A stretch of 64,000 nucleotides of DNA from Ignavibacteriales bacterium (GTDB lineage Bacteria > Bacteroidota > Ignavibacteria > Ignavibacteriales > Melioribacteraceae). Made by a program: the position numbers and the translations under genes. Shown piece by piece: positions 1-64,000 of this stretch. Position 1 is the first letter of the stretch. Each line of letters begins with the position of its first letter. The notes beneath the pieces are model-generated. The model ran no database searches, was not told where the DNA came from, and saw nothing but the letters and a program-made list of their open reading frames with translations. The stretch covers positions 1 through 64,000 of the forward strand of contig JAIOYW010000008.1 in NCBI GenBank assembly GCA_021740915.1. Reading direction: 5' to 3'.

Positions 1-1302
1 ACGGGACATGGACCAGTTCAGAAATATGAGAGCAAGACACCGGAAAACATTCTGATCGAAGATCCTTTTCCAATAAAAGAAAAAATGCTCCCGATTAAGA
101 AAGACAAAGTTGTGGCGATTCAGGGCATGGGTTTGACTACGTTTGATGTCGTTGCCGAGCTGACAATTGGCAGAGGAGGACGTTTCGTAACAGATACTAA
201 CGACAGAATGAGATACGAATCGTCCGGAAACGAACCCCGGATGATTCTTTTTTCCCGTTCCGGATTGCCGTTGCTCGCCCGCCCTGTGAACCAAAAAAGC
301 AGAATTGAACAGCGGACTGGAAAACATCTAACACGTGCAGTGATCGAAAAACTCCAGGGGAGAGGAAGAATAGATTTCGAGACCGAATTGTTTCCTTTAG
401 TAATTAAAGATATGGAAGAGGCATACTATCGGGCTTATTTAAGGAATTGCTGCCTGCCCACAGGATTAAAGGATCAGTTGGTTTCGCAGATGCTTGCAGG
501 CAGTGTAGATTGGATTGAGCAAATAGAAAGAGAGATTCCGGAACAGCAGCATTTTTCCTGGGAAAAGCTCAAAAAACCAATACCTTCAGAAGTCCTTACC
601 GATCCGGCAAAATTCACTGAATTTTTCAGTAAGTTTTTGAGAGAAGATCTTGAGCAGGCTAATATTGGAAATCTGGATAGCCCAATAAAAGCGGCGTGCG
701 ATGTATTGCGCGATCATCGTGAACTTATGGCGTTGGCGATGGACTTCAAGGGATTGACAGGTCAGTCGCAGAAATGGTTCTATGATGATTTGCTGCCTGT
801 AATGAAAAGGCTTAGCGTCGGTCCGCCTAAAGAGAGGATAGCCCAATTATTGGCACTGATTGAAGCAGGGTTAGTGAAGGCGGATTTTGGACCAGATACA
901 CGTTGCACAAGAAATGAGCATGGGTGGAAGGTTAGCTCCGGAGTCTGGCCGGATGTAACAGCCGGCGCAGACGTTTTAGTCCTTGCGAAACTTCCTGTAA
1001 ATGGACCTGAAAACGACCAATTATTAAGAAAATTAGTGGACAAAGGGATTGCGAAATACTTTAAAAATGATGAATTTTCAAGCATGGGATTAGATGTAAC
1101 GAAAACACTAAATTTGATAGATGCCCGGGGCAACACCGTCTCATCTATCTGGGCTCTTGGAGTAGTTACAGAGGGGACAAGATTCTATACGTTTTTTCTC
1201 CCGCGACCTTACAGCAGGTCAAGATTTGAAGAGGATGCTGATATTGCAGTTCGAACAATGTTTGAGCAATTGCATAAAATTGAGAGCGGCGGAATCATCT
1301 AA
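1..1302 (+). CDS. FAD/NAD(P)-binding protein, 5'-truncated by window edge
   Basis: The reading frame is already open at base 1 and runs 433 codons to the stop at 1302, so the start lies outside the window; the first ATG at 85 is internal. The motif GMGLTTFDVVAELTIGRGG (about residues 43-61 of the visible part) is the glycine-rich nucleotide-binding pattern of the FAD-NAD(P)-binding family (NAD_binding_9 type), whose members are often about 600 residues long. No membrane segment or signal is visible. It is 45 bp upstream of a GNAT gene and in line with an argininosuccinate-lyase-like gene, so the three are probably one operon. Family knowledge suggests a flavin-dependent oxidase or amine monooxygenase of small-molecule biosynthesis; the substrate cannot be read from sequence. 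The family call is fairly sure, the function is not. Confidence 0.75.
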   Translation, partial: TGHGPVQKYESKTPENILIEDPFPIKEKMLPIKKDKVVAIQGMGLTTFDVVAELTIGRGGRFVTDTNDRMRYESSGNEPRMILFSRSGLPLLARPVNQKSRIEQRTGKHLTRAVIEKLQGRGRIDFETELFPLVIKDMEEAYYRAYLRNCCLPTGLKDQLVSQMLAGSVDWIEQIEREIPEQQHFSWEKLKKPIPSEVLTDPAKFTEFFSKFLREDLEQANIGNLDSPIKAACDVLRDHRELMALAMDFKGLTGQSQKWFYDDLLPVMKRLSVGPPKERIAQLLALIEAGLVKADFGPDTRCTRNEHGWKVSSGVWPDVTAGADVLVLAKLPVNGPENDQLLRKLVDKGIAKYFKNDEFSSMGLDVTKTLNLIDARGNTVSSIWALGVVTEGTRFYTFFLPRPYSRSRFEEDADIAVRTMFEQLHKIESGGII

Positions 1303-1347
1303 ACCGAAACATTAAATTTTTCAAGAGAAGGATAGCCCGGTATTCAG

Positions 1348-1962
1348 ATGAAAATAGATAATACGGACACAAAATGGTCAATATCGCCAAATCTAAAAGG
1401 AGATTATGTTTCTATCGCGCCATTAAAATATGAGCATGAAGATGCATTAATCGAAGCTGTAAAAGATGGTGAACTTTGGAAACTATGGTATGCCAGGGTT
1501 CCAGCACCCGAAGGAATGAGAGTTGAAATCGAACGGCGACTCAAACTTGCGGAAGAAGGAAGAATGATGCCGTTTACAGTAATTGACAGCACTGGAAATG
1601 TCGTAGGAATGACCAGTTACCAGCTTCTTGACAGGTTAAATCGTCGTGTGGAAATCGGGTACACCTGGTATGCGACCAGAGTACAGAAAACACCTTTGAA
1701 TACCGAGGCAAAACTTTTACTTTTAACCCATGCATTTGAAGTTCTGGATTGTATAGCGGTTGGGTTTACAACATCAACATTTAATGAGCCGAGTCGTAAA
1801 GCAATTGAAAGGCTGGGCGCTAAACTGGATGGAATACTGAGAAACCACTCTATTCTGGCTGGCGGAATTATCAGAGATACCTGCTATTACAGTATTCTAA
1901 ACAGTGAATGGTCTGCTGTAAAAAAAAACCTCGTCTGGAAACTTGAAACTTATACTAAATGA
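1348..1962 (+). CDS. GNAT family N-acetyltransferase (RimJ/RimL type)
   Basis: A 204-residue protein of the RimJ/RimL-like branch of GNAT acetyltransferases, which move an acetyl group from acetyl-CoA to an amine. The central block EIGYTWYATRVQKTPLNTEA and the following NEPSRKAIERLGAKLDG segment match the usual beta4-beta5 and CoA-binding part of this branch. It sits 45 bp after the FAD/NAD(P)-binding gene and 19 bp before the lyase-like gene, all on the same strand, which suggests co-transcription. The likely role is acetylation of a small-molecule amine made by its neighbours, but members of this branch also acetylate ribosomal proteins and antibiotics. Substrate unknown. Confidence 0.85.
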   Translation: MKIDNTDTKWSISPNLKGDYVSIAPLKYEHEDALIEAVKDGELWKLWYARVPAPEGMRVEIERRLKLAEEGRMMPFTVIDSTGNVVGMTSYQLLDRLNRRVEIGYTWYATRVQKTPLNTEAKLLLLTHAFEVLDCIAVGFTTSTFNEPSRKAIERLGAKLDGILRNHSILAGGIIRDTCYYSILNSEWSAVKKNLVWKLETYTK

Positions 1963-1981
1963 AAAGAAAAAATTCTTCTAA

Positions 1982-3430
1982 ATGAATAATAACGATCAGA
2001 ATATATTTTCAGAACGCGATCCATTCTACTGGTATTGCCGGATGGACAAGGCATCGACTTTAGCAACTCTGAATGCAGGAATAATTACAAATGCCCAGGC
2101 AGATGAAATAGCAAGGGGTATTAATAAACTAATTCAGTGGGGAGATGAAAACAAACAGAGCCGACCGACCGACTATCTGGATGTACAGGCAAGGTTGTTT
2201 AAAATTGCAGGGCCGGTGGCCTCACGAATGCATTCCGGCAGAAGTCGCCAGGATATGCTCGTCACTTTACATCGTTTACTATTAAGGGATCGTTTTCTTT
2301 TACTTTTTGAAAGACTATTAGATATCCGGTCAGAATTTCTTTCCCGCGCACGCGAAAACAGATCCGTTATCGTTCCCACCTATACAAACGGTGTTCAGGC
2401 GCAGCCGGCTCTTTTCGGTCACCTAATGAGTGGTTATGAATCCCCGCTTGCAAGAAGTACCCGGCGATTTATGGAATGCTATACCCGGCTTAATCAGTCA
2501 CCGTTAGGTTCGGCAGCATTAGCCACATCGCGGTTTCCTCTCAATAGAGAGCTTCTTTCTGAACTTTTGGGTTTTAACGGAATAGTTGAAAATTCTTTTG
2601 ATGCTGCACAGATAGCAGTAGTGGATACCGGTATTGAATGTGCGCAGATCGCAGCTCTTATTGCGTTAAGTTTGAATATGTTTACCCAGGACGTTCACGC
2701 CCAGTTTCATCATGTCAGGCCATGGATACAACTAACTGATCCGGATTTGCTCAGCGCGAGTACGCTTATGCCGCAGAAAAGAAATCCGGTTGTACTCAAC
2801 CGTGCAAGACTGCTGGGAAGTGAAGTTGTCGGCGCATCTGTAACAGCAGCCTTTGCTGCACATAACGTGAGTTCCGGGCTTACGGACTATAAGCGAATGG
2901 ACGCCTCCAACACTTTGGAACTTGCAATCAAATTAATGTCCGAAATATCAACAATTCTTAGAGGAATGAGGCTCGATAGTCAAGCCGCACTTGATGAACT
3001 TGAATCCGAATTTACTACCACATCGGAATTGGCGGCTTTACTGCAGGAACGAGCCGACATTCCCCTTTCAATTGCTCATGGATTTGCCTCAAAAATGGTT
3101 GATACCGCCCGCAAGGAAAGATTTTCACTTAAATCTATTCCTTTTACGATTATTAATACTATATTCTCTGAAGTTATAGCAGAGAAGTCAGATTTGAAAA
3201 CAAAAGAATTTCCTTTTTCAGAGCAAGAATTCAGAATCGCTGTCCATCCTCAGACAATGGTCAACAATTATAGAGGTAAAGGAGGATCGTCACCCGAGGA
3301 GACAGAAAAATTGTTTGAACAAGGTTTCCGCAAACTGGATTCAGATCGCGATTGGCTTCGAATAACGAAAGCTGCCGTCAACGAATCTGAGAAGCAGCTT
3401 GACGCTAAGTTCAACAATCTGATTAAATGA
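1982..3430 (+). CDS. Argininosuccinate lyase-like enzyme with altered catalytic site
   Basis: A 482-residue member of the argininosuccinate lyase branch of the fumarase/aspartase superfamily. The signatures are MHSGRSRQD (83-91; ArgH has HTGRSRND), AQPALFGH (140-147), SPLGSAALA (173-181), the mobile loop SASTLMPQKRNP (258-269) and a C-terminal GKGGSSPEE. The loop serine (S260) and lysine (K266) are kept. The ArgH segment GYTHLQ reads TYTNGV here, so the catalytic histidine is replaced by N136. RSRND has become RSRQD. No other arginine gene is nearby. With a FAD protein and a GNAT upstream, this is more likely a C-N lyase releasing fumarate from some N-substituted succinate than a true ArgH. 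Fold certain, substrate unknown. Confidence 0.8.
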   Translation: MNNNDQNIFSERDPFYWYCRMDKASTLATLNAGIITNAQADEIARGINKLIQWGDENKQSRPTDYLDVQARLFKIAGPVASRMHSGRSRQDMLVTLHRLLLRDRFLLLFERLLDIRSEFLSRARENRSVIVPTYTNGVQAQPALFGHLMSGYESPLARSTRRFMECYTRLNQSPLGSAALATSRFPLNRELLSELLGFNGIVENSFDAAQIAVVDTGIECAQIAALIALSLNMFTQDVHAQFHHVRPWIQLTDPDLLSASTLMPQKRNPVVLNRARLLGSEVVGASVTAAFAAHNVSSGLTDYKRMDASNTLELAIKLMSEISTILRGMRLDSQAALDELESEFTTTSELAALLQERADIPLSIAHGFASKMVDTARKERFSLKSIPFTIINTIFSEVIAEKSDLKTKEFPFSEQEFRIAVHPQTMVNNYRGKGGSSPEETEKLFEQGFRKLDSDRDWLRITKAAVNESEKQLDAKFNNLIK

Positions 3431-3805
3431 TCATAGCCTGTGCCCCGCTACCCGCATAAAATTTCAGGCAAGCAGTAACTGTCCCAAACTGGAATTATTC
3501 TCAGAAGGGTGAACTAATTATCAATGCTGTAGAGCGCTCACTGATGAGCTATTAGCACTCTTCCAGGGAATTAAAATTGTCCAAATTCCGGATTCGCAAT
3601 ATATTATTATTATATCCGGAAAGCCCTGGTTTTTGCTAGTGAGCAGTATTTAAATAATCAAAGAATTTATCAAATTAAGCCGATCGGCGAACTATTAAGA
3701 CTCCGGTAATTCAAATCAAAAAAACGTTATTATTATATATGGGGCTGGATAAAAGGAATAAATTAACCTGACAAAATTAAGTTTATTATTTTTGCATATT
3801 AATCT
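3431..3805. other. Intergenic region, 375 bp, AT-rich
   Basis: No gene or RNA is recognised here. The stretch becomes AT-rich toward the right and contains two similar TATTATTATATA runs (near 3603 and 3729). A good match to a Bacteroidota-type -7 box lies at its right end, just before the kinase gene. No clear terminator follows the lyase gene. Confidence 0.5.
3787..3794 (+). promoter_or_regulatory. Candidate -7 promoter box (TAnnTTTG)
   Basis: TATTTTTG matches the Bacteroidota -7 consensus TAnnTTTG exactly and lies 20 bp before the ATG at 3815, which would give a very short leader. No convincing -33 TTG element is found at the usual distance (CCTGACA near 3767 is the closest). Suggestive only. 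Confidence 0.3.
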
Positions 3806-3814
3806 GTGGAAACT

Positions 3815-5254
3815 ATGATCGAAAAAGAAAAATTATTAAGTGATGCCTTTGAGAAAATCATCGGGAATAAACCGGAGAAAATTTCTAAGCTACCCCAATC
3901 CGGATCATACCGTGAGTATTATCGTCTTGAGTTGGCAGAAAATTCTCTGATCGGGGCAATAAACAGCGACAAGAAAGAGAACATTGCTTTTATAGAATTC
4001 ACCAGACATTTTTTAAAATGCGGGCTGCCGGTTCCCAGGATCGAATATGAAGATCTTCAAAACAATATTTATCTTCTTCAGGATCTTGGGGACATAACCC
4101 TTTTTAGTCATTTGCAGAATGTCCGCTCAGGCGATCAGTTTCCACCAGAGTTAGTAAGTATTTACAAAAAAATTCTGGAACTTCTTCCGAAATTTCAAAT
4201 TGAAGCGTCAGTAGGACTTGATTATTCCAAATGCTATCCACGGGCATCTTTCGATAAGCAGTCGATGATGTGGGACCTGAATTATTTCAAATATTATTTT
4301 CTTAAACTCGCTAAAATCCCATTCGAAGAGCAATCTCTGGAGGAAGATTTTCAGACATTCAGCGATTATCTCTTAACATGCGGCACAGAATACTTCCTTT
4401 ACCGTGATTTCCAATCCAGGAACATAATGCTCAGTGAGGGGGAAATCTTTTTCATTGATTACCAGGGGGGAAGAAAAGGCGCGTTGCAATATGATGTTGC
4501 CTCGCTAATCTATGACGCAAAAGCTAATATCCCGGTTATACTTCGAGAAGAATTATTGGATCATTATATAAGCACACTAAAAAAATATATTGACGTAGAT
4601 GAAAAACCCTTCCGACAATATTATTATGGCTATGTTCTGATCAGGATAATGCAGGCGATGGGGGCATACGGATTCAGAGGCTTCTATGAAAAGAAGGAGC
4701 ATTTTCTTAAAAGTATTCCATATGCTCTTGAAAACCTTGAATGGTTAATTCGCAATACTGATATTCCTTTAGAAATTCCAGCATTGAGAGAGGTTTGGAC
4801 CAATCTTATCCGCTCAGATGAATTGGCAAAATTTCGTGATAATGCAAAAGATAATGAATTAAAAGTGACCATTACGAGTTTTTCATACAAAGATGGAGTC
4901 CCTGAAGATTTTTCAGGTAATGGCGGCGGATTTGTTTTTGACTGCAGAGCTCTGCACAACCCAGGGCGATATCTTGAGTTTCGAGATCTTAACGGACATG
5001 ATGCACCGGTAAAAGAATTTCTTAACCGGGAAAGAGCGGTGGCTCAATTCCTGAACAGCGTGTACAACCTGGTTGATGGATCTGTTGAAATTTACCTTCA
5101 GCGGGGATTCTCCGATTTGATGGTGAATTTCGGCTGTACAGGCGGTCAGCACCGGAGTGTATATTGCGCAGAGAGTTTAGGGGCACATTTACGTAAAAAG
5201 TTTGATGTAAAAGTTTTGGTAAATCACACAAGGTTTCCTGGAAAAACTAAATGA
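3815..5254 (+). CDS. AmgK-like sugar kinase fused to RapZ C-terminal domain
   Basis: The first ~340 residues are an aminoglycoside-phosphotransferase-fold kinase: the catalytic loop reads YRDFQSRN and the metal-binding motif FIDYQ is followed by GALQYDVASL. This is close to AmgK, which phosphorylates N-acetylmuramic acid or GlcNAc at the anomeric carbon. The last ~130 residues are a RapZ C-terminal domain, shown by FVFDCRALHNPG and GCTGGQHRSVYCAE. In enterobacteria that domain senses glucosamine-6-phosphate. The stop overlaps the start of a MurU-like gene by 4 bp (ATGA), the classic AmgK-MurU pairing. I prefer the ATG at 3815; an in-frame GTG at 3806 would add three residues. Kinase class is good; the exact sugar is inferred. 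Confidence 0.85.
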   Translation: MIEKEKLLSDAFEKIIGNKPEKISKLPQSGSYREYYRLELAENSLIGAINSDKKENIAFIEFTRHFLKCGLPVPRIEYEDLQNNIYLLQDLGDITLFSHLQNVRSGDQFPPELVSIYKKILELLPKFQIEASVGLDYSKCYPRASFDKQSMMWDLNYFKYYFLKLAKIPFEEQSLEEDFQTFSDYLLTCGTEYFLYRDFQSRNIMLSEGEIFFIDYQGGRKGALQYDVASLIYDAKANIPVILREELLDHYISTLKKYIDVDEKPFRQYYYGYVLIRIMQAMGAYGFRGFYEKKEHFLKSIPYALENLEWLIRNTDIPLEIPALREVWTNLIRSDELAKFRDNAKDNELKVTITSFSYKDGVPEDFSGNGGGFVFDCRALHNPGRYLEFRDLNGHDAPVKEFLNRERAVAQFLNSVYNLVDGSVEIYLQRGFSDLMVNFGCTGGQHRSVYCAESLGAHLRKKFDVKVLVNHTRFPGKTK

Positions 5255-5994
5255 GAGCAATGATCCTTGCCGCCGGATTAGGCACCCGATTACGACCCTT
5301 AACAGGAAGTCTGCCGAAAGCAATGGTGGAAATAGATGGTAAACCGCTTATACAGATAGTGATTGAGAGATTAAAGCAGGCAGGATTCAGGGAAATTATT
5401 ATAAATCTGCATCATTTTCCGGAAAAAATAATGGGTTTTCTTAATGAAAATCAATTTTTCGGATTGCCGATTCGGGACTCTGCCGAAGAAGAACTGCTTG
5501 ATACCGGCGGTGGAATAAAAAAAGCAATACAATCTTTCGGTTTATCCGATCAGCCATTATTAGTTCATAATGTGGATATACTCTGTAATTTCGATCTGTC
5601 ATCAATCTATAAGTTTGCCGTTAATTCAGATTATGATGCGGTTGTCGCTGTAAATAGCCGTCAAACATCAAGATATTTACTTTTTGATGAAAACAATTTG
5701 CTGGCAGGCTGGCTGAATAAAAAAACAGGAGAGCGTATAGAAGTTGAAGGTAAAAGCGCTGTGAAAGAAATGGCTTATTCCGGAATACAGTTAATAAAAC
5801 CCTCAGTCTTTAAGAAATTCCCGCCGGAAAACAAATTTTCGATTATAGATTTTTATCTTAATGCTGCACAAGAGATAAAAATCATGGGACTCGAGATGAA
5901 AAATCAGGTTTGGTTTGATATTGGAAAATCAGTGAACGATATTAAGGAAGCCGAAAAGATACTGCGATTAATCAATTCCACGAAAATCATGTGA
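5251..5994 (+). CDS. Sugar-1-phosphate nucleotidyltransferase (MurU-like)
   Basis: A 247-residue nucleotidyltransferase of the NTP_transferase family. The N-terminus carries the nucleotide-binding signature LAAGLGTRLRPLTGSLPKA (residues 6-24), and HNVDILCNFDL (around 105-115) holds the metal-binding Asp. MurU joins UMP to MurNAc-1-phosphate, bypassing de novo UDP-MurNAc synthesis. The 4-bp overlap with the upstream AmgK-like kinase indicates translational coupling and supports this role over mannose- or glucose-1-phosphate transfer, though those cannot be excluded. Length is close to known MurU proteins. Confidence 0.82.
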   Translation: MRAMILAAGLGTRLRPLTGSLPKAMVEIDGKPLIQIVIERLKQAGFREIIINLHHFPEKIMGFLNENQFFGLPIRDSAEEELLDTGGGIKKAIQSFGLSDQPLLVHNVDILCNFDLSSIYKFAVNSDYDAVVAVNSRQTSRYLLFDENNLLAGWLNKKTGERIEVEGKSAVKEMAYSGIQLIKPSVFKKFPPENKFSIIDFYLNAAQEIKIMGLEMKNQVWFDIGKSVNDIKEAEKILRLINSTKIM

Positions 5995-6164
5995 GGAGAC
6001 TCATATCCGCCATAAAAAATCCATCTAAATATGTTTTTATAAAGATTTTTAATTAATATTTAATTATTTTATAAACATAAACACTGTTTCAAACGTAATC
6101 GGAGTTAATGGTGTTACAGATGCTCCGGAACATTTAATTTTCTATATATAAACCGGAGGTTTAT

Positions 6165-7109
6165 ATGGGAGAGAAAAAGAAAAAGAAAAAACCAGAAGAA
6201 ACAAAACCTGAATCCGGAAGCGTTATCACAGAAGTAAAAGACTCAAAGAAATCCGGAAAGAAAAAAACCGTAACCCTTGAAAAACTGCAAACCCAGCTTG
6301 AAACAACAGACTCCGCCGAGGCCAAAGAAAAAAAGAAACTCGAAAAAAAATTCTATGAAAAGGAATTGCGCCGTCTGCAAATCGAACTTGTCAAGCTTCA
6401 GTACTGGATCAAAGAACAGGGGCTTAAAGTTGTTGTAATATTTGAAGGAAGAGATGCGGCGGGAAAAGGGGGGACAATTAAAAGAATAACAGAATGTCTG
6501 AATCCTAGAATCTGCCGTGTTGTTGCACTTCCAGCTCCCACCGAACGTGAGAAAACTCAATGGTATTTTGAGCGGTATATTCAGCACCTGCCATCCGCGG
6601 GAGAAATGGTAATTATGGATAGAAGCTGGTATAACAGAAGCGGTGTTGAAAGGGTGATGGGATTTTGTACTGAAGCCGATTACCGCGAATTTCTGAGATC
6701 GTGCCCGGAGTTCGAAAGAATGCTTGTCAGATCCGGAATAACTCTTATCAAGTACTGGTTTTCAGTCAGTGAAGAGGAACAGGAAAAACGTTTCCAGGCA
6801 AGATTACAGGACAAAACAAAGCTATGGAAATTAAGCCCAATGGACTTACAATCCCGCGCCCGATGGGTTGAGTACTCAAAAGCCAAAGATGAAATGTTTG
6901 CATATACGGATATCAAACAGGCTCAATGGTACGTTGTTGATGCGGATGACAAGAAAAAGGCGCGTCTGAACTGTATTCATCATCTTCTCAGTATGATTGA
7001 TTACAAAGATCTGACCCCGAAACCTCTCGAACTTCCGCCGCGGCCAAAGGCCCACGGATACATTCGTCCCCCCATAACAGATCAGACATTTGTGCCAAAA
7101 GTATATTAA
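6165..7109 (+). CDS. ppk2: Polyphosphate kinase 2 (PPK2 family)
   Basis: A 314-residue PPK2. Family enzymes use polyphosphate to phosphorylate nucleotides (mainly GDP or ADP to the triphosphate). Walker A is GRDAAGKGG (95-103), and the Walker B/lid region MDRSWYNRSGVERVMG follows at about 151. Tail segments such as KLSPMDLQSRARW are typical of class I. The first ~65 residues are an extra, very lysine-rich and probably disordered segment. A strong ribosome site (GGAGG at 6154-6158) precedes the ATG. The gene stands alone, with no ppk1 or ppx nearby. Confidence in the family is high; class and nucleotide preference are inferred. Confidence 0.95.
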   Translation: MGEKKKKKKPEETKPESGSVITEVKDSKKSGKKKTVTLEKLQTQLETTDSAEAKEKKKLEKKFYEKELRRLQIELVKLQYWIKEQGLKVVVIFEGRDAAGKGGTIKRITECLNPRICRVVALPAPTEREKTQWYFERYIQHLPSAGEMVIMDRSWYNRSGVERVMGFCTEADYREFLRSCPEFERMLVRSGITLIKYWFSVSEEEQEKRFQARLQDKTKLWKLSPMDLQSRARWVEYSKAKDEMFAYTDIKQAQWYVVDADDKKKARLNCIHHLLSMIDYKDLTPKPLELPPRPKAHGYIRPPITDQTFVPKVY

Positions 7110-7456
7110 TCGCTTTCGGAGATAGTGATCTCTGTTTCTGAACAAATAATCATTCCCTGCAACAGGATTCTTGTTGCAGGGAGTGTAATAACCCGCCTAC
7201 GAATCAGAACACCATTAGAATATTTGATTTTACTCAGGTTTATTTTGAGTCAGCAGGAAAACTATTCGAGGAACAAACTATTTTTATCTGAAGATATTTA
7301 TCATAAATAATGAGCAGAATTTTCTGAGACGCCGCCAGATAATCATCAGAAAACGTACAATTCAGGTAATTCGGAAATCGGATAAATCATTTACACATCC
7401 AATGAAACTTTATAAGTTCTGACAGGTAAAAAAATCACAAATAAATAAGGATAAAT
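7110..7456. other. Intergenic region, 347 bp
   Basis: It contains the ppk2-distal hairpin at 7154-7182 and a smaller GAGAT/ATCTC hairpin near 7120-7135. Otherwise it is AT-rich with no gene I can support. AAGGA at 7447-7451 precedes the lipoprotein ATG. Confidence 0.5.
7154..7182 (+). terminator. 11-bp hairpin after ppk2
   Basis: TCCCTGCAACA (7154-7164) pairs perfectly with TGTTGCAGGGA (7172-7182) around a 7-base loop. No U-run follows, so it may be a weak terminator or an mRNA 3'-end stabiliser. Confidence 0.5.
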
Positions 7457-8026
7457 ATGTTAAAAAACTTACCCCTGATAATTCTTCTTACTGGCATTCT
7501 TTTTACAGCGTGCAGCAAAGAAGAACTTGTTCAGGAAAAAATAACAACACAAAGTGGAAATCTTTTATTTTCATTACCCGATGGATGGGTAAAGGAACAG
7601 CCGGCTTCTTCAATGAGACTTGCTCAATATAAATTACCGGGAGATGGAGGAAAAGATGCCGAACTGGCATTGTTCTATTTCCCTGGAACAGGTGGAGGCG
7701 TTGAAGACAATCTTACCCGGTGGTATGGACAATTCAGAGGAACTGATGGTAACTCCCCTGCTGCAAATGCAGAAAGAAATGAGCTAAAAGCAGATGGGAT
7801 GAGGATAACCACTATTTATTTTACAGGAACTTATCTTCGTTCATCCTCAATGATGATGGGCGGCGATATTGAAGAATTACCAGATTATGCTCTTCTTGGC
7901 GCGATCATCGAGGGTGGAGGAGCCCCCTGGTTTTTTAAGGCAACGGGCCCCCAGCCCACCATCGATAAATGGCGCGATTCGTTTTCAGGTATGCTGAAAA
8001 CCGCAAAAATCACTAAAGATCAATAA
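7457..8026 (+). CDS. Lipoprotein of unknown function
   Basis: A 189-residue exported lipoprotein. Its signal sequence ends in the lipobox LFTAC, so Cys19 would be lipid-modified. The mature part begins with a charged stretch and continues with a compact region containing FSLPDGWVKEQP, a pattern seen in periplasmic proteins with a single alpha/beta domain. I do not recognise a named family. Its last 14 bases overlap the end of the convergent saccharopine dehydrogenase family gene. Probably an envelope protein exposed at a membrane surface. Confidence 0.75.
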   Translation: MLKNLPLIILLTGILFTACSKEELVQEKITTQSGNLLFSLPDGWVKEQPASSMRLAQYKLPGDGGKDAELALFYFPGTGGGVEDNLTRWYGQFRGTDGNSPAANAERNELKADGMRITTIYFTGTYLRSSSMMMGGDIEELPDYALLGAIIEGGGAPWFFKATGPQPTIDKWRDSFSGMLKTAKITKDQ

Positions 8027-9356
8027 CTTTTTCTTTGATACTCAGCCCTTCCGCCTCTAGTTCAGGCAATACTCTGGAATAAATGGCGGGATGGGTTGGT
8101 ATCTGACAACCGGTTATGGGCAGATCGCCGTTAAGCACTAATTTTGCCGCTATCGCTGCGGGCGCCCCTACGGTTTTTGCAATTGCGGTAAATGATCCCG
8201 GAACACCGTAATCCACCATTGTTGAAATAATTTTTTCCTTTCTGCCGCTTTCTGGATATTCCGCATCCATTTCATGGATCAGGACTACCATATCTCTTCC
8301 ATCAGCAGGAAGCGGGAGTTTTCTTTTTATCAGATCAATCATCACGTCCGCGGGAGTCTTAACAGCGCCGCCAATTTTTTCATCCGAGAATAATCCAAGC
8401 CACCTAAGATTTTCCATGATTTTTCCGGTCGGACTAATTCCGAGAAAACGAGCTATACGCTGATCAAGCCTTCCAGTGATGTCGCCATGTGGCAGGAACA
8501 TCTCCATAAACTGTGAATACGATTTATCAGGAAGCCCTGGAATATTAAGGTTTTCATTGGAAATACCAAGCTTCACAATCTGAAGCCAGGTTTCACTCCA
8601 GCCAGGATAGCGTAAAGTTCCGCGGACCACGGTCTCCGCATTCTGAAGATTAAATACATCCATATATGCCATTGAATCTCTGTTGGGATAGGCTTCCAAA
8701 GTTCCTATTCCTTCCACATCAACCTGCCAGGTTCTCTGGAACACCTCATGATATGGTAAGACTTTCACTTTCCCGTTTTCTTTATACTGAGCACCATATT
8801 CACCGGCCATAACAACATTCCTGGGGTTCCAGGTAACGCAATAACGGAACGGGTTGCTCAACACTTCCGGTGCGGGTATGCCGCTGCCATATGATATAAA
8901 ACTCCTTATGACACCATTATTTTCTTTAATACCATGAATAATATTCATGGCGGTCATAAGATCAATGCCCGGATCGAGTCCCATCTCATTCAGGATCAGT
9001 ATTCCTTTTCGAAGGGCGTCCTTGTTCATAGCTTTTACCCGCATATTTTCGTATGAGGCTGTGATAACATGTTTGCCGTGATGAAGTGCGTCTAAAGCAA
9101 TCTGATACTGAAAAGAAGGCGATAATAAATTAATAACGATATCCGCATTTTTGATTTGTGTGTTTCGCATATTCTCATCATTCACATCAAATTCGATAGC
9201 ATTTCCCCTGCCATGTCCGTTTACTCTGGATTTTGCGAGTTGAATATCTCTATCACACACATTAATAAACCAGTCATTTTCCTGAGAATGTCGTAACATA
9301 TAGTCAATCAAATACGGAGAGCTTTGTCCCCCTCCAAGAATGAGCACATTTTTCAT
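8013..9356 (-). CDS. Saccharopine dehydrogenase family protein
   Basis: A 447-residue protein with an N-terminal Rossmann motif (LILGGGQSSPYLIDY) and the long C-terminal domain of saccharopine dehydrogenases. These enzymes join or split alpha-aminoadipate semialdehyde and glutamate in lysine metabolism. Typical family segments include ADIVINLLSPSFQ (acidic residue after the cofactor fold), ASYENMR and the glycine-rich NEMGLDPGID. No lysine-pathway partner (for example LKR, or an aminotransferase) is adjacent, so the actual reaction could be another amino-acid or polyamine dehydrogenation. It is convergent with the lipoprotein gene and divergent from the ADP-ribosylglycohydrolase gene. Confidence 0.85.
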   Translation of the reverse strand: MKNVLILGGGQSSPYLIDYMLRHSQENDWFINVCDRDIQLAKSRVNGHGRGNAIEFDVNDENMRNTQIKNADIVINLLSPSFQYQIALDALHHGKHVITASYENMRVKAMNKDALRKGILILNEMGLDPGIDLMTAMNIIHGIKENNGVIRSFISYGSGIPAPEVLSNPFRYCVTWNPRNVVMAGEYGAQYKENGKVKVLPYHEVFQRTWQVDVEGIGTLEAYPNRDSMAYMDVFNLQNAETVVRGTLRYPGWSETWLQIVKLGISNENLNIPGLPDKSYSQFMEMFLPHGDITGRLDQRIARFLGISPTGKIMENLRWLGLFSDEKIGGAVKTPADVMIDLIKRKLPLPADGRDMVVLIHEMDAEYPESGRKEKIISTMVDYGVPGSFTAIAKTVGAPAAIAAKLVLNGDLPITGCQIPTHPAIYSRVLPELEAEGLSIKEKVIDL

Positions 9357-9675
9357 AATTTTGTCCCAAAATATTAAGCACCGGAATAATTCCGGGGCCG
9401 GAAATTAAGAGTTAAATAAAAGATGATACATATAGAAAAATTACAAACTTAAAAATATGCAGAATTAAATAACGATGAAAAGAAAAAATCTTTTATTGTT
9501 GTATTTATCTTTGATGGGTGGATAATTATTGATAGAAAATTTATATTACCATGGTGTCCGGGAAACAATTGATCCGGGGATTCAGCATTCCAATGTGTTC
9601 AGAAGGCGATGACAGGTTCCACGCCCTTGCCTTTTACTGAAAACCAAAACAAAGGATATTTATAGGTAGAGTCAT
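9357..9675. other. Divergent intergenic region, 319 bp
   Basis: Must hold promoters for two divergent genes. Notable contents: a palindrome-like CCGGAATAATTCCGG near 9382, and a 16-codon ORF at 9475-9525 that reads like a truncated signal peptide (see findings). No RNA gene recognised. Confidence 0.4.
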
Positions 9676-11088
9676 TTGAAAAAAGCCTACAGTCCCCTCA
9701 ACACACCAGGAAGTGTGCCTGCTTACAATCGTATTAGCTTACTGATAGCTATAATTCTTATTATTCATCCGAAAATAAATTCCATTGCTCAGAATGATAC
9801 ACTTCCCAGAGATCTCTTTCTCAAGTATAATATTTATTTTGGCAGACCCGATGATAAAATAATTTCCAGAGAGAAGTATTTCGACCGGTTTCAGGGCTTT
9901 TGGCTTGGAGAATGTATTGCCAACTGGACAGGTCTGGTAACGGAAATGGATAAAATCGGCAATATCGGAGAGATCAAAACCGGTGAGTTTTATACCAGGG
10001 ATGACTGGGGTAAACCAGATAAACCGAGCATCTGGGGTAATGGCACACCAAGCGCTCTCTCTCCAACGATTGAATTTGTGCTGAAAGGCACGGACGAGAT
10101 TTGGGGAGCGGATGATGATACCGACATTGAATATATGTACCAGCATCTCATGTATGAAAACAAAACCCCGATTCTAACTCCACAGATGATAAAAGATGGC
10201 TGGTTGAAACATGTCATACCTGAGGAAGAAAATTATCTTTGGGTTTCAAATCAAAAAGCCTTTGATCTGATGCATGAAGGATATCTGCCGCCTTCAACAG
10301 GGAGAAAGGAAAATAATTCTGAATCAGATATGATTGATGCTCAGCTCACCACCGAAATTTTCGGATTGTTTTCACCCGGCTTTCCTTCAACGGCTCTGAA
10401 GATGGCATATCTGCCAATACGCACTGTTGCAGATGGTGAATCTGTGTCAATCGCCGAGTTCTATGTTGTAATGCATAGTCTTGCTTTGGCTTTCCCAGAT
10501 TCTCTGCATATATCACAAAGGATAATCAGAATGGCTGATGCAGCAAGGAACTTGCTTCCTGAGGATGAATACCCCGCGAAAATGTACGATTTTGTGAAAA
10601 ATCAATTTGAAAATGGAACTCCGTGGGAGATGGTGCGCGATAGCATTTACACCAGATATCAGGTCGAACAGAGAGATGGATACAACATCACATCGCGCGA
10701 TTTATATTGTAATGGCTGTTTTGCTGCCGGGATTAATTTTGCTGCGAGTCTGGTGAGTCTGTTTTATGGCAAGGGAGATTTGAAGGAGACAATTAAGATC
10801 GGGGCATTAGTCGGCTGGGATTCTGATAACCCAACTGCAACCTGGGGTGGTTTGCTTGGATTTATCTATGGCAGAAAGGAAATAGAAAAAATATTCGGGC
10901 AAAAATTTTCAGAAAAATTTAACATTCACAGGACACGACAAAATTTTCCGGTAGGAATTGACACCTTCGGTGAGATGGCCAAAAGAGGAGTGTTTATTAC
11001 AGACCGTGTAACCCAGGAACTTAATGGAGGTGGAACAGATAGTACCGGCAGGTTCTGGTCTTTTCCCTCCCAATCAGACAATTATTAA
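9676..11088 (+). CDS. Exported ADP-ribosylglycohydrolase family protein
   Basis: A 470-residue member of the ADP-ribosylglycohydrolase (DraG/ARH) family. Metal-binding motifs are visible: WGADDDTDIEYMYQ (about residues 139-152) and, near residue 375, GWDSDNPTATWGG, corresponding to the family's second Asp-containing motif. The start is a TTG at 9676. The first ~39 residues include a hydrophobic stretch (ISLLIAIILIIHP) ending in SIAQ, a plausible signal peptide, so the enzyme is probably periplasmic. Most ADP-ribosylhydrolases are cytoplasmic, so an exported copy may act on a sugar or nucleoside glycoside instead. Family sure, substrate uncertain. Confidence 0.85.
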   Translation: MKKAYSPLNTPGSVPAYNRISLLIAIILIIHPKINSIAQNDTLPRDLFLKYNIYFGRPDDKIISREKYFDRFQGFWLGECIANWTGLVTEMDKIGNIGEIKTGEFYTRDDWGKPDKPSIWGNGTPSALSPTIEFVLKGTDEIWGADDDTDIEYMYQHLMYENKTPILTPQMIKDGWLKHVIPEEENYLWVSNQKAFDLMHEGYLPPSTGRKENNSESDMIDAQLTTEIFGLFSPGFPSTALKMAYLPIRTVADGESVSIAEFYVVMHSLALAFPDSLHISQRIIRMADAARNLLPEDEYPAKMYDFVKNQFENGTPWEMVRDSIYTRYQVEQRDGYNITSRDLYCNGCFAAGINFAASLVSLFYGKGDLKETIKIGALVGWDSDNPTATWGGLLGFIYGRKEIEKIFGQKFSEKFNIHRTRQNFPVGIDTFGEMAKRGVFITDRVTQELNGGGTDSTGRFWSFPSQSDNY

Positions 11089-11162
11089 ATTCAACTTTAT
11101 TAATAATTGTAATACCGAAATCGATAAATTTAGAATTGGACTTTTATTTCTTTAGGTGAAAG

Positions 11163-11342
11163 ATGCAGAAAAAAGATGAGAACAAATTGGCTCTCGGAAT
11201 TTCAATTGGATTTGCCGCAGGCGCTATAACCGGAGTATTAATCGGAATCCTGACAGACGAGATAGCTCTATGGCTATCGCTCGGCATCGGACTTGGGCTT
11301 GCCGCCGGAGCGCTCTATGTTCTGAAATACCTGAAAAATTAA
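11163..11342 (+). CDS. Small two-helix membrane protein, 59 aa
   Basis: An ORF of 59 codons with a good ribosome site (AGGTGAAAG immediately before the ATG). The product begins MQKKDENK, then has two hydrophobic segments (ISIGFAAGAITGVLIGIL and LSLGIGLGLAAGALYVL) separated by a short TDEIA turn, and ends in KYLKN. The regular glycine/alanine spacing in both helices suggests tight helix packing or oligomerisation. It lies 74 bp after the ADP-ribosylglycohydrolase gene. I know of no specific function; small glycine-rich proteins of this kind are common in envelopes. Confidence 0.65.
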   Translation: MQKKDENKLALGISIGFAAGAITGVLIGILTDEIALWLSLGIGLGLAAGALYVLKYLKN

Positions 11343-11515
11343 ATCATAAACACATCGTTTAGCAAAAACCGCATTATTTGAAGTAAATATTAATTTAAAG
11401 GCGGTTTAAATATTTCATTTAACAGATGAGGGGAGAATTTTTACTTTATTCGATATCCAAACATCATTAAATATTGTTTTATTATATTTCGCCGAAAAAT
11501 AACCGGATAATATAT

Positions 11516-12949
11516 TTGAATCAGGAATATGAAGTAATCATCGGGCTTGAAGTACACGCCCAGCTATCAACAAACACAAAACTTTTTTGCGGTTGTTCTG
11601 CCGCTTTTGGGGCTGAACCTAATACAAACATCTGCCCTGTTTGTCTTGGACACCCTGGGGCGCTGCCGGTACTTAACAAAAAGGCTGTTGATTATACAGT
11701 GCTTGCCGGAACTGCCCTGAATTGCAGAATCAACAGGCATTCGGTTTTTGCTCGAAAGAATTACTTTTATCCCGATCTGCCGAAAGGTTACCAGATATCA
11801 CAATTTGAGGAACCCTTCTGCGAAAATGGATTCCTTGAAATAAATATAGACGGGCTAGAAAAAAAAATAGGGATTACCCGTATTCATCTCGAGGAGGATG
11901 CCGGAAAATCAATCCACGACCAGGGATGGGAAACAAAACTTGATCTTAATCGATGCGGGGTCCCGCTTATCGAGATAGTGAGTGAACCGGATCTTAGAAG
12001 CGCCAGGGAAGCATATGAATATATGTTCAGATTGAGACAGATCGTCACATATTTAGGAGTATGCGATGGAAATATGGAAGAAGGATCGTTAAGATGTGAT
12101 GCCAATGTCAGTCTTCGTCCAAAAGGAACCAAAACATTCGGTACCCGGACTGAGATTAAAAACCTTAACAGTTTCCGACATGTAGAAAAGGCGATTGAAT
12201 ATGAGATCGGCAGACAAAAAGACATTTTGGAAAATGGCGGTAAAATTATTCAGGAAACTCTGCTGTGGGATTCCGAATCTGGAATTGTGAACCCTATGCG
12301 GGGAAAAGAGGAATCCGATGATTATCGATATTTCCCTGATCCGGACCTGCTGCCTGTTGTTATTTCGGACGAATGGCATAATAATATTATTAGCCTGATG
12401 CCTGAACTGCCCGCAGAAAAAATCAGACGTTACACACTTGAATATATCCTGCCGGCTTACGATGCAGAGGTTCTTACTTCATCGAGAGAAACAGCAGAAT
12501 ATTTTGAGGCAGTGATCCGGACAACAAAGGACTACAAATCGGCATCAAACTGGATAATGACAGAAGTAATGCGTATTTGTAATGAGACCAAAACAAGCAT
12601 TAATAATTTTCCCGTAAACCCCGAATCTCTTGCCAGAATGATAAACCTGATATCAGACGGGACTATCAGTGGGAAAATCGCTAAAGATATTTTTCCGATT
12701 ATGGTTGCTGAAGGAAAAGAACCGGAGCAAATAATTAAGGAGAAAAACCTCATCCAAATTTCTGATTCGAATGAAATTGAACGCATTATTAATTCTATTA
12801 TTGAAATCAATCAATCCTCAATCGAAGAATTCAGATCCGGAAAAGAAAAACTGTTTGGGTTTTTTGTCGGACAGGTTATGAAAGAGACCGGCGGTAAGGC
12901 AAATCCGAAAGTCGTGACGGAAATATTGAAAAAGAAACTTTCTCCTTAA
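11516..12949 (+). CDS. gatB: Asp-tRNA(Asn)/Glu-tRNA(Gln) amidotransferase subunit B
   Basis: GatB is the kinase and tRNA-binding subunit of the GatCAB complex that converts Glu-tRNA(Gln) or Asp-tRNA(Asn) to the amide form. Hallmarks are [13 protein letters not shown] at the N-terminus, [29 protein letters not shown], and the C-terminal YqeY-like tail. The start is most likely the TTG at 11516, giving [12 protein letters not shown], which fits known GatB starts; an upstream in-frame TTG at 11474 would add 14 unlikely residues. gatA and gatC are not in the window. A strong terminator follows. Length (477) is normal. Confidence 0.96.
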
Positions 12950-12959
12950 GAAAGCTATG

Positions 12960-12996
12960 AATTTGGCGATTGAAATCGTCAAATTTTTTGTTGTTT
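12960..12996 (+). terminator. Rho-independent terminator after gatB
   Basis: An 11-bp stem (12960-12970 with 12975-12985, one G-U pair, TGAA loop) is followed directly by a T-rich run to 12996. It begins 11 bp after the gatB stop. Confidence 0.85.
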
Positions 12997-13026
12997 TCAG
13001 AATGAAAGACAAATAATATTTCTAGG

Positions 13027-13048
13027 GAGCCGCATTAAATTGCGGCTC
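13027..13048 (-). terminator. GAGCCGCA hairpin between gatB and rib operon
   Basis: GAGCCGCA and TGCGGCTC form a perfect 8-bp stem with a 6-base loop. It lies downstream of ribH on the minus strand and could end the rib transcript. No strong U-run in that direction, so moderate confidence. Confidence 0.5.
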
Positions 13049-13074
13049 GAAATTTAACGAGAATATTTTTTCAA

Positions 13075-13539
13075 TTAAATTTTGGTGCTAAGATCAACCA
13101 TTTCAATAGCTGTAAGCGCAGCATCCCATCCCTTATTTCCCGATTTTGTTCCGGCGCGTTCAATTGCCTGCTCTATTGAATCAGCAGTGATTACCCCAAA
13201 AATTACGGGCAATCCGGTTTCAAGGCCTACTAAGGCAATACCCTTTGAAACTTCTGCAGCAACGTAATCAAAATGCGGAGTAGCACCCCGGATCACGGCA
13301 CCGAGGCAGATTACTCCATCATATTTTTTTGAGAGAGCCAGTTTTTTTGCTGCGTGAGGAATTTCGTAAGAACCAGGAACCCAAACGAGCGTTATTCCAT
13401 TTTCTTCTGCGCCATGTCGTTTCAGACAATCAAGTGCCCCCGAGATAAGACGGTTAGTAATAAACTCGTTAAACCTGCCCGCCACGATAGCAAATTTTTT
13501 ACCCTGGGCGTTCAACTGCCCTTCAATAACATTATGCAT
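13075..13539 (-). CDS. ribH: 6,7-dimethyl-8-ribityllumazine synthase
   Basis: A 154-residue lumazine synthase, the penultimate riboflavin enzyme, condensing 5-amino-6-ribitylaminouracil with dihydroxybutanone phosphate. The family motifs [28 protein letters not shown] and [17 protein letters not shown] are all present, the last including the catalytic histidine. It is the last gene of the rib operon and overlaps ribBA by 8 bp. Length is normal. It normally forms icosahedral shells, in some species around riboflavin synthase. Confidence 0.97.
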
Positions 13540-14794
13540 TTTTATCTTCCTTTATTGATTTCAAATTATCAGCGCCGAAAACATTAATAAGCAAATGCCC
13601 CATTTTATCTTTTTTTGTTCTCAAATATTTTTCATTTGAGCAGTTTGGTTCAATTTCAAGTGGAACCCGTTCAGTGATCTCAAGATCATAACCACGCAGA
13701 CCAATAATCTTATGAGGATTATTCGTCATTAATCTGATCTTTTTAATTTTTAGATCTTTTAGAATTTGTGCGCCGAATCCATAATCCCGCAGATCAGCTT
13801 TGAATCCAAGAATTTCGTTCGCCTCAACGGTGTCTTTGCCCGTTTCCTGCAACTCATAAGCCAAAAGTTTGTTTACAAGCCCGATTCCCCGTCCTTCCTG
13901 CTTCATATAAAGCACAGCTCCCTTTCCTTCCTGTTCAACTTTTCTGAGAGCCGCCGCAAGCTGATCGCCGCAATCACATCTCTGAGAGCCTAGTACATCC
14001 CCGGTAAAACACTCTGAGTGAACCCTTACGAGTACCGGGCTGCCATCGGAGACATCTCCTTTTATCAAGGCTAAAGCAAATTCTGAAGGATCGAGGATGT
14101 TTTCATAAAATAGAAGTTTGAAATTCCCATACCGGGAAGGCAGATCCACTGCCGCTTTACTTTTGACGAAAGACTCAGTTCTAACGCGGAATTTTATCAG
14201 ATCGGCAATCGTAATAATTTTAAGATTAAATTTATTTTTAAAGTCCATCAGAAGGTCGACACGCGCCATGGTGCCATCATCAGCCATAATTTCACAGAGT
14301 ACGCCAATCGGTTTTAATCCCGCAAGCCGGGCAAGGTCAGTAGCCGCTTCTGTGTGTCCGGCGCGTTTTAATACTCCGCCATTTTTCGCGATAAGAGGAA
14401 AAATATGACCGGGTCTTGCAAAGTCGTTTGGCCGCACTTTATCATCTGCAAGGGCACGAATGGTTGCCGCTCTGTCAAAAGCGGAAATTCCGGTTGAGGT
14501 TCCATGTATGTAATCAATAGTGACAGAAAAAGGTGTCGCATGTAATGCTGTATTGTGCGTGACCATAGGGGTCAGGTCAAGTTTTTCGGCAAGTTCCAGT
14601 GTAACCGGGGCACATAACATTCCCCGCCCCTCTTTTGTGATAAAATTAACATCGGAGGCAGTGATTTTTTCTGCCGCCATTATAAGGTCGCCTTCATTCT
14701 CACGATCTGCGTCGTCAATAACAATGACCATCCGGCCTTGTCTTATATCATCAAGTGCGGATTCGATAGAGTCAAATTTCAAATCATGATTCAT
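13532..14794 (-). CDS. ribBA: Bifunctional DHBP synthase / GTP cyclohydrolase II
   Basis: A 420-residue fusion. Residues 1-~205 are 3,4-dihydroxy-2-butanone 4-phosphate synthase (RibB), with the acidic loop [12 protein letters not shown] and the substrate segment RPGHIFPL. The rest is GTP cyclohydrolase II (RibA), with the zinc site [19 protein letters not shown] and the active-site EGRGIGL. Together they start both branches of riboflavin synthesis. It lies 5 bp after ribE and overlaps ribH by 8 bp. Both halves keep their key residues, so both activities are expected. Confidence 0.97.
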
Positions 14795-14799
14795 ATAAT

Positions 14800-15444
14800 C
14801 TAATAGCCCATCTCTTTCAGTTTTTCAACATTCAGACCCCCTGTAGGGGAATTTGTTCCGTAAAAAAGAAGTTTTTCAATATGCCGCGCGATAAGGTCGG
14901 TTTCAATATTTATTTTATCGCCGGATTTCAAAAATTTGAGGTTTGTTTTTGTCCACGTGTGCGGGATAATTGAAAACCCTGCCCTATCACCCGAGGTTTC
15001 CGCAACAGTCAGGCTTATGCCATTGAGAGCAATCGATCCTTCAGCAATAACATATTTTGATAGTTTCCCGGGAATTCTAACATCAAGGTAATAATTATCG
15101 CCTCGTTTACTGATATAATTTACTATCCCCACGCCATTGATATGTCCCGCTACAAAATGACCTCCGAGACGTGCGCCAATCTGCAATGCTCTCTCAAGGT
15201 TGACCCGAACACCCGTTCTGGCATTGCTGAGAGTAGTCTTTTCCAGAGTTTCGCCGACAGCGTCAGCGTAGAAAAAATTATTGTCCAGACTTATAACAGT
15301 CAAGCAGACACCGTCAACAGAAATTGAATCATTAACGATGGTATTTTCAAGGACATTGGCTGCACCAATTTTTAATCTCTTTCCGTCCGGAATCGGATAA
15401 ATGCCATCGATAAAACCAATTTCTTCAATAATTCCTGTAAACAT
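14800..15444 (-). CDS. ribE: Riboflavin synthase alpha subunit
   Basis: A 214-residue riboflavin synthase, which dismutates two lumazine molecules to riboflavin. The N-terminal MFTGIIEEIG and the two lumazine-binding repeats are clear, each with its glycine-rich barrel start (the second at FVAGHINGVGIV). It is the first gene of ribE-ribBA-ribH. The 222 bp upstream show no FMN riboswitch core that I can recognise, and ribD is absent, so the pathway must be completed elsewhere. Confidence 0.96.
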   Translation of the reverse strand: MFTGIIEEIGFIDGIYPIPDGKRLKIGAANVLENTIVNDSISVDGVCLTVISLDNNFFYADAVGETLEKTTLSNARTGVRVNLERALQIGARLGGHFVAGHINGVGIVNYISKRGDNYYLDVRIPGKLSKYVIAEGSIALNGISLTVAETSGDRAGFSIIPHTWTKTNLKFLKSGDKINIETDLIARHIEKLLFYGTNSPTGGLNVEKLKEMGY

Positions 15445-15666
15445 AAGTGTAAACTTAATAAAAATAAGCCCATCGATAAACTTGTCAAAACCTGGTGCGA
15501 GGATGCATTTCAGATAATGATGTTAAAAATCGGATTGAAAATCAAAACAATTGTTTAGGTAATAATAAAGATTAAATCATAAGCAGCTTGAAAAGGGTAA
15601 AATTTCGAACAAATAAATGATGCCTTTGGTAAAAAAGAAATAAAATTTCTATTCATTCAATAAAAC

Positions 15667-15915
15667 TTAAATATATGCATCCGGATAGTAACTTGGATAA
15701 AGCCGATGTTCATCTTCAGTGTTTCCATCACAATTCGAACATTTACGGACATTATAGATAACCGGTTCTTCGCTTGGTTCTGCGGGAAGAAAATTAATTA
15801 TCGACTGACAATTTGAACATTGGACAATATGATGTGTATCAATTTTTTCTCTGCAGGCGGGACAAAGAAAACCGCTTTCACCCATAAATTCACGGGGATC
15901 AAAGATAAAAAACAC
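15667..15915 (-). CDS. Zinc-ribbon protein of unknown function
   Basis: A small Cys-rich protein with three CxxC knuckles (CPAC, CSNC, CSNC) and an aromatic acidic tail. The first canonical start in frame is the GTG at 15915 (82 residues), but the same frame is open to a stop at 16021-16023. The upstream codons encode protein-like sequence with another cysteine pair (CNNSQC), which would complete the first zinc ribbon. Translation therefore probably begins further upstream, perhaps at an ATT at 16002 that has GGGTG five bases before it. The function is unknown; such proteins often bind nucleic acid or scaffold proteins. Confidence 0.65.
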   Translation of the reverse strand: MFFIFDPREFMGESGFLCPACREKIDTHHIVQCSNCQSIINFLPAEPSEEPVIYNVRKCSNCDGNTEDEHRLYPSYYPDAYI

Positions 15916-16134
15916 TCTGCATTGACTATTATTACATTGGGCGAAGCTTTTCGAGACTGTATAAATTGGGCCGATATAATCTCCGTTTTTTAAACATTCA
16001 ATATAAACACCCGGTTTGGATTATTTTATGCAAAAAAAAATCCATAAGGACTGATTGAATTCATGATTTAAAGAGATAAAACTAAAAATTTTTATATAAT
16101 TAAGATTGAAATTAGTATAAATTCTGGAGAATTA

Positions 16135-17481
16135 ATGTCAAGATTAGAATCATTCAAAGCATATGATATTCGGGGTAAAGTTCCAGGTCAGCTAAATGAA
16201 GAACTCGCATATAAAACCGGACGTGCCTACGTCAGATTGTTAAAGTGTAAAAGTGTTGTAATCGGTCGGGATGTTCGTAAATCCTCTCCCCCTCTTGCTA
16301 AAGCGCTTTCGGAAGGAATAACTGATGCCGGCGCAGATGTATATGATCTTGGGTTATGCGGGACGGAAATGGTTTATTTTGGAACACCACATCTGGATGC
16401 AGATGGCGGGGTAATGATTACTGCGAGCCACAACCCGCCTGAATATAACGGACTTAAATTCGTTAAAAAAGGATCTGTGCCGATGGGCTATTCATCCGGA
16501 CTGAACAAGGTTGAGCAGATGATATTGCAGGACGATTTGGGAGATAAAGCCTCCGTGAAGGGCAAAGTCATCCCCGTGGATATTATGAAAGAATTTATTA
16601 CGAAGTTAAGAACACTCTATAAGCAGAATTCTATAAAACCATTGAGGGTTGTTGTCAACGCTGGAAACGGGTGCGTGGGTCCCGCCTTGGATGCGTTGGA
16701 ACCACATCTCCCCATTAAAATGATTAAAGTTTTTCACGAACCGGATGCCGATTTCCCTAATGGGGTTCCGAATCCATTACTGCCCGAAAACAGACAGCCG
16801 ACCATCGATGCGATCAAAGCAAACAAAGCCGATCTTGGGGTTGCCTGGGATGGCGATTATGACAGGTGTTTTTTCTTCGATGAAAACGGAAGTTTTATCG
16901 AAGGATATTATATTGTTGGACTTCTTGCAAAATCGATACTGAGGATAGCCAAAGGAGAAAACATTGTACACGATCCAAGACTTACATGGAATACTCTGGC
17001 GGAAGTTGGTGCCGCGGGAGGTGTTGCTGTTCAATCTCAGAGCGGGCATGCTTTCATCAAAGAAAAAATGAGAGAGAAAAATGCAGTTTATGGCGGGGAA
17101 ATGTCGGCACATCATTATTTTCGCGAAAATTATTACTCCGATAGCGGTTTAATTCCCTTCGTCCTAATTCTTCAGTTGATATCTGAAGAGAACAAAACAC
17201 TTTCACAACTCGTTGGCCAGATGATCAGTAATTTCCCTTGTTCAGGGGAGATCAATTCTACTATTGCCGACCCTGCCGGAAAACTTGAGGAGATTAAAGC
17301 CAAATATCATGACGGCGCAGTTGATTATACGGATGGAGTCAGTGTTGAATATGAAAATTGGCGATTTAATGTAAGATTGAGTAATACTGAGCCGCTTATC
17401 AGGCTCAATGTTGAGTCACGCGGCGATCAGAAATTGATGGAAGATAAGACAGTGGAATTACTCGACCTGATCAGGAAATAA
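16135..17481 (+). CDS. Phosphomannomutase/phosphoglucomutase
   Basis: A 448-residue alpha-D-phosphohexomutase that moves phosphate between C1 and C6 of mannose or glucose. The phosphoserine loop TASHNP is at 96-101 (Ser98), the metal loop DGDYDR lies near residue 240, the sugar-specificity loop GEMSAHHYF is present, and the C-terminal phosphate loop reads SNTEPLIRLNVE. The GEMSAHH sequence is typical of ManB/AlgC enzymes of dual specificity. The ribosome site GGAG sits 8 bp upstream. It is likely to feed nucleotide sugars for envelope polysaccharides. It is followed at 61 bp by a small unknown gene. Confidence 0.94.
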   Translation: MSRLESFKAYDIRGKVPGQLNEELAYKTGRAYVRLLKCKSVVIGRDVRKSSPPLAKALSEGITDAGADVYDLGLCGTEMVYFGTPHLDADGGVMITASHNPPEYNGLKFVKKGSVPMGYSSGLNKVEQMILQDDLGDKASVKGKVIPVDIMKEFITKLRTLYKQNSIKPLRVVVNAGNGCVGPALDALEPHLPIKMIKVFHEPDADFPNGVPNPLLPENRQPTIDAIKANKADLGVAWDGDYDRCFFFDENGSFIEGYYIVGLLAKSILRIAKGENIVHDPRLTWNTLAEVGAAGGVAVQSQSGHAFIKEKMREKNAVYGGEMSAHHYFRENYYSDSGLIPFVLILQLISEENKTLSQLVGQMISNFPCSGEINSTIADPAGKLEEIKAKYHDGAVDYTDGVSVEYENWRFNVRLSNTEPLIRLNVESRGDQKLMEDKTVELLDLIRK

Positions 17482-17542
17482 AAACCGGCAACCTTTTTTC
17501 AGGGGATACGTCTAAACAAATAATTATGTAAAAGGTAGAATA

Positions 17543-17761
17543 ATGGAACAACAGAAAGAAAAAGCAATTGATGTTGAAAAGCTTTTAAGCAATAAGCTTA
17601 AAGGGGTCAGCGTGGCAGCGCTTGAAAGCGGAGTTGCAAAGGTAATTAGTGAACTGGTGGGTGAAGATTATAAATGCACAATTGGCGAGGTTAAATATAC
17701 TCTGTTTAGCGGTGCGGATTTTCACGTTAAGATTGAACTGACATATAATCCACAAAGTTAA
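17543..17761 (+). CDS. Conserved-looking small protein, 72 aa
   Basis: A 72-residue soluble protein, mixed alpha then beta by inspection. The first half is charged and helical ([17 protein letters not shown]); the second half alternates hydrophobic and polar residues and ends in [10 protein letters not shown] ribosome site AAAGG precedes the ATG by 9 bp, and a strong terminator begins 8 bp after the stop, which supports a real gene. I do not recognise the family. It may be co-transcribed with the phosphohexomutase gene. Confidence 0.65.
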
Positions 17762-17768
17762 TAAAATC

Positions 17769-17802
17769 AATAATCCCCCGCTCGCCGGGGGATTATTTGT
17801 TA
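17769..17802 (+). terminator. Strong GC-rich hairpin terminator
   Basis: A perfect 12-bp stem (17769-17780 with 17786-17797, core CCCCCG) with a CTCGC loop is followed by TTGTT. It ends the transcript of the 72-residue gene. Confidence 0.85.
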
Positions 17803-17814
17803 AAAAGCAAAACA

Positions 17815-18048
17815 ATGTTTGAAAAAATAACTAAAATTCTGGCATTTCCTTTTGTTCTGATAATCAAAATTTATCAGATTTTTATTTCCCCGCTGCTTCC
17901 TCCATCATGCCGATATTCACCGACATGCTCACATTATACTTTGGAAGCCTTGAAAAAATACGGTGTTTTCAAGGGCGGGTGGCTCGGCATTAAACGTATC
18001 TCAAGATGCCATCCCTGGGGAGGCAGCGGATACGATCCGGTCCCCTGA
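17815..18048 (+). CDS. yidD: Membrane protein insertion efficiency factor YidD
   Basis: A 77-residue YidD homologue, which helps the YidC insertase place proteins in the inner membrane. Signatures are [34 protein letters not shown] and [15 protein letters not shown] choose the ATG at 17815. An in-frame TTG at 17797 lies inside the stem and tail of the preceding terminator and adds six residues not typical of the family. yidC, rnpA and rpmH, the usual neighbours, are absent here. Its stop is 2 bp from the end of convergent topA. Confidence 0.92.
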
Positions 18049-18050
18049 TA

Positions 18051-20384
18051 TTATTTTTTCCTGCCCCCCGATTTTTTTACAGCGGGCGATTTCTTTCCGC
18101 CAGTCTCTGCAATAAGTTTTCTGATTTCATCCAAAGTAAGTTCTTTTGGATCTTTTCCCTTGGGAATTTTTATATTCTCTTTGCCGGCTTTGATAAAGGG
18201 TCCCCATCTTCCATTGAGCACCTGTATATCCGGAGCGTCCTCGAAAGATTTTATGTTTCTCTCCAACTCGGTTTTTCGTTTTGCTTCAATAATGCCAATT
18301 ACGTCTTCTATTTCCACAGTATAGGGGTCGTGTCCTTTTCCCAGAGAATAGAATTTATTGTCGTGTTTAGCATAAGGACCGAATCGTCCAATCGAGATGC
18401 TTACCGCCTTCTCTTCAAAAACCCCAATATTGCGGGGGAGTCTGAAAAGACTTAACGCTTCCGCCAGCGTAATTGTTTCCAGCCTTTGCCCAGGACGAAG
18501 CGATGCAAACTGCGGCTTTGCCTCCGGATCATCGGGATCGGTTAACTGAGCTACAGGGCCGAACCTTGCAAGTCGTACAGTAACCAATTTTCCAGAGGGG
18601 TCGTTACCCAGCGTTCTTTCACCTTTAACTTTTTCACTCGATTCTATTGTTTCTTTTACGCTCTCGTGGAATGGCTCATAAAAATCTCTTAACATTTCAT
18701 TCCAGACGAGTTTTCCCTGCGCAATATCATCAAGTTCTTTTTCCACGGCGGCAGTAAATTTGAAGTCGAGAATCCGGGGAAAATTTTGGATTAAAAAATC
18801 ATTAACCAGCATAGCAACATCCGAGGGGAAGAGTTTGGACTTTTCTGCCCCGAAATTTTCTGACTTATCCATTGCCGTGATCTTACCTTTTGCATCGAGA
18901 GTAAGACTACGGTATTTTCTTTCTGATCCCGGACGATCTTCTTTGTTTACGTAGCCTCTCTTCTGAATCGTGCTAATAGTCGGAGCATAAGTTGAAGGTC
19001 TTCCAATACCCAGTTCTTCTAATTTCCGAACAAGAGTGGCTTCGGTATATCTAGCGGATGGACGGGAGAATCTTTCAGATGCGTTTATGTGATCCATATT
19101 TAGCTTTTCACCTTCCCTTACAACGGGTAGCATCTCATTGTCCTCTTCCTGACTATCTTCATCATCGCTTGATTCAAGATACACCTTTAAAAACCCATCA
19201 AATTTTATTACTTCACCCTGAGCCGTGAAGTACTCTTTCCTGGTGGAAACATTAATTTTAATTGTTGTGCGTTCTAATGCTGCGTCTTTCATCTGTGAAG
19301 CGACAGTTCTTTTCCATATCAGATCGTATAACAATTTTTCTTCACGAGAGCCTTCCACATTTTTTGTTTCAAAATAAGTTGGGCGGATTGCTTCATGGGC
19401 TTCCTGCGCTGTTTCCGATTTTGTCTTAAATCGGCGGGGATGAGAGTATTCTTTCCCAAAATCATCAGAGATAATTTGGGCTGCATGAGCAATTGCCTGT
19501 TCTGAAAGATTCACAGAATCGGTTCGCATATATGTTATTTTGCCCGACTCATAGAGTTTCTGTGCGACCAGCATAGTTCTCGAAACTGAAAATCTGTATT
19601 TTCTTGAAGCCTCCTGCTGTAAGGTCGAAGTTGTAAAAGGCGGAGCAGGTGACTTTTTGACGGGCTTTTTTTCAAGAGAACTGACACTGAAAAGAGCGTC
19701 ACGACACATTTCGAGGAAACTGGATGCGTCTTTTTCGTTATCAAACTTCTCGGATAATTCTGCACGGATTGGTTTTTTAGCATCACGAGTATAAAACAAA
19801 GCTGTTACACGGAATTTTGATTCAGAATTAAAAGCATCGATTTCCCTTTCCCGCTCAACGATCAGCCTGACCGCAACTGATTGCACTCTCCCGGCAGAAA
19901 GTGAAGACTTGACTTTTCTCCATAGAACCGGTGATATTTCAAAACCAACAAGCCGGTCAAGTATCCTTCTTGCCTGTTGTGAATAGACAAGATTCGTATC
20001 GACTCTTCTTGCTGTTTTTATTGCATTAACGATTGCTTCTTTTGTGATTTCATTAAAGACAATTCTTTTCGTTTTTGAAATATCGAGATTCAACACCTCG
20101 GCGAGATGCCATGAAATTGCTTCACCCTCACGGTCCTCGTCAGTTGCAAGCCAGACTGTTTCACTCTTTGCAGATAATTTTTTTAAATCAGAAACCACCT
20201 GCTTTTTATCTGCCGGAACTTCATAAAGTGGATTGAAGCCATTTTCTATCTCAACGCCATTCTGTTTTCGCGTCAGGTCCCTGATGTGTCCATAACTGGA
20301 TACAACATGGTAATCGGCGCCAAGAAATTTTTCAATCGTCTTGGCTTTAGCCGGCGATTCTACTATTACAAGATTTTTTATCAT
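18051..20384 (-). CDS. topA: DNA topoisomerase I
   Basis: A 777-residue type IA topoisomerase that relaxes negative supercoils. The Toprim domain begins NLVIVESPAKAKTIEKFLG and has TDEDREGE at 81-88. The catalytic tyrosine is Y285 in GKITYMRTDSVNLS. Instead of Cys4 zinc fingers, the C-terminus carries two topoisomerase C-terminal repeats (GRFGPYAKHDNKFYSLGKG and GRWGPFIKAGKENIKIPKG) and ends in a lysine-rich tail. This tail type is usual in several Bacteroidota-related groups. It is a single gene, divergent from pyrE. Confidence 0.97.
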   Translation of the reverse strand: MIKNLVIVESPAKAKTIEKFLGADYHVVSSYGHIRDLTRKQNGVEIENGFNPLYEVPADKKQVVSDLKKLSAKSETVWLATDEDREGEAISWHLAEVLNLDISKTKRIVFNEITKEAIVNAIKTARRVDTNLVYSQQARRILDRLVGFEISPVLWRKVKSSLSAGRVQSVAVRLIVEREREIDAFNSESKFRVTALFYTRDAKKPIRAELSEKFDNEKDASSFLEMCRDALFSVSSLEKKPVKKSPAPPFTTSTLQQEASRKYRFSVSRTMLVAQKLYESGKITYMRTDSVNLSEQAIAHAAQIISDDFGKEYSHPRRFKTKSETAQEAHEAIRPTYFETKNVEGSREEKLLYDLIWKRTVASQMKDAALERTTIKINVSTRKEYFTAQGEVIKFDGFLKVYLESSDDEDSQEEDNEMLPVVREGEKLNMDHINASERFSRPSARYTEATLVRKLEELGIGRPSTYAPTISTIQKRGYVNKEDRPGSERKYRSLTLDAKGKITAMDKSENFGAEKSKLFPSDVAMLVNDFLIQNFPRILDFKFTAAVEKELDDIAQGKLVWNEMLRDFYEPFHESVKETIESSEKVKGERTLGNDPSGKLVTVRLARFGPVAQLTDPDDPEAKPQFASLRPGQRLETITLAEALSLFRLPRNIGVFEEKAVSISIGRFGPYAKHDNKFYSLGKGHDPYTVEIEDVIGIIEAKRKTELERNIKSFEDAPDIQVLNGRWGPFIKAGKENIKIPKGKDPKELTLDEIRKLIAETGGKKSPAVKKSGGRKK

Positions 20385-20649
20385 ACATTAAATTGTTTTA
20401 AACGGATTGGCAAGATATAGGTTAATTAGTTATTATTCAAAAGCAATTTCAGATAATTCTCTGGTTTTAACAGACAATTCCATTTTTTCTTGAAATTCGA
20501 TTGTGTTTTGAAATTAGGCAAATAAAACGAGTTAATGAAAATTATTATCGGGATTAATCATGCAGAGTGGCTTTTGGTAAAAGATTTCATTAAAAAAAAT
20601 CATTTTGTAACTTTACTCTTAATATTATTTAAAAATACCATAAACGAAA

Positions 20650-21174
20650 ATGACTAAAACAGATCTTGCCAGAAAAATTTATGAATTATCATATCTGACC
20701 GGCAGCTTTTTACTCCGCTCCGGGCAAATCTCAAATGAATATTTTGATAAGTATCAGTTTGAGTCGAATCCCGGGATTCTTAGTGAAATTTGCAACCAGA
20801 TGATTCCACTTATTCCCGAAAACACAGAAGTACTTGCCGGATTGGAGATGGGCGGTATTCCGATTTCAACCACACTTGCCTTAAAAACAGGGATGAATAC
20901 GATCTTTGTGCGAAAAAAAGCTAAAGAATACGGCACATGCAAAATAGCTGAAGGCGCCCAATTTGATAACAAAAGAGTGTGCATTATTGAGGATGTTGTT
21001 ACTACGGGCGGACAGATAATTGAAAGTGCCATTGAATTACGAAATGCCGGAGCCGTTGTTTCTCATGTGCTCTGTGTTATTGTCCGCGATCAAAGGGCTT
21101 TCACGAATCTTGGTGATGCCGGATTGACGCTGGTGCCGCTCTTTTCAATGCAGGAAATAAAAGCACTGCTCTAA
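20650..21174 (+). CDS. pyrE: Orotate phosphoribosyltransferase
   Basis: A 174-residue PyrE, which makes orotidine 5'-phosphate from orotate and PRPP in pyrimidine synthesis. The PRPP-binding signature VCIIEDVVTTGGQIIESA is present, as are GLEMGGIPISTTLA and FVRKKAKEYGTCK. It is slightly shorter than enterobacterial PyrE but normal for this branch. Its last 4 bases overlap the end of the convergent lipoprotein gene. No other pyr gene is nearby. Confidence 0.94.
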   Translation: MTKTDLARKIYELSYLTGSFLLRSGQISNEYFDKYQFESNPGILSEICNQMIPLIPENTEVLAGLEMGGIPISTTLALKTGMNTIFVRKKAKEYGTCKIAEGAQFDNKRVCIIEDVVTTGGQIIESAIELRNAGAVVSHVLCVIVRDQRAFTNLGDAGLTLVPLFSMQEIKALL

Positions 21175-22409
21175 TAATTTCGTTTATAAACAGCATTGTT
21201 TCCCAAAAGATAATTACCTGACGGAACAAGAACTTCACCCGGATATGAAGATTTGGTGATTATTGCAACGGTTCGGAATGAAGTGTGAATATTTCCGGCA
21301 AAAACCGCCGCTGATCCATCATGATAATAATTTGTGCCGTATGCTTTATCCCCGTTAATTGTATATATCGACCCATCAGCAGAAAAAAAACCGTCTTCAA
21401 CAGGTTTTGAAGGATCGGAGATATTAACTTTTTTATACTCATAATTCCCCCCGTATGACCCGTGTTTTGAGCGCAGCACAACATAATTTTCAAAGATAAA
21501 TCCATATTGATATTCATATTCTAATCCATGATAAACTAAAATTGGTTTAGCAGGGTCACTTATATCAAAAACGCATGGGAGACAATCACTATTGCCAAAT
21601 CCAATCAGGTAATTTCCGCTTGTTGTCAGATCAGTAATGTAAAACTTGCCAATCGAAGAAAGAAGTCTCGCCGTGGAGGTATTACCCGTGCTGTGAATCT
21701 CAAGATTTCCGGCTTGCCATGCGTCAGCACTGAACATCAGGGTGTCTTTTATTGTGAATGCATTCAAGTATTTCTCTAAGTCGAAAGTGGCAGCAAATAA
21801 AGGTGACGAGGGATTTACAATAGAATACTGAAAAACACCTTCTTCATGTGTCGCAATATATAAGCTTTTGTTCTGAATCAGTATCTTTCTGCCAGTCGGG
21901 GCAACGCTGCTCGCACCGAGTAGTACCGCTATCCCTGATTGAAGAGAATAATATCTGTAATCGCCAGTGTAGGAGATAGTGATAAAATTTCCTGCTTCTG
22001 AAAACACAACCTTATCACCTGAGAATTCACCGGATTTTTCGTATTCATACTCAGTTTTTCTAAGTATAATAGTTCTTTCAAACTGCCCGTTATAGATTTG
22101 CGGAAAATAATTTGTTTTATACACAGCAAAACCCTGGGCAGCAGAATTTGCGGGGATAGACGCAGTGCCGTCAAACCCGGTTGAAACCTTAAAATAATCC
22201 CAATCGATACCGCCTTCCAGTACAGCGCCTTCAACCGGACTTCCTTCCTGGTCGGTAACCCTGATCATTACTGGTCTGCCGGGATCAACAATTTCATTCT
22301 GACACGAAATAATAAACCCGGTAATTATTAGCAGGAGCAGAAACCTGTACGTTCTTAAGGTAATTGTCAATTTAATTGAATTTAATATGTCTGATTTGAT
22401 CCGCCTCAT
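21171..22409 (-). CDS. Lipoprotein with beta-propeller-like repeats
   Basis: A 412-residue exported lipoprotein; the lipobox is FIISC. After the Cys there is a short carboxypeptidase-regulatory-like domain (VTDQEGSPVEGAVLEGG). It is followed by repeated units of the form NPSSPLF, DPAKPILV, DPSKPVED, typical of LVIVD-type beta-propellers found on bacterial surfaces. Probably faces the periplasm or the outside. The ATG at 22409 lies within the upstream gene; a TTG at 22370, directly after that gene's stop, would give a better-sized 23-residue signal peptide. Function unknown. Confidence 0.75.
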   Translation of the reverse strand: MRRIKSDILNSIKLTITLRTYRFLLLLIITGFIISCQNEIVDPGRPVMIRVTDQEGSPVEGAVLEGGIDWDYFKVSTGFDGTASIPANSAAQGFAVYKTNYFPQIYNGQFERTIILRKTEYEYEKSGEFSGDKVVFSEAGNFITISYTGDYRYYSLQSGIAVLLGASSVAPTGRKILIQNKSLYIATHEEGVFQYSIVNPSSPLFAATFDLEKYLNAFTIKDTLMFSADAWQAGNLEIHSTGNTSTARLLSSIGKFYITDLTTSGNYLIGFGNSDCLPCVFDISDPAKPILVYHGLEYEYQYGFIFENYVVLRSKHGSYGGNYEYKKVNISDPSKPVEDGFFSADGSIYTINGDKAYGTNYYHDGSAAVFAGNIHTSFRTVAIITKSSYPGEVLVPSGNYLLGNNAVYKRNY

Positions 22410-22737
22410 ATTTATTTGACTCCGGGTTGTAAACGCGTTTCCAGTAATAGACTATGTATGTCTCATCCGGGTGAAAGTCCGTGGGCAATTCAACAGCAAT
22501 AGCCGAGAAGGCAGGCACCTGAGGGCACGAATCACAAACGGCAGGTGCCCATAGAATCAGAGGAGCAATTTTCTCGGCAGCCATAAAATAATAAACAGTT
22601 GCATTGGAATTGTTTTTTATCCTCAGCTCATTTCCGGATTGTCTGATTTCAATTTCATTATCAGGAGTCAATAGATTTTCGTTGCAGGCGATTAGGATCA
22701 GGCTTAAAAACAAAGCACAACGAATGATTTTATTCAT
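22372..22737 (-). CDS. Small lipoprotein of unknown function
   Basis: A 121-residue lipoprotein with the lipobox LILIAC (Cys18). The mature region looks like a single beta-sandwich domain and has two Cys (CDSC) that could form a disulfide. It overlaps the ATG-started form of the next gene by 38 bp and probably shares a transcript with it. Sequence alone gives no function. A role at the outer membrane together with the beta-propeller lipoprotein is a reasonable guess. Confidence 0.68.
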   Translation of the reverse strand: MNKIIRCALFLSLILIACNENLLTPDNEIEIRQSGNELRIKNNSNATVYYFMAAEKIAPLILWAPAVCDSCPQVPAFSAIAVELPTDFHPDETYIVYYWKRVYNPESNKYEADQIRHIKFN

Positions 22738-22831
22738 GTTTTTTTCACCAACAATTCTTTATCCATATTTACAATTATTATTGAAAGGGTTCAAGGTATT
22801 TTTAAGCCTCTTTAACTCATCTGCAATAATT

Positions 22832-23806
22832 TTAGTTCTCCTGGTTAATCTCCGCGAAATCTTCCGGCCGTTCGGTAATTGAGTCTTTCCTCACAACAGG
22901 CAGCACTTTTCTTTCTCTGTAAAGCTGGCCGATTTCCGCACCGAGGATGAAAAGAACAGAAGCATAATAAATCCAGAATGCAATGCCTGCCAAGAGAGCA
23001 TAGGTGCCGTAAATTCTATTATATGTTGAAAAATGGTTTATGTAATAACCAAAAAAATAGCGGGCCAACTCCCACAATACAGTTGTCCAGAAGGCAGAAA
23101 CAAGGGGCACCCTTCTTTTAAGTTTTTCGTAGGGGATTATATAATAAAACAGAAAAAAAATCAGAAAGATTAATAGAGTTGAGGTGATTGAGATAACTAC
23201 GTTCCAGAACAAATCAAGTCGAAGATATTCAAAACCAGAAAATCTGTCTGCAATTTCAGTAAAAAGATTAAAAACGGGCAAAATTAATATTGAGAAAAAC
23301 AGGAAAATGATCAACAGCAGCACCATCCCGAAATCACGAAGTTTACCGATAAGTGCGTGTTTATCCGTCGTCACTCCAAAAATGCTGTTTAGAACTGTGC
23401 GCATACTGCTGAAAAGACCGCTTGAGGCGAAAAGTAAACCAACAATACCGATTACTGCGGCACTGTTTTTATATTCAACAACATCGGGTAGTCTCGACAT
23501 CAGGATTTTGCTTGTGTATTCTGCATAATCCGGGTAAGGGATCATCATGTTTATCAGCATCTGGATTTGATTCTCAACTTCGGTTGATTCAAGCAGGTTT
23601 CCCAGAATAGATAGAATTATCAGCAGTAGCGGTATGATGCAGATAAAAATTGAAAAAGCCAATCCTCCCGCTGTAAGGAAAAGATGGTTTTTATCCATCC
23701 TGGTATAAATGCCGCCAAAATAATGAGCTATGATATGAAATAGATTTTTTAGGGTGCGGACTGGAAAATAACCAAGCAACGCCCTGAAAATCTTAAACTT
23801 TAACAT
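22832..23806 (-). CDS. YihY/virulence factor BrkB family membrane protein
   Basis: A 324-residue inner-membrane protein of the YihY/BrkB family (once called RNase BN). The family features are an N-terminal amphipathic segment and about six hydrophobic segments, the first after residue 45 ([20 protein letters not shown]), with the conserved ending [18 protein letters not shown]. The exact role of the family is not established; envelope or transport functions have been proposed. It overlaps the end of purL by 14 bp, so it is translated from the same message. Confidence 0.88.
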
Positions 23807-26021
23807 TCATTATCCCTGATATTGTATTAAAATATATATCTGCAAGTTCTTCAAGCCGGAACGAATACCTGTCATTTATATCCAGCGAATCACCACCGGT
23901 TATACCGAGTAAAATAAAAGGAAACCCGGAAGCTGACACAAACTTTTCGAAATCTTTTTTCTTTTCTTGAGAGACGGAAACAATTACTCTTGTCTGCGAC
24001 TCGGAAAAGAACGAAAAATCCTCTCTCGTCCCTACTGGTATGTTTACTTTTGCGCCTGTCATTGAGTTATTTCGAATAATACAACATTCAGCAAGTGCAC
24101 ATAATATTCCGCCTTCTGTTATATCATGTGCCGATTGAATTAGTCCCTCACGTATTAGATTGAACAGGGTATCCTGAAGTTGTTTTTCGAGCAGCAGATC
24201 TATTCCGGGCGAATTTCCCTCGACAAGCCCATGAATTACTTTAAGATATTCACTGCCTCCAAGCTCTTCTTTATCGGTGCCAAGCAGATAGACCGAGTCC
24301 CCGCTGTTTCTGAAATACGACTCAGTTATATGTGACGGTTTTTCTATAAGTCCAACCATGCCTATTGTAGGTGTTGGATAAACTGAGCTCTCAGGGCTTT
24401 CATTATAGAAACTGACATTTCCGCCAGTTACCGGAGTTTGAAGTATTCGGCATGCTTCCGCCATTCCTTCGACAGCTTCTTTGAATGTCCAGTAAACTTC
24501 CGGCTTGTAAGGATTTCCAAAATTAAGACAATTTGTCACACCAAGAGGCACTCCGCCGGAACAGACAACATTTCTTGCTGACTCAGCAACTGCAATCATT
24601 GCCCCCCTGCGCGGATTCAGAAAAACATATCTGCCATTACAATCAGTTTTAACAGCCAGCGCTTTGTCTGTGTCCTTTATCCTGATAACAGCAGCATCAC
24701 AGCCTGGGCCCACAACCGTGTTCGTTCGAACCATTGAATCGTATTGTTCATAAACCCATTGTTTTGAAACGATATTAAGCGAAGAGAAAACCTTGAAAAA
24801 AGTATTTTCAATAGATTCAGCCTGGGGAATCTTTTGGAAATTAAAACTATGTTTTTTGTCAAGATATTCCGGCTTTTTTGTCTCCCTGTAGTAAACCGGG
24901 GCACCGCCGCCGAGGACTAAATGATCGGCATCAAGGGTTGCTTTCCGTTCTCCATAGTAGTCTATTTCAAGAATGTTTTCATCGGTAACATAGCCGATTG
25001 TCTCACAATTGAGATCCCACTTATCGAAAATCTTTTTTACATCGGCTTCGTGTTCTTTTTTGGCAACAACCAACATTCTTTCCTGGCTCTCTGAAAGCAT
25101 GATTTCATATGATGTCATACCCGACTCGCGGAGGGGAACATGCTGCAAGTCGATTTTCATGCCTGATTTTCCTCTTGCACTCATCTCGGAAGTTGAACAG
25201 GCAATTCCTGCCGCGCCCATATCCTGAATACCAATTATAATATCTTCCTTTATTATTTCGAGAGTTGCTTCAAGCAGAAGTTTTTCGGTGAAAGGATCTC
25301 CAACCTGCACGGAAGGGCGCTTGGCTTCTGACTTTGCTGAGATTTCTTCCGATGCGAATGTTGCCCCATGAATCCCATCCCGGCCCGTCGAGGAGCCGAC
25401 TATCATCACAGGATTTCCTGCCCCTTTTGCCGTTGCAGTCGCAGTCTGGTTCGTTTTAACGATACCAACCGCCATGGCATTTACCAGCGGATTACCTTTG
25501 TATGATTCATCAAAATAAACCTCACCTGCAACAGTGGGTACACCAAAACAATTCCCATAGTCGCCTATCCCTTTAACAACCCCCTCAAAAAGATATTTTG
25601 TTCTGGGATCATCAAGGTTTCCAAACCGGAGCGAGTTTAAAGCCGCAATGGGTCTTGCCCCCATAGTGAAAATATCACGAAGGATTCCCCCGACACCTGT
25701 TGCAGCACCCTGATAAGGCTCCACAGCGGAAGGATGGTTGTGGCTTTCAATTTTGAAGCAAACAGCGAGTCCATCTCCAATGTCTATTAGTCCTGCATTC
25801 TCTTCGCCTGCACCAACGAGTACTCTACCCCCATCTTTCGGGAGTGTTTTAAGTAAAGCAATTGAATTTTTATAACTGCAATGCTCACTCCACATCACAC
25901 TATAAACCCCAAGCTCAGTGAAGTTTGGCGCTCTCCCGAGTTTATTTATAATCCAGGAATATTCTTCTTCTGTTAATCCATGTTCCAGAGCCGATTCGAG
26001 GGTTACTAAAGGTTCTATCAT
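23793..26021 (-). CDS. purL: Phosphoribosylformylglycinamidine synthase subunit PurL
   Basis: PurL is the FGAM synthase catalytic subunit of purine synthesis, working with PurQ and PurS. At 742 residues it is the small form. Signatures are [45 protein letters not shown] and [15 protein letters not shown] place the start at the ATG at 26021, giving [15 protein letters not shown], which aligns with other PurLs; a longer frame to 26108 adds 29 basic residues with no family match. purQ and purS are not in the window. The gene overlaps the downstream yihY-type gene. Confidence 0.96.
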
Positions 26022-26204
26022 TTTACACCGAATATTTTTATTACACAAAATAATATTTTCTCCGGTCTTTTTTCTGCGGCAGATTGACCACCTGCCATGC
26101 TGATACATTTTTACAGGACTAAACCGATGACAAAATTCTCCAAATCATTATATTTTACAAACTGTTTTACCGATTATGCGTCTAACTTATAAACGGAGAA
26201 TTCT

Positions 26205-28631
26205 GTGAAAATGATCTCGTTCAGAGCCCGCATCTGGATAATGATTGCTCTGATGAGTGGTGCAGGGATTCTGTTTATCTATCCCTATACAACTTACGAT
26301 GCGATAAGAATAAACATCACCCGGGAAGAGGCAGAGAAAAAAGCGAAAGAGTTTCTTAACAAAATTGATATTAATGCCGGAGAATTTTATATTGAAACCA
26401 CTGTTGAGCGTGGTGGCAGAAATTCCGGCTATTTGCTCCAAAAATCCGGAAATGAGGGGTTTGCTGAAAAGATTGAAGCTGGAAAAATGCCTTTGATTGG
26501 ATGGCAAATGTCTTTTCATAAGAATATTACCGCCTTCGTTCCCCAGTTAAACTATCGTATTTTTATTTCTTCGGATGGGAAATTGCTCTGGTATGACCGG
26601 ACAATCCCGGATACTACTGCAATAAATTCTCTCTCCAAATCTGATGCTTTAACTCTCATCGAAAACTTTATTAATAAATTTACAGGATTTGATGTCTCCG
26701 AATTCCAACTTACAAAAAGTAAAGAAGACAACCTTTCACAACGAATTGATTATACATTTCTGTGGGAAAAAGAGGAGACGAATCCTCCGGGAACATACAG
26801 ATTATCCGGAAAAGTTCAGGGGAATCAGGTTGGTTCATTAGGATATTCTTTTGAAATACCCGATGCGGAGAAAGCCCTGCTCGAAGACAATGAAGCATTG
26901 CTCATAACCGTCTCGGCGATTATAGTTTTCTTCCTTTTTCAGTTTGCAATATTTCTTTTTATGAAGAAATATCACGAAGGTGAGATCTGGCTGAAAATTG
27001 GGGTTAGTTTTTTCATAATTTATTACTTTATTTCATTTGTTGAGTTAATAAATTACTGGCCTGCAGTTGGCGAGGGGATTGTGACACCGACTGGAATTTT
27101 AACAAAAAAAATAATCGTTTTTATTGTCCAGGGATTCCTGGTTAATTTTATTATGAGCAGTCTCATCTTTGCCGGGTGGGCAGTCGGTGAATCCTTAACT
27201 CGCGGGGTCTGGTCATCAAAATTGAGCGGAATCGATGCTTTTATGAAATCAAAGATTCTCAGTCTGAGATCCGGCACATCATATTTTTATGGATTCATCA
27301 TCGCAGTTATTTTGGGCTTTACTCATCTGATTTCCAATTATTTTATGAACACACCAAATGCTTATATTTTTATGAATCCTACGAATATGTTGTCCGTATT
27401 CAACAGTTTCATTCCGGCATTGTATGTGGTCACTTCCGGGTTCACCACAGCAGTTCTGTCGAGTATCACCCTTACGTTTTTTGCAGTTGCCATAACTTAC
27501 GATAAATGGAAAAGCGCTAAGTTATCAGTTGTGTTCGGCGGATTATTTTATGTGTTTGGTGTAGTAATTGCTTTTGTTCCGCCGGCAGGTAATGTTTTCT
27601 GGCTAAATATTTTATTTTTCTTTTTACTGGGGGCGTTTTTTGCCATACTCTATATTAAATTTGACCTTCTTACCCTGCTGAGCACACAATTCCATCTGTA
27701 TATCCTCTTAAGCGCTTTTGTGCTGTTTAATCCCGACAATTTCTTTTATATGCTGAATTTCGCCGGATTATTGCTGATCCTCGGGATTGCCCCGGTAATT
27801 TATATTCTTAGCCTCATGAAAAAGGAAGACTTTGTTCTTGAAGACTATGGGGTTCCATCGCATATTAAAAGAATTTCTGAACGGGAAAGAATGCAGAAGG
27901 AATTGGAAATTGCAGCAAAAGTTCAATTGAGTCTTTTACCGAGAGAAGCACCCAAGTTGGATTCTTATGAAATTTCCTGCCTTTCTCTTCCGGCAAGAGA
28001 AGCTGGTGGAGATTATTATGATTTCGTAAAACTGGAAAAAAACAAAATCGGAATTGCAATTGGCGATGTTTCAGGAAAAGGTATCGGGGCGGCAATTTAT
28101 ATGACCCTGACCAAGGGTATTCTTCAGGCTCATGCTGAAGAAAACGCATCTCCCAAATCTGTTCTTTCGAAGGTAAATAAACTACTTTATAAAACAATTG
28201 AAAAGAATTCTTTTGTAAGTATGATTTATGCCGTTCTTGATACAACAACCCATAAAATGATATATTCAAGAGCCGGGCACAATCCTGCCATAATGGGAAG
28301 TGACAGGGAGATTGCCTCGAGGTTTCTTAAAAGCAAAGGAATTGCACTAGGACTTGAATACGGCAGTATTTTTGAGCAGGCGCTCTCGGAAGAGGAGATT
28401 AATTTTAATGTCGGGGATGAAATTGTTCTCTACACAGATGGATTTACAGAGGCTATGAACAATAAAAACGAAGAATACGGAGAAATACGGTTTACGGGAA
28501 TAATAAACGAGAACCTTGAAAAACCGGCACGTGAACTGATAAATATTATTCTTGAAGATGTCCACAAATTCACGGGCAATCATCCACAACATGACGATAT
28601 GACGATAGTAATTCTAAAAAGGATCAGATAA
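26205..28631 (+). CDS. Membrane-bound RsbU-type protein serine phosphatase
   Basis: An 808-residue regulator. Residues ~1-25 form a signal anchor, ~26-220 an extracytoplasmic region, ~225-535 about eight hydrophobic segments. A linker, ERERMQKELEIAAKVQLSLL, leads into a SpoIIE/PP2C domain (~580-808). Its metal-binding motifs AGGDYYDF and AIGDVSGKG, and the downstream TDGFTEA, are intact, so it should be active. Such enzymes dephosphorylate anti-sigma-factor antagonists and switch on stress sigma factors, but no antagonist or kinase gene is adjacent. GTG at 26205 has GGAGA at the ideal distance; ATG at 26211 is the alternative. Confidence 0.9.
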   Translation: MKMISFRARIWIMIALMSGAGILFIYPYTTYDAIRINITREEAEKKAKEFLNKIDINAGEFYIETTVERGGRNSGYLLQKSGNEGFAEKIEAGKMPLIGWQMSFHKNITAFVPQLNYRIFISSDGKLLWYDRTIPDTTAINSLSKSDALTLIENFINKFTGFDVSEFQLTKSKEDNLSQRIDYTFLWEKEETNPPGTYRLSGKVQGNQVGSLGYSFEIPDAEKALLEDNEALLITVSAIIVFFLFQFAIFLFMKKYHEGEIWLKIGVSFFIIYYFISFVELINYWPAVGEGIVTPTGILTKKIIVFIVQGFLVNFIMSSLIFAGWAVGESLTRGVWSSKLSGIDAFMKSKILSLRSGTSYFYGFIIAVILGFTHLISNYFMNTPNAYIFMNPTNMLSVFNSFIPALYVVTSGFTTAVLSSITLTFFAVAITYDKWKSAKLSVVFGGLFYVFGVVIAFVPPAGNVFWLNILFFFLLGAFFAILYIKFDLLTLLSTQFHLYILLSAFVLFNPDNFFYMLNFAGLLLILGIAPVIYILSLMKKEDFVLEDYGVPSHIKRISERERMQKELEIAAKVQLSLLPREAPKLDSYEISCLSLPAREAGGDYYDFVKLEKNKIGIAIGDVSGKGIGAAIYMTLTKGILQAHAEENASPKSVLSKVNKLLYKTIEKNSFVSMIYAVLDTTTHKMIYSRAGHNPAIMGSDREIASRFLKSKGIALGLEYGSIFEQALSEEEINFNVGDEIVLYTDGFTEAMNNKNEEYGEIRFTGIINENLEKPARELINIILEDVHKFTGNHPQHDDMTIVILKRIR

Positions 28632-28740
28632 CCTGGAAAACGAAAAGCAGAGAAGCAGGGCGCCGAGAAATAAAACAATAGCCCTCAAAGAAGAAGATGT
28701 TTCAGCACTTTCAGAGAGGCTGACGGAAATAAACTCAGAA

Positions 28741-29631
28741 ATGAGTCTGGATTGTATCAGCGGGAAAACAATACTGGGTGACATAAAAAATGTTGCAAAC
28801 AAACTCCCCCCGGATTCGGTGAATATGCTGTTTCTCGATCCCCCGTATAATCTATATAAAGATTTTAATGGGGACTCTTTCAGTCGAAAAAACATAGACG
28901 AGTATTCAGCTTACATAGAATCGTGGTTTCCGAAACTGATTCCCCTGCTGAAGAAAGATGCGGCAGTGTTTTTTTGTGCTGATTGGTATTCTTCTGTTTC
29001 AGTTTTCCTAACAATTTCGAAATATCTGAAATTACAGAACCGTATTACCTGGCAGCGAGAGAAAGGAAGGGGATCAAAAAGGAACTGGAAGAATTCACAT
29101 GAGGACATCTGGTTTTTTACAAACGGAAATAGTTACAAATTCTATCCTGATAGAATTAAAGAAAAACGAAAAGTTATTGCTCCTTATCGGATTGATGGTA
29201 AACCAAAGGACTGGGAAGAAACCGAGGAAGGAAATTTCAGGCTGACATATCCATCAAATTTATGGACAGATCTCTCTGTGCCATATTGGTCAATGTCCGA
29301 AAACACTGACCACCCCACGCAAAAACCTGAAAAACTATTAGCGAAATTAATTCTTGCCACTACCGATATTAACGACCTTGTGTTCGATCCCTTTCTTGGA
29401 TCAGGGACTTCTTCTGTTGTGGCGAAAAAACTGGGCCGCCGTTATGCCGGCGTGGAAAAAGATCGTTATTTTGCCTGCCTTGCCGAAAAAAGATTGCAAA
29501 TGGCGGAGAGTGATAAATCGATACAGGGCTATTTCGATGGTGTTTTTTGGGAGAGGAATTCCCTGAAGTTTCAAAAGATGAGCAAAACAGTGTTGAGTGA
29601 GAAGGATATTATTAATTCGAGAATATTATGA
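28741..29631 (+). CDS. Site-specific DNA methyltransferase (beta class)
   Basis: A DNA N6-adenine or N4-cytosine methyltransferase. Motif IV (LDPPYN, D33-N37) precedes the target-recognition region, and motif I (DPFLGSGTSS) is near the C-terminus, the beta-class order. DPPY favours adenine. DHPTQKPEKLL is the usual motif before motif I. The ATG at 28741 gives 296 residues, but an upstream in-frame stretch of 36-41 codons also looks like family N-terminus and has no ATG, GTG or TTG. A CTG at 28633 with AAGGA nine bases upstream may be the real start. The stop overlaps the next short ORF by 4 bp. Confidence 0.88.
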   Translation: MSLDCISGKTILGDIKNVANKLPPDSVNMLFLDPPYNLYKDFNGDSFSRKNIDEYSAYIESWFPKLIPLLKKDAAVFFCADWYSSVSVFLTISKYLKLQNRITWQREKGRGSKRNWKNSHEDIWFFTNGNSYKFYPDRIKEKRKVIAPYRIDGKPKDWEETEEGNFRLTYPSNLWTDLSVPYWSMSENTDHPTQKPEKLLAKLILATTDINDLVFDPFLGSGTSSVVAKKLGRRYAGVEKDRYFACLAEKRLQMAESDKSIQGYFDGVFWERNSLKFQKMSKTVLSEKDIINSRIL

Positions 29632-29744
29632 AAATCAACTATCACAGCAATAATTTTATCCGGGAGAAACTAAGACAACAGCTTCAGATTCTTCGTAATA
29701 AAGGAATCATTGAATTTATTGGGCAAGATGTTACAGCAGAATAG
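29628..29744 (+). pseudogene. Probable remnant of a restriction endonuclease, 38 codons
   Basis: Starting at the ATGA overlap with the methyltransferase stop is a 38-codon frame. Its product includes REKLRQQLQILRNKGIIEFI, which resembles the C-terminal winged-helix end of several type II restriction endonucleases (typical form: LQxLRDKGxIEFLGRGxYR). Nothing of a catalytic domain is present and the sequence after the match degenerates into QDVTAE and a stop. I read it as the stump left after deletion of the endonuclease body. It could instead be a small functional protein. Confidence 0.45.
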
Positions 29745-29773
29745 TCTATTAATATTAATTTGGTACAGATAAA

Positions 29774-31639
29774 ATGTCAAAATCATTCCGATTAATATTC
29801 GTTTTTCTCGCAGTTGTATCCTGTGCAAAGTCTCAGGATAAAGACGCGAATTTTGTCAAAAACAATTATCTAAAACAAGAATTCCGGATTCCGATGAGGG
29901 ATGGCGCAACTTTGTTCACTGCGGTCTATTCTCCGCTTGACACTTCTGTTTCATATCCCTTTATGATCTGGCGGACGCCATATTCCTCTGCGCCTTATGG
30001 TAATCAGAACTACAGGGAACTTCACAATAAGTTAGCACTCGAAAAATACATTTTTGTGGTTCAGGATGTAAGGGGAAAATTTATGTCGGAAGGAGAATTC
30101 GTTAATATGCGTCCATATATTAAAGATAAATCCCCGGATGAACCCGATGAGACAACGGATACCTTTGACACAATTGAATGGCTTTTAGTAAACATACCCA
30201 ACAACAATGGGAAAGTTGGCATTTGGGGCATATCTTATCCCGGCTTTTATGCGGCACAAAGTCTTATAGATTCTCACCCGGCATTAAAAGCAGTTTCACC
30301 ACAGGCGCCGATTGCTGATTGGTTCATTGGTGACGATATGCATCATCATGGTGCACTTTCACTTGTGCTCAACTTTAACTTTTTTCAGGGATTTGGAAGA
30401 ATCAGAGATTCTCTTCATATCGGGTGGCCTGAAAAATTTGAATACGCATCTCCGGATGCGTACACATTCTTCCTGAATATGGGGCCGCTTAAAAACTTCA
30501 ACGAAAAAATATTGAAGAACCGGATACCATTCTGGAATGAAACTATGACAAATGGAGTTTACAACTCCTTCTGGAAAAGCCGGATCACACTCCCACATTT
30601 TAATGATATAAAACCAGCCTCGATGATCGTCGGCGGACTGTTCGATTCCGAAAACTTATATGGCGCATTGAACACATATCGATCAATCGAGGAGAAAAAT
30701 CCGGGTGGCTTTAATGTTTTAGTCCTGGGTCCATGGTCGCACGGAGCGTGGTACAGGAGCGATGGCAATAAATTAGGAGACATTGATTTCGGTGAGAAAA
30801 CAAGCGAATATTATCTAAACAATTACGAATCACCATTCTTTAACTCAATTCTAAAAGAGAATAAACTTCCCGAATTTCCTGAAATCACAATATTCGAAAC
30901 AGGCTCAAATTTCTGGAAGCATTATAATTCCTGGCCTCCTCCTAATGTTCAAGATGAAGAGATATTCCTGGATGAAAACTTCACTTTATCCTTTAATGCC
31001 CCGTCGGTTGAAGCAGATAGCTTCGACTCATATATCTCAAATCCCGCAAAACCTGTTCCATATACAAATATCTTAAGGGATTCAAGAGCATTTTACCCCA
31101 AAGAATATATGACCGAAGACCAAAGGTTTGCCTATGTCAGAACGGATGTACTCTCCTATTCAATCGTAGTTTTGGAAGAAGACATTACCTTTTCGGGTCC
31201 GTTGACTGCAAAACTTTTTGTCTCAACAACAGGAACCTGCTCGGATTGGGTGGTAAAACTAATAGATGTTTTTCCATTTGACGAACCCAATCCTGTTCCC
31301 AATCCGGATGGATTAGAAATGGGGGGATATCAGATGCTTGTCCGGGGGGAAATTTTCAGATCAAAATTCAGGAAAAGCTACGAATTCCCCGAAGCAATGA
31401 CGCCCGGTGAAGTAACCGAGATTAATATTCCAATGATGGATGTCAACCATACCTTTAAAAAGGATCATCGGATAATGCTTCAGATTCAATCAAGCTGGTT
31501 TCCCTATTTCGACAGGAACCCGCAGAAATTTCTGGATATTTATAGCGCCGGCGAAACTGATTTTAACAGTGCCGTTCAGAAAGTTTATAGAAAAGGATTT
31601 TTCTCATCCAGATTGTTGTTCGGCAGACTTAAATCATAA
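29774..31639 (+). CDS. CocE/NonD family hydrolase (X-Pro dipeptidyl-peptidase type)
   Basis: A 621-residue alpha/beta hydrolase. The nucleophile elbow is GISYPG (Ser154), with a GGLFDSENLY acid site and the histidine in GPWSHGAWYR. The C-terminal half is the jelly-roll X-Pro dipeptidyl-peptidase C domain (DVLSYSIVVLEEDITFSGPL). Family members cleave X-Pro peptides, cocaine-like esters or beta-lactam side chains. The N-terminus carries a signal with a lipobox-like VVSC (Cys17), so it is probably an exported lipoprotein. It is a single-gene unit. Substrate cannot be told from sequence. Confidence 0.9.
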   Translation: MSKSFRLIFVFLAVVSCAKSQDKDANFVKNNYLKQEFRIPMRDGATLFTAVYSPLDTSVSYPFMIWRTPYSSAPYGNQNYRELHNKLALEKYIFVVQDVRGKFMSEGEFVNMRPYIKDKSPDEPDETTDTFDTIEWLLVNIPNNNGKVGIWGISYPGFYAAQSLIDSHPALKAVSPQAPIADWFIGDDMHHHGALSLVLNFNFFQGFGRIRDSLHIGWPEKFEYASPDAYTFFLNMGPLKNFNEKILKNRIPFWNETMTNGVYNSFWKSRITLPHFNDIKPASMIVGGLFDSENLYGALNTYRSIEEKNPGGFNVLVLGPWSHGAWYRSDGNKLGDIDFGEKTSEYYLNNYESPFFNSILKENKLPEFPEITIFETGSNFWKHYNSWPPPNVQDEEIFLDENFTLSFNAPSVEADSFDSYISNPAKPVPYTNILRDSRAFYPKEYMTEDQRFAYVRTDVLSYSIVVLEEDITFSGPLTAKLFVSTTGTCSDWVVKLIDVFPFDEPNPVPNPDGLEMGGYQMLVRGEIFRSKFRKSYEFPEAMTPGEVTEINIPMMDVNHTFKKDHRIMLQIQSSWFPYFDRNPQKFLDIYSAGETDFNSAVQKVYRKGFFSSRLLFGRLKS

Positions 31640-31643
31640 ATAG

Positions 31644-32450
31644 TTATTTGAGAAACATGTCGTAAAGAGTCAGAAAAATCTCGAAAATGATCAAAATTAC
31701 GATGTACCACTCAACACGCAAACTGCGTTTTGTATCAAGCAAGTCAAGAACCGTTTCGGCAGTGCGCGTGATTAATTCAAGTTTCCGCTCCAAGGCCCGA
31801 TGACGGTCCCGTATTTCGAACTCGGTTTCCAGATGGCGATACAGTCCCTCAAGTCCGGGATTATTCCATAAAATTTCAGGCTTTTCCGTCACCTCTACCC
31901 GTCCGACCATATTATGTTGGTTGATCAGGACTTCCCCTATATGGTTTAACAGTTCTTTGCTTGACGATCCCCGGTGACCCTGTTCCTTTAATGTTATTGC
32001 AAGGGGTTCGATGGATTCAAAGTTTTTCGAAACACTTGTCTCATAATAATTTAAAACGACAGTTTTTGCAAGGATATCTGCAATTACCTGCATATGTTCC
32101 AGAGTTATCTCGTGTATTAGAATTTCACCCTCAAATCTCCCTCTTTGCTCCTTGTCTATTCTAATGGGGACTTCTTCTGTTTCAGGTTTTTCCAAAGGGT
32201 GTACCAAAAGAGTGTGAAGATTATTCAAAAACGCTAATTCTTCCATCGGGGCAACATCAAAGAGAACGGTTGCCCCATATCTGAATATTACAGCAAATCC
32301 TTTTTCACCAACCCTGATAGTTAATGGTGAATAAGCGACTAATTGAGTCTTCTCAAAAGTTTTTGTCTCGATTCGTTCAGCAACATACAACGAGCGCACA
32401 AGCATTTGCTTTTTTGCTGATAACACTGAAGAAATTTCAGAGGTTTTCAT
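31644..32450 (-). CDS. RMD1/YagE (DUF155) family protein
   Basis: A 268-residue protein of the RMD1/DUF155 family, known from eukaryotic mitochondrial RMD1 and bacterial YagE-like proteins. It has the family layout: an alpha/beta front half with VGEKGFAVIFRYGATVLFDV, a central helical part (ILAKTVVLNYYE, YRHLETEFEIRDRHRALERKLELI is helical coiled-coil-like), and one C-terminal transmembrane helix (WYIVILIIFEIFLTLYD). The biochemical role of bacterial members is not established. It is convergent with the CocE-type gene, 4 bp away. Confidence 0.85.
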   Translation of the reverse strand: MKTSEISSVLSAKKQMLVRSLYVAERIETKTFEKTQLVAYSPLTIRVGEKGFAVIFRYGATVLFDVAPMEELAFLNNLHTLLVHPLEKPETEEVPIRIDKEQRGRFEGEILIHEITLEHMQVIADILAKTVVLNYYETSVSKNFESIEPLAITLKEQGHRGSSSKELLNHIGEVLINQHNMVGRVEVTEKPEILWNNPGLEGLYRHLETEFEIRDRHRALERKLELITRTAETVLDLLDTKRSLRVEWYIVILIIFEIFLTLYDMFLK

Positions 32451-32656
32451 ATAAGTAATTTATTTGTTTGAGTTACATATAATTCATAGAAGGACTATTC
32501 ATACATGAACTCAAAATTTAAGGAAAATTAACCGGCAAAAGAAAAATTTAAACAGAATAATGCACTTAAATTAATTTAGAATTAAGCCAATCCGGCTGAA
32601 TAAATACTTCCAGCATCAAAAAAGAACATCTGTACATAAGGCGAACCCCATGAAAC

Positions 32657-33577
32657 TTACATCCGTTTGGCATAAATTAATTTGGGTTTGCCCCCATCTC
32701 GAACCAATTTCACCCCTGCGAGGGTAATTATTGAACCCAACAATATAAAAAGATTTAATTTCTCATCGAGAAAAAGCCAGCCGAGATAAACAGCAATCAG
32801 CGGATTGATGTATGCATAAGTTGAAACGAAAGAAATCGGAAGTTTATTAAGCGAATATATATAAGCGGTATAACCAAGAAGTGAACCAATGATTATCAGA
32901 TAGAGAAGGGAGTAAAAGCTTTCGCGGGTGTAATGCAGTTCTGAAAATTCCCCAATAAGTGAGCCAAGCGTAAATTGCGCTATTCCGGCCACACACATTT
33001 GCACGGCCGCTCCCATTAGAGGGTGTACGTTAGTTTTTCTGTGTTTTGAATAAAGTGTGCCTGCAGCCCAGAAAATTACAGCAAAAAAGATTGCAACGAT
33101 GCCGCTAAGATATCCCGGTGCATTAAGATCATCAAAATCATGAAACAAAATAAGAATAACCCCTGCAAAACCGGTTAGCAGTCCTGCGATTACCTTAAGA
33201 TTAATTTTTATTCCCCCGGGAATAAAGGACTCCATCCCGACCATCCAAAAAGGAGTTGTGGTTATCAGCAATGCGGCTAAACCACTCGGCACCCATTGTT
33301 CTCCAACAACAACGAGACCATTTGCAGCGCCAAGCAATAATAGTCCGCTCATTGACAGGTGAAAGAAAGAGTTTTTATCTGGTAAAGTAAATGACCTTAA
33401 CCTCAGAAAGACAAGCAGGATTGATCCTGCGGCGATCCATCGCATACCAGCGAACAATAACGGCGGCAGGTCTTCAACCCCAACCCTGATAGCTAAGTAA
33501 GTTGTTCCCCATACGATGCTGATTATCATCCATGCGATTAATCCTTTGGTTTCTTTAACAACGGGCTGAGAATTCAA
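32657..33577 (-). CDS. EamA/DMT-type transporter
   Basis: An inner-membrane transporter of the drug/metabolite superfamily with ten hydrophobic segments in two EamA repeats (the first begins GLIAWMIISIVWGTTYLAIR, the last ends ILLGSIITLAGVKL). DMT members export amino acids, metabolites or drugs. The reading frame could start at 33682, but that overlaps the divergent GNAT gene. The TTG at 33577 has GGAG five bases upstream and gives a 307-residue protein starting MNSQPVVKETKG, usual for the family. Substrate unknown. Confidence 0.9.
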   Translation of the reverse strand: MNSQPVVKETKGLIAWMIISIVWGTTYLAIRVGVEDLPPLLFAGMRWIAAGSILLVFLRLRSFTLPDKNSFFHLSMSGLLLLGAANGLVVVGEQWVPSGLAALLITTTPFWMVGMESFIPGGIKINLKVIAGLLTGFAGVILILFHDFDDLNAPGYLSGIVAIFFAVIFWAAGTLYSKHRKTNVHPLMGAAVQMCVAGIAQFTLGSLIGEFSELHYTRESFYSLLYLIIIGSLLGYTAYIYSLNKLPISFVSTYAYINPLIAVYLGWLFLDEKLNLFILLGSIITLAGVKLVRDGGKPKLIYAKRM

Positions 33578-33615
33578 GAGCGCTCCATCGAATAATATAT
33601 TGGTTAATTTTTCCG

Positions 33616-33623
33616 TAAATTTG
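33616..33623 (+). promoter_or_regulatory. Candidate -7 promoter box (TAnnTTTG)
   Basis: TAAATTTG is an exact match to the Bacteroidota -7 consensus and lies 25 bp before the GNAT ATG. It is followed by CATAAATC, similar to the CATATTAATC after the 3787 box. No convincing -33 element at the expected distance. Confidence 0.3.
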
Positions 33624-33648
33624 CATAAATCAAAGAGTAAATCTAAGC

Positions 33649-34173
33649 ATGACAGAAGAAATTCCACAGAAAAATCATTCAATTCTAATCAGAGATATTC
33701 AGCATGGTGATATCCCTCTTATTCTTGATCTAATAAAGAAACTGAGTGATTACGAAAAACTATCGCACGAAGTAATGGCAACAGAGGAATTACTAGAAGA
33801 AGCCCTTTTTGGTAAAAATTCGGTTCCGAGGGCAATCGTAGCTTTTCTGGATGGTATTCCCGCCGGGTTTGCGCTTTATTTCTTTAATTTTTCTACTTTC
33901 GTAGCAAAAAAGGGACTCTATCTTGAAGATCTCTTTGTGATTCCAAAAGCCAGAGGATTTGGGGTGGGGAAGGAACTATTCATCAGACTTGCAAAAATTG
34001 CTAAAGCCAACGATTGCGGAAGATTTGAGTGGTCGGTTCTTGACTGGAATGAACCAGCGATTGGCTTTTATGAAAAAATGGGAGCCACTCCCATGAATGA
34101 TTGGACAACTTTTCGTTTAACGCAGGATAAATTTGACAAAATAATTCAGGGCCGGACACCAATAAATGATTGA
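33649..34173 (+). CDS. GNAT N-acetyltransferase, polyamine/thialysine type
   Basis: A 174-residue GNAT acetyltransferase. The CoA-binding loop reads GFGVGKELFIRLAK with the preceding LYLEDLFVIPKAR, and the order LSDYEKLSHEV near the N-terminus and WNEPAIGFYEKMGA near the C-terminus is that of the spermidine/spermine and thialysine acetyltransferase branch. It therefore probably acetylates a polyamine or a lysine analogue. It overlaps the following MscS channel gene by 8 bp, so the two are translated together. Confidence 0.9.
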   Translation: MTEEIPQKNHSILIRDIQHGDIPLILDLIKKLSDYEKLSHEVMATEELLEEALFGKNSVPRAIVAFLDGIPAGFALYFFNFSTFVAKKGLYLEDLFVIPKARGFGVGKELFIRLAKIAKANDCGRFEWSVLDWNEPAIGFYEKMGATPMNDWTTFRLTQDKFDKIIQGRTPIND

Positions 34174-35389
34174 TGTTATTGATAAATTTTTAGCGAAGTA
34201 TCCGTTTCTTCACGACAACATAAAATTCCTCGGAGTTTTACTTTTTAGCTATATCGTATATATTATTATTAAAAAGGTGATTTTTCGGGCAATAAAAAAA
34301 ATCACATCGAGAACTAAGACTCACATCGATGACCTTTTACTCACCGACAAAGTTTTTCGAAGAGTTGCTTATGTCGGTCCTCTTCTTATCATCCATGAAT
34401 TTGCCTATGTTATTCCCGAAGCACAGCTTTTTGTTTCCAGGCTGACTGAGTCGTTGATCGTTTTTTTTATCCTTCTCTCTATTGGCGCATTCCTTTCGGC
34501 AGTTACCCATGTGCTTGAAAAAATGGATGGTCTTAAGGATAAGCCGATAAAAGGATATGTCCAGGTCGTAAAAATCATCACATACAGTCTCGGCGTGATT
34601 TTATTGTTTGGTGTTATTACCGGGACTAGTGTGCTGACCATATTGGGCGGACTCTCGCTTTTCACAGCCGTCCTTCTGCTTGTTTTTCGTGATACGATTC
34701 TTTCTTTTGTTGCAAGCATTCAGATTGCCTCATACGATCTGGTAAAAGTTGGTGATTGGGTTGAAGTACCAAAATTCGGAGCGGATGGGGATGTAATCGA
34801 TCTGTCTCTGAATGTCGTCAAAGTTCAAAACTGGGATAAAACTATCACAGTTATTCCAACTTATAAGCTTCTTGAGGAATCATTTAAGAACTGGCGGGGT
34901 ATGACGCTGAGCGGTGGGCGGCGAATTAAGCGAAATATTTATGTGGATATTATAAGTATTCGTTTCCTGAGTGAAGAGGATATTGCGGAAATGAGTAAAA
35001 TTACACTCCTGAAAGATTATCTGATTACTAAGCAAAAGGAAATTACTGAGTACAACACTAAGAAGAATTACGATCTATCCAACCCTGTAAATGGCCGAAG
35101 GCTTACAAACGTAGGCACATTCCGTGCATATCTTAAGGCATACCTGGAGAAAAGAGAAGATATTAATAAAGACATGACATTTATGGTGCGCCAGCTTCAG
35201 CCTGCCGAGCAGGGACTCCCGATTGAAATTTATGTGTTTACTACTACAACTTCCTGGGTGCCTTACGAGGAGATCCAGGCTGACATTTTTGATCACATAT
35301 TTGCAATTGCGCCTCAATTTGGTTTGCGCCTTTTCCAAAAACCAACCGGTGCAGATTTAAGAAGCTTTTCAGAACGTATTAGCGGATAG
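34166..35389 (+). CDS. MscS-type mechanosensitive channel (YbdG-like)
   Basis: A 407-residue channel protein with four to five hydrophobic segments in the first half. The MscS core follows, with the pore helix region ILGGLSLFTAVLLLVFRD and the beta domain VKVGDWVEVPKFGADGDVID. The insert after the beta domain and the tail NWDKTITVIPTYKLLEESFKNWRG match the YbdG/MscM branch, which gives a small conductance under osmotic downshock. It is coupled by overlap to the upstream GNAT and lies 7 bp before a membrane HExxH protein, so three genes form one unit. Confidence 0.93.
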   Translation: MIDVIDKFLAKYPFLHDNIKFLGVLLFSYIVYIIIKKVIFRAIKKITSRTKTHIDDLLLTDKVFRRVAYVGPLLIIHEFAYVIPEAQLFVSRLTESLIVFFILLSIGAFLSAVTHVLEKMDGLKDKPIKGYVQVVKIITYSLGVILLFGVITGTSVLTILGGLSLFTAVLLLVFRDTILSFVASIQIASYDLVKVGDWVEVPKFGADGDVIDLSLNVVKVQNWDKTITVIPTYKLLEESFKNWRGMTLSGGRRIKRNIYVDIISIRFLSEEDIAEMSKITLLKDYLITKQKEITEYNTKKNYDLSNPVNGRRLTNVGTFRAYLKAYLEKREDINKDMTFMVRQLQPAEQGLPIEIYVFTTTTSWVPYEEIQADIFDHIFAIAPQFGLRLFQKPTGADLRSFSERISG

Positions 35390-35396
35390 AATAGAA

Positions 35397-36128
35397 TTGC
35401 GCTTGTTTTTAGGGCTGATCAGTTTTTTTATTCTTCCCGGCGCATTTGTTTCATTTTACGATTCATTACGGCTTCTTTCGGAAAACAGTGGAATTTTTCT
35501 TCCATTTGCTGCCGGAACAATCGTTTCACTCATTGTATATTTTCTGCTGCTTTCAAAATGGCATTGGCTTTCCACATTTGTTCACGAGTTATCTCATGCG
35601 ATAGTTGCTTTTTTATTTTTTAGAAAAATAACATCATTTGTTGTAAAGGGAGCCAATGGTGGCCATATTCGTTATACTTCCGGGTTCGGAGGTATAACGG
35701 CTGATTTATTTATAGGTCTGGCGCCATATTATATGCCAGTGTTTTTTATTCTTTCAGTTTTATTACGTCCAGTCGTCCCCCTTAACTGGTTTCCATATTA
35801 TGATGCAGGCTGCGGATTTTTATTTATGTATCATTTTGCAGTAAATATTTCGGAAACAAAACACAACTGGACAAAACAAACATTCTATTCAACATGGGGA
35901 AGTTATACTAAATCTGATATTGGGAGGGTTGGCTATCTGTTCTCCGGGGTTTTTATTCCTGCATTTTTTTTATTCGTATATGCTGTGATGATCAGAATAT
36001 TAGCCGGAGGCTATAATGGGGTAACTGATGTTTTTAACACAGTATATCATTATGGATATTTATTAGCAGTAGTTTTGTATCAGAAGTTTAGTGGTGCTAT
36101 CCAATATCTCTTATATCGAGTCATTTAG
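35397..36128 (+). CDS. Membrane M50-like metalloprotease-type protein
   Basis: A 243-residue integral membrane protein with about six hydrophobic segments. The third carries STFVHELSHAIVAFLFF, an HExxH zinc-binding motif (H-E-L-S-H) inside a membrane segment, as in site-2 proteases and related M50B proteins. A later GLAPYYMPVF could be the second metal-site region. The start is a TTG at 35397, 7 bp after the MscS gene. It may cleave a membrane protein, but M50B-like proteins without proven activity also exist. Confidence 0.75.
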   Translation: MRLFLGLISFFILPGAFVSFYDSLRLLSENSGIFLPFAAGTIVSLIVYFLLLSKWHWLSTFVHELSHAIVAFLFFRKITSFVVKGANGGHIRYTSGFGGITADLFIGLAPYYMPVFFILSVLLRPVVPLNWFPYYDAGCGFLFMYHFAVNISETKHNWTKQTFYSTWGSYTKSDIGRVGYLFSGVFIPAFFLFVYAVMIRILAGGYNGVTDVFNTVYHYGYLLAVVLYQKFSGAIQYLLYRVI

Positions 36129-36207
36129 CTCCTAATCCTTATAGATTTTTAATAATCCCTATTTGTTGCACTCATTTTTGTTAGTTGCATACAGGAAAAT
36201 CGGTCTT

Positions 36208-37839
36208 TTAAGTAAAAAGCAATTTAACGATATACAGGGCAGCTAAAATGCCTGCAACATCGGATATAAGTCCCGCCGGAAGAGCGTAACGTGTTTTTCT
36301 TATATTAACCGCCCCAAAATAAACAGCGAGCACATAAAAAGTTGTTTCGGTGCTGCCAAAAAATGTTGATACGAGTATCCCCAGATACGAATCGGGTCCG
36401 TGAACGGCAATTATCTCGGCCATTATGCCAAGAGACCCGCTCCCTGAAAGAGGCCTCATGAGTGCCATTGGTAATGCTTCAGCAGGCATACCAACAAAAT
36501 CGGTGAAGGGAGTTAGAACGTAAACGAGCCATTCCATCGCCCCGCCCGATCTAAAAATTCCGATCGCCATCAGTATGGCAACGAGATAAGGAATAATTGT
36601 TATTGCTATCGTAAATCCTTCTTTTGCTCCCTCAACAAACGCCTCATATATTTTTACCTTTTTTATTGCCCCAAGCCCGACAAATAATGCAATAAGTAAT
36701 GGTATTGCAAGGGCAGAAATCCACTCAATAATTGTTCTGAGCATCTCCGCTGATAAAACTGAGGAAATTGATCGTAAACCAGACATTAATCCAAAACTGA
36801 AAAGCAAAAAAATTAATCCGGTTGCTAATGAAATAACAAAAAGTTTTTTCCATACCGAAACAAGATAAGAGAAGAAACCCTTAAATCCGGAGCTCAGTTT
36901 CTCAAACGCTTTAACAGTAATTAATCCGACAATTGTGGCGCAGAAAGAACCAAACATTGTCGTCCCAATGATAAGCGCAGGATCAGAACTTCCTGCCGAA
37001 GCCCTGAGTGCAATAGCTGTAGTGGGCATCAATGCAAAACTTGCAGTATTTAAAACCAGAAATGTACACATGGCATTTGTGGCTGTGTCCTTATCAGGAT
37101 TGAGTTTATTAAGTTCTTCCATTGCTTTAATACCGAAAGGAGTTGCTGCGTTGCCGAGTCCTAAAAATGTTGCCGACAGGTTCATCACAATCGCAGCGAT
37201 TGCAGGGTGGTCCTGAGGAACATCAGGGAAAAGAAATTTCGTCAGAGGTTTTGCCGCACGGGCAATATAGTTAATTATCCCGCCCTCTTCAGCGATTTTC
37301 ATTATGCCAAGCCAGAATGCCATGATGCCTATGAGTCCCAGCACAATATTTACGGCAATTCCGGCATAGTCGAGAGCAGAATTGGTTATTCGTTTCAGGT
37401 TTAAGTACCCGGTTTTTTCTGTAAAGAGTTCTCCTGAGACTGCACGTGAATTATTTCCCGGAACAAACCTGAATTCACCCGTGAGATCATCCTCTCCTCC
37501 GCTCGATTGTGCAATTTCTTTCCATACTGCGGGGCAGTTTGAGGGCGTTTTCCAGTATGCCGTATATGTTCCGGGTGCCGAACCTTGTGAAATTAAAACA
37601 TCAATTATTATGGGGTCTTCAAGGTTTTGTCCGTAAATCTGCTCGATGTTTTCCGGGGAAATTTTAATTTCAAGACTTTTTGATTTGTCCTTCTCCGGCG
37701 GAGTTCGACCGCTCTCCGCTAACTCAACAGGAATGGGGATACCGTTGCGATATTTATTGTTCCAACTTTCGCTGAAATCTTTAGATAATCCCGCAGCAAG
37801 TCCGAGCAATATCAGTCCGAGCCAGACATAATTCATCAT
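36208..37839 (-). CDS. SpmA/SpmB-type nucleoside-recognition (Gate) fusion protein
   Basis: A 543-residue membrane protein joining two halves that are separate SpmA and SpmB in Bacillus. The first half has the Gate motif MNLSATFLGLGNAATPFGIK; the second half has EGAKEGFTIAITIIPYLVA and PLSGSGSLG. Between residues ~28 and ~155 sits a soluble insert after the first helix. Outside sporulating Firmicutes, such fusions are common and their transport substrate is unknown. It starts ATGATG within a 10-bp tandem duplication (see findings). It is convergent with the HExxH gene. Confidence 0.9.
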   Translation of the reverse strand: MMNYVWLGLILLGLAAGLSKDFSESWNNKYRNGIPIPVELAESGRTPPEKDKSKSLEIKISPENIEQIYGQNLEDPIIIDVLISQGSAPGTYTAYWKTPSNCPAVWKEIAQSSGGEDDLTGEFRFVPGNNSRAVSGELFTEKTGYLNLKRITNSALDYAGIAVNIVLGLIGIMAFWLGIMKIAEEGGIINYIARAAKPLTKFLFPDVPQDHPAIAAIVMNLSATFLGLGNAATPFGIKAMEELNKLNPDKDTATNAMCTFLVLNTASFALMPTTAIALRASAGSSDPALIIGTTMFGSFCATIVGLITVKAFEKLSSGFKGFFSYLVSVWKKLFVISLATGLIFLLFSFGLMSGLRSISSVLSAEMLRTIIEWISALAIPLLIALFVGLGAIKKVKIYEAFVEGAKEGFTIAITIIPYLVAILMAIGIFRSGGAMEWLVYVLTPFTDFVGMPAEALPMALMRPLSGSGSLGIMAEIIAVHGPDSYLGILVSTFFGSTETTFYVLAVYFGAVNIRKTRYALPAGLISDVAGILAALYIVKLLFT

Positions 37840-38056
37840 AATTCATCATATTTATTATAATGCCGCAAAATACAATAAACTGATCAGAATGAGTAAAACA
37901 AATGCAATTTTGTAGTTGTAAATAATAAAGTCATTACTAATATGACTATCCGGGCAGACCAAATTAATAATATCAGGTGGAAAAGAATTAATTCCCCTTG
38001 TCCGGTAAGGAAAGAATTCATAATTTAATGAAATTATATTCTCAGGGGAGACGGCG

Positions 38057-39520
38057 ATGAATAAATTCAGTCCATATTTGGTTATTATTATCCTTTTTAG
38101 AGCAACTATTCTTTCACAGACAGTCAGCTCTGAGACCAACGAATGCATTGACTGTCATATTTCAGTAACACCTGGAATTGTTGCAGATTGGAAAGGCAGT
38201 TTACATTCGAAATCTGATATGCAGACAGCACTGATGAAACCGATGTTGGAACGTAGAATCTCGGTCCAGTCCGCACCCGTTAATTATTCTGCTGATCTGG
38301 TCGTTGGATGTTTTGAGTGCCACTCATTGAATCCCGCTGAACACAAAGATAATTTCGAACATTTCGGATATAATATTAATATTGTTGTCTCCCCGCCTGA
38401 TTGTGCTATTTGCCATCCTGCTGAGCATCAACAATATTCAGGGTCAAAAAAATATCATGCTTTTGATAACCTTCGCCAAAATCCACTTTATTCGAATCTT
38501 GTCGATAATGTCATCGGCATCAAAGAAATCGAAGAAAACCATTTTAAATTATTGCCCCCATCACATCTGACGGAGGGAGAGGTTTGTTACGCCTGTCACG
38601 GAACCGAAGTCACGGTTAAAGGAATGAAATCAAGAGAAACGGTAATGGGAGAAATGGAGTTTCCGGAACTGGTTAACTGGCCCAATCATGGTGTGGGTCG
38701 CATAAATCCGGATAACAGCCGGGGATCCTGCACTTCCTGCCATCCTCGACATAGTTTTTCAATCGAAATTGCAAGGAAGCCTTACACATGTGCACAGTGT
38801 CATCTTGAGCCGGATGTTCCCGCCTACAATGTTTATAAAGAGAGCAAACATGGTAATATCTTTGATTCGAAAAAGGAAAACTGGAATTTCAGCAATGTTC
38901 CCTGGGAACCGGGTAAAGACTTCCAGGCACCGACGTGTGCCACATGCCATAATAGTCTTTTAGCATCTGAGGGCGAGGTGATAACAGATAGAAGCCACGA
39001 TTTCAGCGCCCGTTTGTGGACGCGGATATTTGGTCTCGTTTATTCTCATCCTCAGCCAATATCAGGAAAAACATTTGAAATCAAAAATGCTGACGGACTA
39101 AATCTGCCTGTTACTTTTTCCAACATCAAAGCGGCAGAGTATCTTATTGGCATTGATGAACAAATTCAGAGAAAAAACAATATGAATTCAATATGTTCGT
39201 CTTGTCATGGCAGCGGATTTTCCGGTAACGCGTTAGCAAGAATCGATAAGACGAATGAAGAAGCAGACCTTATGGTGAAAACAGCTACTGCGCTAATGGA
39301 GAAAGCATGGAAAGAAGGAATTGAAAAGCCTGAACCGTCACCCTTTGATGAACAAATTGAAATACTCTGGCAGAGGCAATGGCTGTTTTATGCAAACTCA
39401 GTTCGCTATGCAACCGCAATGATGGGTCCGGATTATTCCGGTTTCAAAAATGGCTGGTGGGAATTATCTCAGAATCTGAGAGCGATGAAAGATCTGATTA
39501 ATCTAAAAGGTCAAAAGTAA
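38057..39520 (+). CDS. Octahaem cytochrome c, hydroxylamine-oxidoreductase type
   Basis: A 487-residue exported protein with eight CxxCH haem sites, at residues 30-34, 85-89, 116-120, 177-181, 225-229, 245-249, 294-298 and 380-384. The segments YTCAQCHLEPDVPAYNVYKE with ESKHG, and FQAPTCATCHNS, are typical of the hydroxylamine oxidoreductase (HAO) family of octahaem cytochromes. Members oxidise hydroxylamine or hydrazine, or reduce nitrite. A signal peptide ends near Ser20. The cross-linked tyrosine of true HAO cannot be assigned by eye, though a tyrosine-rich C-terminus is present. AGGGGAG precedes the ATG by 7 bp. It has no redox partner gene beside it. Confidence 0.85.
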   Translation: MNKFSPYLVIIILFRATILSQTVSSETNECIDCHISVTPGIVADWKGSLHSKSDMQTALMKPMLERRISVQSAPVNYSADLVVGCFECHSLNPAEHKDNFEHFGYNINIVVSPPDCAICHPAEHQQYSGSKKYHAFDNLRQNPLYSNLVDNVIGIKEIEENHFKLLPPSHLTEGEVCYACHGTEVTVKGMKSRETVMGEMEFPELVNWPNHGVGRINPDNSRGSCTSCHPRHSFSIEIARKPYTCAQCHLEPDVPAYNVYKESKHGNIFDSKKENWNFSNVPWEPGKDFQAPTCATCHNSLLASEGEVITDRSHDFSARLWTRIFGLVYSHPQPISGKTFEIKNADGLNLPVTFSNIKAAEYLIGIDEQIQRKNNMNSICSSCHGSGFSGNALARIDKTNEEADLMVKTATALMEKAWKEGIEKPEPSPFDEQIEILWQRQWLFYANSVRYATAMMGPDYSGFKNGWWELSQNLRAMKDLINLKGQK

Positions 39521-39618
39521 AATTGATTATTCCGGATAGCCCCAGTGAAAACAATTTTATGACTTATTGATGCAGTCATTTAACATGATGAAAGTCACGT
39601 TTTTAATAGGAAAAAACG

Positions 39619-40203
39619 ATGTCTCATTTTATATTCAATCCATTTCCGGATTTAACCTCAGAACGGCTTAGATTACGCAGGTTGAGAGCGGAAGATTCAA
39701 AAGCTCTTTATGCACTTCGGTCATCGGATGAAGTGAATAAATATATCTATAGGGAAAAACCGTCCTCAGAAACTATTGTGCTGGAATTTATAGGTAAAGT
39801 TAATCAGAGCATAGCTGCGAATGAAGTAATTTATTGGGCTGTCACACTCAGCAAAATGGATGTTTTGATAGGCACAATATGCCTTTGGAATATAGAGAAA
39901 ACTCTCCTCAGAGCAGAAATAGGGTTTGAACTTTTATCCGAATTTCATGGCAAAGGTATAATGACTGAAGCGCTGGGGTGTGTTCTCAAATATGGGTTTA
40001 CAAATTTGCCGTTACAAATAATCGAAGCCTGGACGCATCCGGCAAATGAGGCTTCGCTCAGTCTCCTCTATAAATACGGATTTATCAGAGATACGCAAGC
40101 CGAAATGCGGGTTGCGGGCGATGATGAACTCCAGGATATGATAATTCTTAGTCGATCCTCTGATGATTACATAAAAAGTTCGTCCAAAGTGACAAAAGTA
40201 TAA
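39619..40203 (+). CDS. GNAT N-acetyltransferase (RimJ/RimL type)
   Basis: A 194-residue GNAT of the RimJ/RimL branch: the N-terminal TSERLRLRRLRAEDSKALY is the standard start, and the CoA site is ELLSEFHGKGIMTEALGCVL. Such proteins acetylate ribosomal protein N-termini or small amines. It has its own start region after the cytochrome gene (98-bp gap). Its last 37 bases overlap the end of the convergent GH9 gene. No sequence sign of substrate. Confidence 0.9.
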   Translation: MSHFIFNPFPDLTSERLRLRRLRAEDSKALYALRSSDEVNKYIYREKPSSETIVLEFIGKVNQSIAANEVIYWAVTLSKMDVLIGTICLWNIEKTLLRAEIGFELLSEFHGKGIMTEALGCVLKYGFTNLPLQIIEAWTHPANEASLSLLYKYGFIRDTQAEMRVAGDDELQDMIILSRSSDDYIKSSSKVTKV

Positions 40204-42698
40204 CCTTTTTGTTGAAGTACATCAATTAATTCTTCAAGTCTAAGGTAGAATTTGTCGGAACGGGATGGATGTGTTCCTATATGAGTAAGCAGGATAAATC
40301 CCTTCAGACCGGCTGAATTTTCCGCCTCATATTTAATTATGCTGTTCCAAATCGTGTCTGAATCGTAATATCTGTTTTCAATCCCGGGGATAGTATAATC
40401 CGCGTGAGAAAGTGTTCCGGGTGAAAAATTTATCAGCTGCAATCCGGCCGATCTGCTCCAGACACTGATTGAATCATTATACCACTCATAAGGAGGTAAA
40501 AACCAATTTATTTTATCGGGTTCAATTCCAAAAGCATTGATTTTTTCATTGTTGTTTGTTAAGTCTTTCAGAAACATTGCTTTTGTGATAAGTAAACTGT
40601 CCCGGTTACTCCAGTCACAATATAAAAGATGCTGGTCAGAATGAGGACCAAGATAATGTCCTTCTTCAACGATTCGTTCAACAGATGATCTAAACTCCGG
40701 ATTCTCAAGAAATTTACCGGTGAGAAAAAATGATGCTTTAATTTCGCGAGACTTTAAGACATTAAGGATATGTTCAGAACCATCGGCAAATTCATCGCCT
40801 GTGAAAACAAGCGAAATTTCCTTTTGGTGCTGATTACCCCGGGTCAAGCCGCCCCGAACAATAGTATTCTCCGCTGCTTTTCTGCCCTCGTTTTCTTTAT
40901 ATGCAAAATAATAGAACAGGATTGCCGTCCCGTCCATTGTCGGTTCATTGGTTGAATAATCGCCGATATCATCATGATAAACAGCCCAATCAGACTGGAA
41001 GGGAGCATATTCATCGGGCTCAGTAAGGGACACATATTGTAAATTTCTAAATATTGAGCCCATGACTGGTCCATCAACAAGTCCGCCATTAGGCATGATG
41101 CCTGCAATTCTGGTGAGAGAGGAATGTGGGCTGACAGGATAAGTCCCGCCTTCAGGAAGTCCGACAATAAAACTTACTCCCCAGGGATTACAGCCCAACA
41201 GCCAATCGAACATCGCCGATTCAACCTCTGCAAACTGGTTATCATTTGTCATTTTACGGTATAAAAGGCATTGTGTCATAAACGAGGCGGTGAGATTAGC
41301 TGAACACCAAATAAAAGGAATTCCCATGAGAAAGGCATTATCTTTGCCCTTCTCAACAACCTTTTGGATTCCGGCTCTATAAAATGAAGCGAGGGTTCCC
41401 CTCAGATCTGCCGGCGAGTAATTGTGCAGTTCATAATGTCCAATGTTAATAAAAGGGTACCATTGATAATGCCTGGCAGTATCAGCGCCCATCCAGGGAG
41501 TGATCTTTTCAGAAAAAGCATGTTCTGCAGCCTGATGCATAAAATACTCATCACCCGTAATCCGGTAGAGTTGGGATGCGGCAAGTTCCATATCATCGTG
41601 CCAGTTTTCCTCTTCGTAAAAGTAGGGCGCTTTGCAGGGAGCGGTATTTGTAAACCCTTGTTTATTCTGAGCAAAAAGCCAGGCATCGAGCGATTTTTGG
41701 CTGAGCGCCGCTGCCTTTTTATTGTCGGTTTTCGAAATGACAGAAGATGCAATAGCGAAAGCTGATGAAAATTTCCCTGCAATCGAGGATGTGCCTTCAG
41801 TACGATTTTGATATTTCATCAATCCCTGCTTTTCACCAGAATTAAAATATACAGGTCTTCCAGCCGCAAATCCATAATTAACTGAATCTTTATTGGGCAG
41901 CCGGAATCCTGCATGATCACGGTCATCGGCTATTTGAGTGAACATTATTTCGGAAGCGGGATTCATTTTTTCAAGCCACCGGAGCCCCCATAATGACTCA
42001 TCGAGTATGTCGGCATATCCGTTTTTTTGAGGAAGTCCATCCGAATTAAAGATATCTGAAGAAATGTCGGGATAATCGCGGTATGTCATGAACAAATTAT
42101 AAACAGCATTCGCACTTGTGGTCACATATTGCAGATAATCTGCGGCATCATGCCAGCCTCCGCGCACATCGAAGTATGTGCCATCTGCCATTGGCCCATA
42201 TATGGAATAGCCATCGGCAGTATGACATGAGTCATACAGATCCGGATTAAATCCGCATCTCTGCTGCCGCATGTATTTGAGTAAAAAGTCGGTAAAACCC
42301 TTGTAAACATCATTGTCAATTCGGAATTTAGGAGAAACGGCTGTCCCGGCTTTAATGTGATACTCACCCGATATACGAAAACCAGAGAAATCCAGCCGGT
42401 AATTGGTCAGAAAAGGCCCTGTGGGTTTTTTCTGAGCGACATGTTTTTTTGTATAAACAATCGTTTTCCCATAATTATCTATCAATTCAAAGCCGTCGAT
42501 TTTTTCGCCGCTCAAAGAAACAAAAACCGCAATTTTGGAGTGATTAGGCAAATATCCTGCCTGATTGATCCTGATAAAAGAACCATCGGCGGAAATAATT
42601 CCGGAAATCAGCATTGCCGCGGCGGCAACATACCGAAGTGCGATTCTTAATGAAATAGTTAATGAGAGAGCAGATAAAATATTCCCCGGAATTTCCAT
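40167..42698 (-). CDS. GH9 glycoside hydrolase fused to CE4-type polysaccharide deacetylase
   Basis: An exported enzyme of 843 residues. After a signal region come an Ig-like CelD N-domain (FIRINQAGYLPNHSKIAVF) and a GH9 barrel. Its two catalytic aspartates are in WHDAADY (Asp184, Asp187), and the acid Glu585 is in STNEPTMDG. From about residue 625 a polysaccharide deacetylase domain follows, with TGDEF (Asp635) and the metal motif HSDQH. GH9 enzymes cut beta-glucans or related chains; CE4 domains remove acetyl groups. I use the ATG at 42698, 13 bp after the upstream stop; a longer frame to 42779 would run into that gene. Combined action on an acetylated glycan is inferred. Confidence 0.88.
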   Translation of the reverse strand: MEIPGNILSALSLTISLRIALRYVAAAAMLISGIISADGSFIRINQAGYLPNHSKIAVFVSLSGEKIDGFELIDNYGKTIVYTKKHVAQKKPTGPFLTNYRLDFSGFRISGEYHIKAGTAVSPKFRIDNDVYKGFTDFLLKYMRQQRCGFNPDLYDSCHTADGYSIYGPMADGTYFDVRGGWHDAADYLQYVTTSANAVYNLFMTYRDYPDISSDIFNSDGLPQKNGYADILDESLWGLRWLEKMNPASEIMFTQIADDRDHAGFRLPNKDSVNYGFAAGRPVYFNSGEKQGLMKYQNRTEGTSSIAGKFSSAFAIASSVISKTDNKKAAALSQKSLDAWLFAQNKQGFTNTAPCKAPYFYEEENWHDDMELAASQLYRITGDEYFMHQAAEHAFSEKITPWMGADTARHYQWYPFINIGHYELHNYSPADLRGTLASFYRAGIQKVVEKGKDNAFLMGIPFIWCSANLTASFMTQCLLYRKMTNDNQFAEVESAMFDWLLGCNPWGVSFIVGLPEGGTYPVSPHSSLTRIAGIMPNGGLVDGPVMGSIFRNLQYVSLTEPDEYAPFQSDWAVYHDDIGDYSTNEPTMDGTAILFYYFAYKENEGRKAAENTIVRGGLTRGNQHQKEISLVFTGDEFADGSEHILNVLKSREIKASFFLTGKFLENPEFRSSVERIVEEGHYLGPHSDQHLLYCDWSNRDSLLITKAMFLKDLTNNNEKINAFGIEPDKINWFLPPYEWYNDSISVWSRSAGLQLINFSPGTLSHADYTIPGIENRYYDSDTIWNSIIKYEAENSAGLKGFILLTHIGTHPSRSDKFYLRLEELIDVLQQKGYTFVTLDELFM

Positions 42699-42711
42699 AG
42701 CGTCAGTCCGC

Positions 42712-43134
42712 TTATTTTTTCTTCTTCTTAATGTGATATTTATAGATATGTGCTCCGGCAAGTGCTGCAGCCGCTCCAAAGTTAACAGCCCCTAAAACTT
42801 TCTGGAAAGTTGTTGGTTTTGATTTCTCATATTGATCTCTCAGAGGCTGGAGAAAGTCGGAAGGTTCCGGTAATGATAATTTTAACAGATAATTCATATG
42901 GCTCATGGGATTATTGGTATCCGGAAGCGCACTTATACCTGCCAGCATAAAATCATGGTGTCGATCCATCGAGAGTCCCAGAAGAATGATCCGCAATTCG
43001 GTTTCGGTGCGCTCACCGTTGTGGTTCACGGCAATATCTTGGATCGGCTGGGCGTATAGCCCCATAACCGCAGGAATCATCAGCAGTAAAATTCGAGCAG
43101 CGTTATAATTAAAATTAAATTTATGCAGGCACAT
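42712..43134 (-). CDS. Hypothetical exported protein with lysine-rich tail
   Basis: A 140-residue protein of unknown family. The N-terminus has a signal sequence (ILLLMIPAVMGLYAQ, cleavage after Ala28). The middle is charged and helical (LQPLRDQYEKSKPTTFQ). A glycine/alanine-rich hydrophobic segment (GAVNFGAAAALAGAHIY) precedes a run of five lysines, so the C-terminus may anchor in the membrane. It lies 5 bp after the RsbU-type gene and 13 bp before the GH9-CE4 gene, in one transcription unit. Confidence 0.65.
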   Translation of the reverse strand: MCLHKFNFNYNAARILLLMIPAVMGLYAQPIQDIAVNHNGERTETELRIILLGLSMDRHHDFMLAGISALPDTNNPMSHMNYLLKLSLPEPSDFLQPLRDQYEKSKPTTFQKVLGAVNFGAAAALAGAHIYKYHIKKKKK

Positions 43135-43139
43135 ATTCT

Positions 43140-44444
43140 TTAATCTCCATCCAGGTTAATCTTGACGATTCCCAGAGTAATGTCATCACTTTGCGGTGCC
43201 CGTCCAACGTGAAGTTTAATCCGTCCTATGACGTTTTTAACCATTACTTCGGCACTGGCGGTTCTGTTCTCGTTTATAGCCGTAATCAATCCGTGTTCGC
43301 CAAATTCATCCTCTTTCAGATTCCAGGCTTCAGTTACTCCATCGGAATAAAACACAAGGATGTCGTCCTTTTTGAGTTTCACTCTCTCAACTTCGAACAT
43401 TGCAGGAAGACTCCCGAGAAAAATCCCGCCTTTTTGCAGCTCCTCCGGCTTCTCAGCATCTTTGCGGAAAATATAGGATGGATTATGACCCGCATTGATC
43501 GAATCCAGGGTTCCGGTTCTGTGATCATATAATCCAAACCAGCAAGTGGCATATTTATCAACAGTGGTAGATTCGATAAGTACTTTATTTAGATCCTCAA
43601 CAAAAGAAGTAAGATCGAACACGAGAGAACCAATTTTTAATATGGTTTGGCAATAGGAATAAATTGTTGAAACTATCAATGCAGCAGGAATACCTTTACC
43701 GGCAACATCAGCCACAAGAAAAAGAGTGTGGTCAGAACTTAATCTGAATATATTAAAATAATCTCCGCCGACTTGTTTAGCCGGTATTAGTTTTGCAGCA
43801 ACATCAATATCGCTAAAAACAGGCAAGGCAGACGGCAATAGTTTTTGCTGAATATTTCGGGCGGTTTCAAGTTCGTACTCCATTGTTTTAGCTTCAACCT
43901 GAGCATCAATAAGACGTGCATTCTCAATTGCTATGGAGCACTGGGAGGCCATTGTTTCAAGAATCCTCTGATCATTCTCATCGAACGGGTCTCCGTTTTT
44001 CTTGTTTATTACCTGAATAACCCCCAATAACTGGCGTTTTCTTTGAAGCGGAACACAGAGCATCGAACGCGTTCTGAATTTTGATTTTTTATCGTAGTCC
44101 GGATTGAATCGGGAATCCTGGTAACAGTCCTCTATTAACAACGATTTTTTGTTTTTTGCAACCCAGCCGGCAATACCCTCCCCAATTTCCACACTGTAAG
44201 CCTTAACAGCTTTCCCGCGGACACCGGTTGCCACAGAAAAGTGCAGCCTCCTGGTTTGATCATCGTATAAAAGTAATGAACTTGCCTCGGCATCAAGAAG
44301 AAGTTTGCTGCTCTCCATAATTTCAAAAAGAAGTTTATTCAGGGGTTTCTTTTCCGAAATTTTTTGAGAAATTTTATGCAGAAAATTCAACCGGTTTACC
44401 GTTGACTGCAAATCCTCAACAATATTTATGGGTGGTTTTAACAA
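43140..44444 (-). CDS. GAF domain RsbU-type serine phosphatase
   Basis: A 434-residue cytoplasmic regulator. A GAF sensor domain spans ~20-170 (LLDAEASSLLLYDDQTRRL, SMLCVPLQRKRQLLGVIQV), then a linker helix (EYELETARNIQQKLLPSALP), then a SpoIIE/PP2C phosphatase (~215-430) with intact VGGDYFNIF, VADVAGKG and YSDGVTEAW metal-site motifs. It should act on phosphorylated anti-sigma-antagonist proteins, as in partner-switching stress control, but no such gene is nearby. It is in a four-gene unit with a GNAT gene upstream and the GH9-CE4 gene downstream. Confidence 0.93.
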   Translation of the reverse strand: MLKPPINIVEDLQSTVNRLNFLHKISQKISEKKPLNKLLFEIMESSKLLLDAEASSLLLYDDQTRRLHFSVATGVRGKAVKAYSVEIGEGIAGWVAKNKKSLLIEDCYQDSRFNPDYDKKSKFRTRSMLCVPLQRKRQLLGVIQVINKKNGDPFDENDQRILETMASQCSIAIENARLIDAQVEAKTMEYELETARNIQQKLLPSALPVFSDIDVAAKLIPAKQVGGDYFNIFRLSSDHTLFLVADVAGKGIPAALIVSTIYSYCQTILKIGSLVFDLTSFVEDLNKVLIESTTVDKYATCWFGLYDHRTGTLDSINAGHNPSYIFRKDAEKPEELQKGGIFLGSLPAMFEVERVKLKKDDILVFYSDGVTEAWNLKEDEFGEHGLITAINENRTASAEVMVKNVIGRIKLHVGRAPQSDDITLGIVKINLDGD

Positions 44445-44455
44445 TATGCACTCCT

Positions 44456-45010
44456 TTATAAATAGTATCTCATCAGCGGTCTATGGGCTGATCTTCGGAC
44501 GACCTCCTTAAATCCGGAGCTCATAAAAGCAGAGGTAATCCCTGTCCACACAAATGGTGCGATTTTCTGTTCTCCCGAATGGTCGTGAGGATATGCTTCC
44601 AAAATTTTGTGCCCGTGTTTTCGGGCAAAAACAATACTTTCATTGATCAGGAAACGGGAGACCCCCTGCTTTCTATGACGTTTGTCGATAAAAAAACATG
44701 TAATTGAACAAACCGGCTTATCATCGGGAGGCGAAAATATTCGTGAACCTGCTAACCTTAGGTATCTGTCCCTTTGAGCAAGTGCAACCCATCCAACGGG
44801 TTGATCATTATCATAAGCAAGTAATCCCGGGATCTCGCCGACATCAACAATTTCTTTCATTGCATTTCGGTTAACACTACCCTTTCCTTTCTCAAAATCT
44901 GCATTTTTTAAACGCCAGTACATACACCAACAACCGGCACAAGCCCCTTTTTCTCCAAACAACAGTTCAAAGTCGTTCCAGGTATCTTTGGTGAGGGGTT
45001 TCGAGTTCAA
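44456..45010 (-). CDS. GNAT family N-acetyltransferase with Cys-rich N-terminus
   Basis: A 184-residue GNAT domain protein. The N-terminal FGEKGACAGCWCMYWR is characteristic of a Cys-containing GNAT branch. The CoA loop reads RHRKQGVSRFLINESIVFAR, with the preceding CSITCFFIDK strand. Members are annotated mostly without a known substrate. It begins the four-gene unit that continues with the GAF phosphatase 11 bp on. It is unrelated in sequence to the other three GNATs in the window. Confidence 0.88.
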   Translation of the reverse strand: MNSKPLTKDTWNDFELLFGEKGACAGCWCMYWRLKNADFEKGKGSVNRNAMKEIVDVGEIPGLLAYDNDQPVGWVALAQRDRYLRLAGSRIFSPPDDKPVCSITCFFIDKRHRKQGVSRFLINESIVFARKHGHKILEAYPHDHSGEQKIAPFVWTGITSAFMSSGFKEVVRRSAHRPLMRYYL

Positions 45011-45153
45011 ATAATATCCTTTTAAGAATCACAACGTAGAATGGTAGAATCTGATGCTGAAAATAAACATACGAATAATTTTAATGATTTTCACAAATTG
45101 CCCGCATATAAACAGCCACATCAAAATTAGCAAAAAAGTCAGGGGCAAACCAG

Positions 45154-46281
45154 TTAAAACCAGAAGATTCCGTTCATATAAGCCAGGTCGTCATAAGAAC
45201 CAAACTCGGATTCATTGGTGCCATTTGTAATGAGAAAACCCGCAGAAATAGTGAATGATTGTGTCCATTCGTACTCAATTACCGGCATAATCAATGAACT
45301 TTTATCCCATGAGTTATGCAGCAAAGTAATCGTGGAGCTAAGCAGAGGATTTAACATATACACTAATGAAGCGGCAAGGTAGTCTTTCCCCGGTTGTGTC
45401 AGTCGTCCACTACTTATAGATGCGTAATCATAATCTGCGGGATCAGTATCTCCACCGCCATTGTGGAAATATTCTAAAAGTCCATACACATCCGGGGTTA
45501 ACTGGTAGTCGGCGCCAAGTATAAAAGACGGGTACCCGGAATCCTCCCTTTTTTTATCGAATCGGTATATACCTTCTAAACGGATGCCCGCACCAAGTAA
45601 ATCTCCTGTTATATCAAAGCCGCCAATCGGCGTATTATCAAAAGAGCCGCTGATTAAAATAAAATCGTAACCAATATAATTTATTCTCACCCGGATGGCT
45701 GCATTGTGAGTTTCTCCATAGTTATAAACCAGCTCGATATCACTGAAATTGCCAAGAGCACAATTAATTTTTATTGCATCGGCTCCTGGTTTTGCGATCT
45801 GTGTAAAATTTACAGGACTTATTGGATTGAAAAGATCTGTTGGATTCCATATTCTTCCAGATCCCCACGCAATTCTTTGTCTGCCCGCTGTAACTTTGAA
45901 CAAGCTGCCAAGATATGTTAAATATAATCTGTCAATTGAGTGAATCGCGGCTCCCGAGGAGTTAGAAAAAACATGTCCGGTCATATCGATAGCCTGTCTG
46001 TAGTTCTTATTTCCGGAAACAGCCGAAAACAAATTTTCACTTTTTGAAAAAGCTAATAACAGGTCATATTCTGAGGTAAATATTATATCCCGGTTAAAAA
46101 TATATTCGGGTTTTATCCTCACTCGGCCAAGATTAGTCATTCCGGTATTATTTTTACCGGATGGCAACTCTGCTAATGAATAGCCGCTTGCATAACCAGA
46201 TAAAACAAAGCCGTCCTGTGCATATATCTCCTGTAATAGGAAGACACATAAGAACAACAGGAATGCATTTTTAAACCTCAT
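45154..46281 (-). CDS. Outer-membrane beta-barrel protein of Lol-like operon
   Basis: A 375-residue exported protein. The signal peptide ends at IYAQ. The remainder is dominated by alternating-hydrophobic strands ending in aromatic residues, and the last residue is Phe (GIFWF), as in outer-membrane barrels. The segment TAGRQRIAWGSGRIWNPTDLFNP is typical of DUF1302-like and related barrel proteins. It starts 4 bp inside the ABC ATPase gene and is last in the five-gene operon. It could be the outer-membrane exit for whatever the ABC transporter moves. Confidence 0.75.
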   Translation of the reverse strand: MRFKNAFLLFLCVFLLQEIYAQDGFVLSGYASGYSLAELPSGKNNTGMTNLGRVRIKPEYIFNRDIIFTSEYDLLLAFSKSENLFSAVSGNKNYRQAIDMTGHVFSNSSGAAIHSIDRLYLTYLGSLFKVTAGRQRIAWGSGRIWNPTDLFNPISPVNFTQIAKPGADAIKINCALGNFSDIELVYNYGETHNAAIRVRINYIGYDFILISGSFDNTPIGGFDITGDLLGAGIRLEGIYRFDKKREDSGYPSFILGADYQLTPDVYGLLEYFHNGGGDTDPADYDYASISSGRLTQPGKDYLAASLVYMLNPLLSSTITLLHNSWDKSSLIMPVIEYEWTQSFTISAGFLITNGTNESEFGSYDDLAYMNGIFWF

Positions 46282-46961
46282 TTTGTTTGAACTGATTCTA
46301 TTTGGCCGTCTCTAAGCCTGATCAGTATTCGGGCTCTTTCAATAACCTGCGGATCGTGTGATGAAAAAAGGAAAGTAATATTCTTGGATCGGTTCATCTC
46401 GTCCATAAGATCCAAAAGATTAGATCCCGTTGCGGTATCGAGATTGGCGGTTGGTTCATCGGCAAGGACGACAGATGGATCATTTACAATTGCCCGTGCA
46501 ACTGCGACCCGCTGCTGCTGGCCTCCGCTCATTTCATTTGGGCGTTTATTTGCGAGCTCTTCGATTCCAAGATCACGAAGCGCATTCAAAGACAATTTTC
46601 TGCGCAATGCCTCAGGTTTTCCTAAAAGCATCAAACTAAATTCTATGTTCTCAATCGCACTAAGAACAGGAATAAGATTATACGCCTGAAAAATGAAACC
46701 GAGCTTATTTAGGCGTAAACCAGATAATTCTTTCACTGTTTTTTTAGAAATGTCCGCTCCCTCAAAAAATATTTTTCCTGAGGTGGGTTTATCCAAAGCT
46801 CCTAAAAGATTTAGCAAGGTAGTCTTTCCTGACCCGGATGGCCCGGCGATGACCATATAATCGCCCTTTTTGACAGTCAGATTAATATTTTTAAGCGCCT
46901 GAACAGGCACCCAGTTGTCCTTATATATTTTATCGAGATTTTCAGACCGTATAATTTCCAT
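46278..46961 (-). CDS. ABC transporter ATP-binding protein (LolD/MacB type)
   Basis: A 227-residue ATPase of the LolD/MacB/FtsE group, which powers membrane-protein or lipid extraction rather than a transport channel. Walker A is GPSGSGKTTLLN, the signature is MSGGQQQRVAVARA, Walker B is VVLADEPTANLDT, and the switch histidine is in FLFSSHD. It lies 8 bp after an FtsX-like permease gene. All catalytic residues are intact. It would pair with the two permeases as an ATPase dimer. Confidence 0.94.
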   Translation of the reverse strand: MEIIRSENLDKIYKDNWVPVQALKNINLTVKKGDYMVIAGPSGSGKTTLLNLLGALDKPTSGKIFFEGADISKKTVKELSGLRLNKLGFIFQAYNLIPVLSAIENIEFSLMLLGKPEALRRKLSLNALRDLGIEELANKRPNEMSGGQQQRVAVARAIVNDPSVVLADEPTANLDTATGSNLLDLMDEMNRSKNITFLFSSHDPQVIERARILIRLRDGQIESVQTK

Positions 46962-46969
46962 TTTTCCCC

Positions 46970-48196
46970 TTAATAATGACGTATTGCAGCAACCGGTTGA
47001 AGCCGGATAGCCTTTATTGCCGGATAAATGGCGCCGGCAACAGCGATCATTGGTGTCATAATAATTGTAAGCAGAACTGTCTGATAGGAAACTACGGGGT
47101 AAATCACTGCCCCGACACCGAGAGAAACAAGTCCCTCGGAAAACCAGCTAAAATCGATTCCGGTATAACTGAAAGGGATGTGAATTAATCCGGTTATTAC
47201 GAGCCCGATTATTGTGCCGGAAAGTCCGATTATAAGAGCCTCAAGCAGAATCAGGGAAAACAATTTCCCGGTGCTGAATCCTATTGCCATTAGCACCCCG
47301 AATTCTCTTATTCGTTCGATAACAGTCATGAGCATTACATTAATTATACCAAAAACCAACGCTATCCCAATTATCATGTTGACAATCCACATGGATTCGC
47401 GAGAAAGATCGATCTGCATCACAAGAATTGGCAGAATGTCCCTGTATGTTTTCACTTCAAAATCAGAACCGACAGCCGATCTGATTTCACTCTTAAGACT
47501 TTCAGCCAGGGATGGCTCAGCAACAATAATTGCAAGTTCATGGTAGGAGTTTCCCAGGCCGAGCATATTTTGCAGATCATCTGAGTTAACAAAGATATAG
47601 GATTTATCGAATCCTGAACTGAATGATTCAAATAATCCGGATATACGAAAAACATCCGAATGGATTTTGCCGGAGGGGTCATTCGCCATCAATATGATTT
47701 TATTTCCCAGACCGGCATTCAGCTTATTTGCAAGTTCATATCCAACCACCACCTCTCTTTCAGCACCGGATAGGTAGTTGCCTTCTTTGATAAGGCCGGA
47801 TATAGCCGAAACACGTTTTTCAGCTTTGTGGTCAACACCGTAAACATAAATCCCAGCAGAACTTTCAGCGCTGCTTACCAGACCAAAAGTAACAACACGT
47901 TCACTGACAGCCTTAACGCCGGGTAATCTTAAAATGTCTGCTTTCAGTTGTAATTCCCCCTGAATGAAGTTTTTTACCAGGCGGTTATCCGTGTATCCGG
48001 TTTTATGTATCTGGATATGGGAAGTTCCAAGATTAATCTGGTTGAACAGCATCTGATAAGTCATTCCATTCGTAAGTCCGTCCATCGATATTGTTGCAGC
48101 CACTCCGACAATTATGGACGACAGGACAACCGCAGAGCGGCGTTTATTTCTCCAGATATTGCGCCATGCAAGATTTATTAATAAATTCTTTGTCAT
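46970..48196 (-). CDS. ABC transporter permease, FtsX/LolE type (second copy)
   Basis: A 408-residue MacB/LolE-type permease: one helix at the N-terminus (NLAWRNIWRNKRRSAVVLSS), a periplasmic core domain of ~220 residues (~45-260), then three C-terminal helices (IVNMIIGIALVFGIINVMLM begins the first). NLAWRNIWRNKRRSAVVL is shared closely with the upstream permease, so the two arose by duplication. Start overlaps the upstream stop by 4 bp. It probably forms a heterodimer with its neighbour. Confidence 0.93.
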   Translation of the reverse strand: MTKNLLINLAWRNIWRNKRRSAVVLSSIIVGVAATISMDGLTNGMTYQMLFNQINLGTSHIQIHKTGYTDNRLVKNFIQGELQLKADILRLPGVKAVSERVVTFGLVSSAESSAGIYVYGVDHKAEKRVSAISGLIKEGNYLSGAEREVVVGYELANKLNAGLGNKIILMANDPSGKIHSDVFRISGLFESFSSGFDKSYIFVNSDDLQNMLGLGNSYHELAIIVAEPSLAESLKSEIRSAVGSDFEVKTYRDILPILVMQIDLSRESMWIVNMIIGIALVFGIINVMLMTVIERIREFGVLMAIGFSTGKLFSLILLEALIIGLSGTIIGLVITGLIHIPFSYTGIDFSWFSEGLVSLGVGAVIYPVVSYQTVLLTIIMTPMIAVAGAIYPAIKAIRLQPVAAIRHY

Positions 48197-49416
48197 GTAT
48201 AACGGATTCCTTTAAGGGGTTCCAGTTTATAAAGTTTCACGCAAGGATAAATTGCTGAAAGCAGAGAGATAATCAAGGTTATTACAGATGTTTGAATAAA
48301 CATTGAGATTTGAAGTGAAGACCGCATTTCGGGCAAAAACCCGTATTCAAGATAAAGATTGGCAATATCCCCGCTGAATTGGATTGGGTTCAGCACGATA
48401 TAGTAATTTATGGCAAACCCTAAAATATTACCGAATGCGAGAGCTGTTATTGTTATTAGTACAGTCTCGGCAAAAACAACAAGGACAAGTTTATAATGCG
48501 GCATTCCAATTGCCAGGTTCACGCCAAACTCATTAAATCTTTCTATAACAGACATTAAAATGGTGTTGATTATTCCAAAAGCAACAATAAGAAATAGTAT
48601 CAGGAGGAAAAGTATGCCGCTTATGTTATCAAGCGCTATTGCATCGCGTAATTCAGGCATAAGATTGCCCCAGGTGAGAACAGAGTTCAAACCGGCAGCA
48701 GGCTTCAGTTCATCTGAAACGATATTAAGATTATTAACGTCGTCAAGTCTTATTGTCAAAGCAGTTACCCTGTTGTGCATATAAAGCATTTCTTGTAAAG
48801 TCTCTATTCCAACAAGAACTCCATAAGCATCAAATTCTTCGGCGCCAGTTTTAATAGTTCCTGTGATTCTGAACCTGTCATTCCCCATTGACCCATCCAG
48901 ACCCTGTGCGAGAATTATTATTTCGTCCCCTATTCTTACTTTAAGATTTTGCAGCAGTTTATAACCAACAAGTATATCGTATGTATCCGGCCGAATGAAG
49001 ATTTCACCATCATTTACTTTATCAAGCATTGTTGTTACTTTTAATTCCGCATCGGGCTGGATACCAGTCAGCATTGCCCCGAAAGTGTTTTCTCCGCTGC
49101 TTATTAAACCATCTGCATTTATTCTCCGGCTAAAGGCGATTATGTGCGGATTCGTATTGATATATGAGATCAGTTTTTTGTCGGGGTTAAAAGAATGGCT
49201 GAGAGATGGTGATGCATAGTAATCAGGATGTTGTATCTGGATGTAACCGGAATATATGCTGACGCTATTATCAATATTTAATTCATAAGTCCCGATTTGT
49301 AATCCGCGCATTGATACAGCAGCCATAACTGCAAATGAAATCGCTGCCATTGTCAAAGCTGAACGACGCTTGTTTCTCCAGATATTTCTCCAGGCTAATT
49401 TCATTATCAGGTTCAA
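48193..49416 (-). CDS. ABC transporter permease, FtsX/LolC type (first copy)
   Basis: A 407-residue permease built like the following gene: LAWRNIWRNKRRSALTMAAI at the N-terminus, a large periplasmic MacB-core domain, then three C-terminal helices (ILFLLILFLIVAFGIINTIL begins the first). Sequence has diverged from the second permease in the periplasmic part, which suits a heterodimer of the LolC/LolE kind. It starts immediately after the LolA-like gene and overlaps the next permease start by 4 bp. Confidence 0.93.
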   Translation of the reverse strand: MNLIMKLAWRNIWRNKRRSALTMAAISFAVMAAVSMRGLQIGTYELNIDNSVSIYSGYIQIQHPDYYASPSLSHSFNPDKKLISYINTNPHIIAFSRRINADGLISSGENTFGAMLTGIQPDAELKVTTMLDKVNDGEIFIRPDTYDILVGYKLLQNLKVRIGDEIIILAQGLDGSMGNDRFRITGTIKTGAEEFDAYGVLVGIETLQEMLYMHNRVTALTIRLDDVNNLNIVSDELKPAAGLNSVLTWGNLMPELRDAIALDNISGILFLLILFLIVAFGIINTILMSVIERFNEFGVNLAIGMPHYKLVLVVFAETVLITITALAFGNILGFAINYYIVLNPIQFSGDIANLYLEYGFLPEMRSSLQISMFIQTSVITLIISLLSAIYPCVKLYKLEPLKGIRYT

Positions 49417-50157
49417 TTAATCACCTCGTTCCAACTCCCTGAACGAAAATATATTATCACTGATGACCACATCAAAAGCCATGTCCTCCAAAATAAAGGA
49501 AGTTATGTGATCTTTTTTAAGATCATTAATCATCATCCATCTGGAGGGGATAATTCGCCCCGAAAATTTTTTGTTTTCTGAGAAAAGCATATGCCGGACG
49601 AGTTTTGAATTTTCATCATAATAGTTTACCCGGACAGGCAAGATTTCCTGTTTTGACACCCAATATTCAAGTTTTCCCCATACAACCGGCGCATCAGGTT
49701 TTGGCGTCAGCTCAATTTTCCAGCAATTATTTCCTTCGACCGCTTCAGAACCAATCAGTCTGATAAAATAATCTTCATTAAGATTCGATTCACGAACGAG
49801 GTCATCGTTGGTGAAATCTGAACCATTCCAGGATTGAAGCATCATGGATGGCGGAATTTTTATTGTCGTCCCCGTATTCCTCAGGTAGTTCCACATCTCA
49901 TTACCGATCTTCAGGGTTTTGTTGCCCGCCTCTTTTTTCGGCGATTTGATAACGATAAGTGCTTTTTCATTTCCGATCCACCAGTTTTCCATTTTCAGTG
50001 TCCGTTCATAGTCCGGGGTTTTGACTGTCATGCTCACAAAACCTTTAGCTGTTTTGCCCTTGATTGCGTTTTCGGCTTTCGTAATTATTTCTTCGGCTGT
50101 CTGTGCCAAAGAGCTGGCGTTGAGAAAAAAAATAATGAAGGAGAGTTTGAGAATCAT
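49417..50157 (-). CDS. Outer membrane lipoprotein-sorting protein (LolA-like)
   Basis: A 246-residue exported protein of the LolA-like outer-membrane lipoprotein-sorting family. A signal peptide ends at SLAQ. The body alternates strands: FVSMTVKTPDYERTLKMENW, KALIVIKSPKKEAGNKTLKI, MWNYLRNTGTTIKIPPSMM, which make the half-barrel used to carry lipid chains. It is the first gene of the operon with two FtsX permeases and an ATPase. This suggests a dedicated envelope carrier rather than the general LolA of the cell. Stop and next start are adjacent. Confidence 0.85.
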   Translation of the reverse strand: MILKLSFIIFFLNASSLAQTAEEIITKAENAIKGKTAKGFVSMTVKTPDYERTLKMENWWIGNEKALIVIKSPKKEAGNKTLKIGNEMWNYLRNTGTTIKIPPSMMLQSWNGSDFTNDDLVRESNLNEDYFIRLIGSEAVEGNNCWKIELTPKPDAPVVWGKLEYWVSKQEILPVRVNYYDENSKLVRHMLFSENKKFSGRIIPSRWMMINDLKKDHITSFILEDMAFDVVISDNIFSFRELERGD

Positions 50158-50754
50158 ATAGATATTTTTATTAAAGAATGAGAATAGTTTGAAAATAATA
50201 AACTTAGCGATAAAATCAAAAAGGACGAATTCTTATGAGCGATTACGAAAAGGCTTTTCTTTCCTTTTTCCAAATGTATTTGAACAGCATGATATTTGAT
50301 TAAACTTTTCTAAGTTTGTAATAACAGTAAATTTTCACCATGAACCAATACAAACTAATTGTGAACAGCTCCATTTTTATTTTGATATAAAGTTATTCCC
50401 GGCTGCCTGTTCATTTTCCGTCCTTGCTGCACATGAAAATTGATCTGCTCAAATTTCAGGAATATGTCGGAAAATGCGCCTTATAGGTTTTAGTCATGAC
50501 AAGTCATGAATCCTGAGAATTGTCGGACTATTTAATAATTAATAAAATAGTGTTCAGGGATTTATCAGTGAAATTTGCACAAAAACAAATTTATCAGGTT
50601 AAAGTAAAATTGTAATTTTGTGAACACCGGTGACTTTAATAAATGATGAATCTTGGATCTACAGATATTTAAATGTATTTACAGTAAATCCTGATACTAC
50701 TTTAATTCCTCAGCACATATTAGAATTGTATTTTTTTTATAAATAGCGTGATAA
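50158..50754. other. Intergenic region, 597 bp, divergent promoters
   Basis: AT-rich and without a gene I can defend. It lies between the LolA-like operon (minus) and a type IX-secreted hydrolase (plus), so it must hold both promoters. Noted: a TAATTTTG (50613-50620, exact match to TAnnTTTG), two copies of TTGTGAACA (near 50361 and 50618), and a small TCATGACAAGTCATGA direct repeat near 50493. A 22-codon ORF at 50235-50303 is not convincing. Confidence 0.5.
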
Positions 50755-53700
50755 ATGAAAACTTCAGCAATCGCAATCATTCTTTTTTTTGTGTCGGTCA
50801 ATTTTGCTCAAAACAATTTCCACAGGCTTGCGGGATTTTCTAACTCGCCATATTATAACGAGCAAATAAAGATTTATAACATTCATTCTGATGTCAGAGT
50901 GTTTATTAATGCACCATCAGCAGAGGCGTTCGATCCTGAAAAGCCAGTCCGGATAATTTTATATGCATTGCCGAATGGAAACTCAATTGAACACACGATC
51001 GGAAAAGTGTTAAATTCAGGTGACGATTGGCATTTTGATATCCAGCATATCGGGGCGCAAACAAGATTCCTCAGGAACTCAATTCAGGATAATAATATTG
51101 TTACTGTCTATCTTGAGACTTCTCAGAAAAGCTGGCCGACATGGAAATCTCAGCATTCAGATCATGCCGCACTGATTAAGGGGTTTGTTGAATCAATCAA
51201 AACAATTTTTGCTGATTATTCTCCTTCTGTTGTCCTAAACGGGCATAGCGGCGGAGGCCGATTTATTTTCAGTTTTCTCGATGCCCACGCCGAAGTCCCT
51301 TCCTATGTTAAGAGGATTTCATTCCTCGACAGCAATTATGGGTATGAGCACTCTTATGGCAGCCAGATTGTAAACTGGCTTAACGCGTCTTCAGAAAACG
51401 TGCTTTGTGTGATTGCATATAATGACAGCGTAGCTCTTTATAATGGCGAACCTATTGTCTCACCTACAGGCGGAACATGGTACCGCAGCAGGATAATGAA
51501 AACTTATATGTCGTCATACTTTTCTTTTATTAACGAAGAAGACGATGAGTTCATAAGACACACTGCTCTTGAAGGAAGGATAAAATTCATCCTGAAGAAA
51601 AATCCGCTGAGACAAATTCTGCATACTGTACAGGTGGAAAAGAACGGGTTTATTCAAAGTATTTGCCAGGCTACCGACAGGGAAGGAATTGGTTACACAT
51701 ATTATAGCGACCGTGCCTATTCACAATACATCCAGAATGGTGCCGCCTACCCGGCTGTGTTGAACATTCCTCCCAGATTGCCTGGCGCCAAAACAGGCAC
51801 GGAATTTATGCAGTATGTATTAAATATGAATTTCGCACAACGGGAAGAACAAATTTTTGCTGAAATTTCAGCGGGGAATGTACCGGATTTTCTTAGAAAT
51901 GCTGTCAATATCTCCGCCACATTTACGGACTTAAACGGTGTTTCACATTCTGTAGTGTATAATGTTCTGCCTGATTACCTGGCTATAGGTTCTGATGATG
52001 ATTTCTGCCGGATACCAATGGGGCCGATCACAGCACAGAAATTAGCTGATCTTTTTGGAGCCACGATGCCGACCCGTAAACTTGTGGATAACATTTATGC
52101 TAAATCATCAGTTAAATTACAGCCTGTAACTTATACTCCCGTCGGCAACCAGAACGAACTGGTCCCAAAGTTTATTCTTCATAACCGCGCAATCGATTCT
52201 CTTCGTATTCTCACGGGAGGTGAACTCGGAGAATTGACCGGCGGAACGAAGAAAGATGTAGTTATAAGCAATTTAATACTTGACCCAACACGTCCTGACC
52301 ATGTTGTAATTTACGGATGGCACCAGTTGAACGGATCACCAATTCAGCCCCTTACAAATATTCACATTAATACATATGTGGATTACAGCCACGGCATAAG
52401 GTTTCTCGGGGATGAATTTCTTCTTGACGGGGAACTTGCAAATATCACGAATATCCTGCAGCATGATATTTTGTATAAGGTACTTAGTGATGAGACCGGA
52501 CCAATGCCCCAGCCGAGTTATCTTGCAATTGCCGGGTTACCCGGTCAGCCGCGCTCATTTGGTGTTAAAAGCACCGGCTCCGGCACACTTCTGATTGTTT
52601 CGGAATTTGACCCTGATGTTGAATCGTATGATATAGAAATTGGCACCAATGGAACCACATTTGATTTACCGGTTAATATGATCCCGCCGAATTTATTTAT
52701 TAGCGGACTTGAGAACGATAAGGTTTATTATATCCGGATGAAGGCTGTAAACTCGATTGGTAAATCACCTGTTTCTGAAGTCCTATCAGGCTCGACCATC
52801 CAGGCTGAACCGCAAATGATAATTGTCAATGGATTTGACAGGACATCAACGGGTAACACATTTAATTTTATCAGAATGCATGCCCCTGCACTGCACGATG
52901 CAGGAGTAGCTTTCGTCAGCGCGACGAATGACGCTGTGCTCGATGGCTTGTTTTCTCTTTCAGATTATCCCTGCGCTGATTACATACTTGGCGATGAAAG
53001 CACTGTAGATGAGACTTTCAGTTTGGCCGAACAAAATCTTATTAAATTATTCCTGCGGCAGGGCGGGAAACTTTTTGTTTCAGGCAGTGAAATCGCCTGG
53101 GACCTTGATTATAAGGGCAGCACTTCTGACAAGGATTTTATCTGGAACTACCTAAAAGTGCAATATGCCGCAGATGCTCCAAATAATGTATCGGGAACCT
53201 ACTATACCGCCCAGCCAATAGCAGGTGGAATCTATGACGGGCTCGGAAACATTACTTTCGATAATGGCACACACGGAACCATTAATGTTAAATGGCCGGA
53301 TGTGTTTATTGAAAAAAACGGAGGAACGGGAAATATGAAATATGCCGGATTGTCAACCACAGCTCTTTCCGGAATTTCATATTCAGGTATGTTTACAGGA
53401 GGCACATCTTCGGGAAAGGTCGTGATACTTGGATTTCCATTTGAAACAATATACCCGGTGGAATCACGAAACTCAATCATGCAGAAAATTCTAAATTATT
53501 TCGAAGTTAGTACTTCTCTGGTCAATCAGCCGCCAGTTCCGGTGTTTTATCTCCTTTCACAGAATTATCCGAATCCGTTCAATCCTTCAACAACTATTGA
53601 TTATGAACTACCGGTGTCCGGACACGTCAATTTAATAGTTTTCGACTTACTTGGCAGAAAAGTTGCGGAATTAGTAAATGAGGAAAAATCAGCCGGCAGT

Positions 53701-53805
53701 TACAGAGTGCTTTTTAACGCAAATCACATTGCTTCAGGAACGTATTTCTATTCAATTAAAAGTGGAAATTTCAGGGACACAAAAAAACTTTTACTACTCA
53801 GATGA
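50755..53805 (+). CDS. Type IX-secreted multidomain hydrolase
   Basis: A 1016-residue secreted protein. A signal peptide (to NFAQ, residue ~19) is followed by an alpha/beta-hydrolase domain with the nucleophile elbow LNGHSGGGRF (Ser165). A fibronectin type III domain (~605-680, SFGVKSTGSGTLLIVSEFDP) is followed by a glutamine-amidotransferase-like region with GNTFNFIRMHAPAL and LFVSGSEIAWDLD, often labelled xanthan lyase-like in this phylum. The end is a type IX sorting domain (YPNPFNPSTT from about residue 935). It should be exported across the outer membrane. Substrate uncertain; a polysaccharide or peptide ester is plausible. Confidence 0.88.
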   Translation: MKTSAIAIILFFVSVNFAQNNFHRLAGFSNSPYYNEQIKIYNIHSDVRVFINAPSAEAFDPEKPVRIILYALPNGNSIEHTIGKVLNSGDDWHFDIQHIGAQTRFLRNSIQDNNIVTVYLETSQKSWPTWKSQHSDHAALIKGFVESIKTIFADYSPSVVLNGHSGGGRFIFSFLDAHAEVPSYVKRISFLDSNYGYEHSYGSQIVNWLNASSENVLCVIAYNDSVALYNGEPIVSPTGGTWYRSRIMKTYMSSYFSFINEEDDEFIRHTALEGRIKFILKKNPLRQILHTVQVEKNGFIQSICQATDREGIGYTYYSDRAYSQYIQNGAAYPAVLNIPPRLPGAKTGTEFMQYVLNMNFAQREEQIFAEISAGNVPDFLRNAVNISATFTDLNGVSHSVVYNVLPDYLAIGSDDDFCRIPMGPITAQKLADLFGATMPTRKLVDNIYAKSSVKLQPVTYTPVGNQNELVPKFILHNRAIDSLRILTGGELGELTGGTKKDVVISNLILDPTRPDHVVIYGWHQLNGSPIQPLTNIHINTYVDYSHGIRFLGDEFLLDGELANITNILQHDILYKVLSDETGPMPQPSYLAIAGLPGQPRSFGVKSTGSGTLLIVSEFDPDVESYDIEIGTNGTTFDLPVNMIPPNLFISGLENDKVYYIRMKAVNSIGKSPVSEVLSGSTIQAEPQMIIVNGFDRTSTGNTFNFIRMHAPALHDAGVAFVSATNDAVLDGLFSLSDYPCADYILGDESTVDETFSLAEQNLIKLFLRQGGKLFVSGSEIAWDLDYKGSTSDKDFIWNYLKVQYAADAPNNVSGTYYTAQPIAGGIYDGLGNITFDNGTHGTINVKWPDVFIEKNGGTGNMKYAGLSTTALSGISYSGMFTGGTSSGKVVILGFPFETIYPVESRNSIMQKILNYFEVSTSLVNQPPVPVFYLLSQNYPNPFNPSTTIDYELPVSGHVNLIVFDLLGRKVAELVNEEKSAGSYRVLFNANHIASGTYFYSIKSGNFRDTKKLLLLR

Positions 53806-54539
53806 CACAATTTTTAGCTGTTAGTTTAGCAGAAAGCACGCTTGATTCCCGGAGTTCTGCTGATGATTTTCCCGAAAAATCTCCTGCATATCAAGAATAA
53901 TCGACGCATCATCCGCCAGATTTTTCACTCATGTGCTGATATTCATCACCCACATCAAAAATTCCGCAAAAAACCTAAATTTTTTAATTTTTTTTTGAAA
54001 TAAACAGTAAACTTAAATTATTAAAAAATAACAATTTAAGTTTTAAGCTATTCCATGGAGCTTTAAACGAGTTGCATTTTTTTTGCAAATATTTTACGTT
54101 AACAATAGAAATTGATTTTTATAACAGGCAGTAATAGCTGATTCATACTATTTTGAGCAATTGTGTGTGAATTTTTTTCGGACTGATCATCTTTGTGGTA
54201 TGATAGCTGATCACTTCGGAATGGTTCACAATAAGATTGAATGTGCCCCGGATGTTCAATCTCATGAATTTTATTATGATAATAGGATTTTATTATCACA
54301 TACAACAACCAGATTAAAAACAGCAGCTTATAAGCATGTGATTTGATCAATTTATGCTTTTCGGGGAAAATTATTAATCTTGGCAGTGAAGAGCAATAAA
54401 CACTACTAAATAAATCCGAAGCCGGCAGCCTGGCAATATGCTTAGAAAATGCTGGTAAAGCTGTAGCCCAGAGAACAGTTAAAAAAACGGGGCGGAATCG
54501 AAAAGCCATACGAGTAGAAAACAGTAAGGAGTTAACAGG
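53806..54539. other. Intergenic region, 734 bp
   Basis: Long and mostly AT-rich. It holds the AT-rich hairpin at 54009-54043 and a GC-richer stretch from about 54365 to 54539 directly before the beta-trefoil gene, which may be a structured leader. No gene is supported; a 136-codon minus-strand frame has an unlikely composition. Confidence 0.5.
54009..54043 (+). terminator. AT-rich 11-bp hairpin, possible terminator
   Basis: AAACTTAAATT (54009-54019) pairs with AATTTAAGTTT (54033-54043) around a 13-base loop; TTTT overlaps the stem end. It lies about 200 bp after the hydrolase stop. A weak stem of only A-T-rich pairs limits confidence. Confidence 0.4.
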
Positions 54540-55169
54540 ATGTTAAAAAAAACCTCATTATTTATTGTTACTTCATTAATTCTTCTTTTCACTGTCAGAT
54601 TATCCGCCCAGAGCTGGAAAACCGAGATTAACGGATATCATTTTTTCATCAAGGTGGCAGATTCTGATAAATATCTTGATCTACCCGGGAAACATCCCAA
54701 AACGGCTGACAAAAACATTCAGTTCCAGATATGGGACAAAACAGATGATGAATTTGAAAGAACATTTGTTTTTCCAACAATTAACGGAACAGAGTATTAT
54801 GCTATCAAAAATAAAGCCGGTTTTATTCTTGATATCGGCGGCAAAGATGAACTTAATGTAAAAGAAAAACTTCAGAAGAAAACCGGAAAAAAATTCAAAA
54901 TGAAAAAAGATAACGGCGCTGAAATTCAGACCTGGGAAATGAGTCCGAAAGGTGTTTCGAAATGGCAGCAATGGAAACTTATCATCGTTGATAAAAATAA
55001 GGTTATGTTCGAAAACGTATTTACTGACAAAATGATGAATGTTGAGGGAAGCATAAATAATAACGGCAGCAAATTGACATCATCTAAAAGAAATAACGGT
55101 GCAAACCAGATGTTTGTTCTTGAATATGCTGATGGTCCGAAGAAAGGCCAGCTTCTTGAATTTAATTAA
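54540..55169 (+). CDS. Exported beta-trefoil (ricin-type lectin-like) protein
   Basis: A 209-residue secreted protein; signal peptide to LSAQ (residue ~24). The rest shows the repeat pattern of ricin-type beta-trefoils: YLDLPGKHPKTADKNIQFQI, WEMSPKGVSKWQQWKL, MMNVEGSINNNGSKL and GANQMFVLE, with the QxW-like positions (QFQIW, QQWKL, NQMFVL). These folds usually bind sugars. The ribosome site AAGGAG stands 9 bp before the ATG, after a possibly structured leader. A strong terminator follows. Partner unknown. Confidence 0.75.
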   Translation: MLKKTSLFIVTSLILLFTVRLSAQSWKTEINGYHFFIKVADSDKYLDLPGKHPKTADKNIQFQIWDKTDDEFERTFVFPTINGTEYYAIKNKAGFILDIGGKDELNVKEKLQKKTGKKFKMKKDNGAEIQTWEMSPKGVSKWQQWKLIIVDKNKVMFENVFTDKMMNVEGSINNNGSKLTSSKRNNGANQMFVLEYADGPKKGQLLEFN

Positions 55170-55182
55170 TGAATTAATATTT

Positions 55183-55219
55183 AAAACGGGACTGAATATT
55201 ATATTTCAGTCCCGTTTTT
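55183..55219 (+). terminator. 14-bp bidirectional terminator
   Basis: AAAACGGGACTGAA (55183-55196) pairs perfectly with TTCAGTCCCGTTTT (55205-55218) around an 8-base loop, then TTTTT on the plus strand and AAAA before it give U-runs in both directions. It separates the beta-trefoil gene from the convergent EFR1 gene, whose stop codon lies in the loop. Confidence 0.9.
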
Positions 55220-56248
55220 CCATTTGGAATCAGGAATAGATTTGTAACGACCCCATTTTTTAAAATGGGTCAAAGAAAATGCCGTAATTATCGTCCCCAG
55301 TTTTCCATTAACCAGCATCCTGTGCTGAATATGATATAAACCCCATAATACTATTAAAAAGAAGACAGTCGATACAATATTTTGAAAGAATTCTGAAATT
55401 CCAAGATCGATAAAGTGAGTGGACAGGAATCCAAAAACCGGTGCGGATAAAATTCCTGTCATTAAAAACAATCCGTGTGCAGTTTCAATGGCGTTATGAG
55501 GGCAGGTGTTCATACACTTCATACAGCTTTCACAGTCAAATGTCCAGTAAGGTCGCCCTTGCAGAGATTTGATTGCATTAACAGGGCAGTTTTTAATGCA
55601 CGATTCACAATTATTGCAGGCAGGTGAGGCGTAGAAAGATTTCGCAAACAGAAAACGTCCGATTAGAAAATAACCGATGGAAACAGGTGAAATGAGCAAA
55701 TCCTGAATAATGTCCTTCAAAGCCACAAAATCTTTCCCGTAGGAAAATATTTTTGCAGCATGCCGCTGCACTTTTTCGTGATTTTTTAAGTGAAGAAACC
55801 TGACAGTATTATCGTTCAATGAAGGATGAATCGAGATCCAGTTTGAAGGCATATCAAACGGTATTAATCCATCAATTTTATAACCTTTTATTTTTAATAT
55901 TAAAGCTGAAAAAAGGAATGCAATTCCGGTAAGTCCAGGCGTAACCCAATTGCCTATTTTCATCCCGGCTCTTGTGTTCATTAGGACAACATGATTATTT
56001 CCTTTGGGGAAATTGATAATAAAATCAAGAGTTATCTTCGGGTAATTAAAGCCGTGTATTGGTGATATAAAAACAATGAGAGCAGAGGGATCAATTTCCT
56101 CCTTTTTTGGAGGGGAAATTTTGGATAAATCAAAAGTCTGGCATTCAATTTTTTTCGTTTCCGCAAACTCTGAAAACCAGGAAGCTATCCGGCGTGCATT
56201 GCCTGTTCCAGAAAAAAAATAAATCAATGTTTTTTTATAATGATCCAT
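55199..56248 (-). CDS. EFR1-type flavodoxin-ferredoxin membrane protein
   Basis: A 349-residue protein of the EFR1 (ferrodoxin) type. The N-terminal flavodoxin-like domain has YFFSGTGNARRIASW as the phosphate loop. The middle carries a two-cluster 4Fe-4S ferredoxin, CNNCESCIKNCP and CESCMKCMNTCP. One hydrophobic segment lies within the flavodoxin part (~130) and others at the end (~265-325), so it is membrane-bound. It probably moves electrons at the membrane; the donor and acceptor are unknown. The single gene ends at a bidirectional terminator. Confidence 0.9.
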   Translation of the reverse strand: MDHYKKTLIYFFSGTGNARRIASWFSEFAETKKIECQTFDLSKISPPKKEEIDPSALIVFISPIHGFNYPKITLDFIINFPKGNNHVVLMNTRAGMKIGNWVTPGLTGIAFLFSALILKIKGYKIDGLIPFDMPSNWISIHPSLNDNTVRFLHLKNHEKVQRHAAKIFSYGKDFVALKDIIQDLLISPVSIGYFLIGRFLFAKSFYASPACNNCESCIKNCPVNAIKSLQGRPYWTFDCESCMKCMNTCPHNAIETAHGLFLMTGILSAPVFGFLSTHFIDLGISEFFQNIVSTVFFLIVLWGLYHIQHRMLVNGKLGTIITAFSLTHFKKWGRYKSIPDSKWKNGTEI

Positions 56249-56283
56249 AGGGTTCGCAAACCAAAAATTTCACCTGTTGGAAA

Positions 56284-56313
56284 GCCCGGATGCCTTGAGA
56301 GTGTTTTCCGGGC
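56284..56313 (-). terminator. Possible hairpin after GH2 gene
   Basis: GCCCGG (56284-56289) can pair with CCGGGC (56308-56313) across an 18-base loop; a second, overlapping stem (GATGCC/GGCATC) competes. Downstream of the GH2 gene on the minus strand. Weak. Confidence 0.3.
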
Positions 56314-56321
56314 ATCGTTAG

Positions 56322-58631
56322 TTATTTTATATATAATAGTTTCAGCACTTTAAAGCCTCGTGTATCTTCCCCTTCGATTTTTGCTTTCAGAAAATAAACC
56401 CCGGTTGGCAAATTTCCGAGGTCAATTCTGAGATCATGTATCCCTGCACTGTAGGGGCTTTCGCCAACCTGAAGAACCTGTTCACCTAAAGTATTATAAA
56501 CACCAATGCTTACCGGGCTGCTATCCTTCAATTCAATTCTGATGTTTGTCTCAGAGTTAAATGGATTTGGGAAATTCGGATATAACACGTAATCTACCGG
56601 TTGATTATCTTCACTGACAGATTCGAAACCGGTAATAACTCCTCCGAAATCAGCGTATTTCTGATACTGATTAAAAAGCGAAGTGTAAACAGGTTTTTGT
56701 GTTGCTCTGTCCATAGAAATCAGCCCCATACTCTGATAGCCGCCCGGATGCTGGTGGGAATACCAATCGAACATACACCACCAGGTTGTCCCGCAAACAA
56801 ATCCATTTGAATTAAACCCTCCATCTTCGCGCATCGGATTGAAAAAACGGAAAGCATTAAAAGTCTCAGTAAAAACTGTGACCTGCTTACTAAGATTAGA
56901 CCCGTTTTCAGAAGACCAGTAGCCAAATTCAGTGTCAAGGATTGGCTTATTCGGGAAATAAGTATGAACTTTAATGAGAAACTGAAGAGTGCCTGCGTAA
57001 TAAGTGCTGCCGTGGAAAATGCCAAAATACATAGTCCATCCTGGTACATCAAGAACAGACTGGGTCGAATCGGAGGCTCCGGGATTATCCCCCGCGGAAG
57101 ACTGACTAATCAGCCTGTAATCATTATAATTCGTCCTCAGATCATTAACAATGTTCTGGTTGTATTTTAAACGGTTTGTCGTCTCCTTACACTCATTTGA
57201 GGTACTCCAGAAAAGTATTGATGCACGATTAAAATCCTTAAATACCATTTCGCGGAACATCTGATAATGAATGCGTCTCTGCTCCTGAATCTGCCATTCA
57301 AGTTCATTGTCAAACCACCAGACCGGGATCTCTTCCATAACCGCGAGTCCTAAACGATCAGCGATGAGGTAAGTATAGGGATGGTTGGGGTAATGTCCGG
57401 TTCTCAGGAAAAGAGAATTTGATTCTTTAATTTTCTGCAGATCCGAAAAAATAACATCATTAGGGAGGCTGCGGCCGTAATCCGGATGATCTTCATGTCT
57501 TGCGACTCCGGGCAGGAAAACATATTTGCCGTTCAGCACCAATTTGTCCCCGGCGGTTTCAACTTTCCTTATACCGAACTGATTATAAAATACATCAGTA
57601 ATATTATCGTCTGATTTTAAGGTGATTTTTATGATGTAAAGTTTGGGGTCAGAGGGAAACCATAATTCGGGAGAAGGTAAAACTAAGTTTCGCGATTGTT
57701 TCACGATTTGCTCTGCGGCTAATGATCCGCCGCTTAAAACTCCGCCGGTAACGTATTCGCCGGTAATATTGTGAACATACTCAGAATTTATATTGTCGCC
57801 TGTGAGATCTGCTTTGTAAATGTCATACTCAAGACTGTAGTCCTGTGAGATCAATTTGTTGGAATTTCGAATAATTACATCTAATTTCAGGTTTCCCGCA
57901 GTATCAAGAGGAACTATATCAGCTCTGGAAATATAAAGCGGATCATAGTATTCAAGAAATACATCGTGGATTATTCCCGCATAATTGAACCAATCGCACC
58001 GATAAAACGGAACAATATCTTTCCGCTTTCCCCATCCGATATTATCAACCCTTACGGCAATTACGTTAACAGAATCATTCAGAATTTCATCTGTAACATC
58101 AAAAGCGAAGGGGGTATAGCCGCCCTCGTGATACCCAATATAATTACCATTCAACCAGACATCTGCAATATAGTTTACTGCATAGAATTTCAGCAGGGCT
58201 GTTTTCCCCTCCATTCCCAGGGGTTTAATAAATTTATAACGGTACCATACACCACTTTCATAGTACTCAGGGACGGCAGGAAATGCATACAGGGCATTTT
58301 CAACACCTGGTATGCTTTTATCTTCCCAGGGAGAATCATCATAACCTATCTGATGAAATCCATCCGATTCAAGCTCCTGAATTACCGAGCCAGATCGTTC
58401 CGAAAGACTTAGATCATTATCAGCGGTAAACCGAAATTTTTTCCAGGTTCCGCTCAGATCTTGCATCGGACGCGATCCTTTTTCAAAGGACGGCAGAGGA
58501 ATGCCATTTTGAAACGCAACGGAATCACCGTTTATGCCCACAAACTCAAAGGTGGGTTTTAAGGTTCCATATTGAGCGTGTAAAACACTCATAAGAACAA
58601 ATGAAGCAATTATTAATTTATGCAGGAACAT
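56322..58631 (-). CDS. Type IX-secreted GH2 glycoside hydrolase
   Basis: A 769-residue exported glycoside hydrolase family 2 enzyme (beta-galactosidase/glucuronidase/mannosidase group). Order: signal peptide to LHAQ; sugar-binding jelly roll (LNGNYIGYHEGGYTPFAFD); an immunoglobulin-like domain; a TIM barrel. The acid/base is Glu480 in STSNECKE and the nucleophile is Glu568 in DTEFGYW. The end is a type IX sorting domain (YPNFPNPFNSETN, and a terminal GFKVLKLLYIK). Both catalytic glutamates are intact, so activity on a beta-glycoside is expected, with the sugar unknown. Confidence 0.92.
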   Translation of the reverse strand: MFLHKLIIASFVLMSVLHAQYGTLKPTFEFVGINGDSVAFQNGIPLPSFEKGSRPMQDLSGTWKKFRFTADNDLSLSERSGSVIQELESDGFHQIGYDDSPWEDKSIPGVENALYAFPAVPEYYESGVWYRYKFIKPLGMEGKTALLKFYAVNYIADVWLNGNYIGYHEGGYTPFAFDVTDEILNDSVNVIAVRVDNIGWGKRKDIVPFYRCDWFNYAGIIHDVFLEYYDPLYISRADIVPLDTAGNLKLDVIIRNSNKLISQDYSLEYDIYKADLTGDNINSEYVHNITGEYVTGGVLSGGSLAAEQIVKQSRNLVLPSPELWFPSDPKLYIIKITLKSDDNITDVFYNQFGIRKVETAGDKLVLNGKYVFLPGVARHEDHPDYGRSLPNDVIFSDLQKIKESNSLFLRTGHYPNHPYTYLIADRLGLAVMEEIPVWWFDNELEWQIQEQRRIHYQMFREMVFKDFNRASILFWSTSNECKETTNRLKYNQNIVNDLRTNYNDYRLISQSSAGDNPGASDSTQSVLDVPGWTMYFGIFHGSTYYAGTLQFLIKVHTYFPNKPILDTEFGYWSSENGSNLSKQVTVFTETFNAFRFFNPMREDGGFNSNGFVCGTTWWCMFDWYSHQHPGGYQSMGLISMDRATQKPVYTSLFNQYQKYADFGGVITGFESVSEDNQPVDYVLYPNFPNPFNSETNIRIELKDSSPVSIGVYNTLGEQVLQVGESPYSAGIHDLRIDLGNLPTGVYFLKAKIEGEDTRGFKVLKLLYIK

Positions 58632-58760
58632 GGATCGAATTCCCAGTAATGAAATGTCTTAATATTATGTCGAAAATTTTTCGAATTACACAAAACTAAA
58701 ATAATATAAAACAAACATCTCATATAGTAAGCAGTAGAAAAAGCCAGCCTGGCTTAATAA

Positions 58761-59369
58761 TTATCTTCTGTTTTCCTTCTCCATGTGCTCTCTGATCTTT
58801 TTTAATTCATTCAGTATTTCATGCCGGACATCAATTTCTTTATTATCATGGGCACCCGTATCAACTGCCTTCATAACAGTTTCGATTCTTAACCGGAGTT
58901 CTGCAAGAATTGAATCGTAATCTTTTATTCCATGCAGAATTCCCTCGAAACCGGAGACTGAATTCATATTCTGTCCGGCAGTTTGCACTCTGATGCTGCC
59001 AATACCAAGGATTCTGTCGAAAATCGTACGTTGTAGCATAAAATCAGTCACAGATTTAAAAGGTATGTTTTGTTCAATCTTTGTAATAAATCCTTTTTTT
59101 ATGATGATACGCTCATTTCCGATAATGTACTGCAAACTTTTTACCCAGAGGTAAAAGAGAGGTAAAACAATTATGCTTACAACAATCAAGACGAGTACCC
59201 ATAAAAAAAGAAAAATCTCAAGTACCACAAAAAAATGCACTTCCGGACTGAGGGAGGCAAGGGAGATAACTAAAACACCTGCGATAAGAATAAAGAAGAA
59301 TACGGTGAGATCGACATATAATCCTTTCTTAAAAAAGGATTTTTCGGGAAAAAGTACAAGATCCTTCAT
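58761..59369 (-). CDS. bPH2-domain (DUF304-like) membrane protein
   Basis: A 202-residue protein with two N-terminal hydrophobic segments (FFILIAGVLVISLASL and VLVLIVVSIIVLPLFYLWV), then a bacterial PH-like (bPH2) domain with ERIIIKKGFITKIEQNIPFK and VQTAGQN, the typical pattern after the second helix. A charged tail ends in NELKKIREHMEKENRR. Proteins of this YdbS/YdbT type stabilise the envelope in ways still unclear. It lies 2 bp after a four-helix membrane gene and is last in the glnE operon. Confidence 0.85.
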   Translation of the reverse strand: MKDLVLFPEKSFFKKGLYVDLTVFFFILIAGVLVISLASLSPEVHFFVVLEIFLFLWVLVLIVVSIIVLPLFYLWVKSLQYIIGNERIIIKKGFITKIEQNIPFKSVTDFMLQRTIFDRILGIGSIRVQTAGQNMNSVSGFEGILHGIKDYDSILAELRLRIETVMKAVDTGAHDNKEIDVRHEILNELKKIREHMEKENRR

Positions 59370-59371
59370 TT

Positions 59372-59842
59372 TTAACTCCTTAATAATTCGTTAATAAAAG
59401 ATTTATCCTTTACTTTAAATTCCTTCTCAAAAAAAAGAGCAGTTGGCCTGTAAGCCAGCATTAACAGCGTTACAAGCACATAAATAACAATTATCATGTA
59501 AGATCCTGTTGCCCATACAAAGGTGCCATTTATTACTCCAAGTATAAAATAAACAATGATCCTGTAAATTGTTAGAAAATTAAATGTCTTTAATTTCGTG
59601 AGATTATCGGAATTGATAAAATTGCGGATTTTGTAGTTGCTGAAAATTCTCTGATAAGTGATTGCCGCCATATTTATTAACATAATCACAATTTTCATAA
59701 TGTTGGCAGGTGTTTCGTTTTCCTGCATTAAGTGATACCTTTTTGCCGCCAGCAGGAAAAGTCCGGCAAAAAATAAAAACACAAAGGATGCGAAGAAAAT
59801 GCGTTCATTACTATGAAAAATTTTTATGTGTTTGTCTTCCAT
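59372..59842 (-). CDS. Small polytopic membrane protein
   Basis: A 156-residue membrane protein with four hydrophobic segments (about 17-33, 47-62, 92-108 and 112-130). I recognise no family motif. It begins directly after the DUF2723 stop and ends 2 bp before the bPH2 gene, so it is translated in the same operon. A role in envelope glycan synthesis with the DUF2723 protein is possible, but it rests only on position. Confidence 0.6.
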   Translation of the reverse strand: MEDKHIKIFHSNERIFFASFVFLFFAGLFLLAAKRYHLMQENETPANIMKIVIMLINMAAITYQRIFSNYKIRNFINSDNLTKLKTFNFLTIYRIIVYFILGVINGTFVWATGSYMIIVIYVLVTLLMLAYRPTALFFEKEFKVKDKSFINELLRS

Positions 59843-61777
59843 TTATTTGATTCCCATTAGTTCGGGATGCAGAGATTTCTCCGGGAAATATTCCTTAAGC
59901 CAGTCAATTATTTTTCGGGCATTATCAGTTTCTTCGTAGGCATTTTCATAAAGTGCACGGGAGGAAAACATTGAAAAAGTAAAAAGTTTTATGTTCTCGA
60001 TATATGAATCAGTTTTTGAAGGGATTCTAATTACAGGCAGTCCCGAAGTATATGGGATATAGTTAGAGTTATCAGGAACAACTTTATATAAAAAACCATA
60101 AGGAACAATTGAAAAACCGCCGGGCAACTGTAATTCGCCCTTTCTCATTTCATTATCAACAAGTTCCGGAGCAATGAAAATGTTTCTTGCTGTGATATTC
60201 GAACTTATGAGATTTGTCATGATAGCGCGATAGTATTTTTCAAGAATTCCGGGATTATAATTATCTCCTCTTTCAAAAGGTTTCAGAGCCTCAAGAAACA
60301 GTTTTTTTTCTTTGATTATACCTCTCATTACATCAGGGTAACTGTTGCTGAGCTGAGTAAAATACCATGAACGCCGTAACAGCTCTTTATCAATAATAAC
60401 AACATCCTCTCTGATATTTTCAACATTTTGCAGATAATATGCCGGTGAGATAAAGTAATCCCACTGATATGTTAAAACAATTGAATTCTGAGGTAAGGAA
60501 GCAAGAATGGATTTGGTGTAATCCTCAAATATATATACTTCGGATCTGTCTGCTTTTGAAAAATTTATCACTAAAGGAGTTATAACAAAAATTAATGAAA
60601 ATGTGAAAAATTGAGATTGTCTGCCGCTATCTTTTATTAATTCAAAAATGAAGAACAAACCCCAGAAGGCAAAATATGTAAGGGAAATAAAACTTAAAAG
60701 GAAATAGGAGTCGATGTCGTGAATATCGTAATTTATTGAATAAAATACTGTGACCAGAAGGTTGATCAGCACAAAGACAGAAATTGATTTTTGAACTCTG
60801 AATGCTTTGAAAAAGCCCAAAACAACAGGGATAATTCCAATATATCCAAATTCCAGGGGGAGCCTCGATAAAAAATACCATAGTTGCTTAAATGCTGCAT
60901 CAAGTGAGGAAAACATCCAGACCTGGTACTGTTTTCCTGAAACATGGCGAAAAATTCTTTCGAAATCAACAGGGTTTCCCCAGTTCAAAGCAGGATTTGC
61001 CGATGCTGTAATAGGCAGATAAAGGTAGAATAATAGCATCAGCAGAAATCCCGGGATTCCTGAAATAATCAGCCGTTTTATCGAAGAACCTGTAATCCCG
61101 GTCTTTTTCAGATATAGAAACACAATGCCGGGAAAAATGAGTATTGTTGTCAGGTGGTTGGCGAAGGAAAGCCCCATAATCAAAAAAACAAGCACCCAGT
61201 CATTATTAATAAATTTCGTTTTTACTTCACTGGAAAAATAAGCGCGAACTGAAAAGAACAGGATTGTATTCAGTAATAGAAAATGAAGAGAATAAACTTC
61301 TATTGAAGTACTCTGGCGCCATACAGTGAGACTGAATGCCAGCATCCCGGAAGCAGCTATGAACAGCAAAGAAATAACATCCAAACCTGGTAATTGGTGA
61401 TTTTTTACTGCGGCAGGTTTCTTTTTAGCGGGTTTTTTTACTTTTCCGTTCTGTGCGATAGTATCTTCAGAAATACTCCCCCGGTATATTCTTAAAAGAG
61501 TTACATAGAAAAAAATTATCCCGCCAAGCGTATAAATCATTGCCTGAATATTGCCTAATGTAATTGTTCTGACTGGAAAAGGAAGTTTTGTAAACAGATG
61601 TCCTATCAGGGTAAAAAGTGGATAACCGGAAGGGTGTGCAATCCCGGGTAAAAACTGAACTGCAGCAAGTTCTCCGGAGTCGATCTCAACGAGTGAAGGA
61701 GCGAGTGTTAGTGAGTAAACGAACGCAGCAACGAAGAAGAAAAAGTATGGCAGATACTTGATAAATATATTTCTCAT
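59843..61777 (-). CDS. DUF2723 family membrane glycosyltransferase-like protein
   Basis: A 644-residue membrane protein with about ten hydrophobic segments followed by a C-terminal soluble part. DUF2723 proteins resemble protein O-mannosyltransferases (GT-C fold): the first loop has SLVEIDSGELAAVQFLPGIA, with the conserved acidic-D/GE pattern (Asp33) and AHPSGYPLFTLIGHLF, which in GT-C enzymes form the lipid-linked sugar site. A lysine-rich loop is near residue 115. The start overlaps the end of glnE by 4 bp. It probably glycosylates exported proteins or lipids; the acceptor is unknown. Confidence 0.85.
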   Translation of the reverse strand: MRNIFIKYLPYFFFFVAAFVYSLTLAPSLVEIDSGELAAVQFLPGIAHPSGYPLFTLIGHLFTKLPFPVRTITLGNIQAMIYTLGGIIFFYVTLLRIYRGSISEDTIAQNGKVKKPAKKKPAAVKNHQLPGLDVISLLFIAASGMLAFSLTVWRQSTSIEVYSLHFLLLNTILFFSVRAYFSSEVKTKFINNDWVLVFLIMGLSFANHLTTILIFPGIVFLYLKKTGITGSSIKRLIISGIPGFLLMLLFYLYLPITASANPALNWGNPVDFERIFRHVSGKQYQVWMFSSLDAAFKQLWYFLSRLPLEFGYIGIIPVVLGFFKAFRVQKSISVFVLINLLVTVFYSINYDIHDIDSYFLLSFISLTYFAFWGLFFIFELIKDSGRQSQFFTFSLIFVITPLVINFSKADRSEVYIFEDYTKSILASLPQNSIVLTYQWDYFISPAYYLQNVENIREDVVIIDKELLRRSWYFTQLSNSYPDVMRGIIKEKKLFLEALKPFERGDNYNPGILEKYYRAIMTNLISSNITARNIFIAPELVDNEMRKGELQLPGGFSIVPYGFLYKVVPDNSNYIPYTSGLPVIRIPSKTDSYIENIKLFTFSMFSSRALYENAYEETDNARKIIDWLKEYFPEKSLHPELMGIK

Positions 61778-64000
61778 AGGTTAATAATTTCGTCAAAAAT
61801 TCTGAGATTCTGTTTAAAAATACTATTTAATTCTGAATCAAAATAGTTGCTATCCCTGTAGCCAAGGAGATTGCACAGTTTTTGCTTTTTTTCTGCATCA
61901 GAAGGAATAATAGAATTTGACACATTATAAAGATTCTGCAGAGTAATTTCTATTTTTTTAATAAATGAATGTGCTTTTAAAAGATGATCGGATTCTGCTT
62001 TTTTAAGTAGTGACGCCTTATTAATATACGACAACTTGTCCTCGAAATCGGTTTCGGGTAAAACACCTGTGTCTTTTACTGAACGAAAAATGAGGTAATC
62101 CATTGTAAAATCAATAGTTATCAGCGCACCCCGGTGTTTTTTCAGGTTAATAACAGAAGTATAGCTATTTGGCGGGGAGATAAGTTTTTTGAGCATTGTT
62201 TTCATTTCATCTCTAATTGAGACGATATCTGTTTTGCTGATTTTATCAAGTAATATTTTTCGGATTTCCGCATACAAATTTTTGTCGCCTGCAATATACC
62301 GCAATTTCAATAGCGCCTGGAACTCCCAGACCCTTGCCCGATTACAAATATATTCTTCAAAATAGTTAATATCCGGGGTAATCAATGCTCCACCGCCTTC
62401 AGGTCTTAACCGGAGATCGATTTCTTTCCCCTGAAATATTTTTTTTGCTTCCGAAATTAGATCGATGGAATATTCCTGGATTTTTGAACCGGTGCCTGCA
62501 TTTTGTGACAAAAAAAACAAGTCTATATCAGAACCAAACGTCATTAATTTGGAGCCATAGCTTCCAAGACCACCCACCAAAAAATTGCAATGGCAGTTAG
62601 AATTTGCTATGATTTTGGAAATTCCGCTGTCAATGTATCCTGCAAGCATTTTCGAAACATTTGCAGAATCAATTAATCCGAGTGCCGCTTGGATGCTTAA
62701 TATGAATTCCCATTGCTTTTGAGAAAAATTATCATAAAAATCATAAAGATTCTTAATAAAAACTTCGCGGCTGAGAAATAATTCAGCATTCGATGGCTCG
62801 GTTATTAAAGCATCTATGCTTTTCTGAGAAATTTCAGCAAGCCGTAAAAAATCCTCAAAATACTTTTGATTACTAAACTCACTGTACCAGATTGATGTTA
62901 ATTTTGAGTTCTGAATTACCCTGGCGAAATTATCCAGAATTAAATCCGGGCTGGCTGAAGAATTTAATTGTTTTAATAAAACCCCTTCAATTTTATTAAA
63001 AACATTTATTGTTCTGGTGTCAAACGCCTTATTCCCCATAAGTCCGACACCACTTTTTAGAAACTGGTAATTTTTGAGCGCTCTGTTTCGGTCCCGGAAT
63101 TTAATGCTGTCAGTTGTAGTGTCGCTTTCGTCATTAGTTATTCCAGGTTCTACAATTGAAAGATAAATTTTCCTGACAGCATGACGAATGCGTGTTAATT
63201 CGTTCTCGAAAGACTCTTTATCCGGGAAGCCCATGAAGCGGCCAATTTTATGCGGAATTTCACCCTCTTTTGGGATTGTATGTGTCTGTGTATCGTTCAT
63301 TAACTGAAGGTAATGTTCTATTTTCCGGAAGAAAATGTAAGAGTTTTTATAGGTTTCAGCTTCTTCTGCGGAAAGCAAATCATTTTCTTTTAGAGCCGAA
63401 ATTGCAACAAGGGAGTTTCCGGTCTTGAGACTGGGCTCTCTTCCTCCATTCAAAAGTTGTAATGCCTGAATAGAAAATTCGATATCCCTTATGCCGCCGG
63501 AAAAATGTTTTACGTCATATTCATCGCCCACGCGTCTCTCTATTGCCGCCTTCATTTTTTTTACTTGCAGCAACGGAGAACTGCTGAAGGTCGCCGGAAA
63601 AATAAAAGACTGGATATAATTGGTAAAATTTAAGTACAAATTATGATCACCACCGATATAGGAAAGTTTTAAAAGCATTTGTCTTTCCCAGTCTTCTCCC
63701 TTTGTTTCGTAATATCTAATTGTGTCTGAATAAGTTCTCGCCAATGGAGAATGTTTTCCATCCGGGCGAAGTCGGAAATCGACTCGATACAAAAAACCAT
63801 TTGGTGTAAGTTCGGTAGCGTAGCGTATGAATAAGAGAACAGTATCGTTCAGCAATTCAAAGTATTGTCGGTAATTTGCTTCTGGGATAATGTTGTTTTC
63901 ATCGAAGAATAATATAAAATCGGCGTCTGAACTATAATTTATCTCATCTCCCCCAAGTTTGCCCAAACCACAGAGGGTATATCTGTTGATAAGGTTTTCA
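61774..64000 (-). CDS. glnE: Glutamine synthetase adenylyltransferase (5'-truncated)
   Basis: The frame is open to the window edge, so the start is missing; at least 742 residues are visible. GlnE adenylylates and deadenylylates glutamine synthetase to match nitrogen supply. Two nucleotidyltransferase domains are present: the first begins GLGKLGGDEINYSSDADFIL near the edge, the second is GLGSYGSKLMTFGSDIDLFF. An in-frame TTG at 63966 falls inside the first motif and is not the start. It is the first visible gene of glnE-DUF2723-membrane protein-bPH2. The PII gene is not in view. Confidence 0.93.
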   Translation of the reverse strand, partial: ENLINRYTLCGLGKLGGDEINYSSDADFILFFDENNIIPEANYRQYFELLNDTVLLFIRYATELTPNGFLYRVDFRLRPDGKHSPLARTYSDTIRYYETKGEDWERQMLLKLSYIGGDHNLYLNFTNYIQSFIFPATFSSSPLLQVKKMKAAIERRVGDEYDVKHFSGGIRDIEFSIQALQLLNGGREPSLKTGNSLVAISALKENDLLSAEEAETYKNSYIFFRKIEHYLQLMNDTQTHTIPKEGEIPHKIGRFMGFPDKESFENELTRIRHAVRKIYLSIVEPGITNDESDTTTDSIKFRDRNRALKNYQFLKSGVGLMGNKAFDTRTINVFNKIEGVLLKQLNSSASPDLILDNFARVIQNSKLTSIWYSEFSNQKYFEDFLRLAEISQKSIDALITEPSNAELFLSREVFIKNLYDFYDNFSQKQWEFILSIQAALGLIDSANVSKMLAGYIDSGISKIIANSNCHCNFLVGGLGSYGSKLMTFGSDIDLFFLSQNAGTGSKIQEYSIDLISEAKKIFQGKEIDLRLRPEGGGALITPDINYFEEYICNRARVWEFQALLKLRYIAGDKNLYAEIRKILLDKISKTDIVSIRDEMKTMLKKLISPPNSYTSVINLKKHRGALITIDFTMDYLIFRSVKDTGVLPETDFEDKLSYINKASLLKKAESDHLLKAHSFIKKIEITLQNLYNVSNSIIPSDAEKKQKLCNLLGYRDSNYFDSELNSIFKQNLRIFDEIINL

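Follow-up and report, generated by a model that had tools for sequence, protein, structure and literature searches.

A rare three-gene cassette encoding a flavin-dependent N-monooxygenase-like protein, a GNAT acetyltransferase and an aspartase/fumarase-superfamily lyase in an Ignavibacteriales genome

Described relatives and the gene set at the contig edge

In the fosfazinomycin and kinamycin cassettes (FzmL–FzmR; KinI–KinN), an FAD enzyme, a GNAT acetyltransferase and a lyase of a fumarate-releasing superfamily occur together. In the accessible part of PMC10404684, supplying nitrite for N–N bonds is the main role given to the bacterial FzmM/CreE enzymes, and PcxL (2-aminoethylphosphonate N-oxygenase) is a multi-hydroxylating flavoenzyme grouped with FzmM whose substrate is not aspartate; it is 17% identical to the enzyme of Streptomyces sp. 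V2 and can be set beside the present cassette by description only.

The same three kinds of enzyme are encoded at the left end of the window, the 64,000-nucleotide stretch of an Ignavibacteriales bacterium analysed here (GCA_021740915.1, contig JAIOYW010000008.1, positions 1 to 64,000). The preliminary description had reported three tightly spaced genes on one strand, and the open reading frames were confirmed, with gaps of 45 bases (FAD–GNAT) and 19 bases (GNAT–lyase):

1..1302, + strand: FAD/NADPH-dependent N-monooxygenase-like protein; 433 codons, 5′ end open; relative of the FzmM/CreE/V2 L-aspartate N-hydroxylases
1348..1962, + strand: GNAT acetyltransferase, PF13302; 204 aa; 67% identity to its second-cassette counterpart (L099)
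1982..3430, + strand: aspartase/fumarase-superfamily lyase; 482 aa; clade separate from ArgH and CreD

The families claimed for the GNAT and the lyase were borne out by matches over the cut-offs of PF13302 (54.8 bits; cut-off 25.4) and PF00206 (112.4 bits; cut-off 27), respectively. The truncated FAD protein was without a Pfam match at E 0.001, and PF13454 (FAD-NAD(P)-binding) was present in a longer homologue (P0001). Base 1 of the window is base 1 of the assembly contig (C13), indicating that the assembly truncates the FAD gene, with approximately 200 N-terminal residues missing at the contig edge. No second copy of its first 130 bases was found in the assembly, short chance matches apart, and the N-terminal half of P0001, used as a query for the missing part, matched the C13 piece alone. 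Between bases 1200 and 3900, the numbers of promoter-like sites (9 vs 5.8 expected) and terminator-like sites (4 vs 2.7 expected) were not telling, and no RNA element was detected by Rfam at the gathering threshold in bases 1–8000.

The flavoprotein and its aspartate site

By sequence, the sole significant PDB match of the FAD protein was the V2 L-aspartate N-hydroxylase (8cp2/8cp5; E 3.7e-48, 8cp2 chain residues 205–595), so the FzmM/CreE-type family first guessed for the flavoenzyme was right. The predicted structure (mean pLDDT 81) resembled 8cp2 (TM 0.81, E 8e-31), the only three chains under E 0.001 being those of 8cp2/8cp5, and the likeness in sequence and fold covers the NADP and helical substrate domains.

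In a tree of 31 rows chosen by hand (24 from a 95-row alignment and seven added, with FzmM and CreE outside the set), the V2 enzyme, six CreD-linked rows and five others formed a 12-row clade (100/100), whereas the proteins of the window and of the second cassette formed a separate clade of their own (100/99). The tree thus speaks against an aspartate hydroxylase. So does the substrate site, in which Asn413 and Arg416 of the V2 entry chamber are replaced by Glu241 and Ala244 in the window protein (numbered from base 1). This Glu/Ala combination was found in two of the 31 members compared, namely both cassettes, and in none of the other 29; Arg416 was present in 24, and the remaining five non-cassette members belong to a distant clade. 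Across the 95-row alignment, in which one gene is counted twice (L010 and L012), Asn413 and Arg416 occurred together in 80 rows and Arg416 in 87. The earlier proposal that the flavoenzyme oxidises aspartate is therefore disfavoured, residues 413 and 416 being altered in both cassettes.

On the side of likeness to V2, FzmM and CreE, the window protein retains V2 residues Arg266, Arg409, Arg412 and Arg577, and with them much of the arginine cluster; the comparison covers the site apart from V2 Arg13, Trp51 and Asn62, which fall in the assembly gap. Lys and Ser take the places of Arg266 and Arg577 in the second cassette, so that even the two cassettes differ from each other at this site.

The lyase and the recurrence of the cassette

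The catalytic loop of the lyase, STLMPQKRNP, retains the superfamily Ser, Lys and Asn, of which Ser is the base according to the SS-loop roles given in the accessible part of PMC13411527. It is one residue off SSxMPxKRNP, proposed in that part of the same source as the consensus for nitrating lyases, and this nearness counts in favour of nitro chemistry; KRNP is also found in purB of this genome. The leaving-group His is Asn136 in the window lyase, and the column of Arg341, which lies at the active-site entrance of nitrosuccinate lyase (CreD/FzmL), holds Gly in both cassette lyases. FzmR is annotated as adenylosuccinate lyase (PMC6133997), whereas the cassette lyase is ArgH-like.

The score of the lyase against TIGR00838 was 203.5 bits, below the equivalog cut-off of 279.5, and the motifs HTARSRNDQ and YTHLQRAQP in the ArgH of relatives read HSGRSRQDM and YTNGVQAQP here. 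A tree placement against ArgH had been set beforehand as a refuting test. In the tree obtained (24 rows, chosen by hand), six ArgH of relatives formed a clade (96/98) with the window lyase outside it, the window and second-cassette lyases formed one clade (100/99), and the CreD clade was separate. No ArgG was found in the genome (0 PF00764 matches; control positive in 14/14), and, among about 20 genomes (20–21), 13 had ArgH over the cut-off and the same 13 had ArgG over the cut-off. One relative (G140) has an ArgH fragment, below the cut-off, at a contig edge.

The four PF00206 proteins of the genome are fumC, aspA and purB (NCBIfam, over cut-off) and the cassette lyase, so that no nitrosuccinate lyase (CreD/FzmL) was found among those of this non-closed assembly, a difference from the fosfazinomycin and kinamycin cassettes. 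The cassette lyase itself had no match at E 0.001 to the nitrosuccinate-lyase model NF052556, by which the CreD-like control was best matched.

The best PDB match of the lyase was 6rx8 (E 3e-39). Both 6rx8 and 6g3d are listed in the PDB as argininosuccinate lyase, and we take them to be EDDS lyase. The cassette lyase shares with EDDS lyase the superfamily, the SS-loop and the absence of the leaving-group His, but differs from EDDS lyase and ArgH in having Thr for the second loop Ser and RSRQ for RSRN. The cassette lyases group with five plasmid-borne lyases in a clade joined to neither EDDS lyase nor ArgH; the EDDS lyase branch is long and was not joined with support to the cassette lyase. At the five plasmid loci, the FAD protein, the GNAT and P0001 gave no tblastn match at 1e-3. 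Beside the Paracoccus lyase (L108) lies an FAD/NAD(P) protein with only a remote likeness to P0001 (E 8e-4) and none to the window protein (E 0.15). A single-sequence structure model of the window lyase had a mean pLDDT of 37, too low for use.

The FAD–GNAT–lyase order recurs in one other genome of the phylum (L099), with identities of 37% (FAD), 67% (GNAT) and 54% (lyase). With all three genes recurring in this order, chance is very unlikely, and chance ORFs were rejected on this ground. The cassette is rare, the lyase being found at E 1e-45 in two of 395 genomes of the phylum, its own included. The FAD gene of the second cassette is apparently the first: before it lie a 345-base gap and then the last part of a gene with no Pfam match, evidence against an operon that extends further on the FAD side; thus, the operon probably consists of these three genes alone. 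Of the earlier suggestion that the operon runs past the window edge, the cut FAD gene stands, whereas the upstream context of the second cassette argues against further genes.

None of the three cassette genes was found in the surroundings of the conserved AmgK–MurU pair in the four regions of relatives fetched (ORFs inspected in two of the four), which fits acquisition of the cassette as a unit. In one such region (L135), a GNAT-like ORF, so assigned by reading, directly precedes the kinase gene; it was matched neither by the cassette GNAT in tblastn (1e-5) nor by NCBIfam (1e-20). In a sample of 80 of the 544 confirmed stretches, no relatives of the window lyase or GNAT were detected by tblastn (1e-4) or phmmer (1e-5). 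The GNAT family is also found apart from FAD and lyase genes, so the GNAT is assigned to the pathway on the strength of its conserved position in two genomes. When 84 neighbour loci were scanned for ferredoxin motifs as a pointer to an FzmP/KinJ-type heme enzyme, one doubtful match was obtained (L046), located within an ORF of 372 aa.

A putative pathway and its alternatives

The cassette probably encodes an uncharacterised, rare three-gene metabolic pathway of nitrogen oxidation, acetylation and fumarate release. Tentatively, we favour a self-contained, rarely found operon of specialised metabolism that combines amine N-oxygenation, N-acetylation and elimination of fumarate from an N-substituted aspartate, for which we infer the following substrate, step order and product. 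The flavoenzyme, with NADPH and O2, would hydroxylate a small amine at nitrogen, the GNAT would place an acetyl group onto the oxidised nitrogen, and the lyase would take fumarate off an N-substituted aspartate, the succinyl part serving as a disposable handle as in the chemistry of FzmR, CreD and ArgH. The expected product would be a small N-oxygenated, N-acylated compound (hydroxamate type), not nitrite or acetylhydrazine. An FAD substrate other than aspartate would weaken the case for linking the FAD and lyase steps, and the identity of only 37% between the two FAD proteins also counts against this reading. A subfamily with a rewritten aspartate site, encoded beside a GNAT and a lyase from a clade of its own, would mean that the FzmM/CreE family serves further kinds of N-oxygenation in bacteria other than Actinomycetes; the three cassette proteins are testable in one pot.

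A minimal route, which we regard as a minor possibility, would lead from aspartate by one N-hydroxylation and an N-acetylation to N-acetyl-N-hydroxyaspartate and then, through the lyase, to acetohydroxamic acid and fumarate, the remodelled entry chamber blocking the repeated oxidation seen in V2. If true, this route would parallel, with oxygen in place of nitrogen, the formation of acetylhydrazine by FzmQ and FzmR. In the accessible part of PMC10404684, however, N413E in V2 abolishes aspartate hydroxylation, with no hydroxylated product, which also weakens this single-hydroxylation version.

Of similarly low likelihood is a fumarate masking like that of fluopsin C, in which the lyase would add a nucleophile to fumarate or remove fumarate last, the flavoenzyme would N-oxygenate the masked substrate and the GNAT would tailor it. 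The accessible part of PMC13411527 assigns the addition and removal of fumarate during fluopsin C biosynthesis to FlcB and FlcC, which belong to the superfamily of the cassette lyase, and an altered entry chamber would suit a substrate with extra groups. However, the cassette has one lyase where fluopsin has two, no iron-dependent oxidase was recognised among the five neighbouring genes scanned, and the Arg341 that the same part of that source gives for FlcC is absent from the window lyase.

The hydrazine-type enzyme set proposed in the preliminary description stands in part. On this unlikely route, aspartate would be converted to nitrite, the GNAT would acetylate hydrazinosuccinate made elsewhere in the cell, and the lyase would yield acetylhydrazine and fumarate. 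The kinds of enzyme do parallel FzmM, FzmQ and FzmR (reactions in PMC6133997), the lyase lies outside ArgH, room is left by the missing DNA before base 1 and by a heme-enzyme gene that may be remote, and most KinJ clusters are without CreDE anyway in the accessible part of PMC12154649. What did not hold is the match in detail, given the altered residues 413 and 416, the placement of the FAD protein outside the CreD-linked clade, the lack of a CreD/FzmL-like lyase among the four PF00206 proteins and the absence of Arg341. Moreover, FzmN (glutamine-synthetase-like) and FzmO (amidase) have no counterpart in the five genes scanned downstream of the lyase, the other side lying beyond the contig end, and the KinJ homologues named in the accessible part of PMC12154649 are from Actinomycetes, some Firmicutes and Burkholderia.

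Production of a nitro compound, either nitrosuccinate or 3-nitropropionate, in which the GNAT and the lyase would play accessory or protective roles, is quite unlikely. A family member in Parageobacillus adjoins a nitronate monooxygenase and two MFS transporters, V2 itself yields 3-nitropropionate according to the accessible part of PMC10404684, and the lyase loop differs little from the consensus for nitrating lyases. Yet the Parageobacillus enzyme keeps Asn413 and Arg416 and belongs to the aspartate-hydroxylase clade, neither of which holds for the cassette; the lyase is without Arg341, and no nitronate monooxygenase or transporter family match was obtained among the five neighbouring genes scanned. 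It is very improbable that the lyase is the organism's argininosuccinate lyase with the FAD protein and GNAT as bystanders, and a housekeeping arginine gene was rejected, since the TIGR00838 match and the lack of another ArgH in the genome are set against a score under the cut-off, the missing ArgG, the separate clade and the altered motifs.

Two further candidates were discarded. For anti-phage defence, neither P0001 nor any of the three proteins was matched by PADLOC at E 0.01, and for a GNAT acting as the toxin of a toxin–antitoxin pair, no small antitoxin-like gene was recognised beside the GNAT. The PDB relatives of the GNAT include PA3270 (1yre), which is reportedly the subject of the PacTA paper.

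Organisation and distribution of the cassette

The three same-strand genes that the preliminary description had reported at the left edge of the window proved to be real. The genome comprises 4.35 Mb in 35 contigs, and window base 1 coincides with base 1 of its contig C13, where the gene for the FAD protein is cut. The cassette genes are spaced by 45 bases (FAD/GNAT) and 19 bases (GNAT/lyase), and genes of a different type begin about 0.4 kb further 3'.

Genes at the left edge of the window
1-1302, same strand as the GNAT and lyase genes: FAD protein gene, 5' end open
1348-1962, same strand as the FAD and lyase genes: GNAT gene
1982-3430, same strand as the FAD and GNAT genes: lyase gene
3806-5254: AmgK-like sugar kinase fused to a RapZ C-terminal domain; a MurU-like uridylyltransferase (nucleotidyltransferase) is next, and PPK2 is also present

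Counting the window genome, the kinase was matched at E <= 1e-60 in 7 of 20 genomes, and kinase and MurU-like genes were adjacent in all four relatives whose region was taken. Since none of the three cassette genes was detected in these four regions (tblastn, 1e-5), the cassette looks acquired; its G+C content is 43.1%, versus 39.9% for the window.

Lyase matches at E <= 1e-45 occurred in 2 of 395 genomes of the phylum, namely the window genome and G380, a member of a different family, and no further lyase genomes were found in samples of G380's family (92 genomes) and of the window's class (245 genomes), which overlap the 395-genome set. In G380, the 5,164-base contig L099 showed an identical gene order, with identities to the window of 37% (FAD), 67% (GNAT), and 54% (lyase, partial, as L099 ends within this gene and covers nothing 3' of it). 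The G380 FAD and lyase genes (L099 1-5164) carry low-complexity Ser/Gln/Asp-rich inserts missing from the window copies. The L099 FAD gene is open for 768 codons from a GTG and carries PF13454; 5' of it lie a 345-base gap and, beyond that, the tail of a gene without a Pfam match, so the operon probably starts with the FAD gene.

The lyase and the acetyltransferase

The preliminary description had proposed placing the lyase in a tree against ArgH, and in a tree of 24 lyases the cassette lyases indeed fell outside the ArgH clade (96/98). They also lay outside the CreD (nitrosuccinate lyase) clade (support 98/99 as drawn, 100/100 when taken as a group), were united with each other (100/99), and adjoined five lyases encoded on plasmids (99/99); the EDDS lyase branch was long, its point of joining being unsure. 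The window lyase scored 203.5 bits against the ArgH model (cut-off 279.5), and at E 0.001 it did not match NF052556, the model for nitrosuccinate lyase. The genome's remaining three PF00206 proteins (fumC, aspA, and purB) all exceeded their own cut-offs. The window lyase's best PDB match was 6rx8 (E 3e-39), which we take to be EDDS lyase. ArgH was above cut-off in 13 of 20 genomes (own plus 19 relatives), and the identical 13 had ArgG above cut-off; ArgG reached its cut-off in neither the window genome nor G380, and a search of the window genome returned no ArgG match.

The window lyase has the motifs HSGRSRQDM and YTNGVQAQP, where the ArgH of relatives has HTARSRNDQ and YTHLQRAQP. By CreD numbering, the lyase retains Ser302, Lys308, and Asn310 and has Thr for Ser303 and Gly for Arg341; Asn takes the place of the leaving-group His found in ArgH, AspA, and FumC. 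With residue roles taken from PMC13411527, the kept residues would bind and deprotonate the succinyl part, and fumarate release by the lyase is thus likely. The same paper proposes the SSxMPxKRNP loop as a mark of nitrating enzymes; the closely similar STLMPQKRNP of the lyase is a point in favour of nitro chemistry, although KRNP also occurs in the genome's purB.

The nearest lyases beyond the cassette are found on plasmids (L106 6923-8422, L107 6914-8422), where they are annotated as argininosuccinate lyase or lyase family protein. Two of those plasmid lyases start, by reading, with a signal-peptide-like stretch, which suggests a periplasmic lyase. In Paracoccus (L108 6986-9927), a YTNG-type lyase faces a 457-aa FAD/NAD(P)-binding protein with a remote likeness (E 8e-4) to P0001, the longer FAD homologue of L099, possibly a further pairing of a lyase with a flavoenzyme.

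The GNAT (PF13302) had matches at E <= 1e-45 in 7 of 395 phylum genomes, its own gene included; beyond G380, identities in the other five were 44-49%, and no FAD or lyase match lay within the ~1.5 kb fetched on each side. Plasmid relatives reached 58% identity, and both partners were absent from the one plasmid GNAT region examined. Judged by these comparisons, the GNAT looks recruited from a widespread family.

The flavoenzyme and the proposed pathway

The sole significant PDB match of the FAD protein by sequence was the Streptomyces sp. V2 L-aspartate N-hydroxylase (8cp2/8cp5, E 3.7e-48). Its structural model (16 sequences, mean pLDDT 81) gave a TM of 0.81 against 8cp2, and a fold search returned 8cp2 and 8cp5 as the sole entries with E < 0.001. 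According to PMC10404684, aspartate is held in the V2 entry chamber by Arg13, Arg276, Asn413, Arg416, and Arg577, with Arg266, Arg409, and Arg412 close by; the N413E variant retained NADPH oxidation, with hydroxylated product not detected, and FzmM is 54% identical to V2. In our alignment, the window protein keeps Arg266, Arg409, Arg412, and Arg577, and is changed at Arg276 (Gln), Asn413 (Glu), and Arg416 (Ala); the L099 protein departs more (Arg266 to Lys, Arg577 to Ser). Among 31 family members picked across gene contexts, Glu413 and Ala416 were confined to the two cassettes, and Arg416 was present in 24, among them the Vibrio rows, the Parageobacillus row, and all six that are CreD-linked; the five members left over form a distant clade. 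Asn413 and Arg416 occurred together in 80 of 95 rows of a bigger, less varied set. In the FAD tree, which was built without FzmM and CreE themselves, the two cassette proteins were united (100/99) and grouped with Vibrio, Stenoxybacter, and Helicobacter proteins (100/99), and V2 and the CreD-linked enzymes formed a separate 12-row clade (100/100). These residues suggest that the FAD protein is an N-oxygenase that differs from the aspartate hydroxylases in its substrate or in how many rounds of oxidation it carries out.

In the fosfazinomycin route, nitrite is made by FzmM/FzmL, FzmQ acetylates hydrazinosuccinate, and FzmR releases acetylhydrazine (PMC6133997), hydrazinosuccinate being formed by KinJ/FzmP with a ferredoxin (PMC12154649). 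The preliminary description had likened the cassette to this hydrazine route; the analogy was well aimed, but the route itself is improbable here, given the changed aspartate site in the cassette FAD proteins, a FAD tree that sets them apart from the V2/CreD-linked clade, and the absence of a CreD-like lyase from the assembly. For the cassette, we favour N-oxygenation, N-acetylation, and elimination of fumarate from an N-substituted aspartate, which would most likely yield a small, acylated, N-oxygenated compound; in the simplest bold version, the three steps would end in acetohydroxamic acid. In the literature covered, a body that excludes most subscription papers, no description of the FAD/GNAT/lyase set was found, the fosfazinomycin paper being the one relevant match.

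Flavoenzyme relatives in other gene contexts

Outside the phylum, relatives were sampled by a contig scan (80 of 544 stretches) and from plasmids. In two Vibrio plasmids (L093 and L094, both 11488-14485) and Stenoxybacter (L013 9504-12504), the FAD family gene is directly followed by an MFS transporter of the YbfB/YjiJ family (annotated in Vibrio, by reading in Stenoxybacter); these FAD proteins have Asp413/Arg416, and the Stenoxybacter gene is broken across two frames. A 30% identical member lies near mobilisation genes on a small Helicobacter pylori plasmid (L096 2796-4529), and the FAD matches include four Helicobacter plasmid records. On a Parageobacillus plasmid (L114 5356-10800), a FAD protein with the complete aspartate-site signature neighbours an MFS transporter, a nitronate monooxygenase, and another MFS transporter, a gene content that resembles a bacterial route to nitropropionate combined with self-protection. 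Two Streptomyces loci (L014, L070) each harbor a pair of FAD paralogues, of which one has the canonical aspartate site and the other Ala413. In further genomes of the phylum (L006-L008, L010-L012), a distant FAD relative is flanked by a PALP (SbnA-like) enzyme on one side and a PLP-dependent decarboxylase on the other (neighbours assigned by Pfam for L006 and by reading for the others). A Deefgea plasmid (L113 2994-7431) carries SbnA, SbnB, a FAD family protein, and ThrH as consecutive genes, with insertion-sequence genes on either side.
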